NCBI GenBank assembly: GCA_035624455.1
Contig: DASPRM010000103.1
Location: 1 to 59,288 of the forward strand
Reading direction: 5' to 3'
DNA length: 59,288 bases
Source of the DNA: Terriglobales bacterium
Lineage (GTDB): Bacteria > Acidobacteriota > Terriglobia > Terriglobales > Acidobacteriaceae
Of this stretch, positions 1 to 59,288 are shown piece after piece (within the stretch, counting starts at the first letter, position 1; every line of letters begins with the position of its first letter). The notes beneath the pieces are model-generated. The model ran no database searches, was not told the DNA's origin, and saw only the letters and a list, made by a program, of their open reading frames with translations. The position numbers and the translations under genes were made by a program.

Positions 1-676
1 CCCCAACGTAGATGACCGGGTTTCCTTCGCCGGCTGCGCGGGCATAGAAAATCCTGTCGCGCTGGACAAGGCCAAGAGCGAACGCATTGACTAACGGATT
101 CTGCGAATAGCAGTCTTCAAACTTGGTTTCGCCGCCCAGGTTGGGTACGCCAAAGCAGTTGCCGTAATTGGCGATTCCGCTGACCACGCCTTCCAGAATG
201 CGGTGATTGCGATGGATGGTCTGCTGATCCGCGCGGGCCCTGGTATTCGCGCGGCTGGTGATCGGACCAAAGTGCAACGAATCCATTACGGCAACGGGAT
301 GCGCGCCCATAGTGAAGATGTCGCGCAGAATGCCGCCAACACCCGTCGCCGCACCCTGGAAAGGCTCGATAAACGAGGGGTGATTGTGCGACTCAATCTT
401 GAAGGCACAGGCCCAGCCGTCTCCGATGTCGATGATGCCGGCATTTTCTCCCGGGCCCTGGATTACGCGGCGGCTACGTGTTGGCAGGCGCTTCAGATGG
501 ACGCGTGAGGACTTGTAGGAGCAATGTTCGCTCCACATCACGCTGAAGATGCCGAGCTCGGTGAGGGAGGGCTCGCGTCCCAGCAGGTGAACGATTTTCT
601 GGTACTCGTCATCTGTCAGGCCGTGGTCGCGGATGACCCCGGGAGAGATAGCAGGCGCGATTTCAACGTTGGGCAT
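1..676 (-). CDS. purL: Phosphoribosylformylglycinamidine synthase subunit PurL, 5' part (runs off the window)
   Basis: Purine biosynthesis: ATP-dependent conversion of FGAR to FGAM, in a complex with PurQ and PurS. The minus-strand frame opens with [10 protein letters not shown] at 676 and stays open to base 1, about 225 residues. Family landmarks are the [18 protein letters not shown] segment (residues about 38-55), the KIESHNHPS motif that binds ATP/Mg, and [12 protein letters not shown] just after it. The short N-terminus before the first landmark fits the small PurL used with separate PurQ/PurS, not the large fused enzyme. The gene is divergent from the Mpo1-like gene starting at 806. Only the truncation by the window edge is unusual. 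Identity is secure. Confidence 0.95.
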
Positions 677-805
677 GAATTTTGGATGGCACGATAACCC
701 AGAGGGGCGCCGTGGCGACACTTTTATTTTCGCATGTTTGAGTCTGCCTGGGATGCACCAGGATTGGGCATTTCGGGTATATCTTCGGGTATATGATGGA
801 GCGCT

Positions 806-1108
806 ATGCCGGGCGGGCGAACAAGCGAGCAGTGGATCGCGCAGTACGCTGCCAGCCATCAACATCCGGTCAATCGTGTCTGTCACACCTTTGGCATTCC
901 CACCATCGTGATCTCGCTGGCACTGTTCGTGGCCAGCATTTTCGCGCATTCGATACTGCGATACGCCATCGCCCTGTTCGTGATCGGCTGGGCCCTGCAG
1001 TTTATCGGGCACGCCTTCGAGCGCAAGGAGCCGGAATTCTTCCACGACTGGCGATTCCTCTTCGTTGGCTTGCGATGGTGGTTTGCCAAGATCCGTGGCC
1101 GTGCGTGA
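806..1108 (+). CDS. Mpo1-like (DUF962 / YGL010w family) small membrane protein
   Basis: A 100-residue protein with two hydrophobic segments (about residues 30-47 and 51-68). The family pattern is visible: [13 protein letters not shown] near the N-terminus, then [16 protein letters not shown]. In yeast Mpo1 the conserved His residues bind iron and the enzyme oxidises 2-hydroxy fatty acids; bacterial members are mostly uncharacterised, so activity here is inferred. The ATG at 806 is preceded by an AT-containing stretch with a short direct repeat (CGGGTATAT at about 776 and 788). It is divergent from purL and 51 bases upstream of selB. Confidence 0.8.
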
Positions 1109-1159
1109 TCTTCTAACGTTCCGATTACAATCGAATCAAGTAACGCTTACCCGATACCT

Positions 1160-3088
1160 ATGAAGTCCGTCATCGTAGGGACTGCCGGACATATCGATCA
1201 CGGCAAGACCGCGCTGGTCAAGGCGCTGACGGGGATCGATGCCGATCGCCTGGAAGAGGAAAAGCGGCGGGGAATCACCATCGATATCGGCTTTGCCCAT
1301 CTTGAGCTGAAAGCCGAGAACGGCGAATCTTTGCGTTTGGGGTTTGTAGATGTTCCCGGCCACGAGCGTTTCGTGCGCAACATGCTGGCGGGAGTCGGGG
1401 GGATCGATGTGGTGCTGCTGGTGGTTGCGGCTGATGAGGGGATCAAGCCGCAGACCGTCGAGCACTTCGACATCTGCCGTTTGTTGGCGGTACAACGCGG
1501 AATCACCGTGATCACAAAAGCGGATACGGTGGATCGCGACACTCTTGACGTGGTCCGCCTGGAGCTGGAGGAGTTCCTGCGAGGCTCCTTTCTTGACCCT
1601 GCATACTCGCTCATGGTGGCCGTCAGCTCCCTGACTGGCGCCGGGCTGGAAGATCTGAAACGTGAACTGGCGAAGGCAGCGCTGGAGGTGCCGGCCAAGG
1701 ACTCCACCGCCCTGCCGCGGCTTCCGATCGATCGCGTGTTCACCATGAAGGGATTTGGGACGGTGGTGACGGGAACCCTGATCGCCGGCACGGTGAAGAA
1801 GGATGAAGAGCTGGAAGTGTTTCCTTCCGGGCGGCGCGTTCGCGTCCGCGGGGTACAGGTGCACGGTCAGGCGGCCGCGGAGGCTATCGCTGGGGAGCGC
1901 ACCGCACTGAACCTGATCGGAGCGTCTGTCGAAGAGCTCGCGCGAGGCATGACCCTGGCAGTACCGGGCCTGTTTCACACTACCCGCCGGCTGGACGTGT
2001 CGCTCTCGTTATTGCCCTCTGGCAAGCCTCTTCGCAATCGCGCGCGCGTTCACCTGCACGCGTACACCAGCGAGACCATTGCCACGGTCGTGCTCTATTC
2101 CAATCAGCCGATGCAACCCGGGGAGAGTGGCTTCGTGCAATTGCGGCTGGAAGAGCCGGTGATGCTATTGCCTGGCGACCATTTCATCCTGCGTCAGTTT
2201 TCTCCGGTAGTGACGATCGGCGGCGGCGTGGTTGTCGACGGGTCGCCTCTGAAAGGCGGACGCCGCAAAGCCTTGGTCGATCCAGCAGGCGGATCACTGG
2301 ATTTGCTGATGAAGGGCTCGCGGGAGCAAGTGCTCGCAGCGCGGGTGGCGCGCCGGGGCACTCAAGGATTGCCGCTGGCGGACATCATCGGGGAGACGGG
2401 ATGGCCACCCTCGATTGTTGCGAGCACGGCGTCGGCGCTGGTCTCTCCTAAAGCTGCTCCGGAGCTGAAGCTCGTGCGCACTGGCAGTGTGCTGCTTTCG
2501 CAGAATGCATTCGATCGAGCAACGAAGGAAATGATGGCGGCGGTTTCTGCCTTTCACGACCAGAACCGGCTGGTTGAGGGCATCAGCAAGCAGGAGCTGC
2601 GCGAGAGGCTGCAACTGCCGGCTGACGTGTTCGCGGGCGCGCTGGACCACCAGGTCAAGCAAAAGAAGCTCGAGGTCGTGGGAGAGCTCGTTCGCGAAGC
2701 CGGCCGTGGCGTGGCAATGAAAGATGAAGAGGCGGAAGCAAAAAGAACCATCGAGCAGGCCTTCGCGAGTGCAGGTTTGCGGGTTCCCGCGCTCAAGGAT
2801 GTAATGGCGGGATTGCCGGTCGATAAAATGCGGGCGCAGAAGATTGTGACCCTTCTGCTGCGCGACCGCGTGCTGGTGAAGGTTTCCGACGAACTGGTTT
2901 TCCACCACTCAGCGCTCGAGGAGCTGCGTAAAATGATGGCAACCTACAAGTCGAAATCGGTCAAGATCGATGTGGCAACCTTTAAGGATCTGATCGGACA
3001 GACGCGCAAATATGCGATTCCGTTGCTCGAATATCTGGATCGGGAACGCGTCACCAAGAGAGTTGGCGATGAACGAGTGATTCTGTAG
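1160..3088 (+). CDS. selB: Selenocysteine-specific translation elongation factor SelB
   Basis: A 642-residue GTPase that carries Sec-tRNA(Sec) to UGA codons marked by a SECIS hairpin. G1 is [19 protein letters not shown] at the N-terminus, the switch region reads [16 protein letters not shown]3 is DVPGHERF and G4 is ITKAD. EF-Tu-like beta-barrel domains follow, and the last about 250 residues are the winged-helix repeats that bind SECIS RNA. Length fits a full SelB. Its presence means the organism decodes UGA as selenocysteine, which bears directly on the UGA-containing gene at 24182. selA, selD and selC are not seen here. The DinB-like gene follows after 14 bases, probably in the same transcript. 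Confidence 0.96.
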
Positions 3089-3102
3089 CAGAGGGAGGAA
3101 AC

Positions 3103-3579
3103 ATGCAGGCAATCGAGATTCTTCGCGACATGGTGAAGAAGGTTCCAGAGCGGCTGCGTTCACTTTCCGGGGACAGCGGCACGCGCAGTGGTCCGGACGG
3201 GTGGTCTCGGAGAGAAGAACTCGGTCACTTGCTGGATTCCGCGGTAATGAACCACGTGCGACTGATGCGCGTCCAGACCGAAGACGCGCCGCAGTTGCCA
3301 GGCTATGATGGCCCGCTTTGGGTACGGGCGCACCACTATCAGGATCGCTCGTGGGACCAGCTCATCGAGACCTGGCAGCTATTAAACCAGCACTTCCTGA
3401 TGGGGGCCGAAGGAACACCGAGTACGGCGTGGCAGCGGCGATGCGTGCTCGAAGGCTCGCAAATGACCCTGGAATTCCTATTCACCGATTACGTTCAGCA
3501 CGCGCTGCATCACCTGGAACACATGGGCGTTCGCGTGGACGATTTCGAGATGGAAATTCCCCCGGCGCGCACCGCGTGA
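3103..3579 (+). CDS. DinB-like protein
   Basis: A 158-residue predicted four-helix-bundle protein. The His positions expected of the DinB/YfiT superfamily are present: WSRREELGHLLDSAVMNH near residues 36-53 and DYVQHALHHLEHMG near the C-terminus, which together could hold a metal. Some members act in thiol (bacillithiol or mycothiol) transfer, others are unknown; no substrate can be read here. A strong ribosome site (GAGGGAGGAAAC) precedes the ATG and lies 14 bases after the selB stop, so co-transcription with selB is likely. A functional link to selenium is not shown. Confidence 0.75.
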   Translation: MQAIEILRDMVKKVPERLRSLSGDSGTRSGPDGWSRREELGHLLDSAVMNHVRLMRVQTEDAPQLPGYDGPLWVRAHHYQDRSWDQLIETWQLLNQHFLMGAEGTPSTAWQRRCVLEGSQMTLEFLFTDYVQHALHHLEHMGVRVDDFEMEIPPARTA

Positions 3580-3684
3580 GATTTCGCGCCTTTGGCTCGA
3601 TGCCATGAGGATTAATTGAGTCCAGTGCCCCAGGCAAACCACCCCGGCCCGAGCGTCACAGCAAGCTGCGAACGCCCGGAGCTG

Positions 3685-4179
3685 TTATCTCGAGTGATTC
3701 AGCTTTTCCAGTGCCTCGAAGACTTCTGCATTGTCAGGCTGCTGATCCAGCCGGTAGACCTTGGCAAAAGCGATCTTTCCCTGCTTATCGACCACGAAGA
3801 CCGCCCGCTCATTGATTCCCGGAATGGGCTCGCCTTCACGAAAAACACTAAATTTCTTCGCGACTTCGCCGTGAGGATAGAAATCGCTGAGCAGCGGATA
3901 GTCCATCATGCCAATTTCTTTCTTCTGCCAGGCGATGTGGCTGGGAATGGTATCGGCGCTGATCCCAAGGACCTGCGCGTCGTAGCGGGCGAATTTGTCC
4001 TGATCAGCCTGATAGGAAGGCATTTGCGCGCCACAGACCGGGGTCCAGGCGGCAGGGTAAAAAGCAATGACGACATTCTTTTTGCCGCGATACCCGCTGA
4101 GGGTAATGTTGGTTTTCTGGTTTCCTATAACTGCGGGAAGAGTAAAGTCGGGGGCCGGATCTCCTACTTTTATGGCCAT
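3685..4179 (-). CDS. Peroxiredoxin (AhpC/TSA family, AhpE/BCP-like)
   Basis: A 164-residue thioredoxin-fold peroxidase that reduces hydroperoxides. The N-terminus [15 protein letters not shown] is typical, and the active site reads [15 protein letters not shown] with peroxidatic Cys49 and the supporting Thr46. No second Cys is visible in the usual resolving positions, so it looks like a 1-Cys enzyme that needs an outside thiol. It is divergent from the deiodinase-like gene at 4375 across about 195 bases, suggesting shared control. The downstream end faces the DinB-like gene (convergent). Assignment to a precise peroxiredoxin subfamily is tentative. Confidence 0.9.
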
Positions 4180-4374
4180 AGGTTCCTCCGCTCACGTTAT
4201 GAAGCTGAATTAACAGCCCACATCCACTGTATTTGATTCTAAATGGCGGACTTGGGTGTAACAAGTTGGGCGGGACGACGGCAAAATGCATCTCAGTGGA
4301 GGGCTACAATAGTCACCAAGGCACGCCAGTTTGTCCCCCGGGCTACTCGCGGCTGGTAATGCTGGGAGGTTTCG

Positions 4375-5286
4375 ATGTTCGGCTTGCGACGCTATAACTA
4401 TGATACTTTCAGCAGCGAACTGATGTCTAAGAAGGACTTGGCGAGGTTCTCGGGCGGGCCCGAGCCTGGCGATCCCGCCCCAGACTTCGAAGCCTATAAC
4501 CTCGATGGTGAAAAGATCGAACTGCGTGATTTTCGCGGTGAGAAGAACGCTGTTCTGAGCTTCGGATCGGCAACTTGCCCTTTCACTACAGCCGCCATCG
4601 GTCCGCTGAATGAGCTTTACGAGGAGTACAAGGACAGCAACGAGGTGGCATTCCTGTTCGTGTATATCCGTGAGGCTCATCCTGGAGAAAGGTTGCCCGC
4701 GCACCAGTCTTTCAAGGAAAAAGTGCGTGCGGCTGAGCTGTTCAGGGAGGAGGAGGAAGTCGACATCCCGATCGTGGTGGATACGCTGCACGGCCGCATC
4801 CATCGTATGTACGGCAAGGCTGCCAATCCCACTTATTTGATCGATAGATCAGGACACGTTGCTTTCCGCTGTCTGTGGACGCAAGCCGACATAATCGCCG
4901 ACGCGCTCGAAGAATTACTGGATAGCGGCACTGAGCAGGCGGTGGTGCACGACGGCGAGGACACGAGAATGCCAGCCGCCAAGGCGGTCGTGCACACGCA
5001 TCGGGCATTGAAGCGCGGGGGCGAGAGAGCAGTAGAAAACTTTCGCGAGCAGATGGGCCGTCCCGGGCGTCTCGCGGACACGACCAGCCGGGTAGTGGGA
5101 CCGATCGCCATGCATCCAGAGCGGGTGATTGCCGGCGCAGCCTTAGCTGCCGGGGTGATCGCGGCCGGACTGTTTGCCGGTTTCCGGCTGCGCGAAGCAT
5201 GGCAGCGTCAGTCGCATGATCCCTACCGCTATGCGCGAGAAGGCTCGCCGGATGACTCCAATGGCGGTTATGCGGTTGGAATTTAG
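4375..5286 (+). CDS. Iodothyronine deiodinase-like redoxin, Cys form, with C-terminal membrane segment
   Basis: A 303-residue protein. Residues about 28-185 form a thioredoxin-like domain (PGDPAPDF start). The active-site region reads SFGSATCPFT with Cys68, followed about 30 residues later by VYIREAHPGE. Vertebrate deiodinases carry FGSxTUPPF and then VYIxEAHP at the same spacing, so this is a deiodinase-family protein with Cys in place of selenocysteine. Residues about 200-240 are charged, and about 244-266 (GAALAAGVIAAGLFAGF) form a likely C-terminal transmembrane helix, whereas animal deiodinases anchor at the N-terminus. The natural substrate in bacteria is unknown; reductive dehalogenation or a peroxiredoxin-like role are both possible. 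Confidence 0.85.
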   Translation: MFGLRRYNYDTFSSELMSKKDLARFSGGPEPGDPAPDFEAYNLDGEKIELRDFRGEKNAVLSFGSATCPFTTAAIGPLNELYEEYKDSNEVAFLFVYIREAHPGERLPAHQSFKEKVRAAELFREEEEVDIPIVVDTLHGRIHRMYGKAANPTYLIDRSGHVAFRCLWTQADIIADALEELLDSGTEQAVVHDGEDTRMPAAKAVVHTHRALKRGGERAVENFREQMGRPGRLADTTSRVVGPIAMHPERVIAGAALAAGVIAAGLFAGFRLREAWQRQSHDPYRYAREGSPDDSNGGYAVGI

Positions 5287-5297
5287 CAGGCAGCTGA

Positions 5298-5552
5298 TTA
5301 CAGCTGCGGCGGGTTCGGGTCGTTCGATACCCGGATCGGGGCCATCGCCTCGCTGATGGTGCTTAATCCCAGGTTAGCCAGCGTAAACGAGACGGTGGAA
5401 ACTCCAACGACTACCCAGACAGCGGCGTTGGTCAGGGTCCAGGCCACGCTGAGGTAGTGGAACAAACGCGAGCTGTCGGTCATCGCGTCCGCGGCGGCGG
5501 CCAGGGCTGTCATGGGGTTGTTCATCATCCTCATCCCGGGGTACAGGGGCAT
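5298..5552 (-). CDS. Small membrane protein of unknown function
   Basis: An 84-residue frame on the same strand as, and 112 bases downstream of, the porin gene. It has one hydrophobic stretch (YLSVAWTLTNAAVWVVVG onward, about residues 33-60) with Ser/Thr/Asn content typical of short inner-membrane proteins. No domain is recognised. The start is uncertain: several Met codons lie within the first 12 residues and no clear ribosome site picks one. It ends 12 bases from the deiodinase-like stop (convergent). It may be real but support is limited to composition. Confidence 0.4.
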   Translation of the reverse strand: MPLYPGMRMMNNPMTALAAAADAMTDSSRLFHYLSVAWTLTNAAVWVVVGVSTVSFTLANLGLSTISEAMAPIRVSNDPNPPQL

Positions 5553-5664
5553 AATCGGGCCGAAGGGCCAATGCGGGCAATATCACCGAAGTAACAAGCC
5601 AATCGAGGTAACCCAGCGGGTGAAGGTTCAAAAGGGTGGGCTAAAGCCTTTTTGCGACGATACC

Positions 5665-7122
5665 TCAGAATTCCAGATGCAGGCGGAATCCAGGGACTAC
5701 GACTGGCCCGCGGTCTTTGTTGTAGCCGGGATTGGTTGCGTATTGCACAGCTGGGCCGAGGTAAATGCCGCGCCAGACATGAGCCGTGTAGTAGCTCTCC
5801 AGGATCTTCTCGCGTCCGTAGGTCAGGGCGCCATCACCCAGGATGAAGCCGAGGCCACCCAGGGCCAGGTATTGGCTGTGGTCATGGCAGATTCCGTTGG
5901 AAACGAAGGCGACTCCAGCACGGTCCAGCCGACGTTTCCAGCGCGAACCGGCAAATCCAACGCCGAATAGCACAGTCTGGTCCACCTCCGTGTAGGCGAA
6001 CGATTCGGTCTTGCCGTTGTTCCAGCCAAATCTGCCGAACCCTCTTATCCACGAATTGAGCGACTGTTCAAAGTTGAAACCGAAACCGTATTTGCGGGTG
6101 GTCTGGGGGGGATGGTTGGTGATGTCGGGAGTGGGATCAAGGCCATCCAGGAAGCGCTGGTTCTGCACCCGGTAGATGCCCATGTTCGCGGTGTTGATGT
6201 AGGAGAGGATGCGAATGATGCCGTCCAGGTGGGGCAGGAACTGCTTGCGAAGTTCGAATTCGAAATTCTCGGCGTGTGCTTTGCGAAGATTCCATTGCAG
6301 GTCGATGCCATTGGCCAGCTTGGGCAGGAGCAGTTCGCCAAAGCGAAAGCCCCACCGCGGGTTCTGGTATTCAGCAATGAGACCGATGGTGTAGCCACGA
6401 GTGTCGGCCGCATAATCGTAGGCTCCGTTGTTGTCTATGGTCCAGTTCATGAACTGGAAGTGGCTGTCGGTGCCCACCGAGTTGAGGTCAAAAAAATCCG
6501 CGGTCGAGAACTTGCCAAAGCGGATTTCCACCCGCCTAAGCGGCAGTTCGGCGAATCCGGAGAGGGGATTGCGATCTACCTCCACTCTCTCCTCACTAAG
6601 CGCGAAGACGTAGTGGAAAATCCCGCGGGCTATGTATGGAGCCTGCCCTATGGTGGGATTGCGAACCACGTCGAGATTGGTGAAGCCGGCCATGCCGAGG
6701 GCATTGCTGAGACCCTGGCCCCCGGATTCCTCGATGTCGAACAGCAGTTCAGCAGAACTGTTCAGTCGCACCCCGGTGTAGAGGGTGAGAACACGCGAGG
6801 TGGCTTTTTCGTAGGTGTTGTGCAGACTGTTCGGGCCACTGTATTTGGCGTCGAAGGGGGGATGGGTCTGGAAGATGAAGTTCGCCTGTCCGGAGAGCCA
6901 GAACCGGCTGCTCGGATTGTGGGGAAACATGGTGCTGGCCTCAGCGTCGGAAGGCTGGGATTGATCTTGATCTTGCGGCTGATCTTGCTTCTGATCCTTG
7001 TGTTGCTCGGAGTCTTGTGAATGCAGGGGGAGAGCACCGGCGAGAAGAGCAAAGATAAGAAAGATGAGGGCTGGGCCGCAGAGGAGGAGACAACGACGTG
7101 CAGATTTGAAATTGAAATTCAT
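5665..7122 (-). CDS. Outer-membrane porin, carbohydrate-porin-like
   Basis: A 485-residue exported protein. I start it at the Met at 7122 because MNFNFKSARRCLLLCGPALIF begins a normal signal peptide, ending near LPLHSQ; an upstream in-frame extension has no export character. After a Gln/Asp-rich linker (QDQPQDQDQSQ) the rest is full of alternating hydrophobic/aromatic strands and ends in RLHLEF, the terminal Phe typical of outer-membrane beta-barrels. Segments such as FGKFSTADFFDLN and the SGQANFIFQTHPPFDAKYSG opening resemble OprB-type carbohydrate porins. The transported substrate cannot be read. It is divergent from hemL. Confidence 0.72.
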   Translation of the reverse strand: MNFNFKSARRCLLLCGPALIFLIFALLAGALPLHSQDSEQHKDQKQDQPQDQDQSQPSDAEASTMFPHNPSSRFWLSGQANFIFQTHPPFDAKYSGPNSLHNTYEKATSRVLTLYTGVRLNSSAELLFDIEESGGQGLSNALGMAGFTNLDVVRNPTIGQAPYIARGIFHYVFALSEERVEVDRNPLSGFAELPLRRVEIRFGKFSTADFFDLNSVGTDSHFQFMNWTIDNNGAYDYAADTRGYTIGLIAEYQNPRWGFRFGELLLPKLANGIDLQWNLRKAHAENFEFELRKQFLPHLDGIIRILSYINTANMGIYRVQNQRFLDGLDPTPDITNHPPQTTRKYGFGFNFEQSLNSWIRGFGRFGWNNGKTESFAYTEVDQTVLFGVGFAGSRWKRRLDRAGVAFVSNGICHDHSQYLALGGLGFILGDGALTYGREKILESYYTAHVWRGIYLGPAVQYATNPGYNKDRGPVVVPGFRLHLEF

Positions 7123-7421
7123 TTTCGCTTTGGCCAAGGATCCGGGCCTGACCCCAACCGGCACCGCGGTTCCGCCCACAGTGTCGCGTGATGAAGGGCG
7201 CCGCTCGCGCGGCCTGCCAGCCATTGCTTGCCACAACGATGATCGGGCAAGCGCCGCTCAAGTAAATCTTTCTTTATGCCATATCATTGTTGCATTTCCG
7301 TGAAGAGCTACAGCTAGAGCGCGTTTCTGCAACGCTCGGACTTCGCGTGAGCGTCCTCACAACCGGTGATTTGCTCGGATTGGTAAACTTACTGCGCACC
7401 CACAGACAAACGGCTACTGGC

Positions 7422-8720
7422 ATGCCACGAAACACGAATCAATCGCTAGAGTTGCAAAAGCGTGCCGAGAAGGTGATTCCCGGCGGCGTGGATTCGCCGG
7501 TGCGTGCCTTTCGCGCGGTCGGTGGCGATCCGCCGTTTGTAGTGCGGGGCGAAGGTTCCCAGATCTTCGACGCTGATGGCAATCAGTACATTGATTATGT
7601 CCTTTCCTGGGGGCCGTTGCTGCTGGGTCATGCTTTTGCGCCGGTGGTTCAGGCGGTGGAGGAAGCTGCCCGCCGGGGGACCAGCTTTGGCGCTTCGACT
7701 CCGGCAGAAATCGATCTGGCCGAGGCCGTGCTCGAAGCTTACCCCGCCATGGAGAAAGTTCGATTCGTGAATTCGGGCACCGAGGCCACCATGTCGGCGA
7801 TCCGGCTGGCCCGCGGATACACGCATCGCAAGTACATCATCAAATTTGAAGGCTGCTATCACGGACACAGCGATGCCCTGCTGGTCAAAGCTGGTTCGGG
7901 AGTGGCAACGCTGGGCATTCCGGGCTCTGCCGGAGTGCCGGAGGAATTCGTTCAATTCACCCTGGCGCTGCCCTACAACAATTTGAATGCGGTGGAAGAA
8001 GCATTCCGCCGCTACCGCGATCAGATTGCGTGCGTGATCGTTGAACCGGTGGTCGGCAATATGGGTTGCGTCCCTCCGGCCAAAGGATACCTGGATGGGC
8101 TGCGTTATCTGACTTCACGAGAAAATTCGCTTCTAATTTTCGACGAAGTCATGACGGGCTTCCGGCTGGCTTACGGCGGAGCAACTGAGCTCTATGGGAC
8201 CCGGCCTGATCTGGTAACGCTGGGGAAGGTGATCGGCGGAGGGCTGCCGGTGGGGGCGTACGCGGGTCCGGCTGAAATTATGGACATGATTGCGCCGCTG
8301 GGCCCGGTGTACCAGGCGGGGACACTCTCGGGTAATCCGCTGGCGATGGCAGCAGGCATGGCCATGCTCAAGCATTTGCGTGATCACCGCGAAATCTATG
8401 GCCGGCTCGAGCGGCTGGGCGCGACCCTAGTGACCATGGTGCAGGAGGCAGCGCAATCGGCTGGAATTCGGGTGAGCGCAAATCGCGTGGGCTCGATGTT
8501 CACCTGGTTTTTCGCTGGCGGGCCGGTGACCGATTGGGATTCTGCCGCTAAGTGCGACACGCAGGCATTCGGCAAGTTCCATCGCGCGATGCTGGATGCT
8601 GGCGTCTATCTGCCGCCCTCGCAGTTTGAAGCAGCCTTTCTGAGCGCTGCCCACACTGAGGAAAATGTCCGCGAAACCATTTCGGCCGCGCGAGAGGCGT
8701 TCGCCCTGGTGGCAGCGTGA
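7422..8720 (+). CDS. hemL: Glutamate-1-semialdehyde 2,1-aminomutase
   Basis: PLP enzyme that converts glutamate-1-semialdehyde to 5-aminolevulinate in the C5 haem pathway. The 432-residue reading begins at ATG 7422 ([30 protein letters not shown]), matching normal family N-termini; the frame stays open upstream but that part is not family-like. Landmarks are [35 protein letters not shown] and the PLP lysine K269 in [15 protein letters not shown]. dtd follows 92 bases later in the same direction. Confidence 0.96.
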
Positions 8721-8812
8721 GGATCCTCGCTTGCAATATTCATCGGCAGGACATGGTTCGGGTGGAGCGAAAGGCCTGCTGCACCTGTGAATAATCTAAG
8801 CTAACTCTTCCT

Positions 8813-9265
8813 ATGCGCGCTGTTGTTCAACGTGTAAGCCGGGCCTCCGTGCGTGTGGGCACGGAAACCGTGGGCGCGATCGGACCAGGACTGCTTGTGC
8901 TTCTGGGCGTGGCGCAGGAAGACACGGAAGCTGATGCTGACTATCTGGCAGACAAGATCGTGGGGCTGCGCGTTTTTGAAGATGGGGGCGGGAAGATGAA
9001 CCTGCCGGTCACCAGCGTTCCGCGCGGAGCAGTGCTGGTGGTGTCGCAATTCACGCTGTTTGGAGATGTCAGGCGGGGGAAGCGGCCATCGTTCGACGCT
9101 GCTGGTGCGCCTGAGCAAGCGCGCAGGTTATACGAGTACTTCGGGGATAAGATTCGCGCCGCCGGCGTCCGCTGCGAAACCGGTCGCTTTCAGGAAATGA
9201 TGCAGGTGGAGCTGGTCAACGATGGCCCGGTGACGATCCTGCTGGACTCGCGCAAGCTGTTCTGA
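8813..9265 (+). CDS. dtd: D-aminoacyl-tRNA deacylase
   Basis: A 150-residue cytosolic enzyme that hydrolyses D-amino acids mischarged onto tRNA. It shows the family start [15 protein letters not shown], the catalytic-loop motif SQFTLFGD and the [13 protein letters not shown] motif near the C-terminus. Length is exactly as expected. It follows hemL on the same strand and converges on folP. Nothing unusual is visible. Confidence 0.96.
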
Positions 9266-9354
9266 AAGAGCCACGGATTGGACGGATTTTCACAGATCAG
9301 AAGGGCCCAAAAAAGCTTAAGAAGAGACGCAGAGGGTGCGTTTCAGTTTCGTCG

Positions 9355-10299
9355 TTATCCCGAGCGCAGGATTGCGTCTGCCATCGCGGCCGCCTCCACT
9401 GCAGGTTTGACGTCGTGCACGCGGACAATGTGCGCCCCCTTGAGAATCGTGATAACCATGGCTGCGAGACTGCCATAGAGGCGGTCGTTCGGCGAGGGCA
9501 TGAGCTGGCCATTGGCCAGACGGTGAGCGATGGCTTTTCCCACAAACGATTTGCGCGACGTGGCAGCCAGGATGGGCAGGCCCAATTGCTGTAACTGGTC
9601 GAGGTGTGCCAGCAGGGGATAGTTCTGTTCGTAGTTCTTGCCGAACCCAATCCCGGGATCGATGACGATGCGATCACGCGCAATGCCAGCGCGTTCCGCG
9701 GCACACACGCACTGAGCCAACTCACGTTTCACCGTGCCCAAGACGTCGTCAAGGGGTGGCAGGTGACGCCAGTTGTCCGGCAATCCGCGCATGTGCATCA
9801 TGACCAGGCCGCAATTCAGCCCGGCGATTTTTTCTGCCATCGTCTGATCCCACTGGAGGCCGCTAACATCGTTCACGATGTCGACGCCGGATTCCAAAGC
9901 GGTTTGTGCCACAGGAGCCTTGTAGGTATCGATGGAAAGGACGGCATGCGGACGCAAGTGCCGAAGTTCAGTGATAACCGGCATCACCCGTTTCAATTCC
10001 TCTTCCAGGCTTACGGGTTTTCGCTGTGGATCGGGAGGAGGTGATGGAACTGCGTGCCGGCCTCGATTGACCGGTGTCTCTACCCTGGTACCGGGGCGCG
10101 TAGATTCACCGCCGATATCAATGATGTCGGCGCCTTCGTCGAGCAAGCGCAGGGCGTGCTCGACGGCTCGTGCGCGATCATGGTGCTGTCCGACATCGGA
10201 AAAGGAGTCCGGGGTGACGTTCACGATGCCCATAACCAGGGTCCGTTCGCCTAGTTCCAGACTGCGATTTCCCAGGTTCCAGCAAAAATGCGGACGCAT
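9355..10299 (-). CDS. folP: Dihydropteroate synthase
   Basis: Folate pathway enzyme joining p-aminobenzoate to the pterin pyrophosphate; target of sulfonamides. The 314-residue sequence carries all the usual motifs in order: VNVTPDSFSD, IIDIGGESTRPG, SIDTYKAP, VNDVSGLQWD, MMHMRG, DPGIGFGKNYEQN, AATSRKSFVG and RVHDVK. A stretch of about 24 residues, rich in Pro and Arg (VETPVNRGRHAVPSPPPD), is inserted between GGESTRPG and the EEELKRVMP helix, where shorter enzymes have only a few residues; this is the flexible pterin-side loop. The gene converges on dtd and is divergent from dacB. Confidence 0.95.
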   Translation of the reverse strand: MRPHFCWNLGNRSLELGERTLVMGIVNVTPDSFSDVGQHHDRARAVEHALRLLDEGADIIDIGGESTRPGTRVETPVNRGRHAVPSPPPDPQRKPVSLEEELKRVMPVITELRHLRPHAVLSIDTYKAPVAQTALESGVDIVNDVSGLQWDQTMAEKIAGLNCGLVMMHMRGLPDNWRHLPPLDDVLGTVKRELAQCVCAAERAGIARDRIVIDPGIGFGKNYEQNYPLLAHLDQLQQLGLPILAATSRKSFVGKAIAHRLANGQLMPSPNDRLYGSLAAMVITILKGAHIVRVHDVKPAVEAAAMADAILRSG

Positions 10300-10462
10300 G
10301 GCACATCGATTTTAAACTCAGGAAAGATTCCATCTGCGCCAGGCAACGCTAGACTCAATCGTGGGAAGGACGGCCGCACCCAATGATGGCGGTCTCTTCT
10401 TTGAAACTGGGCGAGGAATCTCCATTTCCGTGATGTGAAAATGCTAAAATGCGTCCGCCTCC

Positions 10463-12064
10463 ATGTACGGAATGCGCGGTGCCGCTCTTCGTCGGGTCAC
10501 TCTAGTTCTGACCCTCCATTTGGCGTTGTTTGCTGTCGCCAAGGACAAGAAAGTCAACTCTTCCCCTTCTGCGCTGGCAGACCGGATTGACAAGGTGCTT
10601 GCCGATCCGGATGTGGCGCGTGGCTTCTGGGGCATTGAGATTATTTCGCTCAAGAAGAATCAGTTGCTGTACTCGCTGAATGGGGAGAAGCTGTTCACGC
10701 CAGCTTCCAACACCAAGTTGTTCACTACCGCAGCGGTGTTGGCGCTGATCGGCCCGGACTACAAGTTCCGTACCACCATCGAAACGAATGGGCAGATAGA
10801 CCGGCACGGGCGTCTGAACGGCGATCTGTACGTGGTGGGCCGCGGTGATCCGAACCTTTCCGGACGCACCCTGCCTTACAACCTGCGAACCGAGCGCAAG
10901 CAACCGCCCATGTGGGTGCTGGAGCAATTGGCCGATCAGTTGACCCAGAAGGGAGTGAAGTACGTCGATGGAGACGTGGTCGGCGACGACTCCTACTTTG
11001 CCTTCGAACGCTACGGGGAAGGCTGGGCGCAGGACGACATGGTGTGGGAGTGGGGCGCTCCGGTTTCGGCACTAACCCTGAACGACAATGTGGTGTTCGT
11101 GAGCATCCTGCCGGCTGATCTTCCCGGCGACAAGGCTTTCGTGAGCGTAAGTCCGGCATCTGGATACTACCGGCTGGACAATCGCATTATGACCACGCCG
11201 CCCTCGACGGGCCCGCGGCGAATTTACATTACGCGCGAACCTGGGGCCAACGTGCTCACGTTGTGGGGCAACATTCCGGCCGACGATCCTGGGGCAAACG
11301 AAGCCCTCGCGATTGAGGACCCGGCTGAGTTCACGGCGGAGATGTTTCGCGAGTTGCTAGAGCGCCGTGGAATCGTCATCAATGGCCGGGCGCGAACGAA
11401 GCACACGGAATTGGCATCGCTCTCAACTTTCAGCGTGACCACGACTGCGCCGGCAGGCGGTGGCGAGGATGTACGGCGAACGCCGCAGCCGACTCCGCAT
11501 GCGGTCTTGGCCAGTTACGACTCGCAGCCGGTGCTGCAAGATCTGCGTGTGGTAAACAAGGTGAGCCAAAACCTGCACGCCGAGCTTATGCTGCGTCTGC
11601 TGGGTAAAGAGAAAGGTAATGCGGGGACGATCGAAGCGGGACTGGAAGTGCTGCGGGGATTTCTTGCCCAGGCTGACATACGATCGGAAGAGTACGTGTT
11701 CTACGATGGATCGGGACTATCCCGGCAGAATCTGGTCACTCCCCATGCGATGGTGAAGCTCCTGCGCTATGCCGATATGCAGTCCTGGGGAGCGAAATTC
11801 GAAGACACACTTCCGGTCGCCGGAGTAGATGGCTCGCTGGCAGACCGCTTCCGTGGCACGAACGCGCAAGGACGGGTGCAGGGCAAGACCGGATCGCTTG
11901 GTCATGTAAACTCGCTTGCCGGCTATGTCACGACGTTAAGCGGGGATCGGCTGGCATTCTCCATCATGGCCAACAACCACAACCTGCCCAACAAGCGAGC
12001 GCTCGAGACCCTCGACCAACTGGTGGATGTGATGGTGGACGATCGCCCCAAAAAGAGCAAATAG
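10463..12064 (+). CDS. dacB: D-alanyl-D-alanine carboxypeptidase/endopeptidase (PBP4, peptidase S13)
   Basis: A 533-residue periplasmic penicillin-binding protein that trims peptidoglycan cross-links. An N-terminal signal (residues about 8-26, RRVTLVLTLHLALFAVA) is followed by the S13 catalytic domain: SxxK as S82-N-T-K85 in TPASNTKLFT, the SxN motif as SQN in NKVSQNLHAE, and KTG in QGKTGSLGH near the C-terminus. The large inserted domain between SxxK and SxN that defines the family is present (DGDVVGDDSYFAFERYGEGW). It converges on the DUF3891 gene. Confidence 0.93.
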   Translation: MYGMRGAALRRVTLVLTLHLALFAVAKDKKVNSSPSALADRIDKVLADPDVARGFWGIEIISLKKNQLLYSLNGEKLFTPASNTKLFTTAAVLALIGPDYKFRTTIETNGQIDRHGRLNGDLYVVGRGDPNLSGRTLPYNLRTERKQPPMWVLEQLADQLTQKGVKYVDGDVVGDDSYFAFERYGEGWAQDDMVWEWGAPVSALTLNDNVVFVSILPADLPGDKAFVSVSPASGYYRLDNRIMTTPPSTGPRRIYITREPGANVLTLWGNIPADDPGANEALAIEDPAEFTAEMFRELLERRGIVINGRARTKHTELASLSTFSVTTTAPAGGGEDVRRTPQPTPHAVLASYDSQPVLQDLRVVNKVSQNLHAELMLRLLGKEKGNAGTIEAGLEVLRGFLAQADIRSEEYVFYDGSGLSRQNLVTPHAMVKLLRYADMQSWGAKFEDTLPVAGVDGSLADRFRGTNAQGRVQGKTGSLGHVNSLAGYVTTLSGDRLAFSIMANNHNLPNKRALETLDQLVDVMVDDRPKKSK

Positions 12065-12090
12065 TCGCTCATCAGATGCTCGCGGCACTA

Positions 12091-12951
12091 TCAAGATAAC
12101 GAGAAATTCAGTCGCGTGATCTCCGGGCCGCTGGGATGCGGATAGCGGGTTGCGGACACGCTGGAGCGAACCAACTGCGGATTGACTACCTCGTGGAATG
12201 GCGAGGGATTGAAGCGGAAAACTCCATCCACAAATTGCAGCTGAATTCTGCAGCCAGCCAGCGTTTGCGGGAATTCCACAGCTTCCTCGGCGCCGCAACA
12301 AAGATAAAGCGAGAGGACATCGCAGAACTGAAGCACGTTTACCAGAGCCTCGATTTCCGCGGCACTGAGGGGAATGTTGCGCTCGAGCCGCCGCTGCCGT
12401 GAATTTTCGAAGTCCAGAAATTCTTCCAGGCACCTGGCGTTGGGGTCATTGTCAACCCGAGCCGCGAGCCGGCCCTGGCCTAAGCGGTAGAAATGGCCGC
12501 TGACCATTCGTCCTGCAAGAGGCGAGATTCGCCCCGCATTGTCGATGGAGCCTTTCCACGCCTGCAGGAAGTCCTCCGGACCGAATTCGAGAAAGCTCAT
12601 GGGATGGCCGGCGCCGCTGACCGGCGGATCGAGATCCAGCGCTGCCTCGAAAGGAAAGGCTGACCAACCCGAGTCGTGCTGGCCGATTGCCTGTATGGCG
12701 TCCGCGGTCAAATTCGGGAATCCGCCGCTACGGAATTGAGTCGCTAGTTCCCCTGAGAGAGCGGCGTGGTCAGGCTGGCGAATCAGGCAATAAGACGGTG
12801 CAACCAGCGTTTGTCGCCTGGCGACCGCTTGCCAGGCGGGCAGGAAACTATGGGTTGTGATTTTGTGAGAAGTAATGAATTCGTTGGGAAGGCTGAAGCC
12901 GTTCGGAATTGGCGATTCCCGGAGAGCGTCAGGTTCGGGGCGAATGACCAT
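12091..12951 (-). CDS. DUF3891 family protein
   Basis: A 286-residue cytosolic-looking protein. QPDHAALSGELATQF (about residues 60-74) and IGQHDSGWSAFPFEA (about 88-102) are His/Asp-rich segments typical of DUF3891 and recall metal-binding hydrolases of the HD type, but the family has no known reaction. A later stretch LCCGAEEAVEFPQ has two adjacent Cys. The first about 40 residues look like an unconserved extension, so the start could be later. It begins only 6 bases downstream of the DUF488 stop, in the same direction, so the two are probably one operon. Confidence 0.75.
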   Translation of the reverse strand: MVIRPEPDALRESPIPNGFSLPNEFITSHKITTHSFLPAWQAVARRQTLVAPSYCLIRQPDHAALSGELATQFRSGGFPNLTADAIQAIGQHDSGWSAFPFEAALDLDPPVSGAGHPMSFLEFGPEDFLQAWKGSIDNAGRISPLAGRMVSGHFYRLGQGRLAARVDNDPNARCLEEFLDFENSRQRRLERNIPLSAAEIEALVNVLQFCDVLSLYLCCGAEEAVEFPQTLAGCRIQLQFVDGVFRFNPSPFHEVVNPQLVRSSVSATRYPHPSGPEITRLNFSLS

Positions 12952-12957
12952 CTCACA

Positions 12958-13386
12958 CTACCGACTCTGCATGCGAGCCCGGGAGCGTCCCGCTCCTGCT
13001 TTCACCGGTCCGGTGTTCGACGGAGGCTTGCGCATGCCCTCCAGCAGTTGCTTGAGGACGGTTGCGTTATTTTGCTCGCTGTTACGAGAGGCAAATACTA
13101 GAGTCAGAGTCTTTCCACTCCGCAGAAGTGCGTAAAGACGCTCCAAAGCCTGGGTAGCCTCCGGGGCGGAGAGCTCGTCAAGGTACTTTTTGCGGAAGGC
13201 AGCAAACTGGTCTGGATTCGCGTGGTACCAGCGGCGCAACTCATTCGACGGCGCCAGATCCTTCAGCCATTCATTGATGCGAACATCACTCTTGTTGAGG
13301 CCGCGCGGCCAGAGTCGATCCACCAGCACACGCACCCCATCGGCCGGAGCCGGCTTCTCGTAGGCGCGCTTGAGGGCGACGGGCAT
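12958..13386 (-). CDS. DUF488 (YeaO-like) protein
   Basis: A 142-residue protein with a clear DUF488 signature: RVLVDRLWPRGLNKSDV, then WLKDLAPSNELRRWYHANPDQF and a central FRKKYLDEL. The C-terminal about 20 residues (KAGAGRSRARMQSR) are Arg/Lys-rich and look like an unconserved tail. The family is common and small; function is unknown. It lies directly upstream of the DUF3891 gene in the same direction and divergent from the cytochrome c gene at 13420. Confidence 0.85.
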   Translation of the reverse strand: MPVALKRAYEKPAPADGVRVLVDRLWPRGLNKSDVRINEWLKDLAPSNELRRWYHANPDQFAAFRKKYLDELSAPEATQALERLYALLRSGKTLTLVFASRNSEQNNATVLKQLLEGMRKPPSNTGPVKAGAGRSRARMQSR

Positions 13387-13419
13387 CGGTCTGATATTTT
13401 ACTCGTTTAGAGTCCAATC

Positions 13420-13773
13420 ATGACCCGTTACACCGGCATCATCGCGGCAACTCTCATTTCCGCAGCAATTGCGGTCGGCTTGACAGCCTGCAGGTCGTCA
13501 GACCAGGGAAAAGGTGAGGTACCGCTCGGCCCGGCACAGGCCCGGGGAAAAGAAGTCTTTCAGGAATACTGTGCGCTTTGTCATCGCGAGGGCAAGCAAG
13601 GTCCAGAGCTGACTGGCATATTGCGCAAGCAATACCTTCCCAGCGGGACTCCCGCCAACGACGAGCGCGTTCGCGATGTCATCACCATGGGACGCGCGAC
13701 CATGCCGGGTTTCGGTCACACTCTTAGCGACACGCAAGTGAACGATCTGATCGCGTACCTGCATTCCCTGTGA
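13420..13773 (+). CDS. Lipoprotein mono-haem cytochrome c
   Basis: A 117-residue exported electron carrier. The N-terminus is a lipoprotein signal with lipobox LTAC (acylated Cys24). The haem is attached at C51-A-L-C54-H55, and Met95 in ATMPGFGH is the probable sixth ligand, so this is a class I c-type cytochrome held to a membrane. The redox partner cannot be told from the neighbours; its 3' end faces the SnoaL-like gene with 15 bases between. ATG at 13420 is the natural start of the signal sequence. Confidence 0.9.
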   Translation: MTRYTGIIAATLISAAIAVGLTACRSSDQGKGEVPLGPAQARGKEVFQEYCALCHREGKQGPELTGILRKQYLPSGTPANDERVRDVITMGRATMPGFGHTLSDTQVNDLIAYLHSL

Positions 13774-13788
13774 ACAGCAAGGCTTGAG

Positions 13789-14388
13789 CTAGCGATCGAG
13801 GCTTCGAGGCTGCGCGGGTTTCTTTTCTTCGGGAGCGGCAGCCTTGGACTCTTGCAGTGCGGCATTGTTCCAGATGCTTCGCGCGATCAGCCAGGAGCCA
13901 TCCGGCTGCCGCTGCAGCACTCGGACCACTTTGTAGTTGAGCTGGACTTCACGATTTTCAGTCGAGGCTGGCCGCACGCGGCTGGAGATTGTGCCCCATT
14001 CCCACGCCCAATCGCCGGAGATGCGAATTTCATTCCACTGCTCGTCGAACGAGAGAATCTCCTCGGTAGGATTCTGTTTGCGGCTGTTCTTGAAGTACTC
14101 CAGGCTGGCTTCCCGGCCTACGACCGGCGCTGCGTTTGGGGGAAGGGTCACGACGTCCTCAGTCCACAAGGAAGAGATTCCGTCGAGGTCGTCGGCGGCG
14201 TTGTAGCGGATGTCTTTTTCATGGAGCATTTCGATCGCGCGCTGATCATCCTTCTGATCCTGCGTCAGTGGCCGTGACTTTGGAGCAGGCGCTCGCGAGG
14301 ATTTGGTCTGTGGCCAGGCAATGACAGCCGAGGCGAGAGTGAAAAACACGACCAGTAGCGCAAGTAGAATGAGGCTGTATCGTCGCAT
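13789..14388 (-). CDS. Secreted SnoaL-like / DUF4440 (NTF2-fold) protein
   Basis: A 199-residue protein with an N-terminal signal (RRYSLILLALLVVFFTLASAVIAW). The core from about residue 45 reads DQRAIEMLHEKDIRYNAADDLDGISSLWTEDVV and later WEWGTISSRV and SWLIARSIWNN, the layout of the cone-shaped NTF2/SnoaL fold often annotated DUF4440. Such proteins bind small ligands or catalyse simple isomerisations, but no catalytic set is certain. The C-terminus is Lys/Pro/Ala-rich. A MITE-like repeat lies just upstream of its start. Confidence 0.75.
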   Translation of the reverse strand: MRRYSLILLALLVVFFTLASAVIAWPQTKSSRAPAPKSRPLTQDQKDDQRAIEMLHEKDIRYNAADDLDGISSLWTEDVVTLPPNAAPVVGREASLEYFKNSRKQNPTEEILSFDEQWNEIRISGDWAWEWGTISSRVRPASTENREVQLNYKVVRVLQRQPDGSWLIARSIWNNAALQESKAAAPEEKKPAQPRSLDR

Positions 14389-14408
14389 ATAGTTCCTTCG
14401 GGTTGTAA

Positions 14409-14575
14409 GAAGCTACCTCATAGTGAACTGAATGGTGCCTCAGGGACTGAAGCCCAGTTTTGCAATCTCTACGGACGGCCTGAAGGCCGTCGCTTTCAAG
14501 ACCATTCGCGAGAAGCGAGTTTTTCCGCAACCTGTGAAGCCGAGCCCTGTCAAAACCGATTTGTGAGATAGCTTC
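14409..14575. repeat. MITE-like element, copy 1 (167 bp)
   Basis: The ends are inverted repeats: GAAGCTACCTCA at 14409-14420 and TGAGATAGCTTC at 14564-14575. The interior has a CTCAGGGACTGAAGCCC segment, a GACGGCCTGAAGGCCGTC hairpin and the TCAAAACCGATTTGTGAGATAGCTTC tail also seen, in related form, at 49615-49744 and 59039-59168. It lies between two divergent genes (SnoaL-like and lipA). No coding capacity. This copy is the longest and most diverged of the three. Confidence 0.7.
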
Positions 14576-14694
14576 CAAGTGCTGCGAACTAGCCTTGGGC
14601 GAGCTGCTTTTGCCCAAGCAGGTTATCTAATGAAGTAGATGCGGGCCAAGGCATGGCCGTAATTGGCCCACGCATCGTAAAATAACTCATTGTC

Positions 14695-15621
14695 ATGTCC
14701 ACCCAGTCGCAGCTGGTGCAGATCGAGATCGGCCCCCGGCCGCGTACGCCCAAGCCCGAGTGGCTTCGCGCCCGCGCTCCGATGGGAGAAAACTATCACG
14801 AGCTGAAGAAACTGGCTCGTGGACTGGGGCTGCACACCGTCTGCGAATCGGCGCAGTGTCCCAACATCGGAGAATGCTGGAATCATAAAACCGCAACTTT
14901 CATGCTGCTGGGCGATTTGTGCACACGGCGTTGTGGTTTCTGTGCCGTCCCCAAGGGCAAGCCCGAACCCATTGATTGGCAAGAACCGGCGCGAGTCGCC
15001 CAAGCAGTGGCGATTCTGGGGCTTAAGCACGCGGTGGTTACCAGTGTAAATCGGGATGACGACAATGTTGGCGGAGCGATGATCTTCGCGGAGACCATTC
15101 GCGAAATCCGCCGACAGGCGCCCGGATGCCGGGTGGAGGTGCTGATCCCCGACTTTCAAGGCATCGAAGAGTGCTTGCGCATCGTGATGGAGGCAAGGCC
15201 GGACATCCTCAATCACAATACCGAGACTGTGCCCCGGCTGTATCGCGCGGTGCGCTCAGGGGCACGTTATGAACGCACACTGGACCTGCTGGAGAGAGCG
15301 AAACAGATTGATCCTGGAGCCGTTACCAAGAGCAGCCTGATGGTGGGAATTGGGGAGGAAAGCGGAGAGTTGATCGATGTTTTCCGCGACCTGGCGTCGC
15401 GCAAGGTGGACATCCTGACGATCGGGCAATACCTGCGGCCTTCGAAAGATCAACTGCCGCTTGCGCGTTTCTACACACCCGATGAATTCCGCTGGCTGAA
15501 AGAAGAAGCGCTGAAGCTCGGATTTCGCCATGTGGAATCAGGTCCGCTGGTGCGATCCAGCTATCACGCACACGAGCAAGCCGACGCCACTGGCCTCAGT
15601 GCCAACCTGCCACTCCAGTAA
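14695..15621 (+). CDS. lipA: Lipoyl synthase
   Basis: Radical SAM enzyme that inserts two sulfurs into protein-bound octanoyl groups to make lipoate. The 308-residue sequence carries the auxiliary-cluster cysteines in [13 protein letters not shown], the radical SAM motif CTRRCGFC, and the C-terminal RSSY motif that supplies a serine ligand. The start at 14695 ([13 protein letters not shown]) lies after a stretch with two inverted repeats (14594-14618; about 14641-14673). The 3' end is 4 bases from that of the histidine kinase (convergent). lipB is not in the window. Confidence 0.96.
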
Positions 15622-15625
15622 CAGA

Positions 15626-18307
15626 TCAGGAAGACAATCGAGAGAGCACCGCCGCGGGCGGGGTCACGGGCAGAAATACGGATAGTGCGGTTCCCATCCG
15701 CTGGCCCTGACGGCTACTCTTCAGCCATATTTTTCCGCCATGCTTTTCGGCGATGTTCTTGCAGAGCCAGAGCCCAAGGCCCGTTCCCACTTCTTTTTTC
15801 GTGGTGAAGAATGGCTCGAAGACCTTCTTCATTTTTTCGCGCTCAATTCCCGAGCCGGTGTCAGCGATGGTGGTACGTATGCCGGCTCCGGAACGCGAAC
15901 TCCACCTGGAGATCTTCACGGTTAGGGTGCCAGCTTCGTTCATGGCATCGACGGCATTGGCGATCAAATTGGAGAACAGTTGCCGTATTTCCCCGGCGAA
16001 AGCAGTGACTTCGCCTTCATCCTGGTAGCGCTTTTCCACGCGAATACGCTTGGAGGAAAGCTTCCGCATGTAGAGCCTGAGAACGTCGTCGATGGTTTCG
16101 CGGACCTTCAATTTTTCCGGAGCGGTGCCGTCGCGATAGAAGCCGAGCGTCTGGCGAGTGATCTGCGCTGCTCTCGCCAGCTCCTGCTCGGCCTGTACCA
16201 GGTAGTCTTGCGCCGTCTTGCTGAGTGAGGAGTCATTCCTGGCCAAGAAGAGCAGGTTCATGATCGCTTCCAGCGGGTTGTTGATCTCGTGGGCAATGGT
16301 CGCTGCCAGGCGACCGGTAGCAGCCAGTTTTTCAGCGTTACGCAAACTCTGCTCGGCTTTCTTGCGCTCGGTGAGATCGGTGATAAACGTCACATAGCCG
16401 CGCACCTCGCCCTCCTCGCCGAGATCAGGAATGCACAGACTGTGGACAAAGCGATCGCCCCCATGCCGGAAGGGCACCAAGCCTTCGTACTCGGAGATGT
16501 GACCCCGCAAAGCTTCTTCGCGGTGTGGCCGCAGCACTTCGTAAGCTTCGGGACCCAGCACCTCGATGAGGCCCCTGCCCTCGACTTGCAGGTCCTCGCC
16601 CATCCACAGCCTATAGGTTCGATTGGCGAACCGGTAGCGCTGATCGCGATCGACATAGGCGACCAGGCTGGGCAGCGCGTCGATGACCAGGCGCAGTTCG
16701 TTTTCCCGCCGCCGCAGGCCCTCTTCAGCACGCTTGCGCTCGGTGATATCCATGGCTACGCCAACCGCATGAATTGGTATGCCGCGCGAGTCGCGCAACG
16801 CTTTGCCGGTGACCTGGACCCAGCGAACCTCGTCGTCGAGGCTGTTGATCCGAACTTCGTCCGTTTGTTCGCTCTCGTGCTTCAGCATGCGCTCAACCGT
16901 GGCCAGAAGCCGGCTGCGGTCGTCCACATGAACATGCTGCATCAATTCCTGGAAGGTTCCACGTGAGGCGAGGTTCTCGAGGGTTGGTACCTCCGCCGAC
17001 CAGTGCACATCGTTGGCCCGCAGATCCCAATCGTAGGCACCAACTTTGGCGGCGGCCTGGGCTCGGCGAAAGCGCTCCTGGATCGCACGCAGGTTTTCTT
17101 CCGATTTCTTGCGCTCGGTGACGTCCATGTTGATGCCAGTCATACGCAGCGGCGTACCTTCGGAGTCGCAGAGGACGCGACCGCGGATTACCAGCCAATG
17201 CTCACTGCCATCCGGCCAGATGACGCGATATTCGGTCTCGAATTCACTGCGGGTTGCCAATGCGTCTGCGATGACAGCCTTGACTCGCTCCAGATCATCG
17301 GGGTGAACAGCCTTGCGCCATTCGGAGGGCGGGCTCAAGGTGGAAAGGGGACGCCCGTAGAGTTCGGCTCCGCCCTGGTCCCACAGGAGTTCATCGGTGG
17401 CGGCATCCCAATCCCAGGTCGCAGCGTTGGCGGTGGTTAGCGCAAGCTGCAGGCGCTCGCTGGTTCTGCGGACTTCGTCCAGCGCCTGCTGCAATTTCTG
17501 CTCGGCCATTTTGCGGCGGGTAACTTCCGATGTGACGCCCAACACCCGCGATTGTCCTGATTCGTCGACATATACGCGTGCCTTACTGTGGAGCCAGTGG
17601 AGTTTGTCATCGGTGCCGTGGATGCGGTAGTCGAATTCATATTCTCCCCCATTTCTCATCCGATCCTGGATGACGGGGAACATCTTCTGCCAGTCCTCGG
17701 GATAAATGCGGTTGTGCCACTCGGTCGAGTTTCTCGGGGGCTGGCCTCCGAAAGCAGGCAGTTCGCCGTAAGCGGTAAGAGCACTGCTGGAGACGTTCCA
17801 CTCCCAGGCAGTTGCTTCGGCTACATCCAGGGCCAGCGAGAGGCGGTCCTGGCGGCTCTTTAGCTCGTCGCGTACTGCTTTGCGATCGGTGATGTCTTCC
17901 AAAATACCGATGGCCACCGGTTTCTCTGCTTTCCCGGATGGCACAAGGGAAAGTGAGAGCCGTCCCCACATGATGGAGCCGTCTTTGCGCCGGTAGCGCT
18001 TCTCAATGGTGTAGCTTCTGCACTCGCTGCGGATGAGACGCTGAAAGAAGATCGCGTCTTTGGAGACATCGTCCGGATGAGTGACGCCGTCTACACCCAG
18101 GCGCACCAGTTCTTCCTGCGAATATCCCAGCATTTCCTGCAACGCGGGATTAACTCCCAAGACCTCGCCGTCGGCGGCTACCAATGCGATTCCAATGGCG
18201 GCATTCTGAAATACCGCCCGAAAGGCCTCGGGGCTGAGCACGCCGGAAGGCGGCGAGGGTTCTGCTTCCTGCTGCAGAAAAGCGCCAGATTTTTGTGCGT
18301 ATTCCAT
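15626..18307 (-). CDS. Multi-PAS sensor histidine kinase
   Basis: An 893-residue kinase without a transmembrane segment. Five PAS/PAC units follow one another (about residues 28-145, 155-270, 280-400, 410-525, 535-655), most closed by the PAC motif DITERK or a close variant such as DVTERKK. A dimerisation/phospho-acceptor helix reads ATIAHEINNPLEAIMN (His near 668), followed by the ATPase domain with NLIANAVDAM (N box), DTGSGI (G1) and GTGLGL (G2). The sequence ends soon after the ATPase, with no receiver domain. Signals sensed are unknown; the PAS array suggests redox or small-ligand input in the cytoplasm. No response regulator gene is adjacent. Confidence 0.93.
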   Translation of the reverse strand: MEYAQKSGAFLQQEAEPSPPSGVLSPEAFRAVFQNAAIGIALVAADGEVLGVNPALQEMLGYSQEELVRLGVDGVTHPDDVSKDAIFFQRLIRSECRSYTIEKRYRRKDGSIMWGRLSLSLVPSGKAEKPVAIGILEDITDRKAVRDELKSRQDRLSLALDVAEATAWEWNVSSSALTAYGELPAFGGQPPRNSTEWHNRIYPEDWQKMFPVIQDRMRNGGEYEFDYRIHGTDDKLHWLHSKARVYVDESGQSRVLGVTSEVTRRKMAEQKLQQALDEVRRTSERLQLALTTANAATWDWDAATDELLWDQGGAELYGRPLSTLSPPSEWRKAVHPDDLERVKAVIADALATRSEFETEYRVIWPDGSEHWLVIRGRVLCDSEGTPLRMTGINMDVTERKKSEENLRAIQERFRRAQAAAKVGAYDWDLRANDVHWSAEVPTLENLASRGTFQELMQHVHVDDRSRLLATVERMLKHESEQTDEVRINSLDDEVRWVQVTGKALRDSRGIPIHAVGVAMDITERKRAEEGLRRRENELRLVIDALPSLVAYVDRDQRYRFANRTYRLWMGEDLQVEGRGLIEVLGPEAYEVLRPHREEALRGHISEYEGLVPFRHGGDRFVHSLCIPDLGEEGEVRGYVTFITDLTERKKAEQSLRNAEKLAATGRLAATIAHEINNPLEAIMNLLFLARNDSSLSKTAQDYLVQAEQELARAAQITRQTLGFYRDGTAPEKLKVRETIDDVLRLYMRKLSSKRIRVEKRYQDEGEVTAFAGEIRQLFSNLIANAVDAMNEAGTLTVKISRWSSRSGAGIRTTIADTGSGIEREKMKKVFEPFFTTKKEVGTGLGLWLCKNIAEKHGGKIWLKSSRQGQRMGTALSVFLPVTPPAAVLSRLSS

Positions 18308-18435
18308 GTCCCCAACAACACGAGTGGCTTGACGACGTTTGGCTGGGCCGCGGCTGGTTGGAACATCATACAGGAAATCTCATTGTCCGCTCATCTCTGC
18401 TCGGCGGAGATCGAGCCGTGATGTGGGATAATGTT

Positions 18436-18452
18436 GTTGACGCTGCGTCAAC
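18436..18452. promoter_or_regulatory. Perfect inverted repeat upstream of tldD (possible operator)
   Basis: GTTGACGC-T-GCGTCAAC is an 8-1-8 perfect palindrome in the 204-base intergenic region between the divergent histidine kinase and tldD genes, about 60 bases before the tldD start. The symmetry and position suggest a binding site for a dimeric regulator, but no family can be named and the palindrome could be chance. Confidence 0.35.
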
Positions 18453-18511
18453 GGGCCGTTTGTGCTCTTCGAATCAAGGCTGCGCGCCCGGGCATCTAAT
18501 CGGTATTCATC

Positions 18512-19948
18512 ATGGACAAAGCGAAATTTTTCTTCGATCACTACGGACTGGTGATTTCGGACCTGGAGCGTTATCTGGCGGCTGCACTTTCAGCCGGCGG
18601 CGATTACGCTGATCTGTATTTTGAGTACCTGACCACAACTTCGGTCAGCCTGGATGAATCTCTGGTGAAGTCAGCGTCGCGCGGAATATCGGCGGGTTGC
18701 GGTGTGCGGGTAATTTCCGGCGAGCGCACCGGCTATGCTTATACGGACGACCTGGCTCCTGAAAAAATCCTGCGCGCCGCCCGGACTGCGGCATTGATTG
18801 CGAGCGGGCCTGCGAAATCACCCACCGTCAGTCTTAAGGAAAATGAGGATCGTAATCTCTACCCGGTGACCCTGCCGTCAGTGGAAGCGGTAGTCGAGGA
18901 AAAAGTAGATCTGGTGATGCGGGCCGATCGTGCCGCTCGTGTCTATGATCCCCGCATACGCGAAGTTCGGGCCCTCTATGCCGACGAGATGCGGCGCATT
19001 TTTGTGCTGGCCTCCGACGGGAGCTTCGCGGAGGACTCTCAGCCGCTGGCGCGCTTAAGCGTAACCTGCATCGGCCGCGACTCCAAAGGGCAGTCTTCGC
19101 GGGGAGCGTCCGGAGGCGGAGGGCGTGTCGAGCTGCAATATTTTCAAAGCGAAAAGACTCCCGAATTTTTTGCCGAGGAGGCAGCGCGCCAGGCCATCAT
19201 TCAACTCGATGCGCGTGAAGCGCCGGCCGGCGAAATGGAAGTGGTGCTGGGCCCGGGCTGGCCCGGCATCCTTTTGCACGAAGCCATTGGTCATGGGCTT
19301 GAGGCTGACTTCAACCGCAAAGGAACATCAGCGTTCACGGGCCTGATTGGCCGACGGGTTGCGAGCGACAAGTGCACGGTGGTGGACAACGGAACGGTTC
19401 CTTCGCGGCGTGGTTCCCTCAATGTGGACGACGAAGGATCGCCAACCAGCAGCACGGTGCTGATCGATAAGGGCATTCTGCGCGGCTATCTAAGTGACAA
19501 GCTCTCTTCCCGGCTGATGAAGATTCCCAACACGGGTAACGGGCGGCGCGAAAGCTACGAACACATTCCCATGCCGCGCATGACCAACACCTACATGCTT
19601 GCGGGTGAAGACGCACCCGATGACATCATCCGTTCGGTGAAGCATGGCGTTTATGCCGCTAATTTTGGCGGCGGACAGGTGGACATCACCAACGGCAAGT
19701 TCGTCTTCTCAGCTTCAGAGGCCTATCTAATCGAAGATGGCAAGATTGGCGCTCCGCTTAAGAACTGCACTCTGATCGGCAATGGCCCGGACGTGCTTAC
19801 TCGCGTGTCCATGGTGGGTAGCGATCTGAAGCTGGACGAAGGTGTGGGTACTTGCGGCAAGGAAGGCCAGTCCGTGCCGGTGGGGGTAGGCATCCCGACT
19901 CTAAAAGTCGACCGCATCACGGTGGGCGGAACGGCGCGAAGCGAGTAG
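18512..19948 (+). CDS. tldD: Metalloprotease TldD
   Basis: A 478-residue zinc metallopeptidase subunit that pairs with TldE/PmbA; the known complex degrades unfolded peptides and matures some modified peptides (microcin B17 precursor, CcdA antitoxin). The zinc motif HEAIGHGLEADFN (HExxxH) is intact, preceded by GPGWPGILL, and the C-terminal GTCGKEGQSVPVG segment is typical. The start MDKAKFFFDHYGL aligns with family N-termini. The inorganic pyrophosphatase gene starts 11 bases after its stop and pmbA follows that, giving a compact tldD-ppa-tldE unit. Confidence 0.95.
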   Translation: MDKAKFFFDHYGLVISDLERYLAAALSAGGDYADLYFEYLTTTSVSLDESLVKSASRGISAGCGVRVISGERTGYAYTDDLAPEKILRAARTAALIASGPAKSPTVSLKENEDRNLYPVTLPSVEAVVEEKVDLVMRADRAARVYDPRIREVRALYADEMRRIFVLASDGSFAEDSQPLARLSVTCIGRDSKGQSSRGASGGGGRVELQYFQSEKTPEFFAEEAARQAIIQLDAREAPAGEMEVVLGPGWPGILLHEAIGHGLEADFNRKGTSAFTGLIGRRVASDKCTVVDNGTVPSRRGSLNVDDEGSPTSSTVLIDKGILRGYLSDKLSSRLMKIPNTGNGRRESYEHIPMPRMTNTYMLAGEDAPDDIIRSVKHGVYAANFGGGQVDITNGKFVFSASEAYLIEDGKIGAPLKNCTLIGNGPDVLTRVSMVGSDLKLDEGVGTCGKEGQSVPVGVGIPTLKVDRITVGGTARSE

Positions 19949-19959
19949 AGACTGCCGCC

Positions 19960-20529
19960 ATGACTGACTACCTGCGCCTGCCCATCGGCGACCAGCATCC
20001 GGAACTGGTCAATGCGGTGATCGAGATCCCCCTGGGCGAATCGAATAAATACGAGTACGACAAGGAACTGCAAGTCTTCCGGCTGGACCGCCAACTCTAT
20101 TCACCGGTTCACTACCTGGGAGACTACGGCTTTATTCCTTCGACTCTGGCTGCCGACGGCGATCCTCTCGATGTGCTGGTGCTGGTCGACATTCCAAGCT
20201 TCTGCGGATGCGTGATCGAAGTTCGCCCGATTGGGCTGCTGGAAATGCTGGACCAGGGAGTGAATGATGAAAAGGTGCTGGCCATCCCTCGTCACAATCC
20301 ACGCTACGAGGAAGTGCATAATTACACGCAGATCTATCCGCACGTGATGCGGGAAGTCTCGCATTTCTTCTCCATCTACAAAGATCTGGAAGGCAAGCGC
20401 ACACAAATGCAGGGCTGGCGTGACGCTCCAGTTGCGCGCAACGTCATTGTCGAGTGTTCTAAGCGCTTCCGCGAACAGAAGAAGCCAGCTGAACCCAAGC
20501 CAATGCTGGCAAAGCGTGTCCGGCACTGA
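19960..20529 (+). CDS. ppa: Inorganic pyrophosphatase (family I)
   Basis: A 189-residue soluble enzyme that hydrolyses pyrophosphate. Start chosen at ATG 19960 (MTDYLRLPIGDQHPELVNAV), 11 bases after the tldD stop; the frame continues upstream inside tldD but that part is not family-like. Active-site segments are present: EIPLGESNKYEYDKE, YGFIPST, the Asp-rich signature DGDPLDVLVL (usual pattern DxDPxD) and HFFSIYKDLEGK. It sits between tldD and pmbA, 8 bases upstream of the latter, so the three genes are surely one transcript. Confidence 0.95.
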   Translation: MTDYLRLPIGDQHPELVNAVIEIPLGESNKYEYDKELQVFRLDRQLYSPVHYLGDYGFIPSTLAADGDPLDVLVLVDIPSFCGCVIEVRPIGLLEMLDQGVNDEKVLAIPRHNPRYEEVHNYTQIYPHVMREVSHFFSIYKDLEGKRTQMQGWRDAPVARNVIVECSKRFREQKKPAEPKPMLAKRVRH

Positions 20530-20537
20530 AGGATCCA

Positions 20538-21899
20538 ATGTCGATGGAAATTATGGAATTAAGGGAAATCGCTGTCGAAGTTGTAAATCGTGCCATGAAT
20601 AGTGGCGCCAGCGCCGCCGAGGCGGTGGTGCGAGAAGGCAACGAATTTGCCACCGTGGTGCGGATGGGCGAAGTTGAGACCCTGAAGGAATCGGGCGCGC
20701 GGATCATGGGAGTGCGTGTCTTCCGCAATCAGCGTGCAGCCAGCACCTACAGCAGTGATCTCACACCAGCCGGTCTGGAGCAGTTGGTGGACTCGGCGCT
20801 GGCTCTCTCCCGCATCACCTCCGAAGACCCGGCTGCAGGGCTGCCCGATGCGGAGCTATTGGGCTCGCACAGCGCCGATCTCGACCTTTACCACGAAGAT
20901 GTTTATTCGCTTTCCGGGGAAGAGCGCATTGATTACGCCCGCCGCGCGGAAAGGTCAGCCACCTCCGCCGACCCGCGCATCCAGAACTCGGAGGGCGGTT
21001 CTTTTGACGCGGCCGATGGCAACAAGGTGCTCGCCAATTCTCTCGGATTCGTCGGCCAGTTTCGCCGGTCGTACTGCTCGGTGAGCGCCGTTCCGGTGGC
21101 ACGTGACGAAAATGGCGCGATGCAACGCGATTACTGGTTTTCAGTAGCACATTCGCTGAAGTTATTGGAGTCGCCGGAAGAGGTGGGGCGGATTGCCGCA
21201 CAGCGCACCTTGCGGCGTCTGGGCGCCCGCAAAGTGAAGACCGCACGGGTGCCGGTGGTGTTCGATCCGCTGGTCGCGCGCTCGCTGCTCGACAATATTG
21301 CAGACGCAGTAAACGGCGACTCGATATATCGCGGCGCCTCATTCCTGGCAGGAAAGCTGGGAACTAAAGTTGCCGGAGAAAACGTCACCGTTATCGATGA
21401 CGGCACCATGCCAGGCGGCTTCGGTACCTCGCCATTTGACGATGAAGGGGTTCCTACCCGCCGCACGGTGGTGATCGAGAAGGGCGTGCTCAAGTCGTAT
21501 CTGCTGAATACCTACACCGCGAAGAAGCTCCATTTGCAAACCACGGGAAACGCTTCCCGGGGTTTGGCAGGCACCCCGGGCATCGGAGTTGGCAATTTCT
21601 TTCTCCAGCCCGGGCCCGTATCTCCCGAGCAGATGATCGCTGCCATTCCCGACGGGCTCTATGTCACCGAGTTTCTCGGATTCGGCGTCAACCTGGTGAC
21701 CGGTGATTTCAGCCGCGGGGCATCTGGATTGTGGATCAGAGGCGGCGAACTCACTTATCCTGTGGAAGAGATCACGGTAGCGGGAAATCTGCGAGGCATG
21801 CTGAATAACATTTCCGAAATTGGCAGCGACCTAGAATTTCGCGGCGCGGTGGCGTCTCCCACGCTGCGGATTGACGGCCTGATGGTGGCGGGCGAGTAA
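20538..21899 (+). CDS. pmbA: TldE/PmbA metalloprotease partner subunit
   Basis: A 453-residue partner of TldD. It lacks the HExxxH zinc motif, as is normal for TldE, and shows family landmarks: TLKESGARIMGVRVF, SSDLTPAGLEQLVDSAL, DDGTMPGGFGTSPFDDEGVPTRRT and TTGNASRGLAGTPGIG in the C-terminal half. Start at 20538 (MSMEIMELREIAVEV). It closes the tldD-ppa-pmbA unit; the next gene at 21990 runs the same way after 90 bases. Confidence 0.94.
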   Translation: MSMEIMELREIAVEVVNRAMNSGASAAEAVVREGNEFATVVRMGEVETLKESGARIMGVRVFRNQRAASTYSSDLTPAGLEQLVDSALALSRITSEDPAAGLPDAELLGSHSADLDLYHEDVYSLSGEERIDYARRAERSATSADPRIQNSEGGSFDAADGNKVLANSLGFVGQFRRSYCSVSAVPVARDENGAMQRDYWFSVAHSLKLLESPEEVGRIAAQRTLRRLGARKVKTARVPVVFDPLVARSLLDNIADAVNGDSIYRGASFLAGKLGTKVAGENVTVIDDGTMPGGFGTSPFDDEGVPTRRTVVIEKGVLKSYLLNTYTAKKLHLQTTGNASRGLAGTPGIGVGNFFLQPGPVSPEQMIAAIPDGLYVTEFLGFGVNLVTGDFSRGASGLWIRGGELTYPVEEITVAGNLRGMLNNISEIGSDLEFRGAVASPTLRIDGLMVAGE

Positions 21900-21989
21900 G
21901 GCCGGCCGATTGTGCGCTTTTTGTTGAGTTAGGCGCTGCACCACTCACTCAATTGACGCCCTCGCTCATGCACGCGAGAATCAATCATC

Positions 21990-22505
21990 ATGTCTGAACT
22001 AGGCGGACCGTTCCTAAAGCCGCCGGTTGAAGAAGAGGGCGGGCGCTGGATTCCTGTCGCCATCGGCGCGGCCGTCCTTCTGATCATCGTTGGGGCCGTT
22101 TTCTTTTTCAGCCGCAAGCCGGCACAGTCGAGTGGCCCCGTGCCCGAGGCTCCATACGCGGCCACGTTGCAGGTCAGCGATCTCAAGCTAAGCCAGGCGC
22201 ATAACTTCGTTGGCGCCATAGTGACCTACCTGGAAGGCAAGATTGCGAATTTGGGAGGTAAAAGCGTAGTCGACGCGACGGTTGAGGTCGTCTTCCGCAA
22301 TTCGCTGGGCGAAGTAGTACAGCGGGAGGCGCAACCGCTGCGGCTGCTACGTGAGCGACCGGGATACAACGACACAATTCCGCTTTCCGACGAGCCGCTT
22401 ACTCCCAACGCGAACCGTGAATTCCGACTTACCTTTGAGCACATTTCTGCAGATTGGAACCAGGGAATCCCGGAGATCCGCTTCATCAAGATCACGACAC
22501 AATAG
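21990..22505 (+). CDS. Single-pass membrane protein, possibly DUF2393-like
   Basis: A 171-residue protein: a cytoplasmic head (about residues 1-19), one transmembrane helix (WIPVAIGAAVLLIIVGAVFFF, shown here as two parts: WIPVAIGAAVLL and IIVGAVFFF) and an extracytoplasmic domain that looks all-beta, with repeated hydrophobic strands such as NLGGKSVVDATVEVVF and REFRLTFEHIS. The layout resembles DUF2393/FxLYD-type proteins common in Acidobacteriota, but I cannot confirm the family. Start at 21990 (MSELGGPFLKPP). It follows the tldD-ppa-pmbA group in the same direction. Confidence 0.7.
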   Translation: MSELGGPFLKPPVEEEGGRWIPVAIGAAVLLIIVGAVFFFSRKPAQSSGPVPEAPYAATLQVSDLKLSQAHNFVGAIVTYLEGKIANLGGKSVVDATVEVVFRNSLGEVVQREAQPLRLLRERPGYNDTIPLSDEPLTPNANREFRLTFEHISADWNQGIPEIRFIKITTQ

Positions 22506-22551
22506 AAAGTGAGCGTGGGTGGGCAGACGCTTCGGTCGTAAATCAAGAAAA

Positions 22552-22613
22552 AGCAGGTCCCTCGACTACGGGATCCTTGCGCCGCGAACGATCCGGCCCG
22601 CTCGGGATGACAG
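22552..22613. repeat. Variable-hairpin repeat (family B), copy 1
   Basis: Constant arms AGCAGGTCCCTCGACT on the left and CGCTCGGGATGACAG on the right flank an imperfect GGATC...GATCC inverted core. It lies between two gene 3' ends (21990-22505 and trmFO). The same arms recur at 24781, 31735, 32269 and 45331, with shorter relatives at 55312 and 57707. Confidence 0.6.
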
Positions 22614-22697
22614 ATTCAAATATTAAGGTGCCTCAGGGGTAAAAGCTCGAATTCTCGCGGTAATGACGACGGCCTGGCTAAACTTCAAATGCTCTGC

Positions 22698-24029
22698 TCA
22701 GGCGGCGCGTGCGACCGCAGCAATCTGCTTCCACCAATTCTCGAAGGCTTGTAACGCACGCTCACATTGCAGATGATGACGGTGGCTGCGGTCGCGGACT
22801 CTCTCCTCCAATGGCGGGAGGAGATCGAAGGTAATGTTGGCGGGCTGAAAATTCCTCGGGTTGGCGTTGGCTATGTAATGAACCAGGGATCCAAATGCGC
22901 TGACAGGCGGTGGTGGGATTGGCTCGGAGTCCTGGGTGAGCATGGTTGCGTACACTCCAGCCATCAACCCGGTAGCAATGGATTCGACATAGCCTTCGAC
23001 GCCGCAAATCTGCCCCGCAAAGAGCACGCGCGGATGCGCCTTCATCTGCAGCGCCGCGGTGAGGAGAGCCGGTGAGTTGATATATGTGTTGCGATGAATT
23101 TGCCCGTAACGCAGGAATCTGGCGTTTTCCAGCCCCGGAATCAGACGCAATACACGGGCCTGCTCGCCATATTTCAGGTGATTCTGAAAACCGACGATGT
23201 TGTAGGAATCCGCTCGCAGGTTCTCCTGCCGCAATTGCACCGCCGCGTATGGCGGCTTGCCGGTGCGGGGATCCTTCAGGCCCACCGGCTTCATCGGGCC
23301 GAAGCGGAGTGTGTCGCGGCCACGGCGCGCTATTTCTTCGATCGGCAGACAGCTCTCAAAATAATTCAGCTTCTCCCAAGTGTGACCCTCGACCGCCTGG
23401 GCCGCCGTCAGCGCATCGTAAAAACGGTCGTATTCGTCCTTGGTGAAGGGACAGTTGATGTAGTCCGCCGATCCTTTATCGTAGCGCGCTGCCAGATAGA
23501 CGCGCGACATGTCGATGGAGTCGGCTTCCACGATCGGGCTGATGGAGTCGTAGAAGAAAAGATGAGAGTGCCCGGACAGGCGCGATATTTCCTCGGAAAG
23601 GGCAACTGAGGTTAGCGGGCCTGTGGCGATGATGGTGATGGCAGCGTGCTCGTCGATATTTGTCACCTCTTCGCGATGCACGCGGATCAGCGGCTCGCTC
23701 GAGATCGCCGCGGTGACCTTTCTTGCAAACGCATCGCGATCCACCGCCAAGGCATGTCCGGCGGGAACCTGGGCCTCGAGCGCGACCTGCATGAGCCCGG
23801 AGTCCGCGAGGCGCATTTCTTCTTTCAAAAGCCAGGGCGCGCTATCAGGGCTGTCGGATTTGAGGGAATTAGAGCAGACCAGCTCAGCGAAGTAAGCGCT
23901 CTGATGCGCCGGAGTAGATCGCACTGGCCGCATTTCGAAGAGATCGACCGCAACTCCTCGGCGGGCGCACTGCCATGCTGCCTCTGATCCGGCTAGTCCG
24001 GCGCCGACGACCTTCACTCTGGTGCTCAT
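22698..24029 (-). CDS. trmFO: Methylenetetrahydrofolate-tRNA-(uracil-54-C5)-methyltransferase
   Basis: A 443-residue FAD enzyme that makes ribothymidine at position 54 of tRNA with methylenetetrahydrofolate as carbon donor. Family markers: the FAD-binding N-terminus VKVVGAGLAGSEAAWQ, FEMRPVRSTPAHQS, the LVCSNSLKSDS segment with its catalytic-region Cys, and the C-terminal GVEGYVESIATGLMAG. Start at 24029 (MSTRVKVVG). It is divergent from the selenoprotein gene, and a good -10 element lies about 30 bases upstream. Confidence 0.96.
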   Translation of the reverse strand: MSTRVKVVGAGLAGSEAAWQCARRGVAVDLFEMRPVRSTPAHQSAYFAELVCSNSLKSDSPDSAPWLLKEEMRLADSGLMQVALEAQVPAGHALAVDRDAFARKVTAAISSEPLIRVHREEVTNIDEHAAITIIATGPLTSVALSEEISRLSGHSHLFFYDSISPIVEADSIDMSRVYLAARYDKGSADYINCPFTKDEYDRFYDALTAAQAVEGHTWEKLNYFESCLPIEEIARRGRDTLRFGPMKPVGLKDPRTGKPPYAAVQLRQENLRADSYNIVGFQNHLKYGEQARVLRLIPGLENARFLRYGQIHRNTYINSPALLTAALQMKAHPRVLFAGQICGVEGYVESIATGLMAGVYATMLTQDSEPIPPPPVSAFGSLVHYIANANPRNFQPANITFDLLPPLEERVRDRSHRHHLQCERALQAFENWWKQIAAVARAA

Positions 24030-24058
24030 GCGAGAATTCCGGTGGAATGGTTTTGATT

Positions 24059-24064
24059 ATTATA
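24059..24064 (-). promoter_or_regulatory. Likely -10 element for trmFO
   Basis: On the minus strand this reads TATAAT, a perfect sigma-70-type -10, 30 bases before the trmFO start. A matching -35 box at the right distance is poor, so only the -10 is proposed. Confidence 0.35.
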
Positions 24065-24181
24065 CGAACAGGATTAGGAGCGGAACTTAGGTGGAAGTTC
24101 AGTGATAGATTTTCCGCGACCCAGGCGACCTCTTGCGAGTCTCATCAGGGGCGCGAGTAACCAGAAAGGATATCGATATCT

Positions 24182-24709
24182 ATGTCCCGGATCTCCTATG
24201 TCGAGCCGCAAAATGCCAGCCCTGAAGTACAACAGATATACGAGCACCGTCTGGGGGGAAAGCCAGGCAATATCTTCAAGATCATGGCTCACCAGCCTGC
24301 GGCCCTGACTGCTTTCCTGGCGTTTTACGCCAGCGCGGGCAAGACCCTCCCGAGGCGCCTGTACGAGCTGGTTTACATACGCGTTTCCATGCTCAACCGC
24401 TGCCACTATTGACTGCAGCATCACCTTGCTTCGTCGAAGCGAGCTGGCGTGACGCCGGAAGACTGGCAGGCGTTGAAGGATCCCTCTTCCTCGAGCTTTA
24501 CGGATGCAGAGAAGACGGCTCTCGCCTTTGCCGAAAAGCTCACTCGCACGCCGTGGGAAATTGGTGACGCAGACATCGCATTGTTAAAAAAGCATTTGAG
24601 CGAGCCGCAGATTGTGGATCTGGACTTGCTCATTGGCGTGATTAACCTTACGAACCGCTTCACCGATCCCCTGGGAGCAGAGCTGGAAACACCGCCGGAG
24701 AAGATATAA
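24182..24709 (+). CDS. AhpD-like selenoprotein (carboxymuconolactone decarboxylase fold) with in-frame UGA
   Basis: Read with UGA at 24410-24412 as selenocysteine, the gene gives 175 residues. Before the UGA: MSRISYVEPQNASPEVQQIY to YELVYIRVSMLNRCHY; after it, in the same frame: LQHHLASSKRAGVTPEDWQ to the stop at 24709. The join recreates the AhpD motif CxxCxxxH as C74-H-Y-U77-L-Q-H-H81, with the upstream Glu62 of ELVYIRVS also conserved. AhpD proteins are thiol redox partners or peroxidases, so a CxxU site fits a redox enzyme. A hairpin with a GUC loop sits 12 bases after the UGA, and selB is at 1160. A ribosome site (AGAAAGGA) precedes the ATG; no ribosome site precedes the GTG at 24449 that would be needed for a separate downstream gene. 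A nonsense mutation is the alternative. Confidence 0.85.
24421..24452 (+). promoter_or_regulatory. Bacterial SECIS-like hairpin for selenocysteine insertion
   Basis: Just after the UGA (24410-24412), CTTGCTTC (24425-24432) pairs with GAAGCGAG (24436-24443) around a GUC loop: 8 pairs, one of them G-U. A lower stem TCAC (24421-24424) with GTGA (24449-24452) may extend it across a 5-base bulge. The loop G-U lies 21-22 bases after the UGA, within the range known for bacterial SECIS elements, whose apical G and U contact SelB. Confidence 0.75.
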
Positions 24710-24780
24710 GCGCTTTCGCCGACCGGTCAGAGTTAGTCCGAGAGCTAGCGGGCACGGGGTTCGTAGGCAGGGATAAGAAA

Positions 24781-24842
24781 AGCACATCCCTCGACTGCGG
24801 GATCGTTCGCGCGGCGAACGATCCTCTCCGCTCGGGATGACA
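24781..24842. repeat. Variable-hairpin repeat (family B), copy 2
   Basis: Arms AGCACATCCCTCGACTG and CGCTCGGGATGACA enclose GATCGTTCGC-GCG-GCGAACGATC, a perfect 10-bp hairpin. It lies between the converging 3' ends of the selenoprotein and DsbA-like genes, where it could end transcription from either side, though no T-run follows. Confidence 0.65.
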
Positions 24843-24850
24843 ACCGGGAG

Positions 24851-25480
24851 TTATTTCGCCTCTTTTTGCATCTCGTCGATGAGATTGAAGAGTTGCTTGC
24901 GGTCCACCACTTCGACAAAAGGTGGCCCGCTGCGGTTGTTGCTGACCACATAGATGGTCGGGGTGTGCTGAATTCCCAGCGCCGTGCCCTTGTCCTTGTC
25001 GGCGCGTACCGCATCCGCTAGCTTGCCCTGCGGATCGACCACGAAGGGGAGACTCATCTTGTGCTCCTGCGCGAACTTCTCGACAAAACTGCGCAGCTTG
25101 TCTTTGGTGACCTGGGCCTGGTTGCTGTAGATGTACAGGCGGAAAGCGCGTTCCAGATCGTTGGTCTTGGTGCTCTTGCTGCGGAAATAGTGGGCATAAA
25201 CCGAGGCGTCGAATGCCCATTGATGCTGGGGCAGGGGGAAGTCATATATCACGAGTGGAATCTTGTAGGTTTTTTCGGCCTGATCCAGCAGCGGCGCCGC
25301 CCGGCCACAGTCAGGACACTCCAGGTCGGCAAACTCCACCAGCGCCACCTTGGCTCCTGCGGGAGGCCGCAGCAGGGTTGCCGCTACCGCCGCATTCTGC
25401 GCCCGCAGGGGTGGGGAGCTAACCACAGCCAAAAGCAAAAAGATGAGAAAAAGAACAGGACGGAACCGTACAGTTTTCAT
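24851..25480 (-). CDS. Exported DsbA-like thiol-disulfide protein
   Basis: A 209-residue exported protein with a thioredoxin fold. The signal peptide is about residues 1-27 (MKTVRFRPVLFLIFLLLAVV then SSPPLRA). The active site is C55-P-D-C58 in FADLECPDCGRAAP, and the cis-Pro loop is HTPTIYV near residue 173. This layout matches DsbA/DsbG-type proteins that oxidise or isomerise disulfides in the periplasm. It converges on the selenoprotein gene. A redox partnership between the two is possible but they would be in different compartments. Confidence 0.88.
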   Translation of the reverse strand: MKTVRFRPVLFLIFLLLAVVSSPPLRAQNAAVAATLLRPPAGAKVALVEFADLECPDCGRAAPLLDQAEKTYKIPLVIYDFPLPQHQWAFDASVYAHYFRSKSTKTNDLERAFRLYIYSNQAQVTKDKLRSFVEKFAQEHKMSLPFVVDPQGKLADAVRADKDKGTALGIQHTPTIYVVSNNRSGPPFVEVVDRKQLFNLIDEMQKEAK

Positions 25481-25589
25481 CAGTCTGGATGCGCTCTCAA
25501 CAGGACGCCACCAGCACGTCCACCGGGATCATTGCTTTCCCTCATAGTACCGGAAAGTGCCAGGAAGGGCGATGTGGGGGCCAAACAGT

Positions 25590-25621
25590 CCCACCCTCCG
25601 CCAAAGGGCGGCAAGGGTGGG
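25590..25621. repeat. Long inverted-repeat hairpin (family C)
   Basis: CCCACCCT (25590-25597) pairs with AGGGTGGG (25614-25621), and the inner CCGCC pairs with GGCGG around an AAAG loop, giving a 13-pair stem with a 2-base bulge. Half-copies of the AGGGTGGG/CCCACCCT word occur in other gaps (about 5633, 26310, 45300, 45531). It sits upstream of the DsbA-like gene start. Confidence 0.5.
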
Positions 25622-25701
25622 GCAAACGTTTCCAATTCTTGACGCCACCGGGGTTCATAAGCCTTGCAGCAGTCAGGGTGGCGTGGCGCGCTCGACAGGT
25701 A

Positions 25702-26166
25702 TTAGCGGCCCACGATATCGGACTTCAGCCCGCGGATGGCGCTCAGCACCTCCGATCGCTCGCGGTCAGGAAATTTGAACTTATCCAGCGTGGCGTTGAG
25801 GTCCTTGACACCTGCTTGCCAGTCTTCCTCGGTGATGTGCAGCCCGGTGTGAGCGGTCTTCATATCCTGGCCGTGATACATGCAGGGGCCACCGGTCGCC
25901 TGGCATAGGAAATCGACGACGTGCTCGCGGATGCGGTGCAGAGATCGCTCATTGAAGCCGCTGAAAAAGCGCTTCAGCTGCGGATCTGCGGCCATGCCGG
26001 CGATGAAATCGTCGGTCACCGCGGCCAGGGCATCAAAGCCCCCGAGCCGCTTGTAGAGAGTCTGGTTGCCGCTCGCAGTTTGCGGTGCGGCCCAGAGATT
26101 CGCTGCTGTCGCCAGCAAGATCATGCCGGCGCAAAGAGAGAGAACCTTTTTTTTCGTTCTCGTCAA
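25702..26166 (-). CDS. Exported group 1 truncated haemoglobin
   Basis: A 154-residue 2-over-2 globin. I start it at TTG 26166, because GGAGGAG lies 5 bases before it and the reading MTRTKKKVLSLCAGMILLAT then gives a signal peptide ending near LWAAPQ; the longer upstream frame is not globin-like. The globin core begins LYKRLGGFDALAAVTDDF, and includes ADPQLKRFF, the GGP turn (TGGPCMYHG) and the proximal His106 in MKTAHTGLHI. Truncated globins bind O2 or NO or act as peroxidases; export to the periplasm is less common and would suit NO or O2 handling near the membrane. Two Cys (88, 95) flank the GG turn. Confidence 0.87.
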   Translation of the reverse strand: MTRTKKKVLSLCAGMILLATAANLWAAPQTASGNQTLYKRLGGFDALAAVTDDFIAGMAADPQLKRFFSGFNERSLHRIREHVVDFLCQATGGPCMYHGQDMKTAHTGLHITEEDWQAGVKDLNATLDKFKFPDRERSEVLSAIRGLKSDIVGR

Positions 26167-26429
26167 AGTTTCTCCTCCAGAAAGTTCAGCCTTCGATGAG
26201 CAATACGTTCTAAGGGGCCGAGGCGGATTTTCCGAGGCGCAAGAAAGTTTAGCTCGGCGGTGATTTTGCCACAGGTGCGCGCCCAAGCGTGCGGTTGTCG
26301 CGACAAGAGGGCAGAAGGGTGGGCCACCCAGAAAAAGTTATGCGCAAGAAACTGCCGCACAGAGATCTTCTTCGATAGCAGGATGAGTCTCTAAAGCCAG
26401 CGTACTTGCGAATATAATGGCCGGCGGGA

Positions 26430-29090
26430 ATGGCTCTCGCCTCCAGTACCAGACTCGGGCCATACGAAATTCTCTCGCCGCTGGGTGCGGGCGGGATGGG
26501 AGAAGTGTATCGCGCGCGCGACACACGTCTGGGCCGTGACGTGGCACTGAAAATTCTTCCTGAGTCATTCGCACATGATCAGGAGCGGCTGCGCCGCTTT
26601 GAGCAGGAAGCGCGAGCAGTGGCCGCGTTGAATCATCCCAATATTGTTGCCATCTACGATGTTGGGCAGAGCAACGGCACTCCTTTTCTGGTTTCGGAGT
26701 TGCTGGAGGGCGAATCGCTCCGCACGGTGCTAGATCGCGGGCCCATGACGCAGCGGAAAGCCACCGAATTTGCCGTCCAGGTGGCGCAAGGGCTGGCCGC
26801 AGCGCACGAGAAGGGAATCATCCATCGCGATCTAAAACCCGAGAACCTGTACCTGACTCGCGATGGGCACACCAAGATTCTGGATTTTGGTTTGGCTAAG
26901 CTCGCGCGCGGCAGCGGAGAAACGGACGCGGACAGCGTAACGCTAGCGAGTTCCCACACGGCTCCGGGTATGGTGATGGGAACAGCCAACTACATGGCGC
27001 CTGAGCAGGTGCGAGGGGAGGCGACCGATGCGCGCACCGATATTTTCGCCTTGGGCTCGGTGCTATTCGAGATGCTCTCGGGTGAAAGAGCCTTTCAGCG
27101 CGATACTCCTGCGGAAACGATGACGGCGGTCCTGAAGGAGGATCCACCGGAGTTGTCGGATCCTGCGCGGCCGGTGTCTCCAGCTCTGGAACGGATTGTT
27201 CGGCGCTGTCTGGAAAAGCATCCCGGACAGAGGTTTCAGTCCGCCAAAGACCTGTCGTTTGCGCTGAGTGCGCTCTCAGGAAGCGATGTCAGCAGCGCTG
27301 CCCGAACCGTCAACGCTCCGCGGGGGTTTCCACTGGCGGTTGCAGCAGCCGTAGCGGCGGCTCTGCTGATCGGGGCGGGAGTGAGCTGGATAGTTGCAAG
27401 ACGTCCGGCTGCCTTGACGACTTTGCAGTTCGCCATCCCGGTGCGCGGAGAGGTGAGCCATATGGCGCTCTCGGCGGACGGTTCCATCTTGGTGTTCGTC
27501 TCACCGGAAGAAGACTCCGGACTCCCGATGCTCTACGTTCAGCATGTCGGGGCTGCGGCAGCAACGCCCTTGGCTGGAACGGAAGGCGCAAGCTATCCGT
27601 TCCTGTCACCTGATGGAGCGTATGTTGGTTTTTTTGCCAACGGCAAACTGCAGAAAGTGGCAACTACCGGCGGTACGCCGCAAGTACTGGCGAGCGCTCT
27701 GTCGGCTCGTGGCGGAACCTGGGGCCGTCGAAATGTGATCATCTACGCGCCGGACGTCGGGGGCGTCGGGCTGTGGCGTGTCAACGCGGATGGCAGCGGG
27801 GCAGCTCCCCTTACAGAGGCAATTCGAACTGCTACTGAAAATACTCATCGCTGGCCTGTTTTCCTGCCTGACGGCAGTCATTTTCTTTTTTGGGGAGGTA
27901 ACTTTTCCAATGCCGCCGACGACCGCACGAGCGGTATCTATGTCAGTTCGCTGGATGGGAAGGAACGAAAACTCGTGGTCCTGTGTCATTCGAGTTTTGC
28001 GATCGATTCTGGCCACTTGTTCTACGCGGATGACGACCGGCATCTGGTCAGCCGTGCATTTGAACCCTCGTCTGCGACAGTCTCCGGCGCTGCGACGGTC
28101 ATTTCGGATACTGTGGGTTATCAGCCTTCCACTTACTGGGTGGCTTTGACGGCTTCTGAAAACGGAACGCTGGTGTACAGCACCAGAACCGGGGCGGATC
28201 TCTCGGTGCTGACCTGGGTGGACCGCACGGGCAAAGAAGTATCGCGTATGGGAGAGCCCGCAGTGCAAGCGAATCCAGCCATTTCGCCCGATGGCAGCCG
28301 GATTGCCCTGGACATCAGCGATCAAAAGGCAAACAGCATCAACGTGTGGCTGGAGAATGTGAACCAGAAGGGCATGATGCGTTTTACGTTCTCACCCAGC
28401 GAAGTGGTTGTGCCGGTGTGGTCGCGCGACGGAAGCACGCTGGCTTACCGTTCGAATGTGGCCAACTCCACTCTGTTCACCAAGCGAGCTACGGGTCTGG
28501 AACGCGAGCAGATGAGACTGGAGCTTAGCGCCAGCGATGATATTTTTCCCAATTCCTGGTCAGCGGATGATCAGCAGATTTTGTGCGAACACCAGGGATT
28601 GTCCGGGCATCAACTGCTGCTGGTTCCGGCTAAGGGAGGATCCGCAGTTCCTTTCTTGAACGGCAAAGGAAATCAGACGAACGGGCAGATTTCTCCCGAT
28701 GGGAAATGGGTGGCTTACGCTTCCGATGAATTGGGGAGCTGGCAAATTTTCGTAACCACGTTTCCTACCGGCGCAGGGAAGTGGCAGATCTCACGCGGAG
28801 GCGGTACCGAACCACGCTGGCGCGGAGACGGGAAGGAATTGTTCTACATCGACCCGAAGGGTACCCTGACGGCAGTGCCGGTCTCGTTCGACGGAACCTT
28901 TTCCAGCGGTGCTCCGACGCCTTTGTTCCAGGTACACGCACGGGCCCAGGTTTCTTCGACTGATGTGTTCACCTACGACGTGACCAGGGATGGAAATCTG
29001 TTTCTCATGAACCGCTACTGGAAGCCAGCGTCGATTGCGCCGCTGATGATCGTGTTGCACACGAACTCGAGTTCGCCATCTGGCAGGTGA
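26430..29090 (+). CDS. Serine/threonine protein kinase with C-terminal WD40/TolB-like propeller
   Basis: An 886-residue PknB-type kinase. The N-terminal kinase domain (about residues 10-275) has the glycine loop LGAGGMGEVYRARD, the Lys in DVALKILP, the catalytic loop HRDLKPEN, DFGLAK and MAPEQVRG, all intact. A transmembrane helix (about 300-325, AVAAAVAAALLIGAGVSWIV) leads to an extracytoplasmic repeat region with PD40 blades such as LSPDGAYVGFFANG, ISPDGSRIALDIS and ISPDGKWVAYASDE. This architecture is very frequent in Acidobacteriota and suggests sensing of an external or protein ligand. No neighbour points to a substrate. Confidence 0.94.
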   Translation: MALASSTRLGPYEILSPLGAGGMGEVYRARDTRLGRDVALKILPESFAHDQERLRRFEQEARAVAALNHPNIVAIYDVGQSNGTPFLVSELLEGESLRTVLDRGPMTQRKATEFAVQVAQGLAAAHEKGIIHRDLKPENLYLTRDGHTKILDFGLAKLARGSGETDADSVTLASSHTAPGMVMGTANYMAPEQVRGEATDARTDIFALGSVLFEMLSGERAFQRDTPAETMTAVLKEDPPELSDPARPVSPALERIVRRCLEKHPGQRFQSAKDLSFALSALSGSDVSSAARTVNAPRGFPLAVAAAVAAALLIGAGVSWIVARRPAALTTLQFAIPVRGEVSHMALSADGSILVFVSPEEDSGLPMLYVQHVGAAAATPLAGTEGASYPFLSPDGAYVGFFANGKLQKVATTGGTPQVLASALSARGGTWGRRNVIIYAPDVGGVGLWRVNADGSGAAPLTEAIRTATENTHRWPVFLPDGSHFLFWGGNFSNAADDRTSGIYVSSLDGKERKLVVLCHSSFAIDSGHLFYADDDRHLVSRAFEPSSATVSGAATVISDTVGYQPSTYWVALTASENGTLVYSTRTGADLSVLTWVDRTGKEVSRMGEPAVQANPAISPDGSRIALDISDQKANSINVWLENVNQKGMMRFTFSPSEVVVPVWSRDGSTLAYRSNVANSTLFTKRATGLEREQMRLELSASDDIFPNSWSADDQQILCEHQGLSGHQLLLVPAKGGSAVPFLNGKGNQTNGQISPDGKWVAYASDELGSWQIFVTTFPTGAGKWQISRGGGTEPRWRGDGKELFYIDPKGTLTAVPVSFDGTFSSGAPTPLFQVHARAQVSSTDVFTYDVTRDGNLFLMNRYWKPASIAPLMIVLHTNSSSPSGR

Positions 29091-29361
29091 TGGGTAGTGG
29101 GTCAGTTTGAAACTAGGCGTGTACTCTGGTTCGTTGGGGACTGACCGGAGCCGAATGGCAGACGTTAGGGTTGGGGTACTGTCCAAACAGTGCATCTCCC
29201 ATCGGTCCCCACACTTCTTACACCCGCTTCTTGTAAGAGCCACACTTTATCGGTTTCGACACAGGGAACAGGGCAATCAACCGCTCCATACGTAGTAGCT
29301 CAGGCAGCATCCATCGCTAGCATCGCGCACAGCGTGTTTCAAACTAAACCCTCTGCCCGGT
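29091..29361. other. Intergenic stretch without a gene
   Basis: I see no credible coding frame here. It holds one small inverted repeat (TCTTAC...GTAAGA near 29215-29238) and a mixed-composition region leading to the hairpin at 29362. Confidence 0.4.
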
Positions 29362-29387
29362 GACGCCCACCGTTGAGGCGTTTTTTT
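29362..29387 (+). terminator. Weak rho-independent terminator
   Basis: ACGCC (29362-29366) pairs with GGCGT (29376-29380) around a 9-base loop, followed directly by a run of T. It lies 270 bases after the kinase stop and about 120 bases before the EF-G start, so it could end kinase read-through or attenuate the next gene. Confidence 0.5.
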
Positions 29388-29509
29388 TCCTGTGCTAGGA
29401 TCACAGGTTTTGCAGGCTCCCCGCGGTCTGCTGTTAAGTTCTTGCCTCCGGGATTCTCATCCCGCGCGAGTCCTCGGGGGCCAAATGCGGTTCCGAGGTG
29501 AATCAACCC

Positions 29510-31615
29510 ATGAAAGTTTACGAAGGCTCCAACGTCCGGAATGTCTCCCTGGTGGGACACGGGGACGCGGGCAAGACCTCTCTGGTCGCAGCCATGCTCT
29601 ACACCGCCGGCGCCACGCCTCAGTTGGGCCGGGTTGACGCTGGCACCGCGCCCACTGATTTCGACGAGGAGGAGCAGTCTCGTGCCATGTCGATCTCGAA
29701 CTCGCTGGCTTTTGCCGAATGGGGCAAGTCCAAGATCAACCTGATCGACACGCCCGGCTTCAACATGTTCGTCCACGAAGCTAAGCTGGCCATGCCGGCG
29801 GTGGAGAGCGTGCTGGCAGTCGTGGATGGCGTGTCGGGGGTGGAGGTCTCGACAGAAAAGGCCTGGAGTTACGCGGAAGAGTACGAGATGCCGCGTGTAA
29901 TCATCGGCGGACGGATGGATCGGGAACGGGCTGACGCCGACCGCATGCTGCACTCGGTGATCGAGGCTTTTGGCCGGGCGGTAATTCCGGTGCAGCTTCC
30001 CATCGGCAAGGAGAAGAATTTCTCTGGTGTTGTCGATCTGGTGAAGATGAAGGCCTACCAGTACGACATGGGGGGCAACGGCAAGGGAAAGGAAGTGCCT
30101 ATCCCTGGCGATCTGGCGGAAGCCGCCAAAGCCGGCCATGAAAAGCTGGTGGAGATGATCGCCGAGGGTAACGACGCGCTGATGGAGGAATTTTTCGATA
30201 AGGGGACCATTCCCGACGAGCACCTTATGCCCGGCTTGCGTGACGCGATTCGCGAGCACCGAATTTTTCCGGTGGTCTATACCTCCGGGCTGGGAAATGT
30301 CGGGGTCGATCGCCTGCTGGATTTCATCACAGATTTTTTGCCGAATGGCACCGATCGCGGCACGGTGAAAGGCCAGCCTTCACCGAACAATGGCGAACCG
30401 CCGTCGCGCAAAGTGGCGGATTCCGAGCCGCTGTCAGCTTACGTTTTCAAGACGCTGAACGATCCCTTCGCCGGCAGAATTTCCTATTTCAAGGTTTATT
30501 CGGGTGTGCTTAAGAACGATGCCACGGTGCAGGATTTCAATCGCAATACCTCCGAAAAACTGGCGCATCTCTCGATCATGCAGGGCAAGAATGCGGTTCC
30601 GGTGAATGAGCTCCATGCCGGCGATATAGGCGCCGTGGCCAAGTTGCGTGAGACGCTCACAGGAGACACACTGGGAGATAAGGGCGCCCCAATTCGCTAC
30701 CCCGAAGTCGGATTGTCCGAGCCGGCAATTACCTTCGCCATCGAACCCAAGACCCGCGCCGATGAAGACAAACTCGGCAACGGTGTGCACAAGCTGATGG
30801 AAGAAGATCCCATGTTGCGCTTCTTCCGCGATGAGCAAACCAAGGAATTCCTGATCGCTGGAACGGGCCAGCAACACATTGAAGTTGTGGTTTCCAAGCT
30901 GAAGAAGCGCTACCACACCGAAGTCGTGCTGAAGGCACCGAAGGTTCCGTACCGCGAGACCATTCGCGGGCGTGCCGATGTCCAGGGCAGGCACAAGAAA
31001 CAAACCGGCGGGCACGGCCAGTATGGCGATTGCAAGATCAAAATGGAGCCGTTGCCGCGCGGAGGTAAGTTCGAGTTCGTCAACGAAATCTTCGGGGGCG
31101 CGATTCCCAAGAACTACATTCCTGCGGTGGAAAAAGGCATTGTGGAAGCCGCCCAGCGTGGGTTCCTCGCCGGCTATCCGGTGGTCGACTTCAAAGTGGT
31201 TCTGTACGACGGCTCCTATCATGAAGTGGATTCCAACGAACTTTCGTTCAAGACAGCCGGCCGCATCGCCTTCCGCAAGGCCATGGAGCAGGCCAAGCCC
31301 ACGCTGCTTGAACCGATCATGAAGGTAGAGATCACGGTTCCGGATGAGTTTGCCGGCAGCATTATGGGCGACCTCAACAGCCGGCGCGGACGCATTCAAG
31401 GCATGGACAACAAGGGCGGGAAGACCGTTGTCAAAGCCGAGGTTCCGATGGCGGAGATGCTCAGCTACGGCGTGGATCTGACCTCGATGACGCAGGGCCG
31501 TGGCAGCTTCAACATGGAGATGGATCACTACGACATCGTGCCTGCGCTGCAGCAGGAGAAGATCATCTCCCAGGCTAAGGCACAGCGGGGAGAGGTGGCG
31601 GAAGAAGAGGAGTAG
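29510..31615 (+). CDS. Elongation factor G paralogue (EF-G2-like)
   Basis: A 701-residue translational GTPase of the EF-G family. Start chosen at ATG 29510 because GAGGTGA sits 6 bases before it; the slightly longer GTG reading overlaps that ribosome site. G1 is GHGDAGKTSL and G3 is DTPGFN. The G4 motif, normally NKxD, reads GRMD at about residues 134-137, an unusual loss of the guanine-specific Asn. Switch I and the domain II-V regions look complete (for example GQQHIEVVVSKLKKRYH and GFLAGYPVVDFKVVLYDGSYH). No rpsL, rpsG or tuf flanks it, so it is probably the accessory paralogue, not the housekeeping EF-G. Confidence 0.85.
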   Translation: MKVYEGSNVRNVSLVGHGDAGKTSLVAAMLYTAGATPQLGRVDAGTAPTDFDEEEQSRAMSISNSLAFAEWGKSKINLIDTPGFNMFVHEAKLAMPAVESVLAVVDGVSGVEVSTEKAWSYAEEYEMPRVIIGGRMDRERADADRMLHSVIEAFGRAVIPVQLPIGKEKNFSGVVDLVKMKAYQYDMGGNGKGKEVPIPGDLAEAAKAGHEKLVEMIAEGNDALMEEFFDKGTIPDEHLMPGLRDAIREHRIFPVVYTSGLGNVGVDRLLDFITDFLPNGTDRGTVKGQPSPNNGEPPSRKVADSEPLSAYVFKTLNDPFAGRISYFKVYSGVLKNDATVQDFNRNTSEKLAHLSIMQGKNAVPVNELHAGDIGAVAKLRETLTGDTLGDKGAPIRYPEVGLSEPAITFAIEPKTRADEDKLGNGVHKLMEEDPMLRFFRDEQTKEFLIAGTGQQHIEVVVSKLKKRYHTEVVLKAPKVPYRETIRGRADVQGRHKKQTGGHGQYGDCKIKMEPLPRGGKFEFVNEIFGGAIPKNYIPAVEKGIVEAAQRGFLAGYPVVDFKVVLYDGSYHEVDSNELSFKTAGRIAFRKAMEQAKPTLLEPIMKVEITVPDEFAGSIMGDLNSRRGRIQGMDNKGGKTVVKAEVPMAEMLSYGVDLTSMTQGRGSFNMEMDHYDIVPALQQEKIISQAKAQRGEVAEEEE

Positions 31616-31658
31616 CGAGAGCGTTCCGTCCGAAACTCCTGCAAGAAACAGTCAACAA

Positions 31659-31792
31659 TAGTCGAGGTCTGCGCCTCAACCTCCTACGCTAGCCAAAAGA
31701 AGGCCAGGATGGGTACCCTGCGGAACCAACGGAAACACCAGGTCTTTCGACTCGGACGGGGATCTTCTGCCCCGTCCTCGCTCAAGATGACA
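31659..31792. repeat. Variable-hairpin repeat (family B), copy 3, with a flanking fragment
   Basis: The main unit is 31735-31792: left arm CAGGTCTTTCGACTC, hairpin GGACGGGG...CCCCGTCC (8 pairs) and right arm CGCTCAAGATGACAG. A fragment GTCGAGGTCTGCGCCTC at about 31662 resembles one at 45441. This lies after the EF-G gene; the rest of 31616-32003 shows no gene. Confidence 0.5.
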
Positions 31793-32003
31793 GCTTCTGA
31801 GAGTCGGCTGGTTTCCCCGAGGAACCAAACAGTTAACGGACATGTCCTTTAGTACGCTATTGCGCGCAGCAAGCGCTTGGGAGAATATTCCTCTCCCCCG
31901 AGGGGCTGGGTACCCGCCTCGCGCCGCTGCCACGGGTAGAGCCGCCACTTTGCACGGTTAAGTTGCGCGCTGTCTGGCCGCCAGAATTCGCTCGCGGAAG
32001 GAA

Positions 32004-32216
32004 ATGGCTATGGCTCGCTTTCAGCAATACGAGATCATGCATCAGACCGGCAACCGCTGGGAACTTCTGGCCACCTTCCACGATTTCGCGCTTGCCCAAG
32101 GTCTGGCGCAGAGCCGCGGTAGCCGCGTCCGCCTGATGCGCGTTACCTACGAAGACTCGATTCCGGTGGAACAGGAAGTGATCGCCGAAGTCGGCGCCAT
32201 CCGCACGGAACCGTAG
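32004..32216 (+). CDS. Small protein of unknown function (70 residues)
   Basis: Short basic/neutral soluble protein, MAMARFQQYEIMHQTGNRW then ELLATFHDFALAQGLAQSRG and a C-terminal half rich in Val and Glu. A ribosome site (GGAAGGA) precedes the ATG. No family is recognised and no Cys is present. The pattern of a beta strand, a helix and more strands suggests a small alpha/beta fold. It sits between two family B repeats. Real gene likely, function unknown. Confidence 0.55.
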   Translation: MAMARFQQYEIMHQTGNRWELLATFHDFALAQGLAQSRGSRVRLMRVTYEDSIPVEQEVIAEVGAIRTEP

Positions 32217-32268
32217 AGTGGCAGGGCAGGATTCTTCTCGGCACCCGAGTAGAGCCTTGCTGTTTAGA

Positions 32269-32331
32269 AAACAGCGGGTCCTTTGACTCGGGCCGGGGGC
32301 TATATGCCCGGCCCTCGCTCAGCATGGCAGG
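32269..32331. repeat. Variable-hairpin repeat (family B), copy 4
   Basis: Left arm ACAGCGGGTCCTTTGACTC, hairpin GGGCCGGG...CCCGGCCC (8 pairs around GGCTATATG) and right arm TCGCTCAGCATGGCAG, slightly diverged from other copies. It lies about 100 bases before the ruvB start. Confidence 0.55.
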
Positions 32332-32431
32332 CTTGTCCGAATCTGCATTCTCCTGAACAGGCCGTGGTCGCGTGTAGAACCTAATAGCTCGCGATTGCCT
32401 CCAACGGAATTTCAGCTTAGTATCGCGCTGA

Positions 32432-33475
32432 GTGTCTCCCTCGATCTCAGACCAGGAAAACCGTGAACGAATCGTTTCGGCCGCGCCGGTCGAAGACGAC
32501 GCGTCTTTTGATCTCAAGCTTCGTCCGCAGAGGCTGCAGGAGTTCATCGGGCAGGCCAAGCTGAAGGAAAACCTAGCGGTTGCCGTCCAGGCGGCGCGCT
32601 CCCGCGGCGAAGCTCTCGACCATGTGCTGCTCTATGGTCCGCCGGGGCTGGGCAAAACCACGTTGGCGACCATCATCGCCAACGAGCTGGGGGTGCCGTT
32701 TCAGCAGACCTCAGGCCCAGCGTTACAGATCAAGGGCGACCTTACAGCGGTGCTCACCAACCTACGGCAGAAGCAGGTGCTATTCATCGACGAGGTCCAC
32801 AGGCTGCAGCCGGTTCTGGAAGAGCTGCTGTATACGGCGCTGGAGGATTACAAGCTCGACATCATGATCGGCCAGGGGCCAGCAGCGCGCACCCACACGA
32901 TGGAGATCAAGCCCTTTACATTTATCGGAGCCACTACCCGCGCTGGGCTAGTTTCTGCGCCGCTGCGGTCGCGATTCGGTATTGTGCTGCGCCTGGAGTT
33001 CTACACGCACGAGGATTTAAAGATCATCGTGAAACGCTCGGCAGAAATTCTGGGCGTCAGCGTTGATGAGGCTGGCGCTTTTGAAATTGCTTCCCGAGCG
33101 CGCGGGACGCCGCGAATAGCCAACCGCCTGTTGCGTCGCGCCCGTGATTATGCCCAGGTCCGTGGAGCTGGCAAAATCGACCAGGGCACGGCCCAGGCGG
33201 CCCTGGAAATGCTAGAAGTGGATAAGCACGGCTTCGATGCCATCGACCGCAAGCTGCTGCTCACGATCATTCAGAATTACCAGGGAGGACCGGTGGGGGT
33301 GGACGCGCTCGCCGCAGCCCTGGCAGAAGAGCGCGACGCCATTGAAGAAATCTATGAGCCTTTTCTCATCCAGATCGGTTTTCTTAACCGCACGCCCCGC
33401 GGCCGGGTGGCTACCCATTTAGCTTACGAGCACTTCGGCATCAAGCCCGGGCAGCGCCAGAACACACTGTTTTGA
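32432..33475 (+). CDS. ruvB: Holliday junction branch-migration ATPase RuvB
   Basis: A 347-residue AAA+ motor that drives branch migration with RuvA. It starts with GTG at 32432. Walker [10 protein letters not shown], Walker B FIDEVHRL, sensor 1 GATTR, the arginine finger in PLRSRFG and the C-terminal winged helix ([16 protein letters not shown]) are all intact. ruvA and ruvC are not adjacent. The haem-binding gene follows 48 bases later in the same direction. Confidence 0.96.
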
Positions 33476-33523
33476 ACTTTCCAATTCTGCGCCAATTCTG
33501 GAAAATCATTTTGGCCCATCTCT

Positions 33524-34009
33524 ATGAGCCGCACCGCTAAATTCTGGCTTGCTGTTTTGATCGTGGTGGTTGGGGCGCAGCTGGTCCGTCCGCGCAAGAC
33601 CAATCCGCCGGAGGATCCTGCCCGTACCCTGCTGGCGCATACGCAACCGCCGCCTGATGTGGCTGCCATCCTGAATCATTCGTGCCGCGATTGCCACTCG
33701 TACAAGACGCGCTGGCCCTGGTATTCGAATTTTGCGCCGGTTTCGTGGATTGTTATCGACGACGTGAATGAAGGGCGCCGCCACTTCGACATGTCTGATT
33801 GGGCCAAATACGATTCGAAGCGGGCCTCCGATAAGCTGGGGGACATATGCGACCAGGTTGCCGACGGCGGCATGCCCGAGCGGTCCTATACCTGGGTGCA
33901 CTCGGGGACCGCGCTCTCAACCGCCGAACGCAATGCCATCTGCCAGTGGACCCAGGCCGAGCGCGAGCGGATAGCGAAAAATCAGGGAACCCCCGGGACG
34001 GGGAAGTGA
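33524..34009 (+). CDS. Haem-binding domain protein (c-type haem motif)
   Basis: A 161-residue exported or membrane-anchored protein. An N-terminal hydrophobic segment (AKFWLAVLIVVVGAQLV) is followed by the motif C-R-D-C-H and the family signature SYKTRWPWYSNFAPVSW, then DDVNEGRRHFDMSDW; this is the haem-binding domain family found with cytochromes. Met in GGMPERSYTWVH may be an axial ligand. Its partner is unknown. It follows ruvB but has no functional link to it that I can see. Confidence 0.88.
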   Translation: MSRTAKFWLAVLIVVVGAQLVRPRKTNPPEDPARTLLAHTQPPPDVAAILNHSCRDCHSYKTRWPWYSNFAPVSWIVIDDVNEGRRHFDMSDWAKYDSKRASDKLGDICDQVADGGMPERSYTWVHSGTALSTAERNAICQWTQAERERIAKNQGTPGTGK

Positions 34010-34070
34010 CGGATGAGAAGGAAGGAGAGCGTTGATTGCGAATGCCTAGTCAATTTGCGACAAACGCTCC

Positions 34071-34334
34071 TTAGGACGCGAATGCTTCCTGGAATTCCTC
34101 GGGATCGATGCCGTGATACGTCAACGTGTGTTTCAGCCGATTGCGGAGATCTGCGGGCGTAGCCTCGATGAACGCTCGCACTGCAGTCTCCATCGCTACC
34201 TCGTCCTCGCCCTCTTCGGTGGTCTGCATCTCAGCCCGCGAGGTTGCTGACTCGCGCACCGGATCGCGCTCCGGCGCCGGCAACTCGCGCAGTAATTCAT
34301 CAACAATGGCGTTGGCTTCATCCGTCCAAGTCAT
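34071..34334 (-). CDS. Small acidic protein of unknown function (87 residues)
   Basis: A charged protein, MTWTDEANAIVDELLRELPA then an Arg/Glu-rich middle and FIEATPADLRNRLKHTLTYHG. The WTDEAN start faintly recalls the PCP-red-like domain found with chlorophyllide reductase-type proteins, but I do not consider that proven. It begins 3 bases downstream of the nusB stop in the same direction, so it is probably the last gene of the ribH-nusB operon. Confidence 0.6.
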   Translation of the reverse strand: MTWTDEANAIVDELLRELPAPERDPVRESATSRAEMQTTEEGEDEVAMETAVRAFIEATPADLRNRLKHTLTYHGIDPEEFQEAFAS

Positions 34335-34337
34335 AAT

Positions 34338-34775
34338 TCACCCCTCTGATGGCACTTCCCGCCGGGTGGCTTCCAAATCCTTAGCCACGCTGTCCAACAC
34401 ACCATTAATGAAGTTCACTGACTCCGGGGTAGAAAACTTACGCGCAATTTCCAGCGCTTCGTTGATGACCACCGGACCTGGTGTCGCGGGAAAGCCGACA
34501 AATTCGGCCACTGCCGCACGCATGACATTGCGATCGACGGCGGTCATTCGCTCCATCCGCCAGTTTTCGGCGTGCTTCTCGATCAGGCTGTCAATCTCTT
34601 CGGCGCGATCGCTGGCCACGCGAAACAGATCATCGGCAAAGCCGCGAACCTCACTTTCGGTGTCGTTGCGTTCGGCCCAGAAGGTCCGGCGCACCTGCTC
34701 CGGTGTCTGCTTGCCCATATCCGCCTGAAAGAGCATCTGCAGAGCCAGTTCTCGGGATTTGCGCCGTACTCCCAT
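34338..34775 (-). CDS. nusB: Transcription antitermination protein NusB
   Basis: A 145-residue all-helical RNA-binding factor that, with S10 (NusE), keeps RNA polymerase from stopping in rRNA operons. Family motifs: RRKSRELALQMLFQ at the N-terminus, VDRNVMRAAVAEF, INEALEIARKFSTPES and FINGVLDSVAKDL. It follows the VOC-lumazine synthase fusion by 50 bases, the common ribH-nusB gene order. Confidence 0.95.
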   Translation of the reverse strand: MGVRRKSRELALQMLFQADMGKQTPEQVRRTFWAERNDTESEVRGFADDLFRVASDRAEEIDSLIEKHAENWRMERMTAVDRNVMRAAVAEFVGFPATPGPVVINEALEIARKFSTPESVNFINGVLDSVAKDLEATRREVPSEG

Positions 34776-34825
34776 CCACCATTCCTATTTACGGCTCATT
34801 TTTATGCCAAGGGCTGGCATCGGGT

Positions 34826-35659
34826 TCACCGGCTGAGCACTTTCTTTTTCAACCGTGCCATCTCCACTGCCGCAAGCGCGGCTTCAACTCCCTTATTTCC
34901 GGCTTTCAGCCCGGCCCGATCAATGGCCTGCTCCAGGGTGTCGCAGGTAAGGACGCCAAACGCATGTGGCACTCCCGTTTCCTGGGCTGATTGTCCGATC
35001 CCCCGCGCGACTTCGTTGGCGATCACCTCGTAATGCAGAGTGTCGCCGCGCAGCAGGCACCCAAGGCAGATCACAGCGTCATATTTCCCGCTCTGTGCCA
35101 GTGTGCGGGCCGCGTTGGGAATTTCAAATGCCCCGGGCACCCTGACGATTTCAACATTATCTTGATTGGCGCCCATGCGGTGGAGCGTGTCCAGCGCACC
35201 TGCCAGCAGACGTTCTGTGATGAATGCATTGAAACGACTGAGCACGACTGCGAAGCGCAAGCCGCGCGCGTCCAGCTCGCCTTCCAGGGACTTATTTCGG
35301 TGCGCTTCTTTATACGAAAAGATGGCCAGTCTTCCGGCTCCTGCCGGCATTTCCAGCAAGAACAGACGCGCTCCCCACTCGACGTCAGAAATTTCTTGCA
35401 CCACAGGCAGTCCGCGCCGCTGGGCGATGTCGTAGGTGACATCCGCGTTATCCACCTCAATTACCAGATCCGCATCGGGAAAGCCCCGCCCGAAACCAAC
35501 CTCTACACCTCCGTCAGGCGCATTGAACTTGCTACCGCGGCTGCGTTCACCGTCCCAGGTTTCGCCGTTGAACACGCCGAGCGCCTCGAAGAACGCCGTC
35601 AAAGCGCGGTAGTCTTCGTGGCTTGTGGCTACCAGCAATTTGTGGATCGATCGGATCAT
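34826..35659 (-). CDS. ribH: Glyoxalase(VOC)-lumazine synthase fusion
   Basis: One 277-residue frame with two domains. Residues about 5-117 look like a vicinal-oxygen-chelate (glyoxalase) domain: LLVATSHEDYRALTAFFEALG, GVEVGFGRGFPDADLVIEV and the closing GARLFLLEMPAGAGRLAIF. Residues about 125-273 are lumazine synthase, which condenses the ribitylaminouracil and dihydroxybutanone phosphate to make the riboflavin precursor: LEGELDARGLRFAVVLSRFN, VRVPGAFEIP, RGDTLHYEVIANEV (His209) and NKGVEAALAAVEM. There is no stop or good start between the domains; the nearest internal Met (104) lies inside the VOC part. The usual partner gene nusB follows. The role of the VOC half is unknown. Confidence 0.88.
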   Translation of the reverse strand: MIRSIHKLLVATSHEDYRALTAFFEALGVFNGETWDGERSRGSKFNAPDGGVEVGFGRGFPDADLVIEVDNADVTYDIAQRRGLPVVQEISDVEWGARLFLLEMPAGAGRLAIFSYKEAHRNKSLEGELDARGLRFAVVLSRFNAFITERLLAGALDTLHRMGANQDNVEIVRVPGAFEIPNAARTLAQSGKYDAVICLGCLLRGDTLHYEVIANEVARGIGQSAQETGVPHAFGVLTCDTLEQAIDRAGLKAGNKGVEAALAAVEMARLKKKVLSR

Positions 35660-35763
35660 GAGTCGAACATGGGGTCGAAACCGAGGTTAGCCGACCTGAA
35701 AATCGTGCGACGTCCGGGCACAACACGCCTCAGACTCCATAACACAATTACCAGATTTTCCGG

Positions 35764-36573
35764 TTATTTTCCTCGGAACTGTGGGGCCCGCTTCTCCAAG
35801 AAGGCGGTCGTCCCTTCTTTCTTGTCTTCGGTCGCACACGAGACAGCAAACAGCGTGGCTTCCAGGAAAAGACCTTCTGCAAGCGTCATCTCCATCCCGC
35901 GGTTCACGGCCTCCATGGCGTATTCGATTGCCAGCGGAGCATTCGCAATGATCTTGTGAGCGACCGCCTCAGCGCGTGGGATCAATTCCGCCGCCGCGAC
36001 CACCTCATTTACCAGTCCCATCCGTGCGGCTTCTTGCGCAGGGATCATCTCCCCAGAGAGTACCAACTGCATGGCGCGACCTTTTCCCACCAGCCGTGGC
36101 AAGCGCTGCGTCCCGCCATAACCGGGAATGATTCCCAGCTTCACCTCCGGCTGACCGAGCTTGGCATTCTCGCTGGCGAAGCGCATGGTGCAGGCCAAGG
36201 CGATCTCACATCCTCCACCGAGAGCGAATCCGTTGATACAGGCGATCACCGGCTTGCCCAGATTCTCGATCAGATCCAGCACGGCCTGGCCGCGATGCGT
36301 GTATTGTTTCGCTTCTACGGAATTATTTTTGGCAAGCTCGTTAATGTCCGCACCCGCGATGAACGCCTTCTCGCCCGCACCGGTCAAGATGGCCACCCTT
36401 ACCTCAGGATCGTTCTTGATGGCGGTAAATGCTGACCTCAGTTCCTCCATGGTTGCCATATTCAGCGCGTTAAGCACCTTAGGGCGGTTCACGGTGACGT
36501 AGGCAATAGCGTTTTTCTTTTCGAACAGCAGATTTTCGTACGTGACAGCCAGCACAGCAGTAGCCATGTTCAT
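35764..36573 (-). CDS. Enoyl-CoA hydratase/isomerase (crotonase family)
   Basis: A 269-residue crotonase-fold enzyme that hydrates trans-2-enoyl-CoA in beta-oxidation or butyrate-type metabolism. Oxyanion-hole segments AFIAGADINEL and FALGGGCEIALACTMRFA are present, and the two acidic catalytic positions fall in LGQPEVKLGIIPGYGGTQRL. It is the third gene of the thiolase, 3-hydroxyacyl-CoA dehydrogenase, crotonase operon (gap to the previous gene 59 bases). Confidence 0.92.
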   Translation of the reverse strand: MNMATAVLAVTYENLLFEKKNAIAYVTVNRPKVLNALNMATMEELRSAFTAIKNDPEVRVAILTGAGEKAFIAGADINELAKNNSVEAKQYTHRGQAVLDLIENLGKPVIACINGFALGGGCEIALACTMRFASENAKLGQPEVKLGIIPGYGGTQRLPRLVGKGRAMQLVLSGEMIPAQEAARMGLVNEVVAAAELIPRAEAVAHKIIANAPLAIEYAMEAVNRGMEMTLAEGLFLEATLFAVSCATEDKKEGTTAFLEKRAPQFRGK

Positions 36574-36632
36574 CCTCGTTCAGTGATTCCGATTCTCAAA
36601 TCGTAGATCAAACTTCTTAATGCGTACTTTTC

Positions 36633-37556
36633 TCAGTCTGCCGCGACTCCGGCCTTCTCCTCTGCCAGGCCGCGCAGCGCCGCGTCCTGCGGGAGCGGTT
36701 TTTCCGGATTCGCGTAATCGTAAAATCCTTTCCCGCTCTTGCGCCCCATCCAGCCCGCCAGCACCATGCGCTTCAACAGCGGCGGCGATGCAAAGCGCGG
36801 CTCCTTAAACTCGTCGAACATCACGTGGGTGATGTAGTACGTCGTATCCAGGCCGACGAAATCCAGAAGCGTAAATGGACCCATGGGGTATCCGCATCCC
36901 AGCTTCATGGAAGTATCTATATCGCTGATCGATCCAACTCCCTCTTCGTAGGCGCGGATTGCGTCGAGCAGATAAGGCACCAGCAGCCGATTTACGATGA
37001 ACCCCGTGCGGTCACTGGTGCGCACCGGCACCTTTCCCAGCTTCTGCGCAAACTGGTACACGATTTCGTAAACTTCGGGATCGGTAGCGATGGTCCTGAC
37101 CACTTCCACCAGTTTCATCAGCGGCACAGGATTGAAGAAGTGCAACCCGACGAAGCGCTCCGGCAGCGGCGTGGCTGTCATCAGCTCTGTCACCGAGATC
37201 GAGGAAGTGTTGGTGGCCAGAATCGCATCCCGCTTTACGATTCTGCTCAAACGCTCATAGAGCTCTTTTTTTTCCAGGATGTTTTCGATGATGGCTTCGA
37301 TCACCACGTCGCAATCGGCAAGATCCTCGGCTTTGGTCGTGCCGCGGATGCGACGGCGAATCGCATCTGGCGGCTCCTTGAGATTGCCTTTGTCGGCAAA
37401 TTTTGCCAAAGATTTCTCGATTCCAGCAAAGCCCTTGTCCAGGAATTTCTGTTCAGTCTCAAGCACGGTGACATCGAACCCCGCCGTTGCGCAGACTTGC
37501 GCGATGCCTGATCCCATCAAACCGCAGCCACAAACGGCAACCTTTCGGATGATCAT
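36633..37556 (-). CDS. 3-hydroxybutyryl-CoA dehydrogenase
   Basis: A 307-residue NAD-dependent enzyme. The N-terminal Rossmann motif reads GCGLMGSGIAQVCATAGFDV, the catalytic His and partner Glu are in GLHFFNPVPLMKLVEVV, and the C-terminal helical domain has GCGYPMGPFTLLDFVGLDT. It is the short single-domain type (like Hbd), not the fused FadB. It sits between thiolase (68 bases upstream) and crotonase (59 bases downstream). Confidence 0.93.
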   Translation of the reverse strand: MIIRKVAVCGCGLMGSGIAQVCATAGFDVTVLETEQKFLDKGFAGIEKSLAKFADKGNLKEPPDAIRRRIRGTTKAEDLADCDVVIEAIIENILEKKELYERLSRIVKRDAILATNTSSISVTELMTATPLPERFVGLHFFNPVPLMKLVEVVRTIATDPEVYEIVYQFAQKLGKVPVRTSDRTGFIVNRLLVPYLLDAIRAYEEGVGSISDIDTSMKLGCGYPMGPFTLLDFVGLDTTYYITHVMFDEFKEPRFASPPLLKRMVLAGWMGRKSGKGFYDYANPEKPLPQDAALRGLAEEKAGVAAD

Positions 37557-37624
37557 GAATTTCTCCTAAGCAAAAAAACGCTTACCATAAAGGACACGAA
37601 GGATCACAAAGGTGAATCGGAGCC

Positions 37625-38824
37625 TTACTGGATCGCCTCCACAATCATCGCGATCCCCTGTCCTCCGCCGATACACGCAGTGGCTAAGCCGTACTTCTTC
37701 TTACGCCGGCGCAGTTCGTTGAGCAGGGTGATCACCAGCCGCGTACCGGTCGCGCCCAGCGGATGCCCGAGAGCGATTGCGCCGCCGTTGACGTTTACGC
37801 GATTGCGGTCAAGGCCCAGTTCCTTCTCAACCGCCAGGTATTGCGCGGCGAAGGCTTCGTTTAGCTCTATGAGGTCGATATCCTCGAGCTTCAAGCCTGC
37901 CTTCTGCAGCGCCATTCGCGTTGCCGGCACCGGACCGCGGCCCATCAGCTTGGGTTCGACTCCCGCAATACCCCAGCTCACGATGCGGCCCAGCGGCTTC
38001 AGGCCTCGCTTCTGTGCTTCGTCCAGCTTCATTACCACTGTGGCCGCGCCGCCGTCCACGATTCCGCTGGCATTGCCTGCGGTTACCGTCCCATTCTTGG
38101 AAAAGGCTGGCTTCAGCTTGCTCAGGCCCTCGATGGTTGTCTCTGGGCGACGATGGTCGTCCTCGGTGAACATCTCACCCGTGGGCTCGCCCCGCTTGTT
38201 CTTCAGCGGAACCGGCACCAGCTCTTCCGGCAGCCGCCCTGCGCGATACGCTCCTTCCGCCAGTTGCTGTGAACGGAGCGCCAGGCAATCCTGCATCTCA
38301 CGCGTGATGCCCTGCTGTTCGCCCAAAAGCTCGGCGGTGTTCGCCATGGTCAGGCCGCAATAGCTGTCGAGGAGAGCCACCATGAGTGAATCTTCCAGCT
38401 TGCCTTCGCCCAGGCCAACGCCCCAGCGCATGCCGCGGATCACATGCGGCGCCTGCGACATAGATTCCATGCCGCCTGCCAGCACAGTTTTGGCTTCGCC
38501 CAGTTGAATCATTTGCGCTGCGCTGACCAGCGCCTGCATTCCCGATCCGCACAGCCGGTTGACGGTCAGGGCCGGCGTGTCAGTCGGCACGCCTGCCAGC
38601 AAGCCGACGTGGCGGGCACCATAGATGGCGTCGCCCGAGGTCTGCTGGGCATTCCCGAAGATTACGTGGTCAATTTCCTGGGGGTCAACGCCGGCACGTT
38701 CGAGTGCGCCTTTTGCAGCGATGGCACCTAATTCCTGAGCCGTGAAATCCCGCAACTTCCCGCAATAACGTCCCATCGGCGTGCGAGCGCCGCTAACAAT
38801 AGCAATTTCAGTTGTGTTTGGCAT
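37625..38824 (-). CDS. Acetyl-CoA acetyltransferase (thiolase)
   Basis: A 399-residue thiolase. Start chosen at ATG 38824 (MPNTTEIAIVSGARTPMGRY), the usual family beginning. The nucleophile is in NRLCGSGMQAL, the catalytic His in GGAIALGHPLGATG and the second Cys in CIGGGQGIAM near the end. It heads the minus-strand operon with the hydroxyacyl-CoA dehydrogenase and crotonase. Together they can run acetoacetyl-CoA/beta-oxidation chemistry, with electrons taken up by EtfBA and ETF-QO encoded about 15 kb away. Confidence 0.93.
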   Translation of the reverse strand: MPNTTEIAIVSGARTPMGRYCGKLRDFTAQELGAIAAKGALERAGVDPQEIDHVIFGNAQQTSGDAIYGARHVGLLAGVPTDTPALTVNRLCGSGMQALVSAAQMIQLGEAKTVLAGGMESMSQAPHVIRGMRWGVGLGEGKLEDSLMVALLDSYCGLTMANTAELLGEQQGITREMQDCLALRSQQLAEGAYRAGRLPEELVPVPLKNKRGEPTGEMFTEDDHRRPETTIEGLSKLKPAFSKNGTVTAGNASGIVDGGAATVVMKLDEAQKRGLKPLGRIVSWGIAGVEPKLMGRGPVPATRMALQKAGLKLEDIDLIELNEAFAAQYLAVEKELGLDRNRVNVNGGAIALGHPLGATGTRLVITLLNELRRRKKKYGLATACIGGGQGIAMIVEAIQ

Positions 38825-38953
38825 GTAATCCTGGCCTGCAAGAGAGGAACTGATTTTTCGAACGCTCGTCCGAAACAACAATTCAGTGTATCAGCCACGG
38901 CTGAGCGGAGACAACCAGGGCAGCGCGGGCGATAGCGAGGGAGCGAGCGATAA

Positions 38954-41512
38954 TCACGCGCTCATGTCAGCCGTATCGAGGTTGGCTGAGAGAGCGTGCG
39001 CCTTGTTCTCGCCTTCGTGGCGCGCCAGTTCCAGAGCATCCTCCACGCGGTTGATGGCTTCAGTGACGATGTCCACTGCGTCGAAACGTGGCTGCATCAC
39101 CGCTTCGGCAATTCCTGCATTCACCACTACTGACTCGCCGTTTGGCAACTTCACCGGCGCCAGAACTTTGCGCAGCTTGTCGAGGATCAGGAACGCAGTC
39201 TTCTCGCTGGTATCGGTTACGATCAGCGCTATGGTGGTCAGGTCGTAGCGTACTGGGACATCGTTCTGACGCAGGTGCCCAGTGACCACTTGTCCGACCT
39301 CCTGCATTACCGACTCTACCGCCGGCTCGCCAATCTCCTTCACGAGGGCTCCGGCGGATCCAATATTGAGCAGGATGACGGTTACGGGAGAACTCTGCTG
39401 CAAGCCGCGCCGCACCTCGGACAACAGCACATCCAGATACGAAGACCGTTTCAGCAGACCTGATTTTTCATCCGTGACCGCCAGCGTCTTAACCAGGCTG
39501 CGCAGCTTGGCGTTGTTGACCGCCATGACGATCTGCTCGGCGACCGTCTTCAGCACCACGTCGTCCACGGTGCGCCAGGTACGCTGTGCATCGCACTGTT
39601 CCAGGATCAGGATGCCGACATGCTCGTTGCCATCTATTAATGGGACTGCCATGAGGGATTGAATGGTGAGCGCGCTGACGAAGTTGCGGATGGGCTCCAG
39701 TTCCGCCGCAGAATCGGCATCGACGATCGCCACGCTGCCTTTGTGCTTGACCGCCAGGGCTTGCAGAGTGGAGATCAGTTTCACCAGCGCCATGACTTCC
39801 GACTGCTTCACCCCGGGAGCGCAATATTCGATGGCGGCCGATGGCGGCTTCCCTGGAGAGCACAACCCGGCGACACATCGGCTCACGTTCCAATGACGGC
39901 CGGCATCGTTTACCGCCGTGAACAGAACCGCCTTGACACTGCCCTGCCGTGAGATGTTGCGCGTGATCTCGGTCACACGCGCGAAGTTGTCGACCGCGTT
40001 TTCATCCGCTCCGCCGGTTGGGGCAGGAGGAGCGCCATTAGTTCCGGCAAGCACTGCCTGCGATTCGTATTTCGGGACAAAACCCGCCGTCATGTATAGC
40101 TGGCGGAGTTTTTCCCGTGTCTCTTCTTCCCGCGGAAACAGCTTATTGATACGCTCCAGTCGCTCCATTGCGCGCGATCGCATGGAGTACTGCAGGAAGA
40201 TCTCCGCCTGCAGCATCAGATCCTCGATTACAGTCGGTTCCTGCTCGGTCGGCGGCGGGGGAGGCTCGGCTTCGCTACTATCTTCCTCGATTGGTTTGGA
40301 CGCCTTAGCTGCCACTGCCAGGCGGTTGGCGATAGCGTTGAAGCGGTTGGCATCTATCTTGCCACGCAGAAGTTCCAGGCGACGCTCGTGGCCGGGCTCG
40401 TAGGCATCCACTTCAGCGGCCCGATCGAGACACTCGGCAGCCTTGCCATAATTTCGGGCGGCGAAATGCAATTCGAAGAGCCGCAGCAGGGCTTCGCAGT
40501 ACTCTGGTTCACGATTGGCAGAGTTGTACAGCTCCACCATGTATTCCAGGTACTCGACGCCGGGTGGATGCTTCTGCGTAATCTCCCGTACCATGGCCAG
40601 AAACTCGCGGACGCTGCCGGCGCTGTGCACTGATTCCTCCAGCCTGCGGGTCAGGGCCACTGCCTGGCGGTCTTTCTTCTGGTCGAGATATTCGCTGAGC
40701 AGCCGTCCCACCAGCGGCATTCCGGCCTGAGAATCCTGTTCATAGAGCGCCCAAACGATAGGTTCCGCTTCCTCCAAGCGCCTTTCTCCCAGCAGGGCTT
40801 CGACGTACATCTGGCGCAGTTCTCTGGGCGCATCGGGATAGTCGGCGAACTGCTTCAGTGCAGCTCGCGCGCCCTCGTGATCTCCGCGGTTGAGCAGCAT
40901 CATGCCTACCGCCTGGGCAATCTCGGGATCGTTGGGATTCAACTTGTAGGCGCGCTGAAACCAGCTATCTCCATGCCGCCCGTTGCGTTCCTCCAGCTGG
41001 CCGAGCAGCAGGAAGGCGATCGCCGCCTCGGCCTCTTCGCCCAGTTGCGCCGCCAATTCGCCCTCGCGCCGGAGATTCTCCGCCGAGGGGTCCAGGGTTA
41101 CTGCGCGACGGATGGCCTCGAGGGCCTCCTGCTTCTTGCCAGCGCCGATCAGCTCGTTGGCCACCACGCTGTAGGTTTCCATGGCTTCGCGCGGATCTGA
41201 GGCTTCCAGCAACTCCGCGTATTGCAATGTGCGGGCATGCGTGGCGCCACCCATCCGCAGCAGGCGTTTGTAGCTGTTAATCGCCTCCGCTACATGACCG
41301 CTGGAAACCTGGCGATCAAACAATTCCGCCTGCAGGTTGATGGCTTCGTTCGGTTGGTTCAGCGATAGACAAACATCCACAGCGCGCTGGCGGATGGAGT
41401 CGTTGTCAGGATCCTCCTCGAGAATTGCCTGGAATTCTCCCAGGGCCTGGGAGAGTTTGCCTCTCTGCAGCAGTTTTTCCGCTTTTTCCAGGTGCTTAGC
41501 CGTGTCGGACAT
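38954..41512 (-). CDS. TPR-GAF protein with degenerate GGDEF-like C-terminus
   Basis: An 852-residue cytosolic regulatory protein. Start taken at ATG 41512 (MSDTAKHLEKAEKLLQRGKL). Residues about 1-430 are tetratricopeptide-like helices, with a Pro/Glu linker (EEDSSEAEPPPPPTEQEP). A GAF domain lies about 555-690 (KAVLFTAVNDAGRHWNVSRC to TVAEQIVMAVNNAKLRSL). The C-terminal about 150 residues have the outline of a GGDEF domain (TDEKSGLLKRSSYLDVLLSEV, then DVPVRYDLTTIALIVTD), but the GGDEF signature is replaced by RYDLT, so it should not make cyclic di-GMP. It probably senses a ligand and passes the signal by protein contacts. Confidence 0.85.
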   Translation of the reverse strand: MSDTAKHLEKAEKLLQRGKLSQALGEFQAILEEDPDNDSIRQRAVDVCLSLNQPNEAINLQAELFDRQVSSGHVAEAINSYKRLLRMGGATHARTLQYAELLEASDPREAMETYSVVANELIGAGKKQEALEAIRRAVTLDPSAENLRREGELAAQLGEEAEAAIAFLLLGQLEERNGRHGDSWFQRAYKLNPNDPEIAQAVGMMLLNRGDHEGARAALKQFADYPDAPRELRQMYVEALLGERRLEEAEPIVWALYEQDSQAGMPLVGRLLSEYLDQKKDRQAVALTRRLEESVHSAGSVREFLAMVREITQKHPPGVEYLEYMVELYNSANREPEYCEALLRLFELHFAARNYGKAAECLDRAAEVDAYEPGHERRLELLRGKIDANRFNAIANRLAVAAKASKPIEEDSSEAEPPPPPTEQEPTVIEDLMLQAEIFLQYSMRSRAMERLERINKLFPREEETREKLRQLYMTAGFVPKYESQAVLAGTNGAPPAPTGGADENAVDNFARVTEITRNISRQGSVKAVLFTAVNDAGRHWNVSRCVAGLCSPGKPPSAAIEYCAPGVKQSEVMALVKLISTLQALAVKHKGSVAIVDADSAAELEPIRNFVSALTIQSLMAVPLIDGNEHVGILILEQCDAQRTWRTVDDVVLKTVAEQIVMAVNNAKLRSLVKTLAVTDEKSGLLKRSSYLDVLLSEVRRGLQQSSPVTVILLNIGSAGALVKEIGEPAVESVMQEVGQVVTGHLRQNDVPVRYDLTTIALIVTDTSEKTAFLILDKLRKVLAPVKLPNGESVVVNAGIAEAVMQPRFDAVDIVTEAINRVEDALELARHEGENKAHALSANLDTADMSA

Positions 41513-41715
41513 GAGGGATTCGGCCAGAAAAGACGAGTTTACCTCTTTGGCGGCGATTCTACCCGAGCCAGCGTATTGTAAGCGGAGGTAACTGCCGCGG
41601 CAATGCACCGAAGCTTCACCAAGGTGCGACTTTTGCCTTACCCCTTTGTTGCATGCCGCGGCTTAGTTGTGGCGTTGGTTCGAGTGGCTTTGCGGGTTCT
41701 GCCCTCCTCACTAGA

Positions 41716-42888
41716 ATGCCTCGGATGCCCGATCCGCTGCTGCGCTACCGGACCGAATTCCCTATCCTGGAGAAGACCACCTACCTCATCAGCAATTCCC
41801 TGGGTGCGATGCCGCGAGGTGTTTATGAAGCGATGCATGGCTACGCCGAAACATGGGCCACGCGCGGAGTCCGAGCCTGGGAGGAAAGATGGTGGATGCT
41901 GGGTGCAATTGTGGGCAGCGAAATTGGCGCGCTCATGAACGCACCTTTGGGATCTGTTTCCACCCACCAGAACGTTACTACCTGCCAGGCGATCGTTGCT
42001 TCCTGCCTGGATTTTTCCAGCAGTCGCAATAAGGTTGTGTTTTGCGATCTGAACTTTCCCTCTTTGATGTACTTCTGGCATGCCCAGCAATCGCGCGGGG
42101 CGCAGGTGCATGTGGTTCCCACCGACGGCATTCATGTGCCGCTCGAGGCCATGCTCGACGCCATCGACGAGCGCACTCTGATCGTTCCGATGTCTCACGT
42201 CATCTTTCGCAGCGCCTATATCCAGGACGCGAAGGCCATCGTGGAGAAGGCCCACCGGGTGGGGGCGATGGTGTTGCTTGATATCTTCCAGTCTCTTGGA
42301 TCGGTGCCGATCGATATCGAGGCGCTGAACGTGGATTTTGCCTGCGGCGGCGTTCTCAAGTGGCTTTGTGGCGGACCGGGTGTGGCCTTTCTTTATGTCC
42401 GCCCCGATCTCGGGCGCCAACTCGAACCTAAATTCACCGGCTGGATTGCTCACGCCGATCCCTTTGCGTTTGAAGTGGGCCCACAACGCTATGCCAACAC
42501 CTCGTACCGATTCATGACGGGAACCCCGAATATCCCGGCACTTTATGCTGCTCGCCCTGGACTCAGAATCATTCTCGAGGCCGGGATTCCCGCGATCCGC
42601 GCCAAGTCGAGGCGCCAAACCGCCGAATTGATTCGCCTCGCTGACGAGCGCGGCTGGTGCGTCATGTCGCCACGCGATCCCGAACATCGCGGCGGCACCG
42701 TTTCCATCGACATGCCCGACTCGAAGCGCGTTTGCGAAGAACTCCTTAAGCGCGATGTGCTGGTGGACTGGCGACCTTTCGCTGGCGTCCGCATGTCGCC
42801 GCATTTCTATACCCGAGACGAAGAGTTGCAGATCGCCATCGAAGCCGTCGAGCAGATCCTGGCAACACGCGCACCGCGGACTCCTTGA
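41716..42888 (+). CDS. Class V aminotransferase, kynureninase-like
   Basis: A 390-residue PLP enzyme. Start between Met codons at 41716 and 41725; neither has a decisive ribosome site. LRYRTEFPILEKTTYLISNS is the N-terminal substrate region, and the PLP lysine is in ACGGVLKWLCGGPGVAF, the pattern of kynureninase and related lyases. Other landmarks are LLDIFQSLGSVPIDI and TGTPNIPALYAARPGL. No other kynurenine or NAD genes are adjacent, so the true substrate is uncertain. It is followed by lexA in the same direction after about 150 bases that carry a promoter. Confidence 0.85.
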   Translation: MPRMPDPLLRYRTEFPILEKTTYLISNSLGAMPRGVYEAMHGYAETWATRGVRAWEERWWMLGAIVGSEIGALMNAPLGSVSTHQNVTTCQAIVASCLDFSSSRNKVVFCDLNFPSLMYFWHAQQSRGAQVHVVPTDGIHVPLEAMLDAIDERTLIVPMSHVIFRSAYIQDAKAIVEKAHRVGAMVLLDIFQSLGSVPIDIEALNVDFACGGVLKWLCGGPGVAFLYVRPDLGRQLEPKFTGWIAHADPFAFEVGPQRYANTSYRFMTGTPNIPALYAARPGLRIILEAGIPAIRAKSRRQTAELIRLADERGWCVMSPRDPEHRGGTVSIDMPDSKRVCEELLKRDVLVDWRPFAGVRMSPHFYTRDEELQIAIEAVEQILATRAPRTP

Positions 42889-42977
42889 GGGGTGCTTTCC
42901 TAATCGCAACGGGTTTTGGTGACGCCCGATGGGTGGCAACGGGCATCTGCCTACGCACGAGTTTTTTCATCCAAAGA

Positions 42978-43005
42978 TTGACTTTCGCCTTCTCTTCGCT
43001 AATAC
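42978..43005 (+). promoter_or_regulatory. Probable sigma-70-type promoter of lexA
   Basis: TTGACT (42978-42983) and TAATAC (43000-43005) are separated by 16 bases and end about 37 bases before the lexA start, a good vegetative promoter. I could not identify a LexA operator with confidence. Confidence 0.5.
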
Positions 43006-43042
43006 TTTGCACAGAATTCGGGCAAGGGCAGAGGAATCGAGT

Positions 43043-43660
43043 ATGGCTCTCACGCGGCGGCAGCGGCAGGTATACGACTTCATCGCAGAATTTGTGCAGC
43101 AGCATGGCTACTCTCCCTCCTTTGAGGAGATCGGGGACGGATTGCGGCTCAGCTCGCTGGCTACTGTGCACAAGCACATCACCAATCTGGAGAAAAAGGG
43201 ACTGCTGCGGCGCGATTACAACCGCAGCCGGTCGATTGACCTGATTCCGCCGCGCGGCCGGGTGAAGCAATCGATCGTTGCCAGTGCGTTGACGCTGCCG
43301 CTGGTGGGGCGGATCGCTGCCGGCAGGCCGGTTGAGGCCCTCGAAAATCCGGAGACGCTGTCACTTTCTGACTTCACACAGTCCAAAGATGTTTTCGTTC
43401 TGCGGGTTACCGGCGAGTCGATGCAGGATGAACACATCGTGGATGGTGATTTTGTGATTGTCGAGAAGGCCCAGACAGCGCGCAATGGTGAGATCGTGGT
43501 GGCGCTGGTGGATGGCTCCGACGCTACTTTGAAGCGCTTCTACGCTGAAGGAGAGAAAATCCGACTCCAGCCCTCGAATATCCGCATGCAGCCCATCATC
43601 GTTCCCGCCGCAGCGGTCCAAGTGCAGGGGAGGGTGATCGGAGTGCTGCGCAAATACTAG
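43043..43660 (+). CDS. lexA: SOS repressor LexA
   Basis: A 205-residue repressor-protease. Start at ATG 43043 (MALTRRQRQVYDFIAEF) after a GAGG ribosome site. The N-terminal winged helix (residues 1-65) has SFEEIGDGLRLSSLATVHKH. The autocleavage bond is A93-G94 in VGRIAAGRP, Ser126 is in GESMQD and Lys164 in DATLKRF, the usual catalytic pair. The protein represses DNA-repair genes until RecA triggers cleavage. Its 3' end converges on trxA with a terminator between. Confidence 0.96.
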   Translation: MALTRRQRQVYDFIAEFVQQHGYSPSFEEIGDGLRLSSLATVHKHITNLEKKGLLRRDYNRSRSIDLIPPRGRVKQSIVASALTLPLVGRIAAGRPVEALENPETLSLSDFTQSKDVFVLRVTGESMQDEHIVDGDFVIVEKAQTARNGEIVVALVDGSDATLKRFYAEGEKIRLQPSNIRMQPIIVPAAAVQVQGRVIGVLRKY

Positions 43661-43686
43661 GCACGAATCGGATTCGCTGGCATCGC

Positions 43687-43713
43687 AAAAAAACCCAGCC
43701 AATTCTGGCTGGG
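43687..43713 (-). terminator. Rho-independent terminator of trxA
   Basis: On the minus strand CCCAGCCA pairs with TGGCTGGG (8 pairs, 4-base loop) and is followed by seven T (43693-43687). It lies 31 bases beyond the trxA stop, and the A-run on the plus strand means it acts mainly for the minus-strand transcript. Confidence 0.85.
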
Positions 43714-43743
43714 CTCGATGTTTGTTATGAGGGTCCCCGGCAA

Positions 43744-44076
43744 TTACGCCAAATGCTTGTCGATAGCCTTCTGGATGGTTTCTTTGGGCACGTAGCCCAC
43801 GATCTGCTCGGCAACCTGTCCGCCCTTGAACAGCAACAGAGTGGGAATTCCGCGCACGTTGTAGCGCTGGGGTGTGGCTACGTTCTTGTCCACATCCATC
43901 TTGCCGACTTTGATTTTGCCGGTATAGGTATTGGCCACTTCGTCAACGATAGGCGCCAGTGCACGGCACGGGCCGCACCAGGCTGCCCAGAAATCCACTA
44001 CTACCGGCTGATCCGATTTCAGCACCTGCTGATCGAAGTTCGCGTCAGTGACCTCAAAAATCAACTCATTCGCCAT
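43744..44076 (-). CDS. trxA: Thioredoxin
   Basis: A 110-residue cytosolic disulfide reductase. Start at ATG 44076 (MANELIFEVTDANFDQQV), the family N-terminus. The active site is W-C-G-P-C in VVVDFWAAWCGPCRAL, and the cis-Pro is in VRGIPTLLLF. A strong terminator follows the stop. It is divergent from map. As the general thiol reductant it could recycle the peroxiredoxin and AhpD-like proteins in the window, an inference only. Confidence 0.96.
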   Translation of the reverse strand: MANELIFEVTDANFDQQVLKSDQPVVVDFWAAWCGPCRALAPIVDEVANTYTGKIKVGKMDVDKNVATPQRYNVRGIPTLLLFKGGQVAEQIVGYVPKETIQKAIDKHLA

Positions 44077-44286
44077 ATTCTTCCTGAACTCTCCCAATCT
44101 TCAAATAATTGCGCCATAGCGATAATTGCGCTTAATCCGTGTTCCGAGCCACCAAATAAGAGCCTGGGGGAACCGGCTAGTATCGTAACCTATATGATGC
44201 GGATTGCGTAAGAAGGTCGCAAGCGGCCTGTGGGCGCAGGTTGCAGCCCCACCCCGTTTTGGGACATCCAACAACCGGAGAGATTT

Positions 44287-45033
44287 GTGTCGATTACGAG
44301 TGAAGAAGAGCTGCAGGGAATGCGAGCCGCCGGAGTGGTTGTTGCCAAGATGCTGCTGGCGATGAAGCAGGCAGCACGTCGTGGCGTCACCACGGGGGAG
44401 CTGGACGCGATCGGCGCCAACGTCATGCGCGAGGAAGGCGCAAAGTCTGCACCCGTGCTGGTTTACGGCTTCCCTGGATCGGTTTGCATCAGCGTGAATG
44501 ATGAGGCGGTTCACGGGATTCCCGGCAACCGGCCTTTGCGCGAAGGCGACCTGTTAAAGCTCGATGTTACCGTCGAGAAGGACGGCTACATGGCCGATGC
44601 CGCCATCACCGTGGCCGTGGGAGAGACCAGCTCAGTGGCCCGCCGCCTGGCCCATTGCGCCGAGAAGGCCTTCCAAAAAGCTTTGGGTGTTGCCCGAGCG
44701 GGACAGCCAGTGCGGGAAATCGGGAGGGTTGTCGAAGAAGAAGTACACCGTGCCGGATTCTCCGTAATTCGCGACCTCTGCGGCCATGGCATCGGGCGCA
44801 CTATTCACGAAAAGCCGTCGGTACCTAACTACCCCGATCCAAACTCGAACGAGCTGCTGACTGAAGGCCTGGTGATCACGGTGGAACCGATCATTTCGGC
44901 CGGGACGGGCGATGTTTTTCTCGGTCAGGATGGGTGGACGGTGCGGACGCGGGACCGCAAGCTAAGCGCCCATCACGAGCACACTATCATGATTACCCGC
45001 AGTGAGCCGGTGATCCTGACGAGCGCGGCATAG
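44287..45033 (+). CDS. map: Methionine aminopeptidase (type I)
   Basis: A 248-residue metalloprotease that removes the first Met from new proteins. Start chosen at GTG 44287, because GGAG lies 7 bases before it and the reading VSITSEEELQGMRAAG matches the family; the frame stays open upstream but is not family-like there. Metal ligands: Asp in LKLDVTVEKDGYMADAAIT (two), His in GHGIGRTIH, Glu in VITVEPIIS and Glu in HHEHTIMIT; the first His is in NDEAVHGIP. The 3' end converges on the LytTR regulator across a repeat-filled gap. Confidence 0.94.
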   Translation: MSITSEEELQGMRAAGVVVAKMLLAMKQAARRGVTTGELDAIGANVMREEGAKSAPVLVYGFPGSVCISVNDEAVHGIPGNRPLREGDLLKLDVTVEKDGYMADAAITVAVGETSSVARRLAHCAEKAFQKALGVARAGQPVREIGRVVEEEVHRAGFSVIRDLCGHGIGRTIHEKPSVPNYPDPNSNELLTEGLVITVEPIISAGTGDVFLGQDGWTVRTRDRKLSAHHEHTIMITRSEPVILTSAA

Positions 45034-45330
45034 CTGGCAATTGGAGCGCCGGAAGCACGCCAAAAAGCCGGCGGAAGGGTGGTTGACTCACGCAAGGCGA
45101 GGCCGCTCCAGATCCCCAAAAATTAGAAGCGCCCTGGACCTTGCGGAACCAGGACGCCACGGCAGCCCTCCCCCAGAACTGCCTAACAACGGGGCCATTC
45201 TATGTACGCTCGGTCAGGGGTGTAAATGTCACTTCGGTAACAGCGGGAGTAACGAGCGGTAACCTGGGGCTTGTCTCGTCAGGGCAAGGTCAAAGTTTCG
45301 GGTGGGGCACCCTCAGGGTTGTTTGCTCTG
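45034..45330. other. Gap after map, non-coding
   Basis: No coherent gene can be seen. Half-copies of the family C word (GGGTGGGGCACC near 45300) occur, and the region runs into a cluster of family B repeats that fills 45331-45540. Confidence 0.4.
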
Positions 45331-45420
45331 GAAAACACATAGGGCCTTCGACTCGGACGAGGTGGACAGGCGAGATCGCCTGTCCCACACAAACTCTACT
45401 GTCCGCGCTCAGGATGACGT
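45331..45420. repeat. Variable-hairpin repeat (family B), copy 5
   Basis: Left arm GGGCCTTCGACTCGGACGA, a perfect 10-pair hairpin GGACAGGCGA-GA-TCGCCTGTCC, a short spacer and right arm CGCTCAGGATGACGT. It lies between the converging 3' ends of map and the LytTR regulator. Confidence 0.6.
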
Positions 45421-45435
45421 CCTAAGAATTTGTCG

Positions 45436-45481
45436 AAGGAGTCGAGGCTGCGCCTCGACCTGAACGGACGAGGACGTCCGT
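45436..45481. repeat. Two small adjacent hairpins
   Basis: GTCGAGGC-TGC-GCCTCGAC (8 pairs, 45441-45459) is followed by ACGGAC...GTCCGT (6 pairs). The first resembles the fragment at about 31662. Probably debris of the family B type. Confidence 0.5.
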
Positions 45482-45487
45482 TCCCAC

Positions 45488-45524
45488 GTGGTTCGTTCCG
45501 GGTGGTTCGTTCCGGGTGGTTCGT
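45488..45524. repeat. 14-bp tandem repeat, 2.6 copies
   Basis: GTGGTTCGTTCCGG at 45488-45501 and 45502-45515 is followed by a partial third unit GTGGTTCGT. It lies just beyond the 3' end of the LytTR gene. Unit number may vary between strains by slippage. Confidence 0.8.
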
Positions 45525-45563
45525 AAATTATCCCACCCTAGTCAAAAGCAGCGGGGATTGCTG

Positions 45564-46346
45564 CTACAGCCGGAAGAGTTCCCGCAGACGCTTGGTCTGG
45601 GCCCGGCTTACCGGGACCTCCGTCTGCTTTTTGTCATCCATGCGCAGCATGTAAGAGCTCTTGAACCAGGGCACGACCTCGCGGATGCGGTTGATGTTCA
45701 CCAGGTAGGAGCGGTGAGCGCGCCAGAAAAGGTTGGGATCCAGGCTATCGAACAGTTCTTCCAGGGTACGGCAATTGGATTGACCTTCCATCGCCGGAGT
45801 CACGACGGTAATCACGCCATCCTCGATAGAAGCGAAGCTGATGTCTTTCTGATCGAGCAGGAAGAGGCGTCCTGTAGATTTCAGCAGAATCTTGGCAGGT
45901 GTCTTCTTCTTGTCCTCTTCCTTGCCCTCGAGCATTTTGAGCAGGGCATCGACGCGATCGGAAGGTGCTACAGCTGCCTGCAGTTTCTTGCGCGCGCGCT
46001 GTACCGATTCAGTCACTCGCTTCTTGTCGAAGGGCTTCAGAAGGTAATCGACGGCATTCACTTCGAATGCCTTAACCGCGTACTGGTCATAGGCCGTAGC
46101 GAAGATGAACTGGGGAAGACGAACTTTCTTATCAATCAGCTTCTTGATTACCCCAAAGCCGTCGAGGCCGGGCATCTGCACGTCGAGAAAGACCAGGTCA
46201 GGAGAGTGCTCCTTGATCAGACTCACGGCTTCGACACCGTTGCGGCCCTGGGCGACGACCTCGAGGTCGTCGACGGATTTCAGCAGGAACGCCAGCTCGT
46301 CGCGGGCCAGCTGCTCGTCATCCACAATCAGGGTAGAAAGCGACAT
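45564..46346 (-). CDS. LytTR-family response regulator
   Basis: A 260-residue two-domain transcription regulator. Start at ATG 46346 (MSLSTLIVDDEQLARDEL), 6 bases after GGAG. The receiver (residues about 5-120) has the acidic pair in VDDEQ, the phosphorylated Asp in LVFLDVQMPG and Lys in YLLKPF. After a basic linker (KKLQAAVAPSDR) the LytTR DNA-binding domain (about 150-258) has ILLKSTGRLFLLDQKDI and the closing FWRAHRSYLVNINRIREV. No cognate LytS-type kinase is adjacent; the target genes are unknown. Confidence 0.93.
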   Translation of the reverse strand: MSLSTLIVDDEQLARDELAFLLKSVDDLEVVAQGRNGVEAVSLIKEHSPDLVFLDVQMPGLDGFGVIKKLIDKKVRLPQFIFATAYDQYAVKAFEVNAVDYLLKPFDKKRVTESVQRARKKLQAAVAPSDRVDALLKMLEGKEEDKKKTPAKILLKSTGRLFLLDQKDISFASIEDGVITVVTPAMEGQSNCRTLEELFDSLDPNLFWRAHRSYLVNINRIREVVPWFKSSYMLRMDDKKQTEVPVSRAQTKRLRELFRL

Positions 46347-46453
46347 TTCGCACTCCACGTCAAAGTATATCGGCGGCTTTTCAGGAGCGTCAAACCTCAG
46401 GCCAGCGGGGAACTTCGGCTAGCAACACGCCCTCCTATGATTACAATCACATC

Positions 46454-46723
46454 ATGTTCGCGCGCAAAGTGCGGATCGAGTACGCAGTGGACGGTCAGCG
46501 CCATACCGCACCTATCAAGTGGCTCGACAGCTTCGCGATGCGGAACTTCACGAACGACCCGGTATTCGACGATACCCTGCCGGTCGCTGACGGTGAGATG
46601 CAGATTGGGGCGCGCGTTTCCGTGGATCGGCTGAAGAGTGCGATGGAGGATTGGTTTCGTAGGAAGGGCTATCTGCCTAGCGGCGCGCAGTTGGTAGTAG
46701 AAGAAATAAAGGTGTCATCTTAG
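46454..46723 (+). CDS. Small protein of unknown function (89 residues)
   Basis: A neutral soluble protein starting MFARKVRIEYAVDGQRH with a likely helix MEDWFRRKGYLPSG near the C-terminus. No family or Cys is recognised. It is divergent from the LytTR gene and converges on the RsbU-type phosphatase. Its start has no strong ribosome site. Confidence 0.5.
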   Translation: MFARKVRIEYAVDGQRHTAPIKWLDSFAMRNFTNDPVFDDTLPVADGEMQIGARVSVDRLKSAMEDWFRRKGYLPSGAQLVVEEIKVSS

Positions 46724-46741
46724 CGAAGATCCGTAACGTCC

Positions 46742-48529
46742 TTACTCCGCCCGCTCCTTGGTCACCTTCATGACTACCAGCACCTTGTCATCCACGTGGG
46801 TGCCGCCGGCGGCGAAGTTGTTGAGTTCCTTCTGAACCGAAGCGATGATCGATTCTGCCCGCTGCTCACGATGCGCGGCCACGCATGCGCCCAGCCGATC
46901 CGCGCCGAACGTTTCCCCTTGTCTACTGGTCGCGTCCACCACTCCGTCGCTGCAGCACACGAGGACATCGCTCGTCTCAAGCTTCGCCGTCCCCTTGGCA
47001 TACTCCACCCCGGGAAGGAGCCCGATCGCCGATCCACCAGAGGCGAGCTTCGAGGACTGGCCGGTTTGCCCATTAATCAGCAACGGGGGCACATGTCCGG
47101 CATTGATGAAGTGCAACACGTTGCGCCGCGTGTCGACGAGCCCCAGGAAAATGCTCAGGAACTTTTTCGACCGGCTGTCGTTGAGGATCATCTCGTTGAG
47201 CGACAGCATCACCACTTCGAGCGAATGCAGATGCATCACCAGCGCGCGTAGGGAGGCCTGTAGGTTCGACATCGCCAAGGCAGAGGCAACGCCTTTACCT
47301 TCGACATCGGCTAGTACCAGCAGCATGGTCTGTGGACCGAGGGTCAGAAAGTCGTAATAGTCTCCTCCAGCATCCGCGCAGGGTTCGCTGGCAACTGCCA
47401 GGTCATAGCCGGGTATGACCGGGGGAGCCTCCGGCAACAGGCTGCGCTGGATTCCGCGCGCCATCTCCAATTCCCGGTTCGAGCGCTGCTTCTCGAGAGC
47501 ATCGCGATGCATGCGGGCATTTTCCAAGGCCATCGCCATATGACCGGAGAGCTTGGCGAGGAACTCCTCGTCTTCTTTGGTGAATTGTCCGCTGGTCTGT
47601 TGGTTGAGCAACTGGATCACGCCCACAATGTGTCCGGCAGAATGTCGAATGGGCAGGCAAAGCAGCGATTTGGTGCGATAACCGGTTCGCTGATCGAAGC
47701 TGCGTTCAAAGTAGTCGAGCTCGTAGGCATCCTGGACATTAATGGTCTCGCCAGTGACTGCTACGCGGCCGGCGACACCGCGCCCGAAGGGAAGGCGAAT
47801 CTCCTGATGATCCAGGCCCTGAGCCACAATCGACCACAATTCTCTGTTCTTGCCATCCACCAGGAACACGCTGCCCCGATCTGCCTTCACCTCGGTGCGC
47901 GCGATTTTCAAAATCAATTCCAGCAACTCCGCCAAATCGAGGGTGGAATTGAGCAGCCGAGTCGCTTCGAACAGCAGCGCCAACTGGCTGATGGTTTTCT
48001 GATTCTCACGATCGGTGAGTACCTGCTGGAGGCTGGCGGCGCCAATTTGCGCGCAGAGCTCCCACCACTGCAGCAGGTCCTTGTCCACCGGCTGTAGCGT
48101 GTAGTTAGCCGAGACCCCGATAAACCTGCCGCGCGCGATCAGCGGATAGGCAGAAACATGGGTCAGTCCGGTACGGATGGCGAATTCCCGGTCATCGTCT
48201 CCGGCCGTGACCAGCGGGGCATTGTAGAGTGGCTTCTGCGAGCCCACCGCCTTGCCGATCGCTCCCACGCCTGACGTGCTGAAATCGCGGCGATGACTGC
48301 CTTCCCGTCCGGCCGCGTTGGTGAGGTAAGCGGAGCTGGACGATTCGTCCCACAGCCACAGTTCCGAGCGGACGGCATCAAAGTTGGCCACCAGTAAGGA
48401 GGGCATGTGCGAGAAGATGTCCCCTCCCGCTGCAGGCGTGCCAAACAACGCTACTGCATTGGCAAAGGCGCCAATGTAGTCTTTTGCGCTTCCCGTTTCC
48501 GTGGGCGAAGCCGTTGAGGGTGTTTCCAT
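46742..48529 (-). CDS. GAF-GAF-SpoIIE (RsbU-type) serine phosphatase
   Basis: A 595-residue PP2C-like phosphatase with two upstream GAF domains (about residues 25-165 and 190-340). The second GAF has LLELILKIARTEVKADRG and the closing LSGHMAMALENARMHR. A coiled helix (DALEKQRSNRELEMARGIQ) leads to the catalytic domain (about 375-595): DAGGDYYDF, VLADVEGKGVASALAMS and CSDGVVDAT carry the metal-binding Asp residues. Such enzymes usually dephosphorylate an anti-sigma antagonist; no antagonist or anti-sigma gene is nearby. Confidence 0.92.
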   Translation of the reverse strand: METPSTASPTETGSAKDYIGAFANAVALFGTPAAGGDIFSHMPSLLVANFDAVRSELWLWDESSSSAYLTNAAGREGSHRRDFSTSGVGAIGKAVGSQKPLYNAPLVTAGDDDREFAIRTGLTHVSAYPLIARGRFIGVSANYTLQPVDKDLLQWWELCAQIGAASLQQVLTDRENQKTISQLALLFEATRLLNSTLDLAELLELILKIARTEVKADRGSVFLVDGKNRELWSIVAQGLDHQEIRLPFGRGVAGRVAVTGETINVQDAYELDYFERSFDQRTGYRTKSLLCLPIRHSAGHIVGVIQLLNQQTSGQFTKEDEEFLAKLSGHMAMALENARMHRDALEKQRSNRELEMARGIQRSLLPEAPPVIPGYDLAVASEPCADAGGDYYDFLTLGPQTMLLVLADVEGKGVASALAMSNLQASLRALVMHLHSLEVVMLSLNEMILNDSRSKKFLSIFLGLVDTRRNVLHFINAGHVPPLLINGQTGQSSKLASGGSAIGLLPGVEYAKGTAKLETSDVLVCCSDGVVDATSRQGETFGADRLGACVAAHREQRAESIIASVQKELNNFAAGGTHVDDKVLVVMKVTKERAE

Positions 48530-48714
48530 GGCAGATCACTCCGCGGGCACATGACGCTGGCCTTAATGAGCGCGAGGCGATAAAAACGTCCCGGGAATGA
48601 TTCACTATATGAGGACTGAGATCGCCTGCCAATAATTTTGCTGGTCAGCGTAAAGACGAGAGTGCCATGTCCGGAAGGACAGTCTTGGGAGAAGGGGGGC
48701 GAGTGGATCCGCAG

Positions 48715-49269
48715 CTACTGATCGTAGTGCAGCAGCGAAATCACCTCATGTGGCGCCAGGCGAGCGCGCCCTTTCAGGAAGTCCAATTCTACGATGAAAG
48801 CCAGGCTCTCCACTTTCCCCTCCAGTTGCTCGACCAACTCAATGGTTGCCAGGGCGGTGCCGCCGGTCGCCAGCAAGTCATCAACGATGATTACCCTCTG
48901 TCCCTTCTGGATGGCGTCCTTGTGGACTTCCAGCGAATCCTGCCCGTACTCGAGCGCGTAGGTGACTTTGGCAGTCTCAGCGGGCAGCTTCCTGGGCTTG
49001 CGCACGGGAACGAACCCGGCATTGAGGCGGTAGGCTAAGGCCGGACCGAAAATAAATCCTCGCGCTTCGATGCCTAGTACCAGGTCAACGTGGCGTCCAA
49101 TGTATTGCTCTGACAGGGCATCAATCACTTTGGCGAAGCCCAGCTTGTCCTTCAGCATGGTGGTGATGTCGTAAAAAAGAATGCCCTTCTTGGGAAAATC
49201 GGGCACACTGCGGATGAGTTGCTTCAGATAGTTACCATCGAATTGTGCCGGTCTGGGTTCTGCTGTCAA
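48715..49269 (-). CDS. apt: Adenine phosphoribosyltransferase
   Basis: A 184-residue purine-salvage enzyme that makes AMP from adenine and PRPP. The start is a TTG at 49269: AAGGAG lies 9 bases before it, the previous gene acyP ends at 49271, and no ATG or GTG is available at that point. The core reads [38 protein letters not shown] and the PRPP motif [14 protein letters not shown]. Coupled translation with acyP is likely. Confidence 0.92.
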
Positions 49270-49270
49270 C

Positions 49271-49573
49271 TTACCAGGCTCCTTCAATACGAAAGGTCTT
49301 AAGATCTGTCGACGCCGGGGCTTCGAACTCTTGCACATCATCCACTCGGGCCGCCCGCGGCCCCTCCCGCAGTTTCCCACGTAAGGCTGACAATTGCTCG
49401 CGAGTGCCGACCGCCAGCACTTCCACGCTGCTATCGGGGTTGTTGCGCACCCAACCCGCGATGCCCAGCGCCTGCGCCTCTCGCTCCACAAACCAGCGGA
49501 AGCCGACTCCCTGCACGCGGCCGCGAACGACAAACTGTCGCGCTTCAGTCTTTGTACGTTCCATGCATGCCAT
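49271..49573 (-). CDS. acyP: Acylphosphatase
   Basis: A 100-residue enzyme that hydrolyses acyl phosphates. It has the catalytic Arg in [16 protein letters not shown] and the Asn in [16 protein letters not shown], the normal pair, and the usual length. Met at 49573 or at 49564 could be the start. The stop overlaps the start region of apt (1 base apart), so the two are translationally coupled. Confidence 0.93.
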
Positions 49574-49614
49574 CTCGAGATCGGGAAGACGTAGTTTCCT
49601 TACCTAGGGATTTA

Positions 49615-49744
49615 GAAGCTATCTCATAAAGAACCGAGGGGCAAACGTCCGTTTCCCTCAGGGGCTTAAAGCCCAGGAATTATGCGGCTCTGGACGGCGC
49701 GGCTGAAGCCGCGCCCTTTCAAAACCGATTTTTGGCATAGCTTC
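49615..49744. repeat. MITE-like element, copy 2 (130 bp)
   Basis: Ends GAAGCTATCTCATAA (49615-49629) and TGGCATAGCTTC (49733-49744), with CTCAGGGGCTTAAAGCCC and the near-perfect palindrome GGCGCGGCTGAAGCCGCGCC inside. The core from CTCTGGACGG to CCTTTCAA is nearly identical to copy 3 at 59039. It sits between acyP and the 3' end of efp. Confidence 0.75.
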
Positions 49745-49760
49745 TTTCTTCGGTTCCGCC

Positions 49761-50321
49761 TCATGCCCGCGACAGGTAGGCGCCTTCCGAAGTGTCGACC
49801 CGGATCTTCTCCCCCTCATTGATGAAGGGTGGCACCTGCACCACCAGGCCGGTCTCCAGCTTCGCTGGTTTGGTAACGCTGGATGCGGTGGCGCTCTTTA
49901 ACCCCGGCTCCGTCTCTACGACGGTGAGTTCCACTGTCTGCGGCAATTCCACTCCCACTGCCCTGCCATCGAAGAACTCCACCTTGATCTGCAAATTGGG
50001 GATCAGGTAATCCACCGAGTCTCCGAGGATATCCCGAGTCAGATGCAACTGTTCATAGTTCTCGGTGTTCATGAAGTAATAATCGTCGCCATCGCTATAC
50101 AGGTACTCCATGTTGACTTCATCAACTGTAATCTTCTCGATGGCGTCAGCGGAGCGGAAGCGATGCTCGAACATGGCTCCAGTGCGGAGATTGCGCAGTT
50201 TGGCTTGAATAAAGGCGCGCAGATTTCCGGGGGTGCGGTGCTCCACGCTGAAAACGGAATGCAAGTCATTGTTATGTTTAATCACCATCCCGGGACGCAA
50301 CTGGGTGGCTGGAATCGCCAT
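49761..50321 (-). CDS. efp: Elongation factor P
   Basis: A 186-residue translation factor that helps ribosomes through polyproline. Three beta-barrel domains are present: KOW-like N-terminus with MAIPATQLRPGMVIKHNNDL, the middle VDEVNMEYLYSDGDDYYFMN and the C-terminal VVQVPPFINEGEKIRVD. The loop that normally carries the modified Lys or Arg (as in KPGKG or PGRG) reads RTPGNLRAF, placing Asn33 at the tip. The start is preceded by AAAGGAG. The EpmA/YeaJ-type and EarP-type modification genes are not in the window. Confidence 0.94.
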   Translation of the reverse strand: MAIPATQLRPGMVIKHNNDLHSVFSVEHRTPGNLRAFIQAKLRNLRTGAMFEHRFRSADAIEKITVDEVNMEYLYSDGDDYYFMNTENYEQLHLTRDILGDSVDYLIPNLQIKVEFFDGRAVGVELPQTVELTVVETEPGLKSATASSVTKPAKLETGLVVQVPPFINEGEKIRVDTSEGAYLSRA

Positions 50322-50365
50322 CGGTAAGTCTCCTTTATGAATTCAAAATAAGAACAGCAGGCTGG

Positions 50366-50452
50366 TTGCGCTCGGCCAGTTCGGCAGGACTCGAGCACCC
50401 GGATTTACAGTCCTGCAGTACCGTTCCCGCTGCAGATTCGATCCGAGCGCAA
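50366..50452 (-). ncRNA. Cloverleaf-like structured leader upstream of efp
   Basis: On the minus strand TTGCGCTCGG (50452-50443) pairs perfectly with CCGAGCGCAA (50375-50366), closing an interior with CTGCAG...CTGCAG (6 pairs), CAGGACT...AGTCCTG (7 pairs, the two stems overlap by 3 bases) and GCC-GAACT-GGC. It ends in CCA at 50365-50363 and lies 45-131 bases before the efp start. It is not a normal tRNA: no T-arm precedes the 3' strand. Candidate efp leader regulator or separate small RNA. Confidence 0.5.
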
Positions 50453-50565
50453 GACTTCTGCCAAGAATGCCAGGGGTCGCAGTTCCTAACGCAACTCGAT
50501 TCTACAAAACCCACAGGCAGAATGGGAATTGCCCGCGCCTAGGGAAGGCTGCTTACTATTCAGCG

Positions 50566-51375
50566 CTAGTCGAGCGATTCTCGGCGGTTCATGATGCGGT
50601 CTACGGTGTCGACGACACTCGGCAGGAAGTTGTTCTGTGCCTTTTCCTGGTTGATGTTGGTTAGCGCATAGTTCCAGTTGCTCGATTCTTCGAACTGGCT
50701 GGCTCGCCTCCGCTCTGGCTCCGGCAGCAGCATGTAAACCACCCAGATGGCTGCCGCCAGCGACCAGCACATTTCGTTAATCGAATTGCTCAGGGCCATG
50801 CGCTGTCCGCCAAACAGATAGACCATGGTAGAGACCACCAGTTGGGCGGCAGCATAGATTCCAAAGCCGAGAACAACCCCGGAGACGTGATGGCGCGGAG
50901 TCAGCCCGATGTGCGGGCCAAACAGAAACAGGAAGATCACCAACCCGCACTGCATCAGTCTGATACTGCGTCCCAGGGTCAAGACCAGGGTGCTAATGGT
51001 GATAGGTTCGGTCTGCGAGGAGGAAATGGCCATTACCAGGGCGATCAGAACCATGACGATCGACGCCCAGCGATACAACACATCACCCAGCTTCTGCAAC
51101 GATTCGAAAGGCCGGAAGAAAATGCGGAAGATTTCGTGCAGAACGGCAAATTCCAGACTGATGCTTACGATGGTGAACGACCAGTAAACATAGAAATAGC
51201 CGCGGACGGAAAAGAAGCTGACAGGGAACTCGATCAGGAAGGTGCATACATCAAAAGCGACGAAAATAAAGAAGATGGGAAATTCTTTGCGCAGTTTGCG
51301 TCGGAGCATGATTCCGACAAGGAGGGATTCCAGCAGGACAGACAAGACCCAAAAGCCGTAAACGAGGGCGCGCAT
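50566..51375 (-). CDS. Polytopic membrane protein of unknown function
   Basis: A 269-residue integral membrane protein with about seven hydrophobic stretches, starting MRALVYGFWVLSVLLESLLV and including FPIFFIFVAFDVCTFLIEF, ASIVMVLIALVMAISSS and SLAAAIWVVYMLLP. The C-terminal about 45 residues are soluble and charged. A PRHHVSG segment occurs before helix 6. No family is recognised with confidence. It is upstream of and in the same direction as efp, but the structured element lies between them. Confidence 0.75.
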   Translation of the reverse strand: MRALVYGFWVLSVLLESLLVGIMLRRKLRKEFPIFFIFVAFDVCTFLIEFPVSFFSVRGYFYVYWSFTIVSISLEFAVLHEIFRIFFRPFESLQKLGDVLYRWASIVMVLIALVMAISSSQTEPITISTLVLTLGRSIRLMQCGLVIFLFLFGPHIGLTPRHHVSGVVLGFGIYAAAQLVVSTMVYLFGGQRMALSNSINEMCWSLAAAIWVVYMLLPEPERRRASQFEESSNWNYALTNINQEKAQNNFLPSVVDTVDRIMNRRESLD

Positions 51376-51507
51376 CTGACCTTCCTAAAGCTGCCTAAGG
51401 TACAGTTAGCTGGGCTGCACTAGCGAGCATACCTATCCCTCGGCCTGCCCGCAAGAGCTTTCCAGGCGCGCCCCTCCGTTACGTCAGTAATACAGTGTTA
51501 GTAACAG

Positions 51508-51645
51508 CTAGTTAACAATTGGGCAGCCGAGACATCCGGGCATAGGGCCGCCTCTCGCCCCGGTCTGGTTAACCGGGGTGGCAGCAGCCGCCAAGAAACC
51601 GGCCATCATCAAAGCAATAACGCAAAGCCGGACTAAGCTTTTCAT
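51508..51645 (-). CDS. Small secreted peptide (45 residues) with CxxC
   Basis: A short gene below usual cut-offs: MKSLVRLCVIALMMAGFLAA then AATPVNQTGARGGPMPGCLG and CPIVN, with the stop at 51508. The first about 22 residues are a clean signal peptide. The mature peptide would be about 23 residues with C38-L-G-C41 at the end. A perfect ribosome site (AGGAGG, 4 bases before the ATG) makes translation likely. Function unknown. Confidence 0.65.
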   Translation of the reverse strand: MKSLVRLCVIALMMAGFLAAAATPVNQTGARGGPMPGCLGCPIVN

Positions 51646-52177
51646 GGGTCCTCCTGGGAGTCAGGGGTTCGTACCGAGTTCTGGGTATCCGAGTTTGGCC
51701 TGGGAGCCCTAACCCCTCTTCCTGAAGTCGTCTGGTGACGGCAGCAGGCGAGGGACTAGCGGAGAGGGTCAGGCTGTGGTCCTCCCGTGCGACTGGATGT
51801 GGCGAAACGAACAGGGACTGCGAGACGAGAGACAAAAAATCGCCCGCGGACATCAGTCCCACAACCAGCCTGGGAGGCATTGGTCACGGCCTGAATCTCC
51901 TTGGACTCGGGTCTAGTACAGAGGCCGACAGTGTACCTAAGAAATTACTTGGCAGAAAAATATTTTTACATTGTTGCGATTGCCCCGCGTCTCCAGGGCC
52001 GGCGAGACTTAACATTCAAGTAAACCCAGCAGTCGGGCTCTGCAAGATGGGGCAGACAAGGAAGCGAATGGTTGTGCGGAAAACTCAAAATTTGGATTAT
52101 CAGGAAAGTTAACCGACGGCGACATTCCCACCCTGAAATTGCCGGCTTTAGTGGAAATCAGGTTCTTGCGGCTGTTT
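51646..52177. other. Long non-coding region, possible leader
   Basis: No convincing gene on either strand. An AT-rich patch (AGAAAAATATTTTTACATTG, about 51953-51972) looks like a promoter region that could serve the 45-residue peptide gene to the left, giving a leader of about 300 bases. A small hairpin GGAC-TGAT-GTCC lies about 51847-51858. Confidence 0.4.
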
Positions 52178-52360
52178 TCAGTCTTCTTCCGGCTCGAGAA
52201 GCCTAGCCAAAGTCTTTTTATGTTTTTCTTGTCTCGCCGCCTTCTTGGTTTCCGGCTCGCGTCGTGTCGGGGGAGGAGATCCAATTAGTTCTCGTGCGAT
52301 CTCCCTGACCGTGGTCGCGGCACTGAATTTTTTCTTCTTCCTCTTTCGGGTCATGGTCAT
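52178..52360 (-). CDS. Very basic small protein (60 residues)
   Basis: MTMTRKRKKKKFSAATTV then REIARELIGSPPPTRREPET and KKAARQEKHKKTLARLLEPE. The charge is strongly positive with two probable helices, suggesting a nucleic-acid or ribosome contact, but no family is known to me. It is divergent from the zinc-ribbon gene at 52431, with starts 70 bases apart. Confidence 0.55.
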   Translation of the reverse strand: MTMTRKRKKKKFSAATTVREIARELIGSPPPTRREPETKKAARQEKHKKTLARLLEPEED

Positions 52361-52430
52361 TCCGTGGTGCTGCGGGTTGCTTCGCTATCGTGAGTATGAA
52401 CTAGAATCGGCGACTGGAGTTGTATTTCCC

Positions 52431-52709
52431 ATGCTGGATGAGCGGGACTTCTTTGACGAACGGCCCGACAAGCGAATGGCTACACTCAATTGCCCGCATT
52501 GTCACCAAAGCGCGGATTATGAATTGGCGTGGCTAGTGCGAACCAAGAAGCGTCAATTGCCGCCGCGGGCCGACGAACGCGATCGCGCTCGCTTTGCCAA
52601 GGCTCGTTCTTACATGGTGCGCCGCGACGACCTGGTGGCGTGCAAGAACTTGCGGTGCCGCAAGCGTTTCGAGGTGTCCGGCGTTCAGTCAGTTGCGTTT
52701 CTGGACTAG
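52431..52709 (+). CDS. Zinc-ribbon-like protein (92 residues)
   Basis: Start taken at ATG 52431 (MLDERDFFDERPDKRMATLN); the longer upstream frame is not protein-like. Two Cys pairs, C-P-H-C in LNCPHCHQSADYE and C-K-N-L-R-C in VACKNLRCRKRFEV, frame a basic middle (RTKKRQLPPRADERDRARFAK), a split zinc ribbon. It is divergent from the basic 60-residue protein and 100 bases upstream of etfB in the same direction. Function unknown. Confidence 0.6.
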   Translation: MLDERDFFDERPDKRMATLNCPHCHQSADYELAWLVRTKKRQLPPRADERDRARFAKARSYMVRRDDLVACKNLRCRKRFEVSGVQSVAFLD

Positions 52710-52811
52710 CGGAACTCGCTGGGCGCGCTCATTTATACTGACCTGTTTGTCCTGCGATCAGGTTGTGACAAGGATTGCGCTCGAACACACGCGGGAGCCC
52801 AAGGAGATAAA

Positions 52812-53582
52812 GTGAAGATCCTGGTTTGCATGAAGCAGGTGCCGCAAAAGGACGCCCCTCTCAAGCTGAACGAGAGCGGCACCTGGATTCGCGAAGATGT
52901 CAGCTATGAAGTGAACGAGCCCGATGCCTACGCACTGGAAGAGGCCTTGCGACAGAAAGAGAAGCATGGCGGTGAGGTAGTGGTGATCACTTCGGGGCCG
53001 GCGCGGGCGCAGCAGGTTTTGCGCGAAGCGCTGGCAAAGGGGGCCGACCGCGCCATTCATCTGGAGGATGACAAGTTCGTCGCGCTCGACGCCTACAACA
53101 CCGCTCGTGCCCTGGCCCAGGCGATTCGCGACGAGCGGTTCGATCTGATCTTCACCGGTCTCCAGTCCGATGATTATGGGTTTGCGCAAACCGGAGTGGT
53201 GCTGGCGGAATTGCTGGGGTGGCCGCACGCAACCATCATCATGCAGATCGAAAAAAAGGATGGCGGCATCCGTGTAAAGCGCGAACTCGAATCCGGCTTC
53301 TTCCAGTTCGTGGACATGCCGCTGCCTGCCGTGCTCACGATCCAGTCCGGCATTAATAAGCTGCGATATGCAACTCTGATCGGCATCAAGCAGGCGAAGA
53401 ACAAGCCGCTGCGCAAGGTGACCTATGCCGAGGTTGCTTCCGCGCTGAGCCCCAACTTGCAGCAAATCCAGCGTCTTTATATCCCACAAAAAACTAAGAA
53501 GACTGAAATGTTGGACGGTCCGCCGGCAGAGATCGCAAAGAAACTGGTGGACAAACTTCGTAACGATGTCCGCGTGTTGTAG
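52812..53582 (+). CDS. etfB: Electron transfer flavoprotein beta subunit
   Basis: A 256-residue subunit that binds AMP and contacts the dehydrogenases. It starts with GTG at 52812 after AAGGAGAT. MKILVCMKQVPQKDAPLKL is a typical opening, DPDAY-like EPDAYALEEAL and the conserved ESGFFQFVDMPLPAVLTIQSG (shown as ESGFFQFVD and MPLPAVLTIQ) are present. It forms an operon with etfA, which follows 26 bases later. Confidence 0.95.
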   Translation: MKILVCMKQVPQKDAPLKLNESGTWIREDVSYEVNEPDAYALEEALRQKEKHGGEVVVITSGPARAQQVLREALAKGADRAIHLEDDKFVALDAYNTARALAQAIRDERFDLIFTGLQSDDYGFAQTGVVLAELLGWPHATIIMQIEKKDGGIRVKRELESGFFQFVDMPLPAVLTIQSGINKLRYATLIGIKQAKNKPLRKVTYAEVASALSPNLQQIQRLYIPQKTKKTEMLDGPPAEIAKKLVDKLRNDVRVL

Positions 53583-53608
53583 CGCTGGAAGGAAGAATTA
53601 ACGAACTC

Positions 53609-54601
53609 ATGCCCAATACAATTCTCGCCATAGTTGAGCAGCGTGAAGGCAAGCTGAATCGAGTCTCCTGGGAAACGATAACGGGCGCGCAGGCCATTGC
53701 GGCCGAAACCGGTTGGACCCTGGAAGCCGCTGTGGTCGGCAGCGGAGTTGGAACTGTTGCCGGCGAGGTCGCTACGAAGAAGCTTGCCAAGGTGTATGCG
53801 ATCGAAGCCGCGCAACTCGAGCCCTACACCCCTGACGGCTATGTGGCTGCTCTGAAGTCGTTCATCAGCGAATGCAAACCGCAACTGGTGCTCATGCCCC
53901 ACACGTACCAGGTCCGTGATTTCGCTCCGAAGCTGGCGACGGCGCTTGGGCGCGCCCTCATCAGCGACTGCATTGGTTACAAGAAAGAGGGTGACAAGCT
54001 GCTCTTCACACGCCAGCTCTTTCAGGGGAAGTTTGCCGCAGATATCGGATTCGTTAGTGACGCTCCCTGGCTTGCAACCTTCCAAACCGGCGCCTTTCGT
54101 GGAGATCAGGTGAAGCCTGGTGATAGCCCGGCGGCTGTAGAAACTGTCTCGGCGCAGATTGGCGATGGCGCCATCCGCACCAGGCCGGAGGCTCCCTTCA
54201 AGGAGGCCAAGCAGGCAGTTGATCTCACCCAAGCGGAGGTCATCGTCGCGGTTGGGCGTGGTATCAAGGAGGAGAAGAACATCGAAATCGCCAAACAACT
54301 GGCAGATGCATTAGGCGGCGAGATCGCGGCCTCGCGTCCCATCTGCGATGCGGGGTGGTTGCCGATGGACCGCCAGATCGGATCGTCCGGCCAGACGGTA
54401 GCTCCCAAACTGTACATTGCGCTGGGGATTAGCGGCGCGATTCAGCATATTGTCGGCATGAAGGGCGCACGGTCGATACTGGCTGTTAATAAGGATGCCG
54501 AAGCGCCGATTTTTGAAATCGCTGACTTCGGTGTGGTGGGCAACCTCTTCGAGGTGATTCCTCCGCTGGTGGAAGAAGTGAAGAAGGCAAAGACGGGATA
54601 G
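53609..54601 (+). CDS. etfA: Electron transfer flavoprotein alpha subunit
   Basis: A 330-residue FAD-binding subunit. The C-terminal FAD domain shows ASRPICDAGWLPMDRQIG, SGQTVAPKLYIALGISGAIQ and NKDAEAPIFEIADFGVVG. With EtfB it carries electrons from acyl-CoA and related dehydrogenases. ETF-quinone oxidoreductase, its electron acceptor, is encoded at 55374. A secreted unknown protein lies between the two. Confidence 0.96.
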   Translation: MPNTILAIVEQREGKLNRVSWETITGAQAIAAETGWTLEAAVVGSGVGTVAGEVATKKLAKVYAIEAAQLEPYTPDGYVAALKSFISECKPQLVLMPHTYQVRDFAPKLATALGRALISDCIGYKKEGDKLLFTRQLFQGKFAADIGFVSDAPWLATFQTGAFRGDQVKPGDSPAAVETVSAQIGDGAIRTRPEAPFKEAKQAVDLTQAEVIVAVGRGIKEEKNIEIAKQLADALGGEIAASRPICDAGWLPMDRQIGSSGQTVAPKLYIALGISGAIQHIVGMKGARSILAVNKDAEAPIFEIADFGVVGNLFEVIPPLVEEVKKAKTG

Positions 54602-54702
54602 TGCGCGAGCAGACCTTGGTAATTGGCGGTTCCCGGGCTGTCTTCTCATTGGCATAAATCTGCGCTAATCTGCACGTACACCGCGTCAGATCGAAGTGGC
54701 GA

Positions 54703-55107
54703 ATGCCGCCCTGTGCTTATCATCGCCGCTCCTCTGTTGTTCCTGCTCTAGTACTGGCTATTTTCTTGTTCTGGCTGTCCGGCTCCATCGATGCCGCAAG
54801 CCTTCCTCCTCCTGTTCCCCAGGCTGGCCCGAATGATTTCCAGAACGCCACCATCGTCGACGTGCAGCGATCGAAGCGCATTGTGCCCAACGGGCGCTGG
54901 TTCGCGGTTCACCAGTTCACTATCGAACTGACGGTAAAGATGGGCGGTCAGAATTATGAGGGCGAGTTCGACACGGTGGTCGTGGATCTGGTGCACGAGC
55001 TGGAATCGAGCAAAGGGCAGACCGCGCAGGTACGCATCAAGGGAAAAGAGATGGAAGTGAAGCTTGTTTCCGGACATAGTCTGAAGGCACACCTGATCTC
55101 CAAGTAA
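54703..55107 (+). CDS. Exported protein of unknown function (134 residues)
   Basis: The N-terminus has a basic start (CAYHRRSSVV) and a hydrophobic stretch (ALVLAIFLFWLSGSIDAAS) that looks like a signal peptide. The mature part has beta-like strands (WFAVHQFTIELTVKMGG, YEGEFDTVVVDLVHE) and ends EMEVKLVSGHSLKAHLISK. No family is recognised. It lies between etfA and the ETF-QO gene. Confidence 0.6.
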   Translation: MPPCAYHRRSSVVPALVLAIFLFWLSGSIDAASLPPPVPQAGPNDFQNATIVDVQRSKRIVPNGRWFAVHQFTIELTVKMGGQNYEGEFDTVVVDLVHELESSKGQTAQVRIKGKEMEVKLVSGHSLKAHLISK

Positions 55108-55311
55108 CAGCCCCAAATCAGGACAGCGAGTTGCCGAGTTCTTACCGATCTTCTTTCGTTCCAACTCCTGATGCTATTCTGCATGGTGCTCTGTATGCTC
55201 GGTTTGATCTCAACTGTGGTGACTACTCTGGTTAAAATCCCTTGTTCTGCCATTTTGAACGAGAACCGGATTGGAAAATCCCGGCCCCAGTCGAGAGGTC
55301 TTGCAGTTGAA

Positions 55312-55353
55312 CTGCAGATTCCTCGCGGCCTGGAGGCCGCTCGTGATGACAAA
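55312..55353. repeat. Short family B-like hairpin repeat
   Basis: CTGCAGATTCCTCGCGGCC then TGGA and GGCCGC form a 6-pair GCGGCC/GGCCGC hairpin, followed by the family end TCGTGATGACAAA. It lies directly before the ETF-QO start. Confidence 0.5.
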
Positions 55354-55373
55354 TCATGGAAGGCTGTTCTTCT

Positions 55374-57089
55374 ATGCTGATTTTTCGCAAGCCTCTGGAG
55401 AATATCGAACGGCCGCAGATGGAAGCCGATGTGGTAATCGTGGGCGCCGGTCCTGCCGGTTTGGCTTGTGCCTTGCGGCTGGCGCAGCTCATCGATCAGC
55501 ACAACGCCGCTCATCCTGACGCGCAGCTTTCCAAGGACAACATCTATGTCCTAGAAAAGGCTCGTGAGCTTGGGCAGCACTGCTTGTCGGGCGCGTTGCT
55601 CGATCCCCGCTCCATGCGCGAATTGCTGCCCGGATTTGAGAAAGAAGCTCCCCTCGACGCGCAGTGCACTAAAGAAGCGGTGTACTTCCTAACCGAGAAG
55701 GGCCAGTTCAAGCTGCCCATCACGCCGCCTCCGCTGCGTGATCACGGAAATTACGTCATTTCCCTCAACCGCTTCGTGAAGTGGCTGGGGGAGAAAGTCG
55801 AGCCCACGGGAATCACCATCTTTACGGGGTTTGCCGGCTCTGAGCTGCTCATCGAGGATGATCGGGTGATCGGAGTTCGCACTGACGACAAGGGAGTGGG
55901 CAAAGATGGCGAGAAGAAAGACAATTTCGAGCCCGGTTACGACCTGAAGTCGAAGATCGTCATTCTTGCAGAGGGAACTCGGGGGTCGCTAACCAAGCAA
56001 CTGGTCGCACGCTTTCAACTCGGCAAAGATCGCAATCCGCAGACCTATGGCGTGGGCGTGAAGGAACTCTGGGAGGTGCAGCCCGGACGGATCGCCCCCG
56101 GTGAAGTGATCTACACGATGGCGTGGCCGCTCACCAGCAAGGAGTACGGCGGCGCCTGGATCTACGGCAGTAAGGACAACATTGTGTCGCTAGGCTTCGT
56201 GACCGGACTCGATTATCCCGATCCGCGCCTCGATCCCCAGACCGTGCTGCAGAGTTTCAAGCGGCACCCGCTGGTCAGCAAGCTGCTGGCTGGAGGTAAG
56301 CTGATTCGCTATGGCGCGAAGTCCTTGCCGTACGGCGGCTGGTGGTCGATTCCGCCGGTTGCGGGTAATGGCTGGATGCTGCTGGGAGATTCGGCAGGCT
56401 TCCTGAATTCGCAGCGGCTGAAGGGCATTCATCTAGCCATCAAATCGGGCATGCTGGCTGCCGAAACCGCTTTCGAAGCGCTGCGCGATTCAGATTTCTC
56501 GACTTCGCGCCTTGGCACTTTCCAAAAGCGTGTTGAAAATAGCTGGATCAAGCAGGAACTGTGGCCGGTACGCAACTTCCACCAGGGATTCGAGCACGGC
56601 TTCTGGACGGGAATGTTTCACGCCGGCCTGCAACAGTTCACTGGCGGACGTGGCCTGCGCGAGCGTTATGCCTCCACTGCAGGGCATACGCGGATGCGAC
56701 CGCTCAATCAGTTGGTCAGCATTGGCGACCACCGCGAGCAACTTCTGGATAACGCCAAGGGGGACGGCAAGCTCACTTTCGACAAGCTGACCGATCTTTA
56801 TCACTCGGGGACAAAACACGAAGAGGATCAGCCGGCGCACCTTGTGATTCACGATACGAATATCTGCAATACGCGTTGCGTAAAGGAATTTGGCAGCCCC
56901 TGCCAACATTTCTGTCCGGCTAATGTGTACGAGATGGTGGATGCCGCGGATGCTCCGCACGGTAAGCAGATCCATCTGAATCCTTCGAACTGCGTGCACT
57001 GCAAAACCTGCGACATTATGGATCCTTACGAGATCATCACCTGGGTGCCCCCAGAGGGTGGCGGCGGGCCGAACTACGATGGGATGTAG
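55374..57089 (+). CDS. Electron transfer flavoprotein-ubiquinone oxidoreductase
   Basis: A 571-residue membrane-bound enzyme that passes electrons from EtfBA to quinone. Start taken at ATG 55374 ([18 protein letters not shown]); an ATG 18 bases earlier is also possible. FAD motif [19 protein letters not shown], the [12 protein letters not shown] segment, [16 protein letters not shown] and the C-terminal ferredoxin cysteines in [11 protein letters not shown] and [13 protein letters not shown] (4Fe-4S) are all present. It follows etfBA, and the cysteine hydrolase starts 2 bases after its stop. Confidence 0.95.
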
Positions 57090-57091
57090 GT

Positions 57092-57658
57092 ATGAAACGC
57101 GCCCTGCTTGTTATCGACGTCCAGAATGAATACTTCACCGGCAAGCTGCCGGTGAGCTATCCACACAATTCGCTGCCGAACGTTCTTCGCGCCATCGATG
57201 CTGCCAATGAAAACAAGACCCCGGTAGTTCTCATCCAGCATGCTGCGCCGCAGCCGGATAGCGCTGTATTCCGCGAGGGGAGCGCGGAATGGCAACTTCG
57301 TCCCGAGATTGCCGCGCGCCCGCACCAGAGGCTCATCCATAAGAATCTTCCTGGCAGCTTCACCGGAACCGAGCTGGAATCCTGGCTGCGCGAGCGCGGC
57401 GTCGACACCGTGGTCATCTCCGGCTACATGACCCAGCTGTGCTGCGACACTACCGCACGCCAGGCACTGCACCTCGGCTTCAACGTGGAATTTCTCTCAG
57501 ATGCAACCGGTACGCTGGATATTAAGAATGAAGCAGGCGCAGTTACCGCCGAGGAATTGCATCGCGCCATCCTGGTGACGCAGCAGATGCGGTTCAGCAA
57601 AGTGCTGAAGACGGAGGACTGGATCGGAAATCTCCAGCGCTCAGTAGTTAGCCGCTGA
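57092..57658 (+). CDS. Isochorismatase-family cysteine hydrolase
   Basis: A 188-residue alpha/beta hydrolase. Catalytic Asp is in [11 protein letters not shown], Lys in [10 protein letters not shown] and Cys in [17 protein letters not shown], the family triad. Substrates vary (isochorismate, nicotinamide, other amides), and no partner gene narrows it. It starts 2 bases after the ETF-QO stop, so the two are co-transcribed, and converges on the AmrS gene. Confidence 0.9.
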
Positions 57659-57706
57659 GAAGAGTAGAGATGGTTTGCTCAGCATGAGCATAAGGCATTT
57701 GAGGAC

Positions 57707-57750
57707 CTGCAGATCTCGTCGGACTCACGTCCTCCTCGTGATGACGACAA
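57707..57750. repeat. Short family B-like repeat
   Basis: CTGCAGATCTCGTCGGACTC then ACGTCCTCCTCGTGATGACG, with GGAC-TCAC-GTCC as a small hairpin. It sits between the converging 3' ends of the cysteine hydrolase and AmrS genes. Confidence 0.45.
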
Positions 57751-57760
57751 AACGGATGGT

Positions 57761-58885
57761 TCACTTCCGGCTCAGGAGCCTCAGGCCCGGCGAATACGGA
57801 TGCGAGGTGATCTGGCCGCCGAACTTCGCGTCCCAGTGGCCTGGAATGCGAGTGTGACATTTCGGGCATTCGCCGGTGGATGTCAACTTGTACTTCACGA
57901 TGTAGTATCCGAAGCGTTCGATCAGCAGCTGACTGCACGTTGGGCACCAGGTATTTTCCAGTCCCTCCACTTCGCCCGGCAGATTTCCGGCATAGATGAA
58001 TTTCAACCCTGCCTCGTGCCCGAATTGTGCCGCGCGCAGCAGGGTCTCCGGCGGCGTGTTCGGGGTATCTTCCATCTTGTAATCAGAGTGGAATGCCGTC
58101 ACGTGCCAGGGAATTTCCGGTGAGACGCTCGCCAGGAATTCAGCCATGCGCTTCAGTTCATCGTCGGAATCGTTGAAGCCGGGGATCAGCAAGCTGACAA
58201 TCTCAACCCAGAAGTCCATCGCCTTCAGGCGGCGAATCGTGTCCAGGATCGGCTGCAGCCGCCCGCCTAGCTTGCGGTAGTGGTGATCATCGAAGCTTTT
58301 GAGATCGACTTTATAGAGATCGACCCAGGGTCGCAGGAATTCCAGCACCTGGGGTGTGCCATTGCCGTTGGAAACGAAGCCTGTCTTCAGTCCAGCCGCC
58401 TTAGCCTCCTTGAAGATGGCTACCGCCCACTCGCTAGTGATCAGCGGCTCATTGTAGGTGCTGACCAGAACCCGCGCGCCCTGGCGCAGCGCTTGCTGAA
58501 CCAGCACTTCCGGCGACGCCCCCAGCGGAGGAGTTACCGCGCCAGGATCGCGAAGCGCCTGCGAGGTCACCCAGTTCTGGCAATAGGAGCAGTGCAGATC
58601 GCATCCCAACATGCCGAAGCTGTAGGCCAGTGCACCCGGATAGGCGTGGAAAAAGGGCTTCTTCTCGATCGGGTCGCACTGCACGCCGCCGACATAGCCC
58701 CACGGGACATACAGGTGCCCGCCACGATTGAAGCGCACCCGGCAGACCCCAGCCTGGCCCTCGGGGATGGGGCAGCAATGTCCGCAAGAGAAGCAACGCA
58801 GCCGGCCTTTGTCGTCCAGAGTCTCGACTAGTTCGGGCGCGGCTTTGCGGACGTTCTGCTCCAGGATGTCCTTGAGGGCTGGCAT
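57761..58885 (-). CDS. amrS: AmmeMemoRadiSam-type radical SAM enzyme
   Basis: A 374-residue radical SAM protein. The SAM cluster motif is CxxxCxxC in FGMLGCDLHCSYCQNW. An N-terminal Cys group (CFSCGHCCPIPEGQAGVCRV) and a C-terminal pair of zinc-type CxxC sites (TWCPTCSQLL, GECPKCHTRI) flank it. This matches AmrS, which normally acts with AMMECR1-like and Memo-like partners on an unknown reaction. Those partner genes are not in the window. It starts at 58885 and is divergent from the PilZ gene across a MITE-like element. Confidence 0.88.
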   Translation of the reverse strand: MPALKDILEQNVRKAAPELVETLDDKGRLRCFSCGHCCPIPEGQAGVCRVRFNRGGHLYVPWGYVGGVQCDPIEKKPFFHAYPGALAYSFGMLGCDLHCSYCQNWVTSQALRDPGAVTPPLGASPEVLVQQALRQGARVLVSTYNEPLITSEWAVAIFKEAKAAGLKTGFVSNGNGTPQVLEFLRPWVDLYKVDLKSFDDHHYRKLGGRLQPILDTIRRLKAMDFWVEIVSLLIPGFNDSDDELKRMAEFLASVSPEIPWHVTAFHSDYKMEDTPNTPPETLLRAAQFGHEAGLKFIYAGNLPGEVEGLENTWCPTCSQLLIERFGYYIVKYKLTSTGECPKCHTRIPGHWDAKFGGQITSHPYSPGLRLLSRK

Positions 58886-59038
58886 AGCGGCAAAACTTAC
58901 CCTTCCTATTTTAGACCGCTTTCGAAAATGTTTTGCCGGAACGGGCTGCTTCTCTCATCCTCATTCCCGAGCTAAACCTGTCGCTTCCTAGTGCCGATTT
59001 CCTGCTTGGAAGCCTGCGGGAGTCACCGTCAGGCCGGA

Positions 59039-59168
59039 GAAGCGATCTCACAATGAACCGAGTTGGTAAGCGTCCGTAATCCTCAGGGGCTAAAGTCCAG
59101 GACTTATCTGGCTCTGGACGGCGCGGCTGAAGCCGCGCCCTTTCAAGACCGGTTTATGAGAAAGCTTC
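59039..59168. repeat. MITE-like element, copy 3 (130 bp)
   Basis: Ends GAAGCGATCTCA (59039-59050) and TGAGAAAGCTTC (59157-59168), with CTCAGGGGCTAAAGTCC and GGCGCGGCTGAAGCCGCGCC inside. Same size and near-identical core as copy 2. It ends 18 bases before the PilZ gene start, so it could supply that gene's promoter or leader. Confidence 0.75.
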
Positions 59169-59186
59169 TAATCCTGGTGAACGAAC

Positions 59187-59288
59187 ATGGCCCGTCGCCA
59201 AGAGCCACGTGTACGCATGGTCGCACCAGTGCGTTTGTTCGGCACCGATGTGAACGGCAGGCCGTTCAACACCCAGGTAGATACGGTG
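59187..59288 (+). CDS. PilZ-domain protein, 5' part (runs off the window)
   Basis: Only the first 34 residues are visible: MARRQEPRVRMVAPVRLFGT then DVNGRPFNTQVDTV. The RxxxR motif (RRQEPR) followed by a PVRLFG strand and a G-rich turn is the start of a PilZ domain, which binds cyclic di-GMP. The full length and other domains are unknown. Confidence 0.65.
   Translation, partial: MARRQEPRVRMVAPVRLFGTDVNGRPFNTQVDTV

Follow-up and report, generated by a model that had tools for sequence, protein, structure and literature searches.

The window analysed here, a stretch of 59,288 nucleotides from a soil acidobacterium, contains on its plus strand a single frame (24182-24709, stop codon included) that runs from an ATG at 24182 to a TAA and encodes 175 residues with one internal TGA. 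This sole in-frame TGA is codon 77 (24410-24412, in the context MLNRCHY-U-LQHHLASSK). Translating it as a residue yields the motif C74-H-Y-U77-L-Q-H-H81, an AhpD-type CxxCxxxH in which U takes the second Cys position, and an earlier sequence-only reading that had proposed exactly this frame and motif was therefore borne out. A Shine-Dalgarno-like purine-rich stretch, AGAAAGGA, was seen by eye at 24163-24170 (+), 11 nt 5′ of the ATG. On the minus strand lies a divergent conserved neighbour, trmFO (GidA family, 22698-24029), assigned by profile match and comparison. The gene for the Sec-specific elongation factor, selB, which had also been reported from this window, is indeed present at 1160-3088 (+), with 353.8 bits against a cut-off of 242.25, and here is 21 kb away. 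Adjoining the ahpD-like gene on the other side (24851-25480, minus strand) is a gene for a DsbA-like thioredoxin-fold protein with a CPDC motif and a signal-like N-terminus, which was matched in no other locus of our set within the flanks examined.

The joined protein matched the Pfam CMD family (PF02627) over residues 39-118, thereby spanning the UGA (E 2.7e-16, 59.7 bits, cut-off 23), and homologues aligned with it across residues 1-175. Therefore, the frame is not a chance read-through. It also exceeded the cut-off of the NCBIfam AhpD core domain TIGR00778 (38.9 bits, cut-off 27.8) and with these two domains and the CxxC/U-x3-H motif belongs to the CMD/AhpD-core superfamily. The TIGR01926 peroxidase-related enzyme family was missed at 70.9 bits (cut-off 81.8), a cut-off that a distant paralogue, L068, surpassed with 93.6 bits. 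Seven positions were invariant in a 49-row alignment, these being G26, E62, C74, Y76, C/U77, H81 and R159, and an AlphaFold2 model built on 49 aligned rows predicted a helical fold with a pLDDT of 95.9. This model had 37 PDB matches at E≤0.001, namely AhpD-like, peroxidase-related, CMD or related uncharacterised chains and Bmp8. The best fold matches were 2prr, Pseudomonas aeruginosa PA0269 (2ijc, 2o4d, 7xw1), Deinococcus radiodurans DR1765 (6k40), 2oyo and 3c1l, with the debrominase Bmp8 (6ohi, 6ohj) ranking lower. By sequence, too, PA0269 came out as the closest protein with a solved structure (E about 1e-15); it and DR1765 share about 26-35% identity with our protein in the fold alignments, and PA0269 has Cys in place of Sec. 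The AhpD of Mycobacterium tuberculosis (1knc, 1gu9, 1lw1) has the same CMD fold but is a weak fold match, with E values from 0.43 (1lw1) to 1.6, and the protein scored 19.3 bits against the cut-off of 191.95 for true AhpD (TIGR00777).

We sought the state of codon 77 among relatives. An initial contig scan returned four Acidobacteria/Terriglobia MAG relatives, with TGA at the same codon in one and TGC in three. We searched 200 genomes of the GTDB family to which the window belongs; matches at E≤0.001 occurred in 183 of them and a close copy (at least 54% identity) in 40, one of which is the genome of the window itself. Together with the four MAG relatives these 40 make up 44 close loci, in which codon 77 is TGA in 17, TGC in 26 and TGT in one. 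Cys homologues that cross the UGA, which the sequence-only reading had looked to for support, are thus common, and no relative that we compared ended at the UGA. Four pairs of loci encode identical proteins (L016/L031, L017/L039, L018/L047 and L019/L051), leaving 40 distinct proteins (16 Sec, 24 Cys); the 16 close TGA loci other than the window's represent 15 distinct proteins from 14 genera. Moreover, we sampled 30 distant paralogues (32-40% identity), of which 26 have TGA and 4 have Cys at codon 77; the sample comprised the ten best-ranked rows (6 TGA, 4 Cys) and twenty rows picked for TGA, such that 26/30 is not a population frequency. The only other stops seen in the matched stretches are two TAA codons, one at residue 20 of L055 and one close to the end of L085. 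L055, from genome G014, is a TGA-form close relative whose frame is otherwise open. A tree of the 44 close loci and four distant ones (48 rows) requires at least six changes of the Sec/Cys label, two of which are forced by well-supported branches. A class-wide search at E≤1e-40 found the gene in 6 of 299 genomes, including the window's and all belonging to its family, the kinship of most match-free genomes being unlisted.

The sequence-only reading had also noted a hairpin 3′ of the UGA. We located this at 24425-24443 (+) by folding and comparison, as an 8-bp stem with a GUC triloop (24433-24435), CUUGCUUC-GUC-GAAGCGAG, whose loop G at 24433 lies 20 nt past the UGA. Folded alone, the segment 24400-24470 did not reach significance (z -1.42, equalled by 19 of 200 shuffles) and an Rfam scan of the window returned nothing at the gathering score. 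Single-sequence folding was therefore rejected as proof of a SECIS, the z-score being too weak, and comparison was used instead. What supports the hairpin is comparison, in that TGA genes retain the stem and Cys genes do not. Each of the 17 close TGA genes forms a stem capped by a triloop that starts with G exactly 20 nt past the UGA (GUC in 16, GGC in one); 132 of their 136 pair cells hold standard pairs, the inner seven pairs are complete in 16/17 and all eight in 13/17. By contrast, the close Cys loci have standard pairs in 116/216 cells and a complete stem in 0/27. Distant TGA loci show 182/208 paired cells, a GGC loop in 26/26, the inner seven pairs complete in 25/26 and all eight in 5/26, versus 7/32 cells and 0/4 complete stems for distant Cys loci. 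The one distant TGA gene in which the stem is missing is L080. Prevailing pair types of the distant TGA stems differ from those of the close set at pairs 1, 3, 4 and 7, for example from C-G to U-A at pair 1 and from U-A to C-G at pair 3. When the stem centre was slid over ten offsets, pairing never exceeded 61% for close TGA loci or 50% for distant ones.

The amino acids do not force this stem, since only 64 of 41,472 possible synonymous sequences for LASSKRA (0.15%) yield it, and six Cys loci with identical LASSKR residues (L017, L038, L039, L044, L048 and L052) form 5-6 of the 8 pairs. According to those parts of a 2026 review on which we draw (PMC13188914), bacterial SECIS elements have a loop of 3-9 nt, a stem of 4-16 bp, a spacing of 16-37 nt, a G in the first two loop positions and an MFE of -7.5 or below. 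The window's hairpin falls within these published limits, with 3 nt (GUC), 8 bp, 20 nt and -17.4 kcal/mol for the 47 nt past the UGA. Comparison across TGA and Cys genes thus supports a candidate SECIS at 24425-24443. Five of eight further rows carry the GGC triloop at +20; the inner seven pairs are complete in four of these, and one forms six of the seven. L113 and L115, which have TGA and fall into a third group of AhpD-like genes marked by a GCPFU motif, show no triloop stem at +20, and a hairpin with a 5-nt loop was seen by eye near the same place. Another of the eight, L114 (genome G189), is a fetched stretch without a tblastn match. Other AhpD-like groups of this family, separate and distant (L068-L097, L109-L112 and L116), likewise have a UGA at the second Cys and, at +20, a hairpin that differs in sequence and has a GGC triloop. 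Scanning the window for frames combining a UGA and a hairpin gave four candidates, including that at 24410, the other three being judged by eye.

Besides selB, the genome of the window (166 contigs, completeness 97.68) contains selA (557.8 bits), selD (359.8 bits) and a tRNA-Sec (66.4 bits) whose anticodon is UCA by ARAGORN, a second RF01852 match above the cut-off being a tRNA-Ser. The selA, selD and selC genes, whose absence would have told against the sequence-only reading, are therefore all present. The genome's selD (G000:C95:34543-35478, L021) has an in-frame TGA of its own, which we considered as an internal SECIS template and rejected because no triloop hairpin forms at +20 in its predicted fold; hence the hairpin is not common to the selenoprotein genes seen in this genome. 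In the close clade, Sec and Cys forms cannot be told apart by selA, which is over the cut-off in 16/16 TGA and 22/24 Cys genomes. Among the matches listed, selA is over the cut-off in 40/42 TGA-bearing genomes versus 77/158 other genomes (Fisher p 4.5e-9, relatedness ignored), the TGA position having been verified, in one copy or more, for every one of the 42 except G189. The two TGA genomes lacking selA, G119 and G184, both carry a tRNA-Sec (63.1 and 64.9 bits) and selB, and thus an assembly gap at selA is likely. In 18 genomes (e.g. G160:C12, G081:C4 and G122:C39) selA was matched in two same-frame pieces near model position 136-140, which suggests a short insertion in SelA.

Taken together, these data indicate that codon 77 is very probably read as selenocysteine, in a 175-residue AhpD-core (CMD-fold) thiol/selenol oxidoreductase. 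The sequence-only claim that the UGA encodes selenocysteine is supported by TGA/Cys alternation in relatives, by the conserved SECIS-like hairpin and by the sel genes of the genome, and the assignment of Sec77 in C74-x-x-U77-x-x-x-H81 to 24410-24412 draws on the frame and these relatives. By the established bacterial mechanism, SelB-GTP bearing Sec-tRNA-Sec would dock at the 24425-24443 hairpin and would deliver Sec once the UGA reaches the ribosomal A site. Comparison shows that lineages switch between Sec and Cys at this codon, with the hairpin present or absent accordingly.

A nonsense mutation in a pseudogene, or a TGC/TGT miscalled as TGA, would produce the same codon, and the fragmentation of the assembly into 166 contigs, the excess of Cys among close homologues (27/44) and the additional TAA of L055 would each suit such an origin. 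However, 16 other close loci and 26 of the 30 sampled distant paralogues have TGA at this very codon, the hairpin is kept in all of those TGA loci except L080, where the stem fails, and both the frame and the catalytic residues downstream of the UGA are conserved, making a defect or an error highly improbable. We hold it equally improbable that the UGA is a true stop, with the downstream part translated by coupled re-initiation. Such coupling could be read into the UGAAUG found in 7 of the 17 close TGA loci and the UGAUUG found in one, but 9/17 lack both AUG and UUG at this point. In the window's copy a CTG follows the UGA, and from there no ATG, GTG or TTG comes in frame before the GTG at 24449, which lies beyond the active site. 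Moreover, a split would part C74 from H81 where the Cys homologues are single chains, and the complete stem is confined to TGA genes. Least probable of all is that the UGA is read as a residue other than Sec through genome-wide recoding or a suppressor tRNA, since 4 of 13 inspected genes of the window, trmFO among them, terminate at TGA and the genome has a complete sel set with a tRNA-Sec(UCA). Ordinary gene callers would probably split the ahpD-like gene, which the joined reading corrects.

The surroundings of the gene were compared by distances between matched stretches, which are not gene ends. Of 40 genomes with a close copy, 35 had a selB row and 29 had selB and the gene on one contig. 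In 27 of these 29, selB is convergent and less than 3 kb downstream of the ahpD-like gene (13-2060 bp between matches), its matched 3′ end lying within about 130 bp of that gene in 16/27; in the remaining two, the window's genome and G015, the distance is 21 kb and 17 kb, respectively. Five of the 40 had no selB row (G154, G028, G035, G055 and G040), including two genomes with close TGA copies, G154 and G028, in which there was no selB at E≤1e-60. In G035, a partial selB was nonetheless seen beside the gene (L044). Divergent trmFO within 3 kb was found in 30/30 genomes with both genes listed on one contig, the trmFO counts covering the 150 listed of 181 matching genomes. A GNAT acetyltransferase matched in the available flank of 19/44 loci. 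The window's own locus is rearranged, as trmFO is still adjacent, selB has moved and is reversed, and there is no GNAT match.

Searches for selB and trmFO that included genomes without the gene placed these observations in a different light. The two are co-directional and less than 6 kb apart in 28/32 same-contig genomes without a close copy, as close as 22 bp, and in 18/20 with one. Therefore, we replaced a plain linkage of ahpD to selB by the observation that the ahpD-like gene occupies, antisense, a space inside a selB-trmFO pair that exists also without it. The pair without ahpD may represent the older state. By hand count selB is adjacent in 11/16 Sec versus 16/24 Cys genomes, and a tie between adjacency and the Sec/Cys state was rejected. 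That the antisense position is itself functional, transcription toward selB tuning the supply of SelB and so coupling expression of the enzyme to Sec decoding capacity, seems unlikely; were it true, the linkage would have persisted in lineages where Cys replaced Sec.

As regards function, E62, C74, U77 and H81 correspond to the Glu, Cys, Cys and His that we take to form the AhpD active site, in which His132 presumably stands at the position of Tyr76 here. AhpD is described, in the portion of PMC8945050 that we drew on, as reducing organic peroxides directly or passing electrons from lipoyl proteins to AhpC. Since the active sites correspond and AhpD has these roles in peroxide reduction and electron transfer, we infer a selenol-based peroxide/disulfide reductase. 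C74 and U77 would be the redox pair and E62 and H81 the proton-relay residues, with a selenenylsulfide formed during the catalytic cycle. In such a cycle the product probably, if with some reserve, reduces organic or hydrogen peroxides or a protein disulfide. The same selenoprotein might instead be no peroxidase, and we tentatively entertain a disulfide reductase or electron carrier, or a Bmp8-like reductive enzyme: the CMD-fold debrominase Bmp8 is among both sequence and fold matches, most fold matches are uncharacterised 'peroxidase-related' proteins, and even the best match to M. tuberculosis AhpD is weak. Against this stands the spacing E-x11-C-x2-U-x3-H, presumably that of AhpD.

AhpD-like CxxU selenoproteins as a kind are already known. 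They were counted in genomes in 2006 (PMC1794560) and, as 'AhpD-like 1/2', in the GOS marine survey (PMC2398784), and are tabulated in PMC13188914 under TIGR01926 'AhpD-like protein' and PF02627 'CMD-like protein', as far as the sections of these papers available to us go. With the tabulated proteins, as given in those sections, ours shares the CMD domain, the CxxU with Sec at the second Cys and the frequency of Cys homologues. What is new is an acidobacterial-family clade below the TIGR01926 cut-off: the three proteins of the clade that were tried scored 63-78 bits against 81.8, the genome matches at E≤1e-40 all fall in one GTDB family, and the clade is linked to selB/trmFO, unlike the tabulated kinds. 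Two NCBIfam families, NF053654 'YciW-related (seleno)protein' and NF041238 'AhpD_rel_CFYUT (seleno)protein', are likewise AhpD-related and named for Sec/Cys forms, but were matched with 60.4 of 310 and 37.4 of 175 bits, respectively. We found no description of the selB/trmFO linkage in those parts of the literature on AhpD-like or acidobacterial selenoproteins, selB and trmFO that we consulted.

In summary, a clade within one acidobacterial family alternates between Sec and Cys forms, mostly at one locus and with a SECIS hairpin to match. Through the selB-ahpD-trmFO arrangement, a decoding factor is tied to one of its clients in a concrete way that can be tested. Moreover, the alternation provides a natural series for testing why lineages keep selenocysteine.
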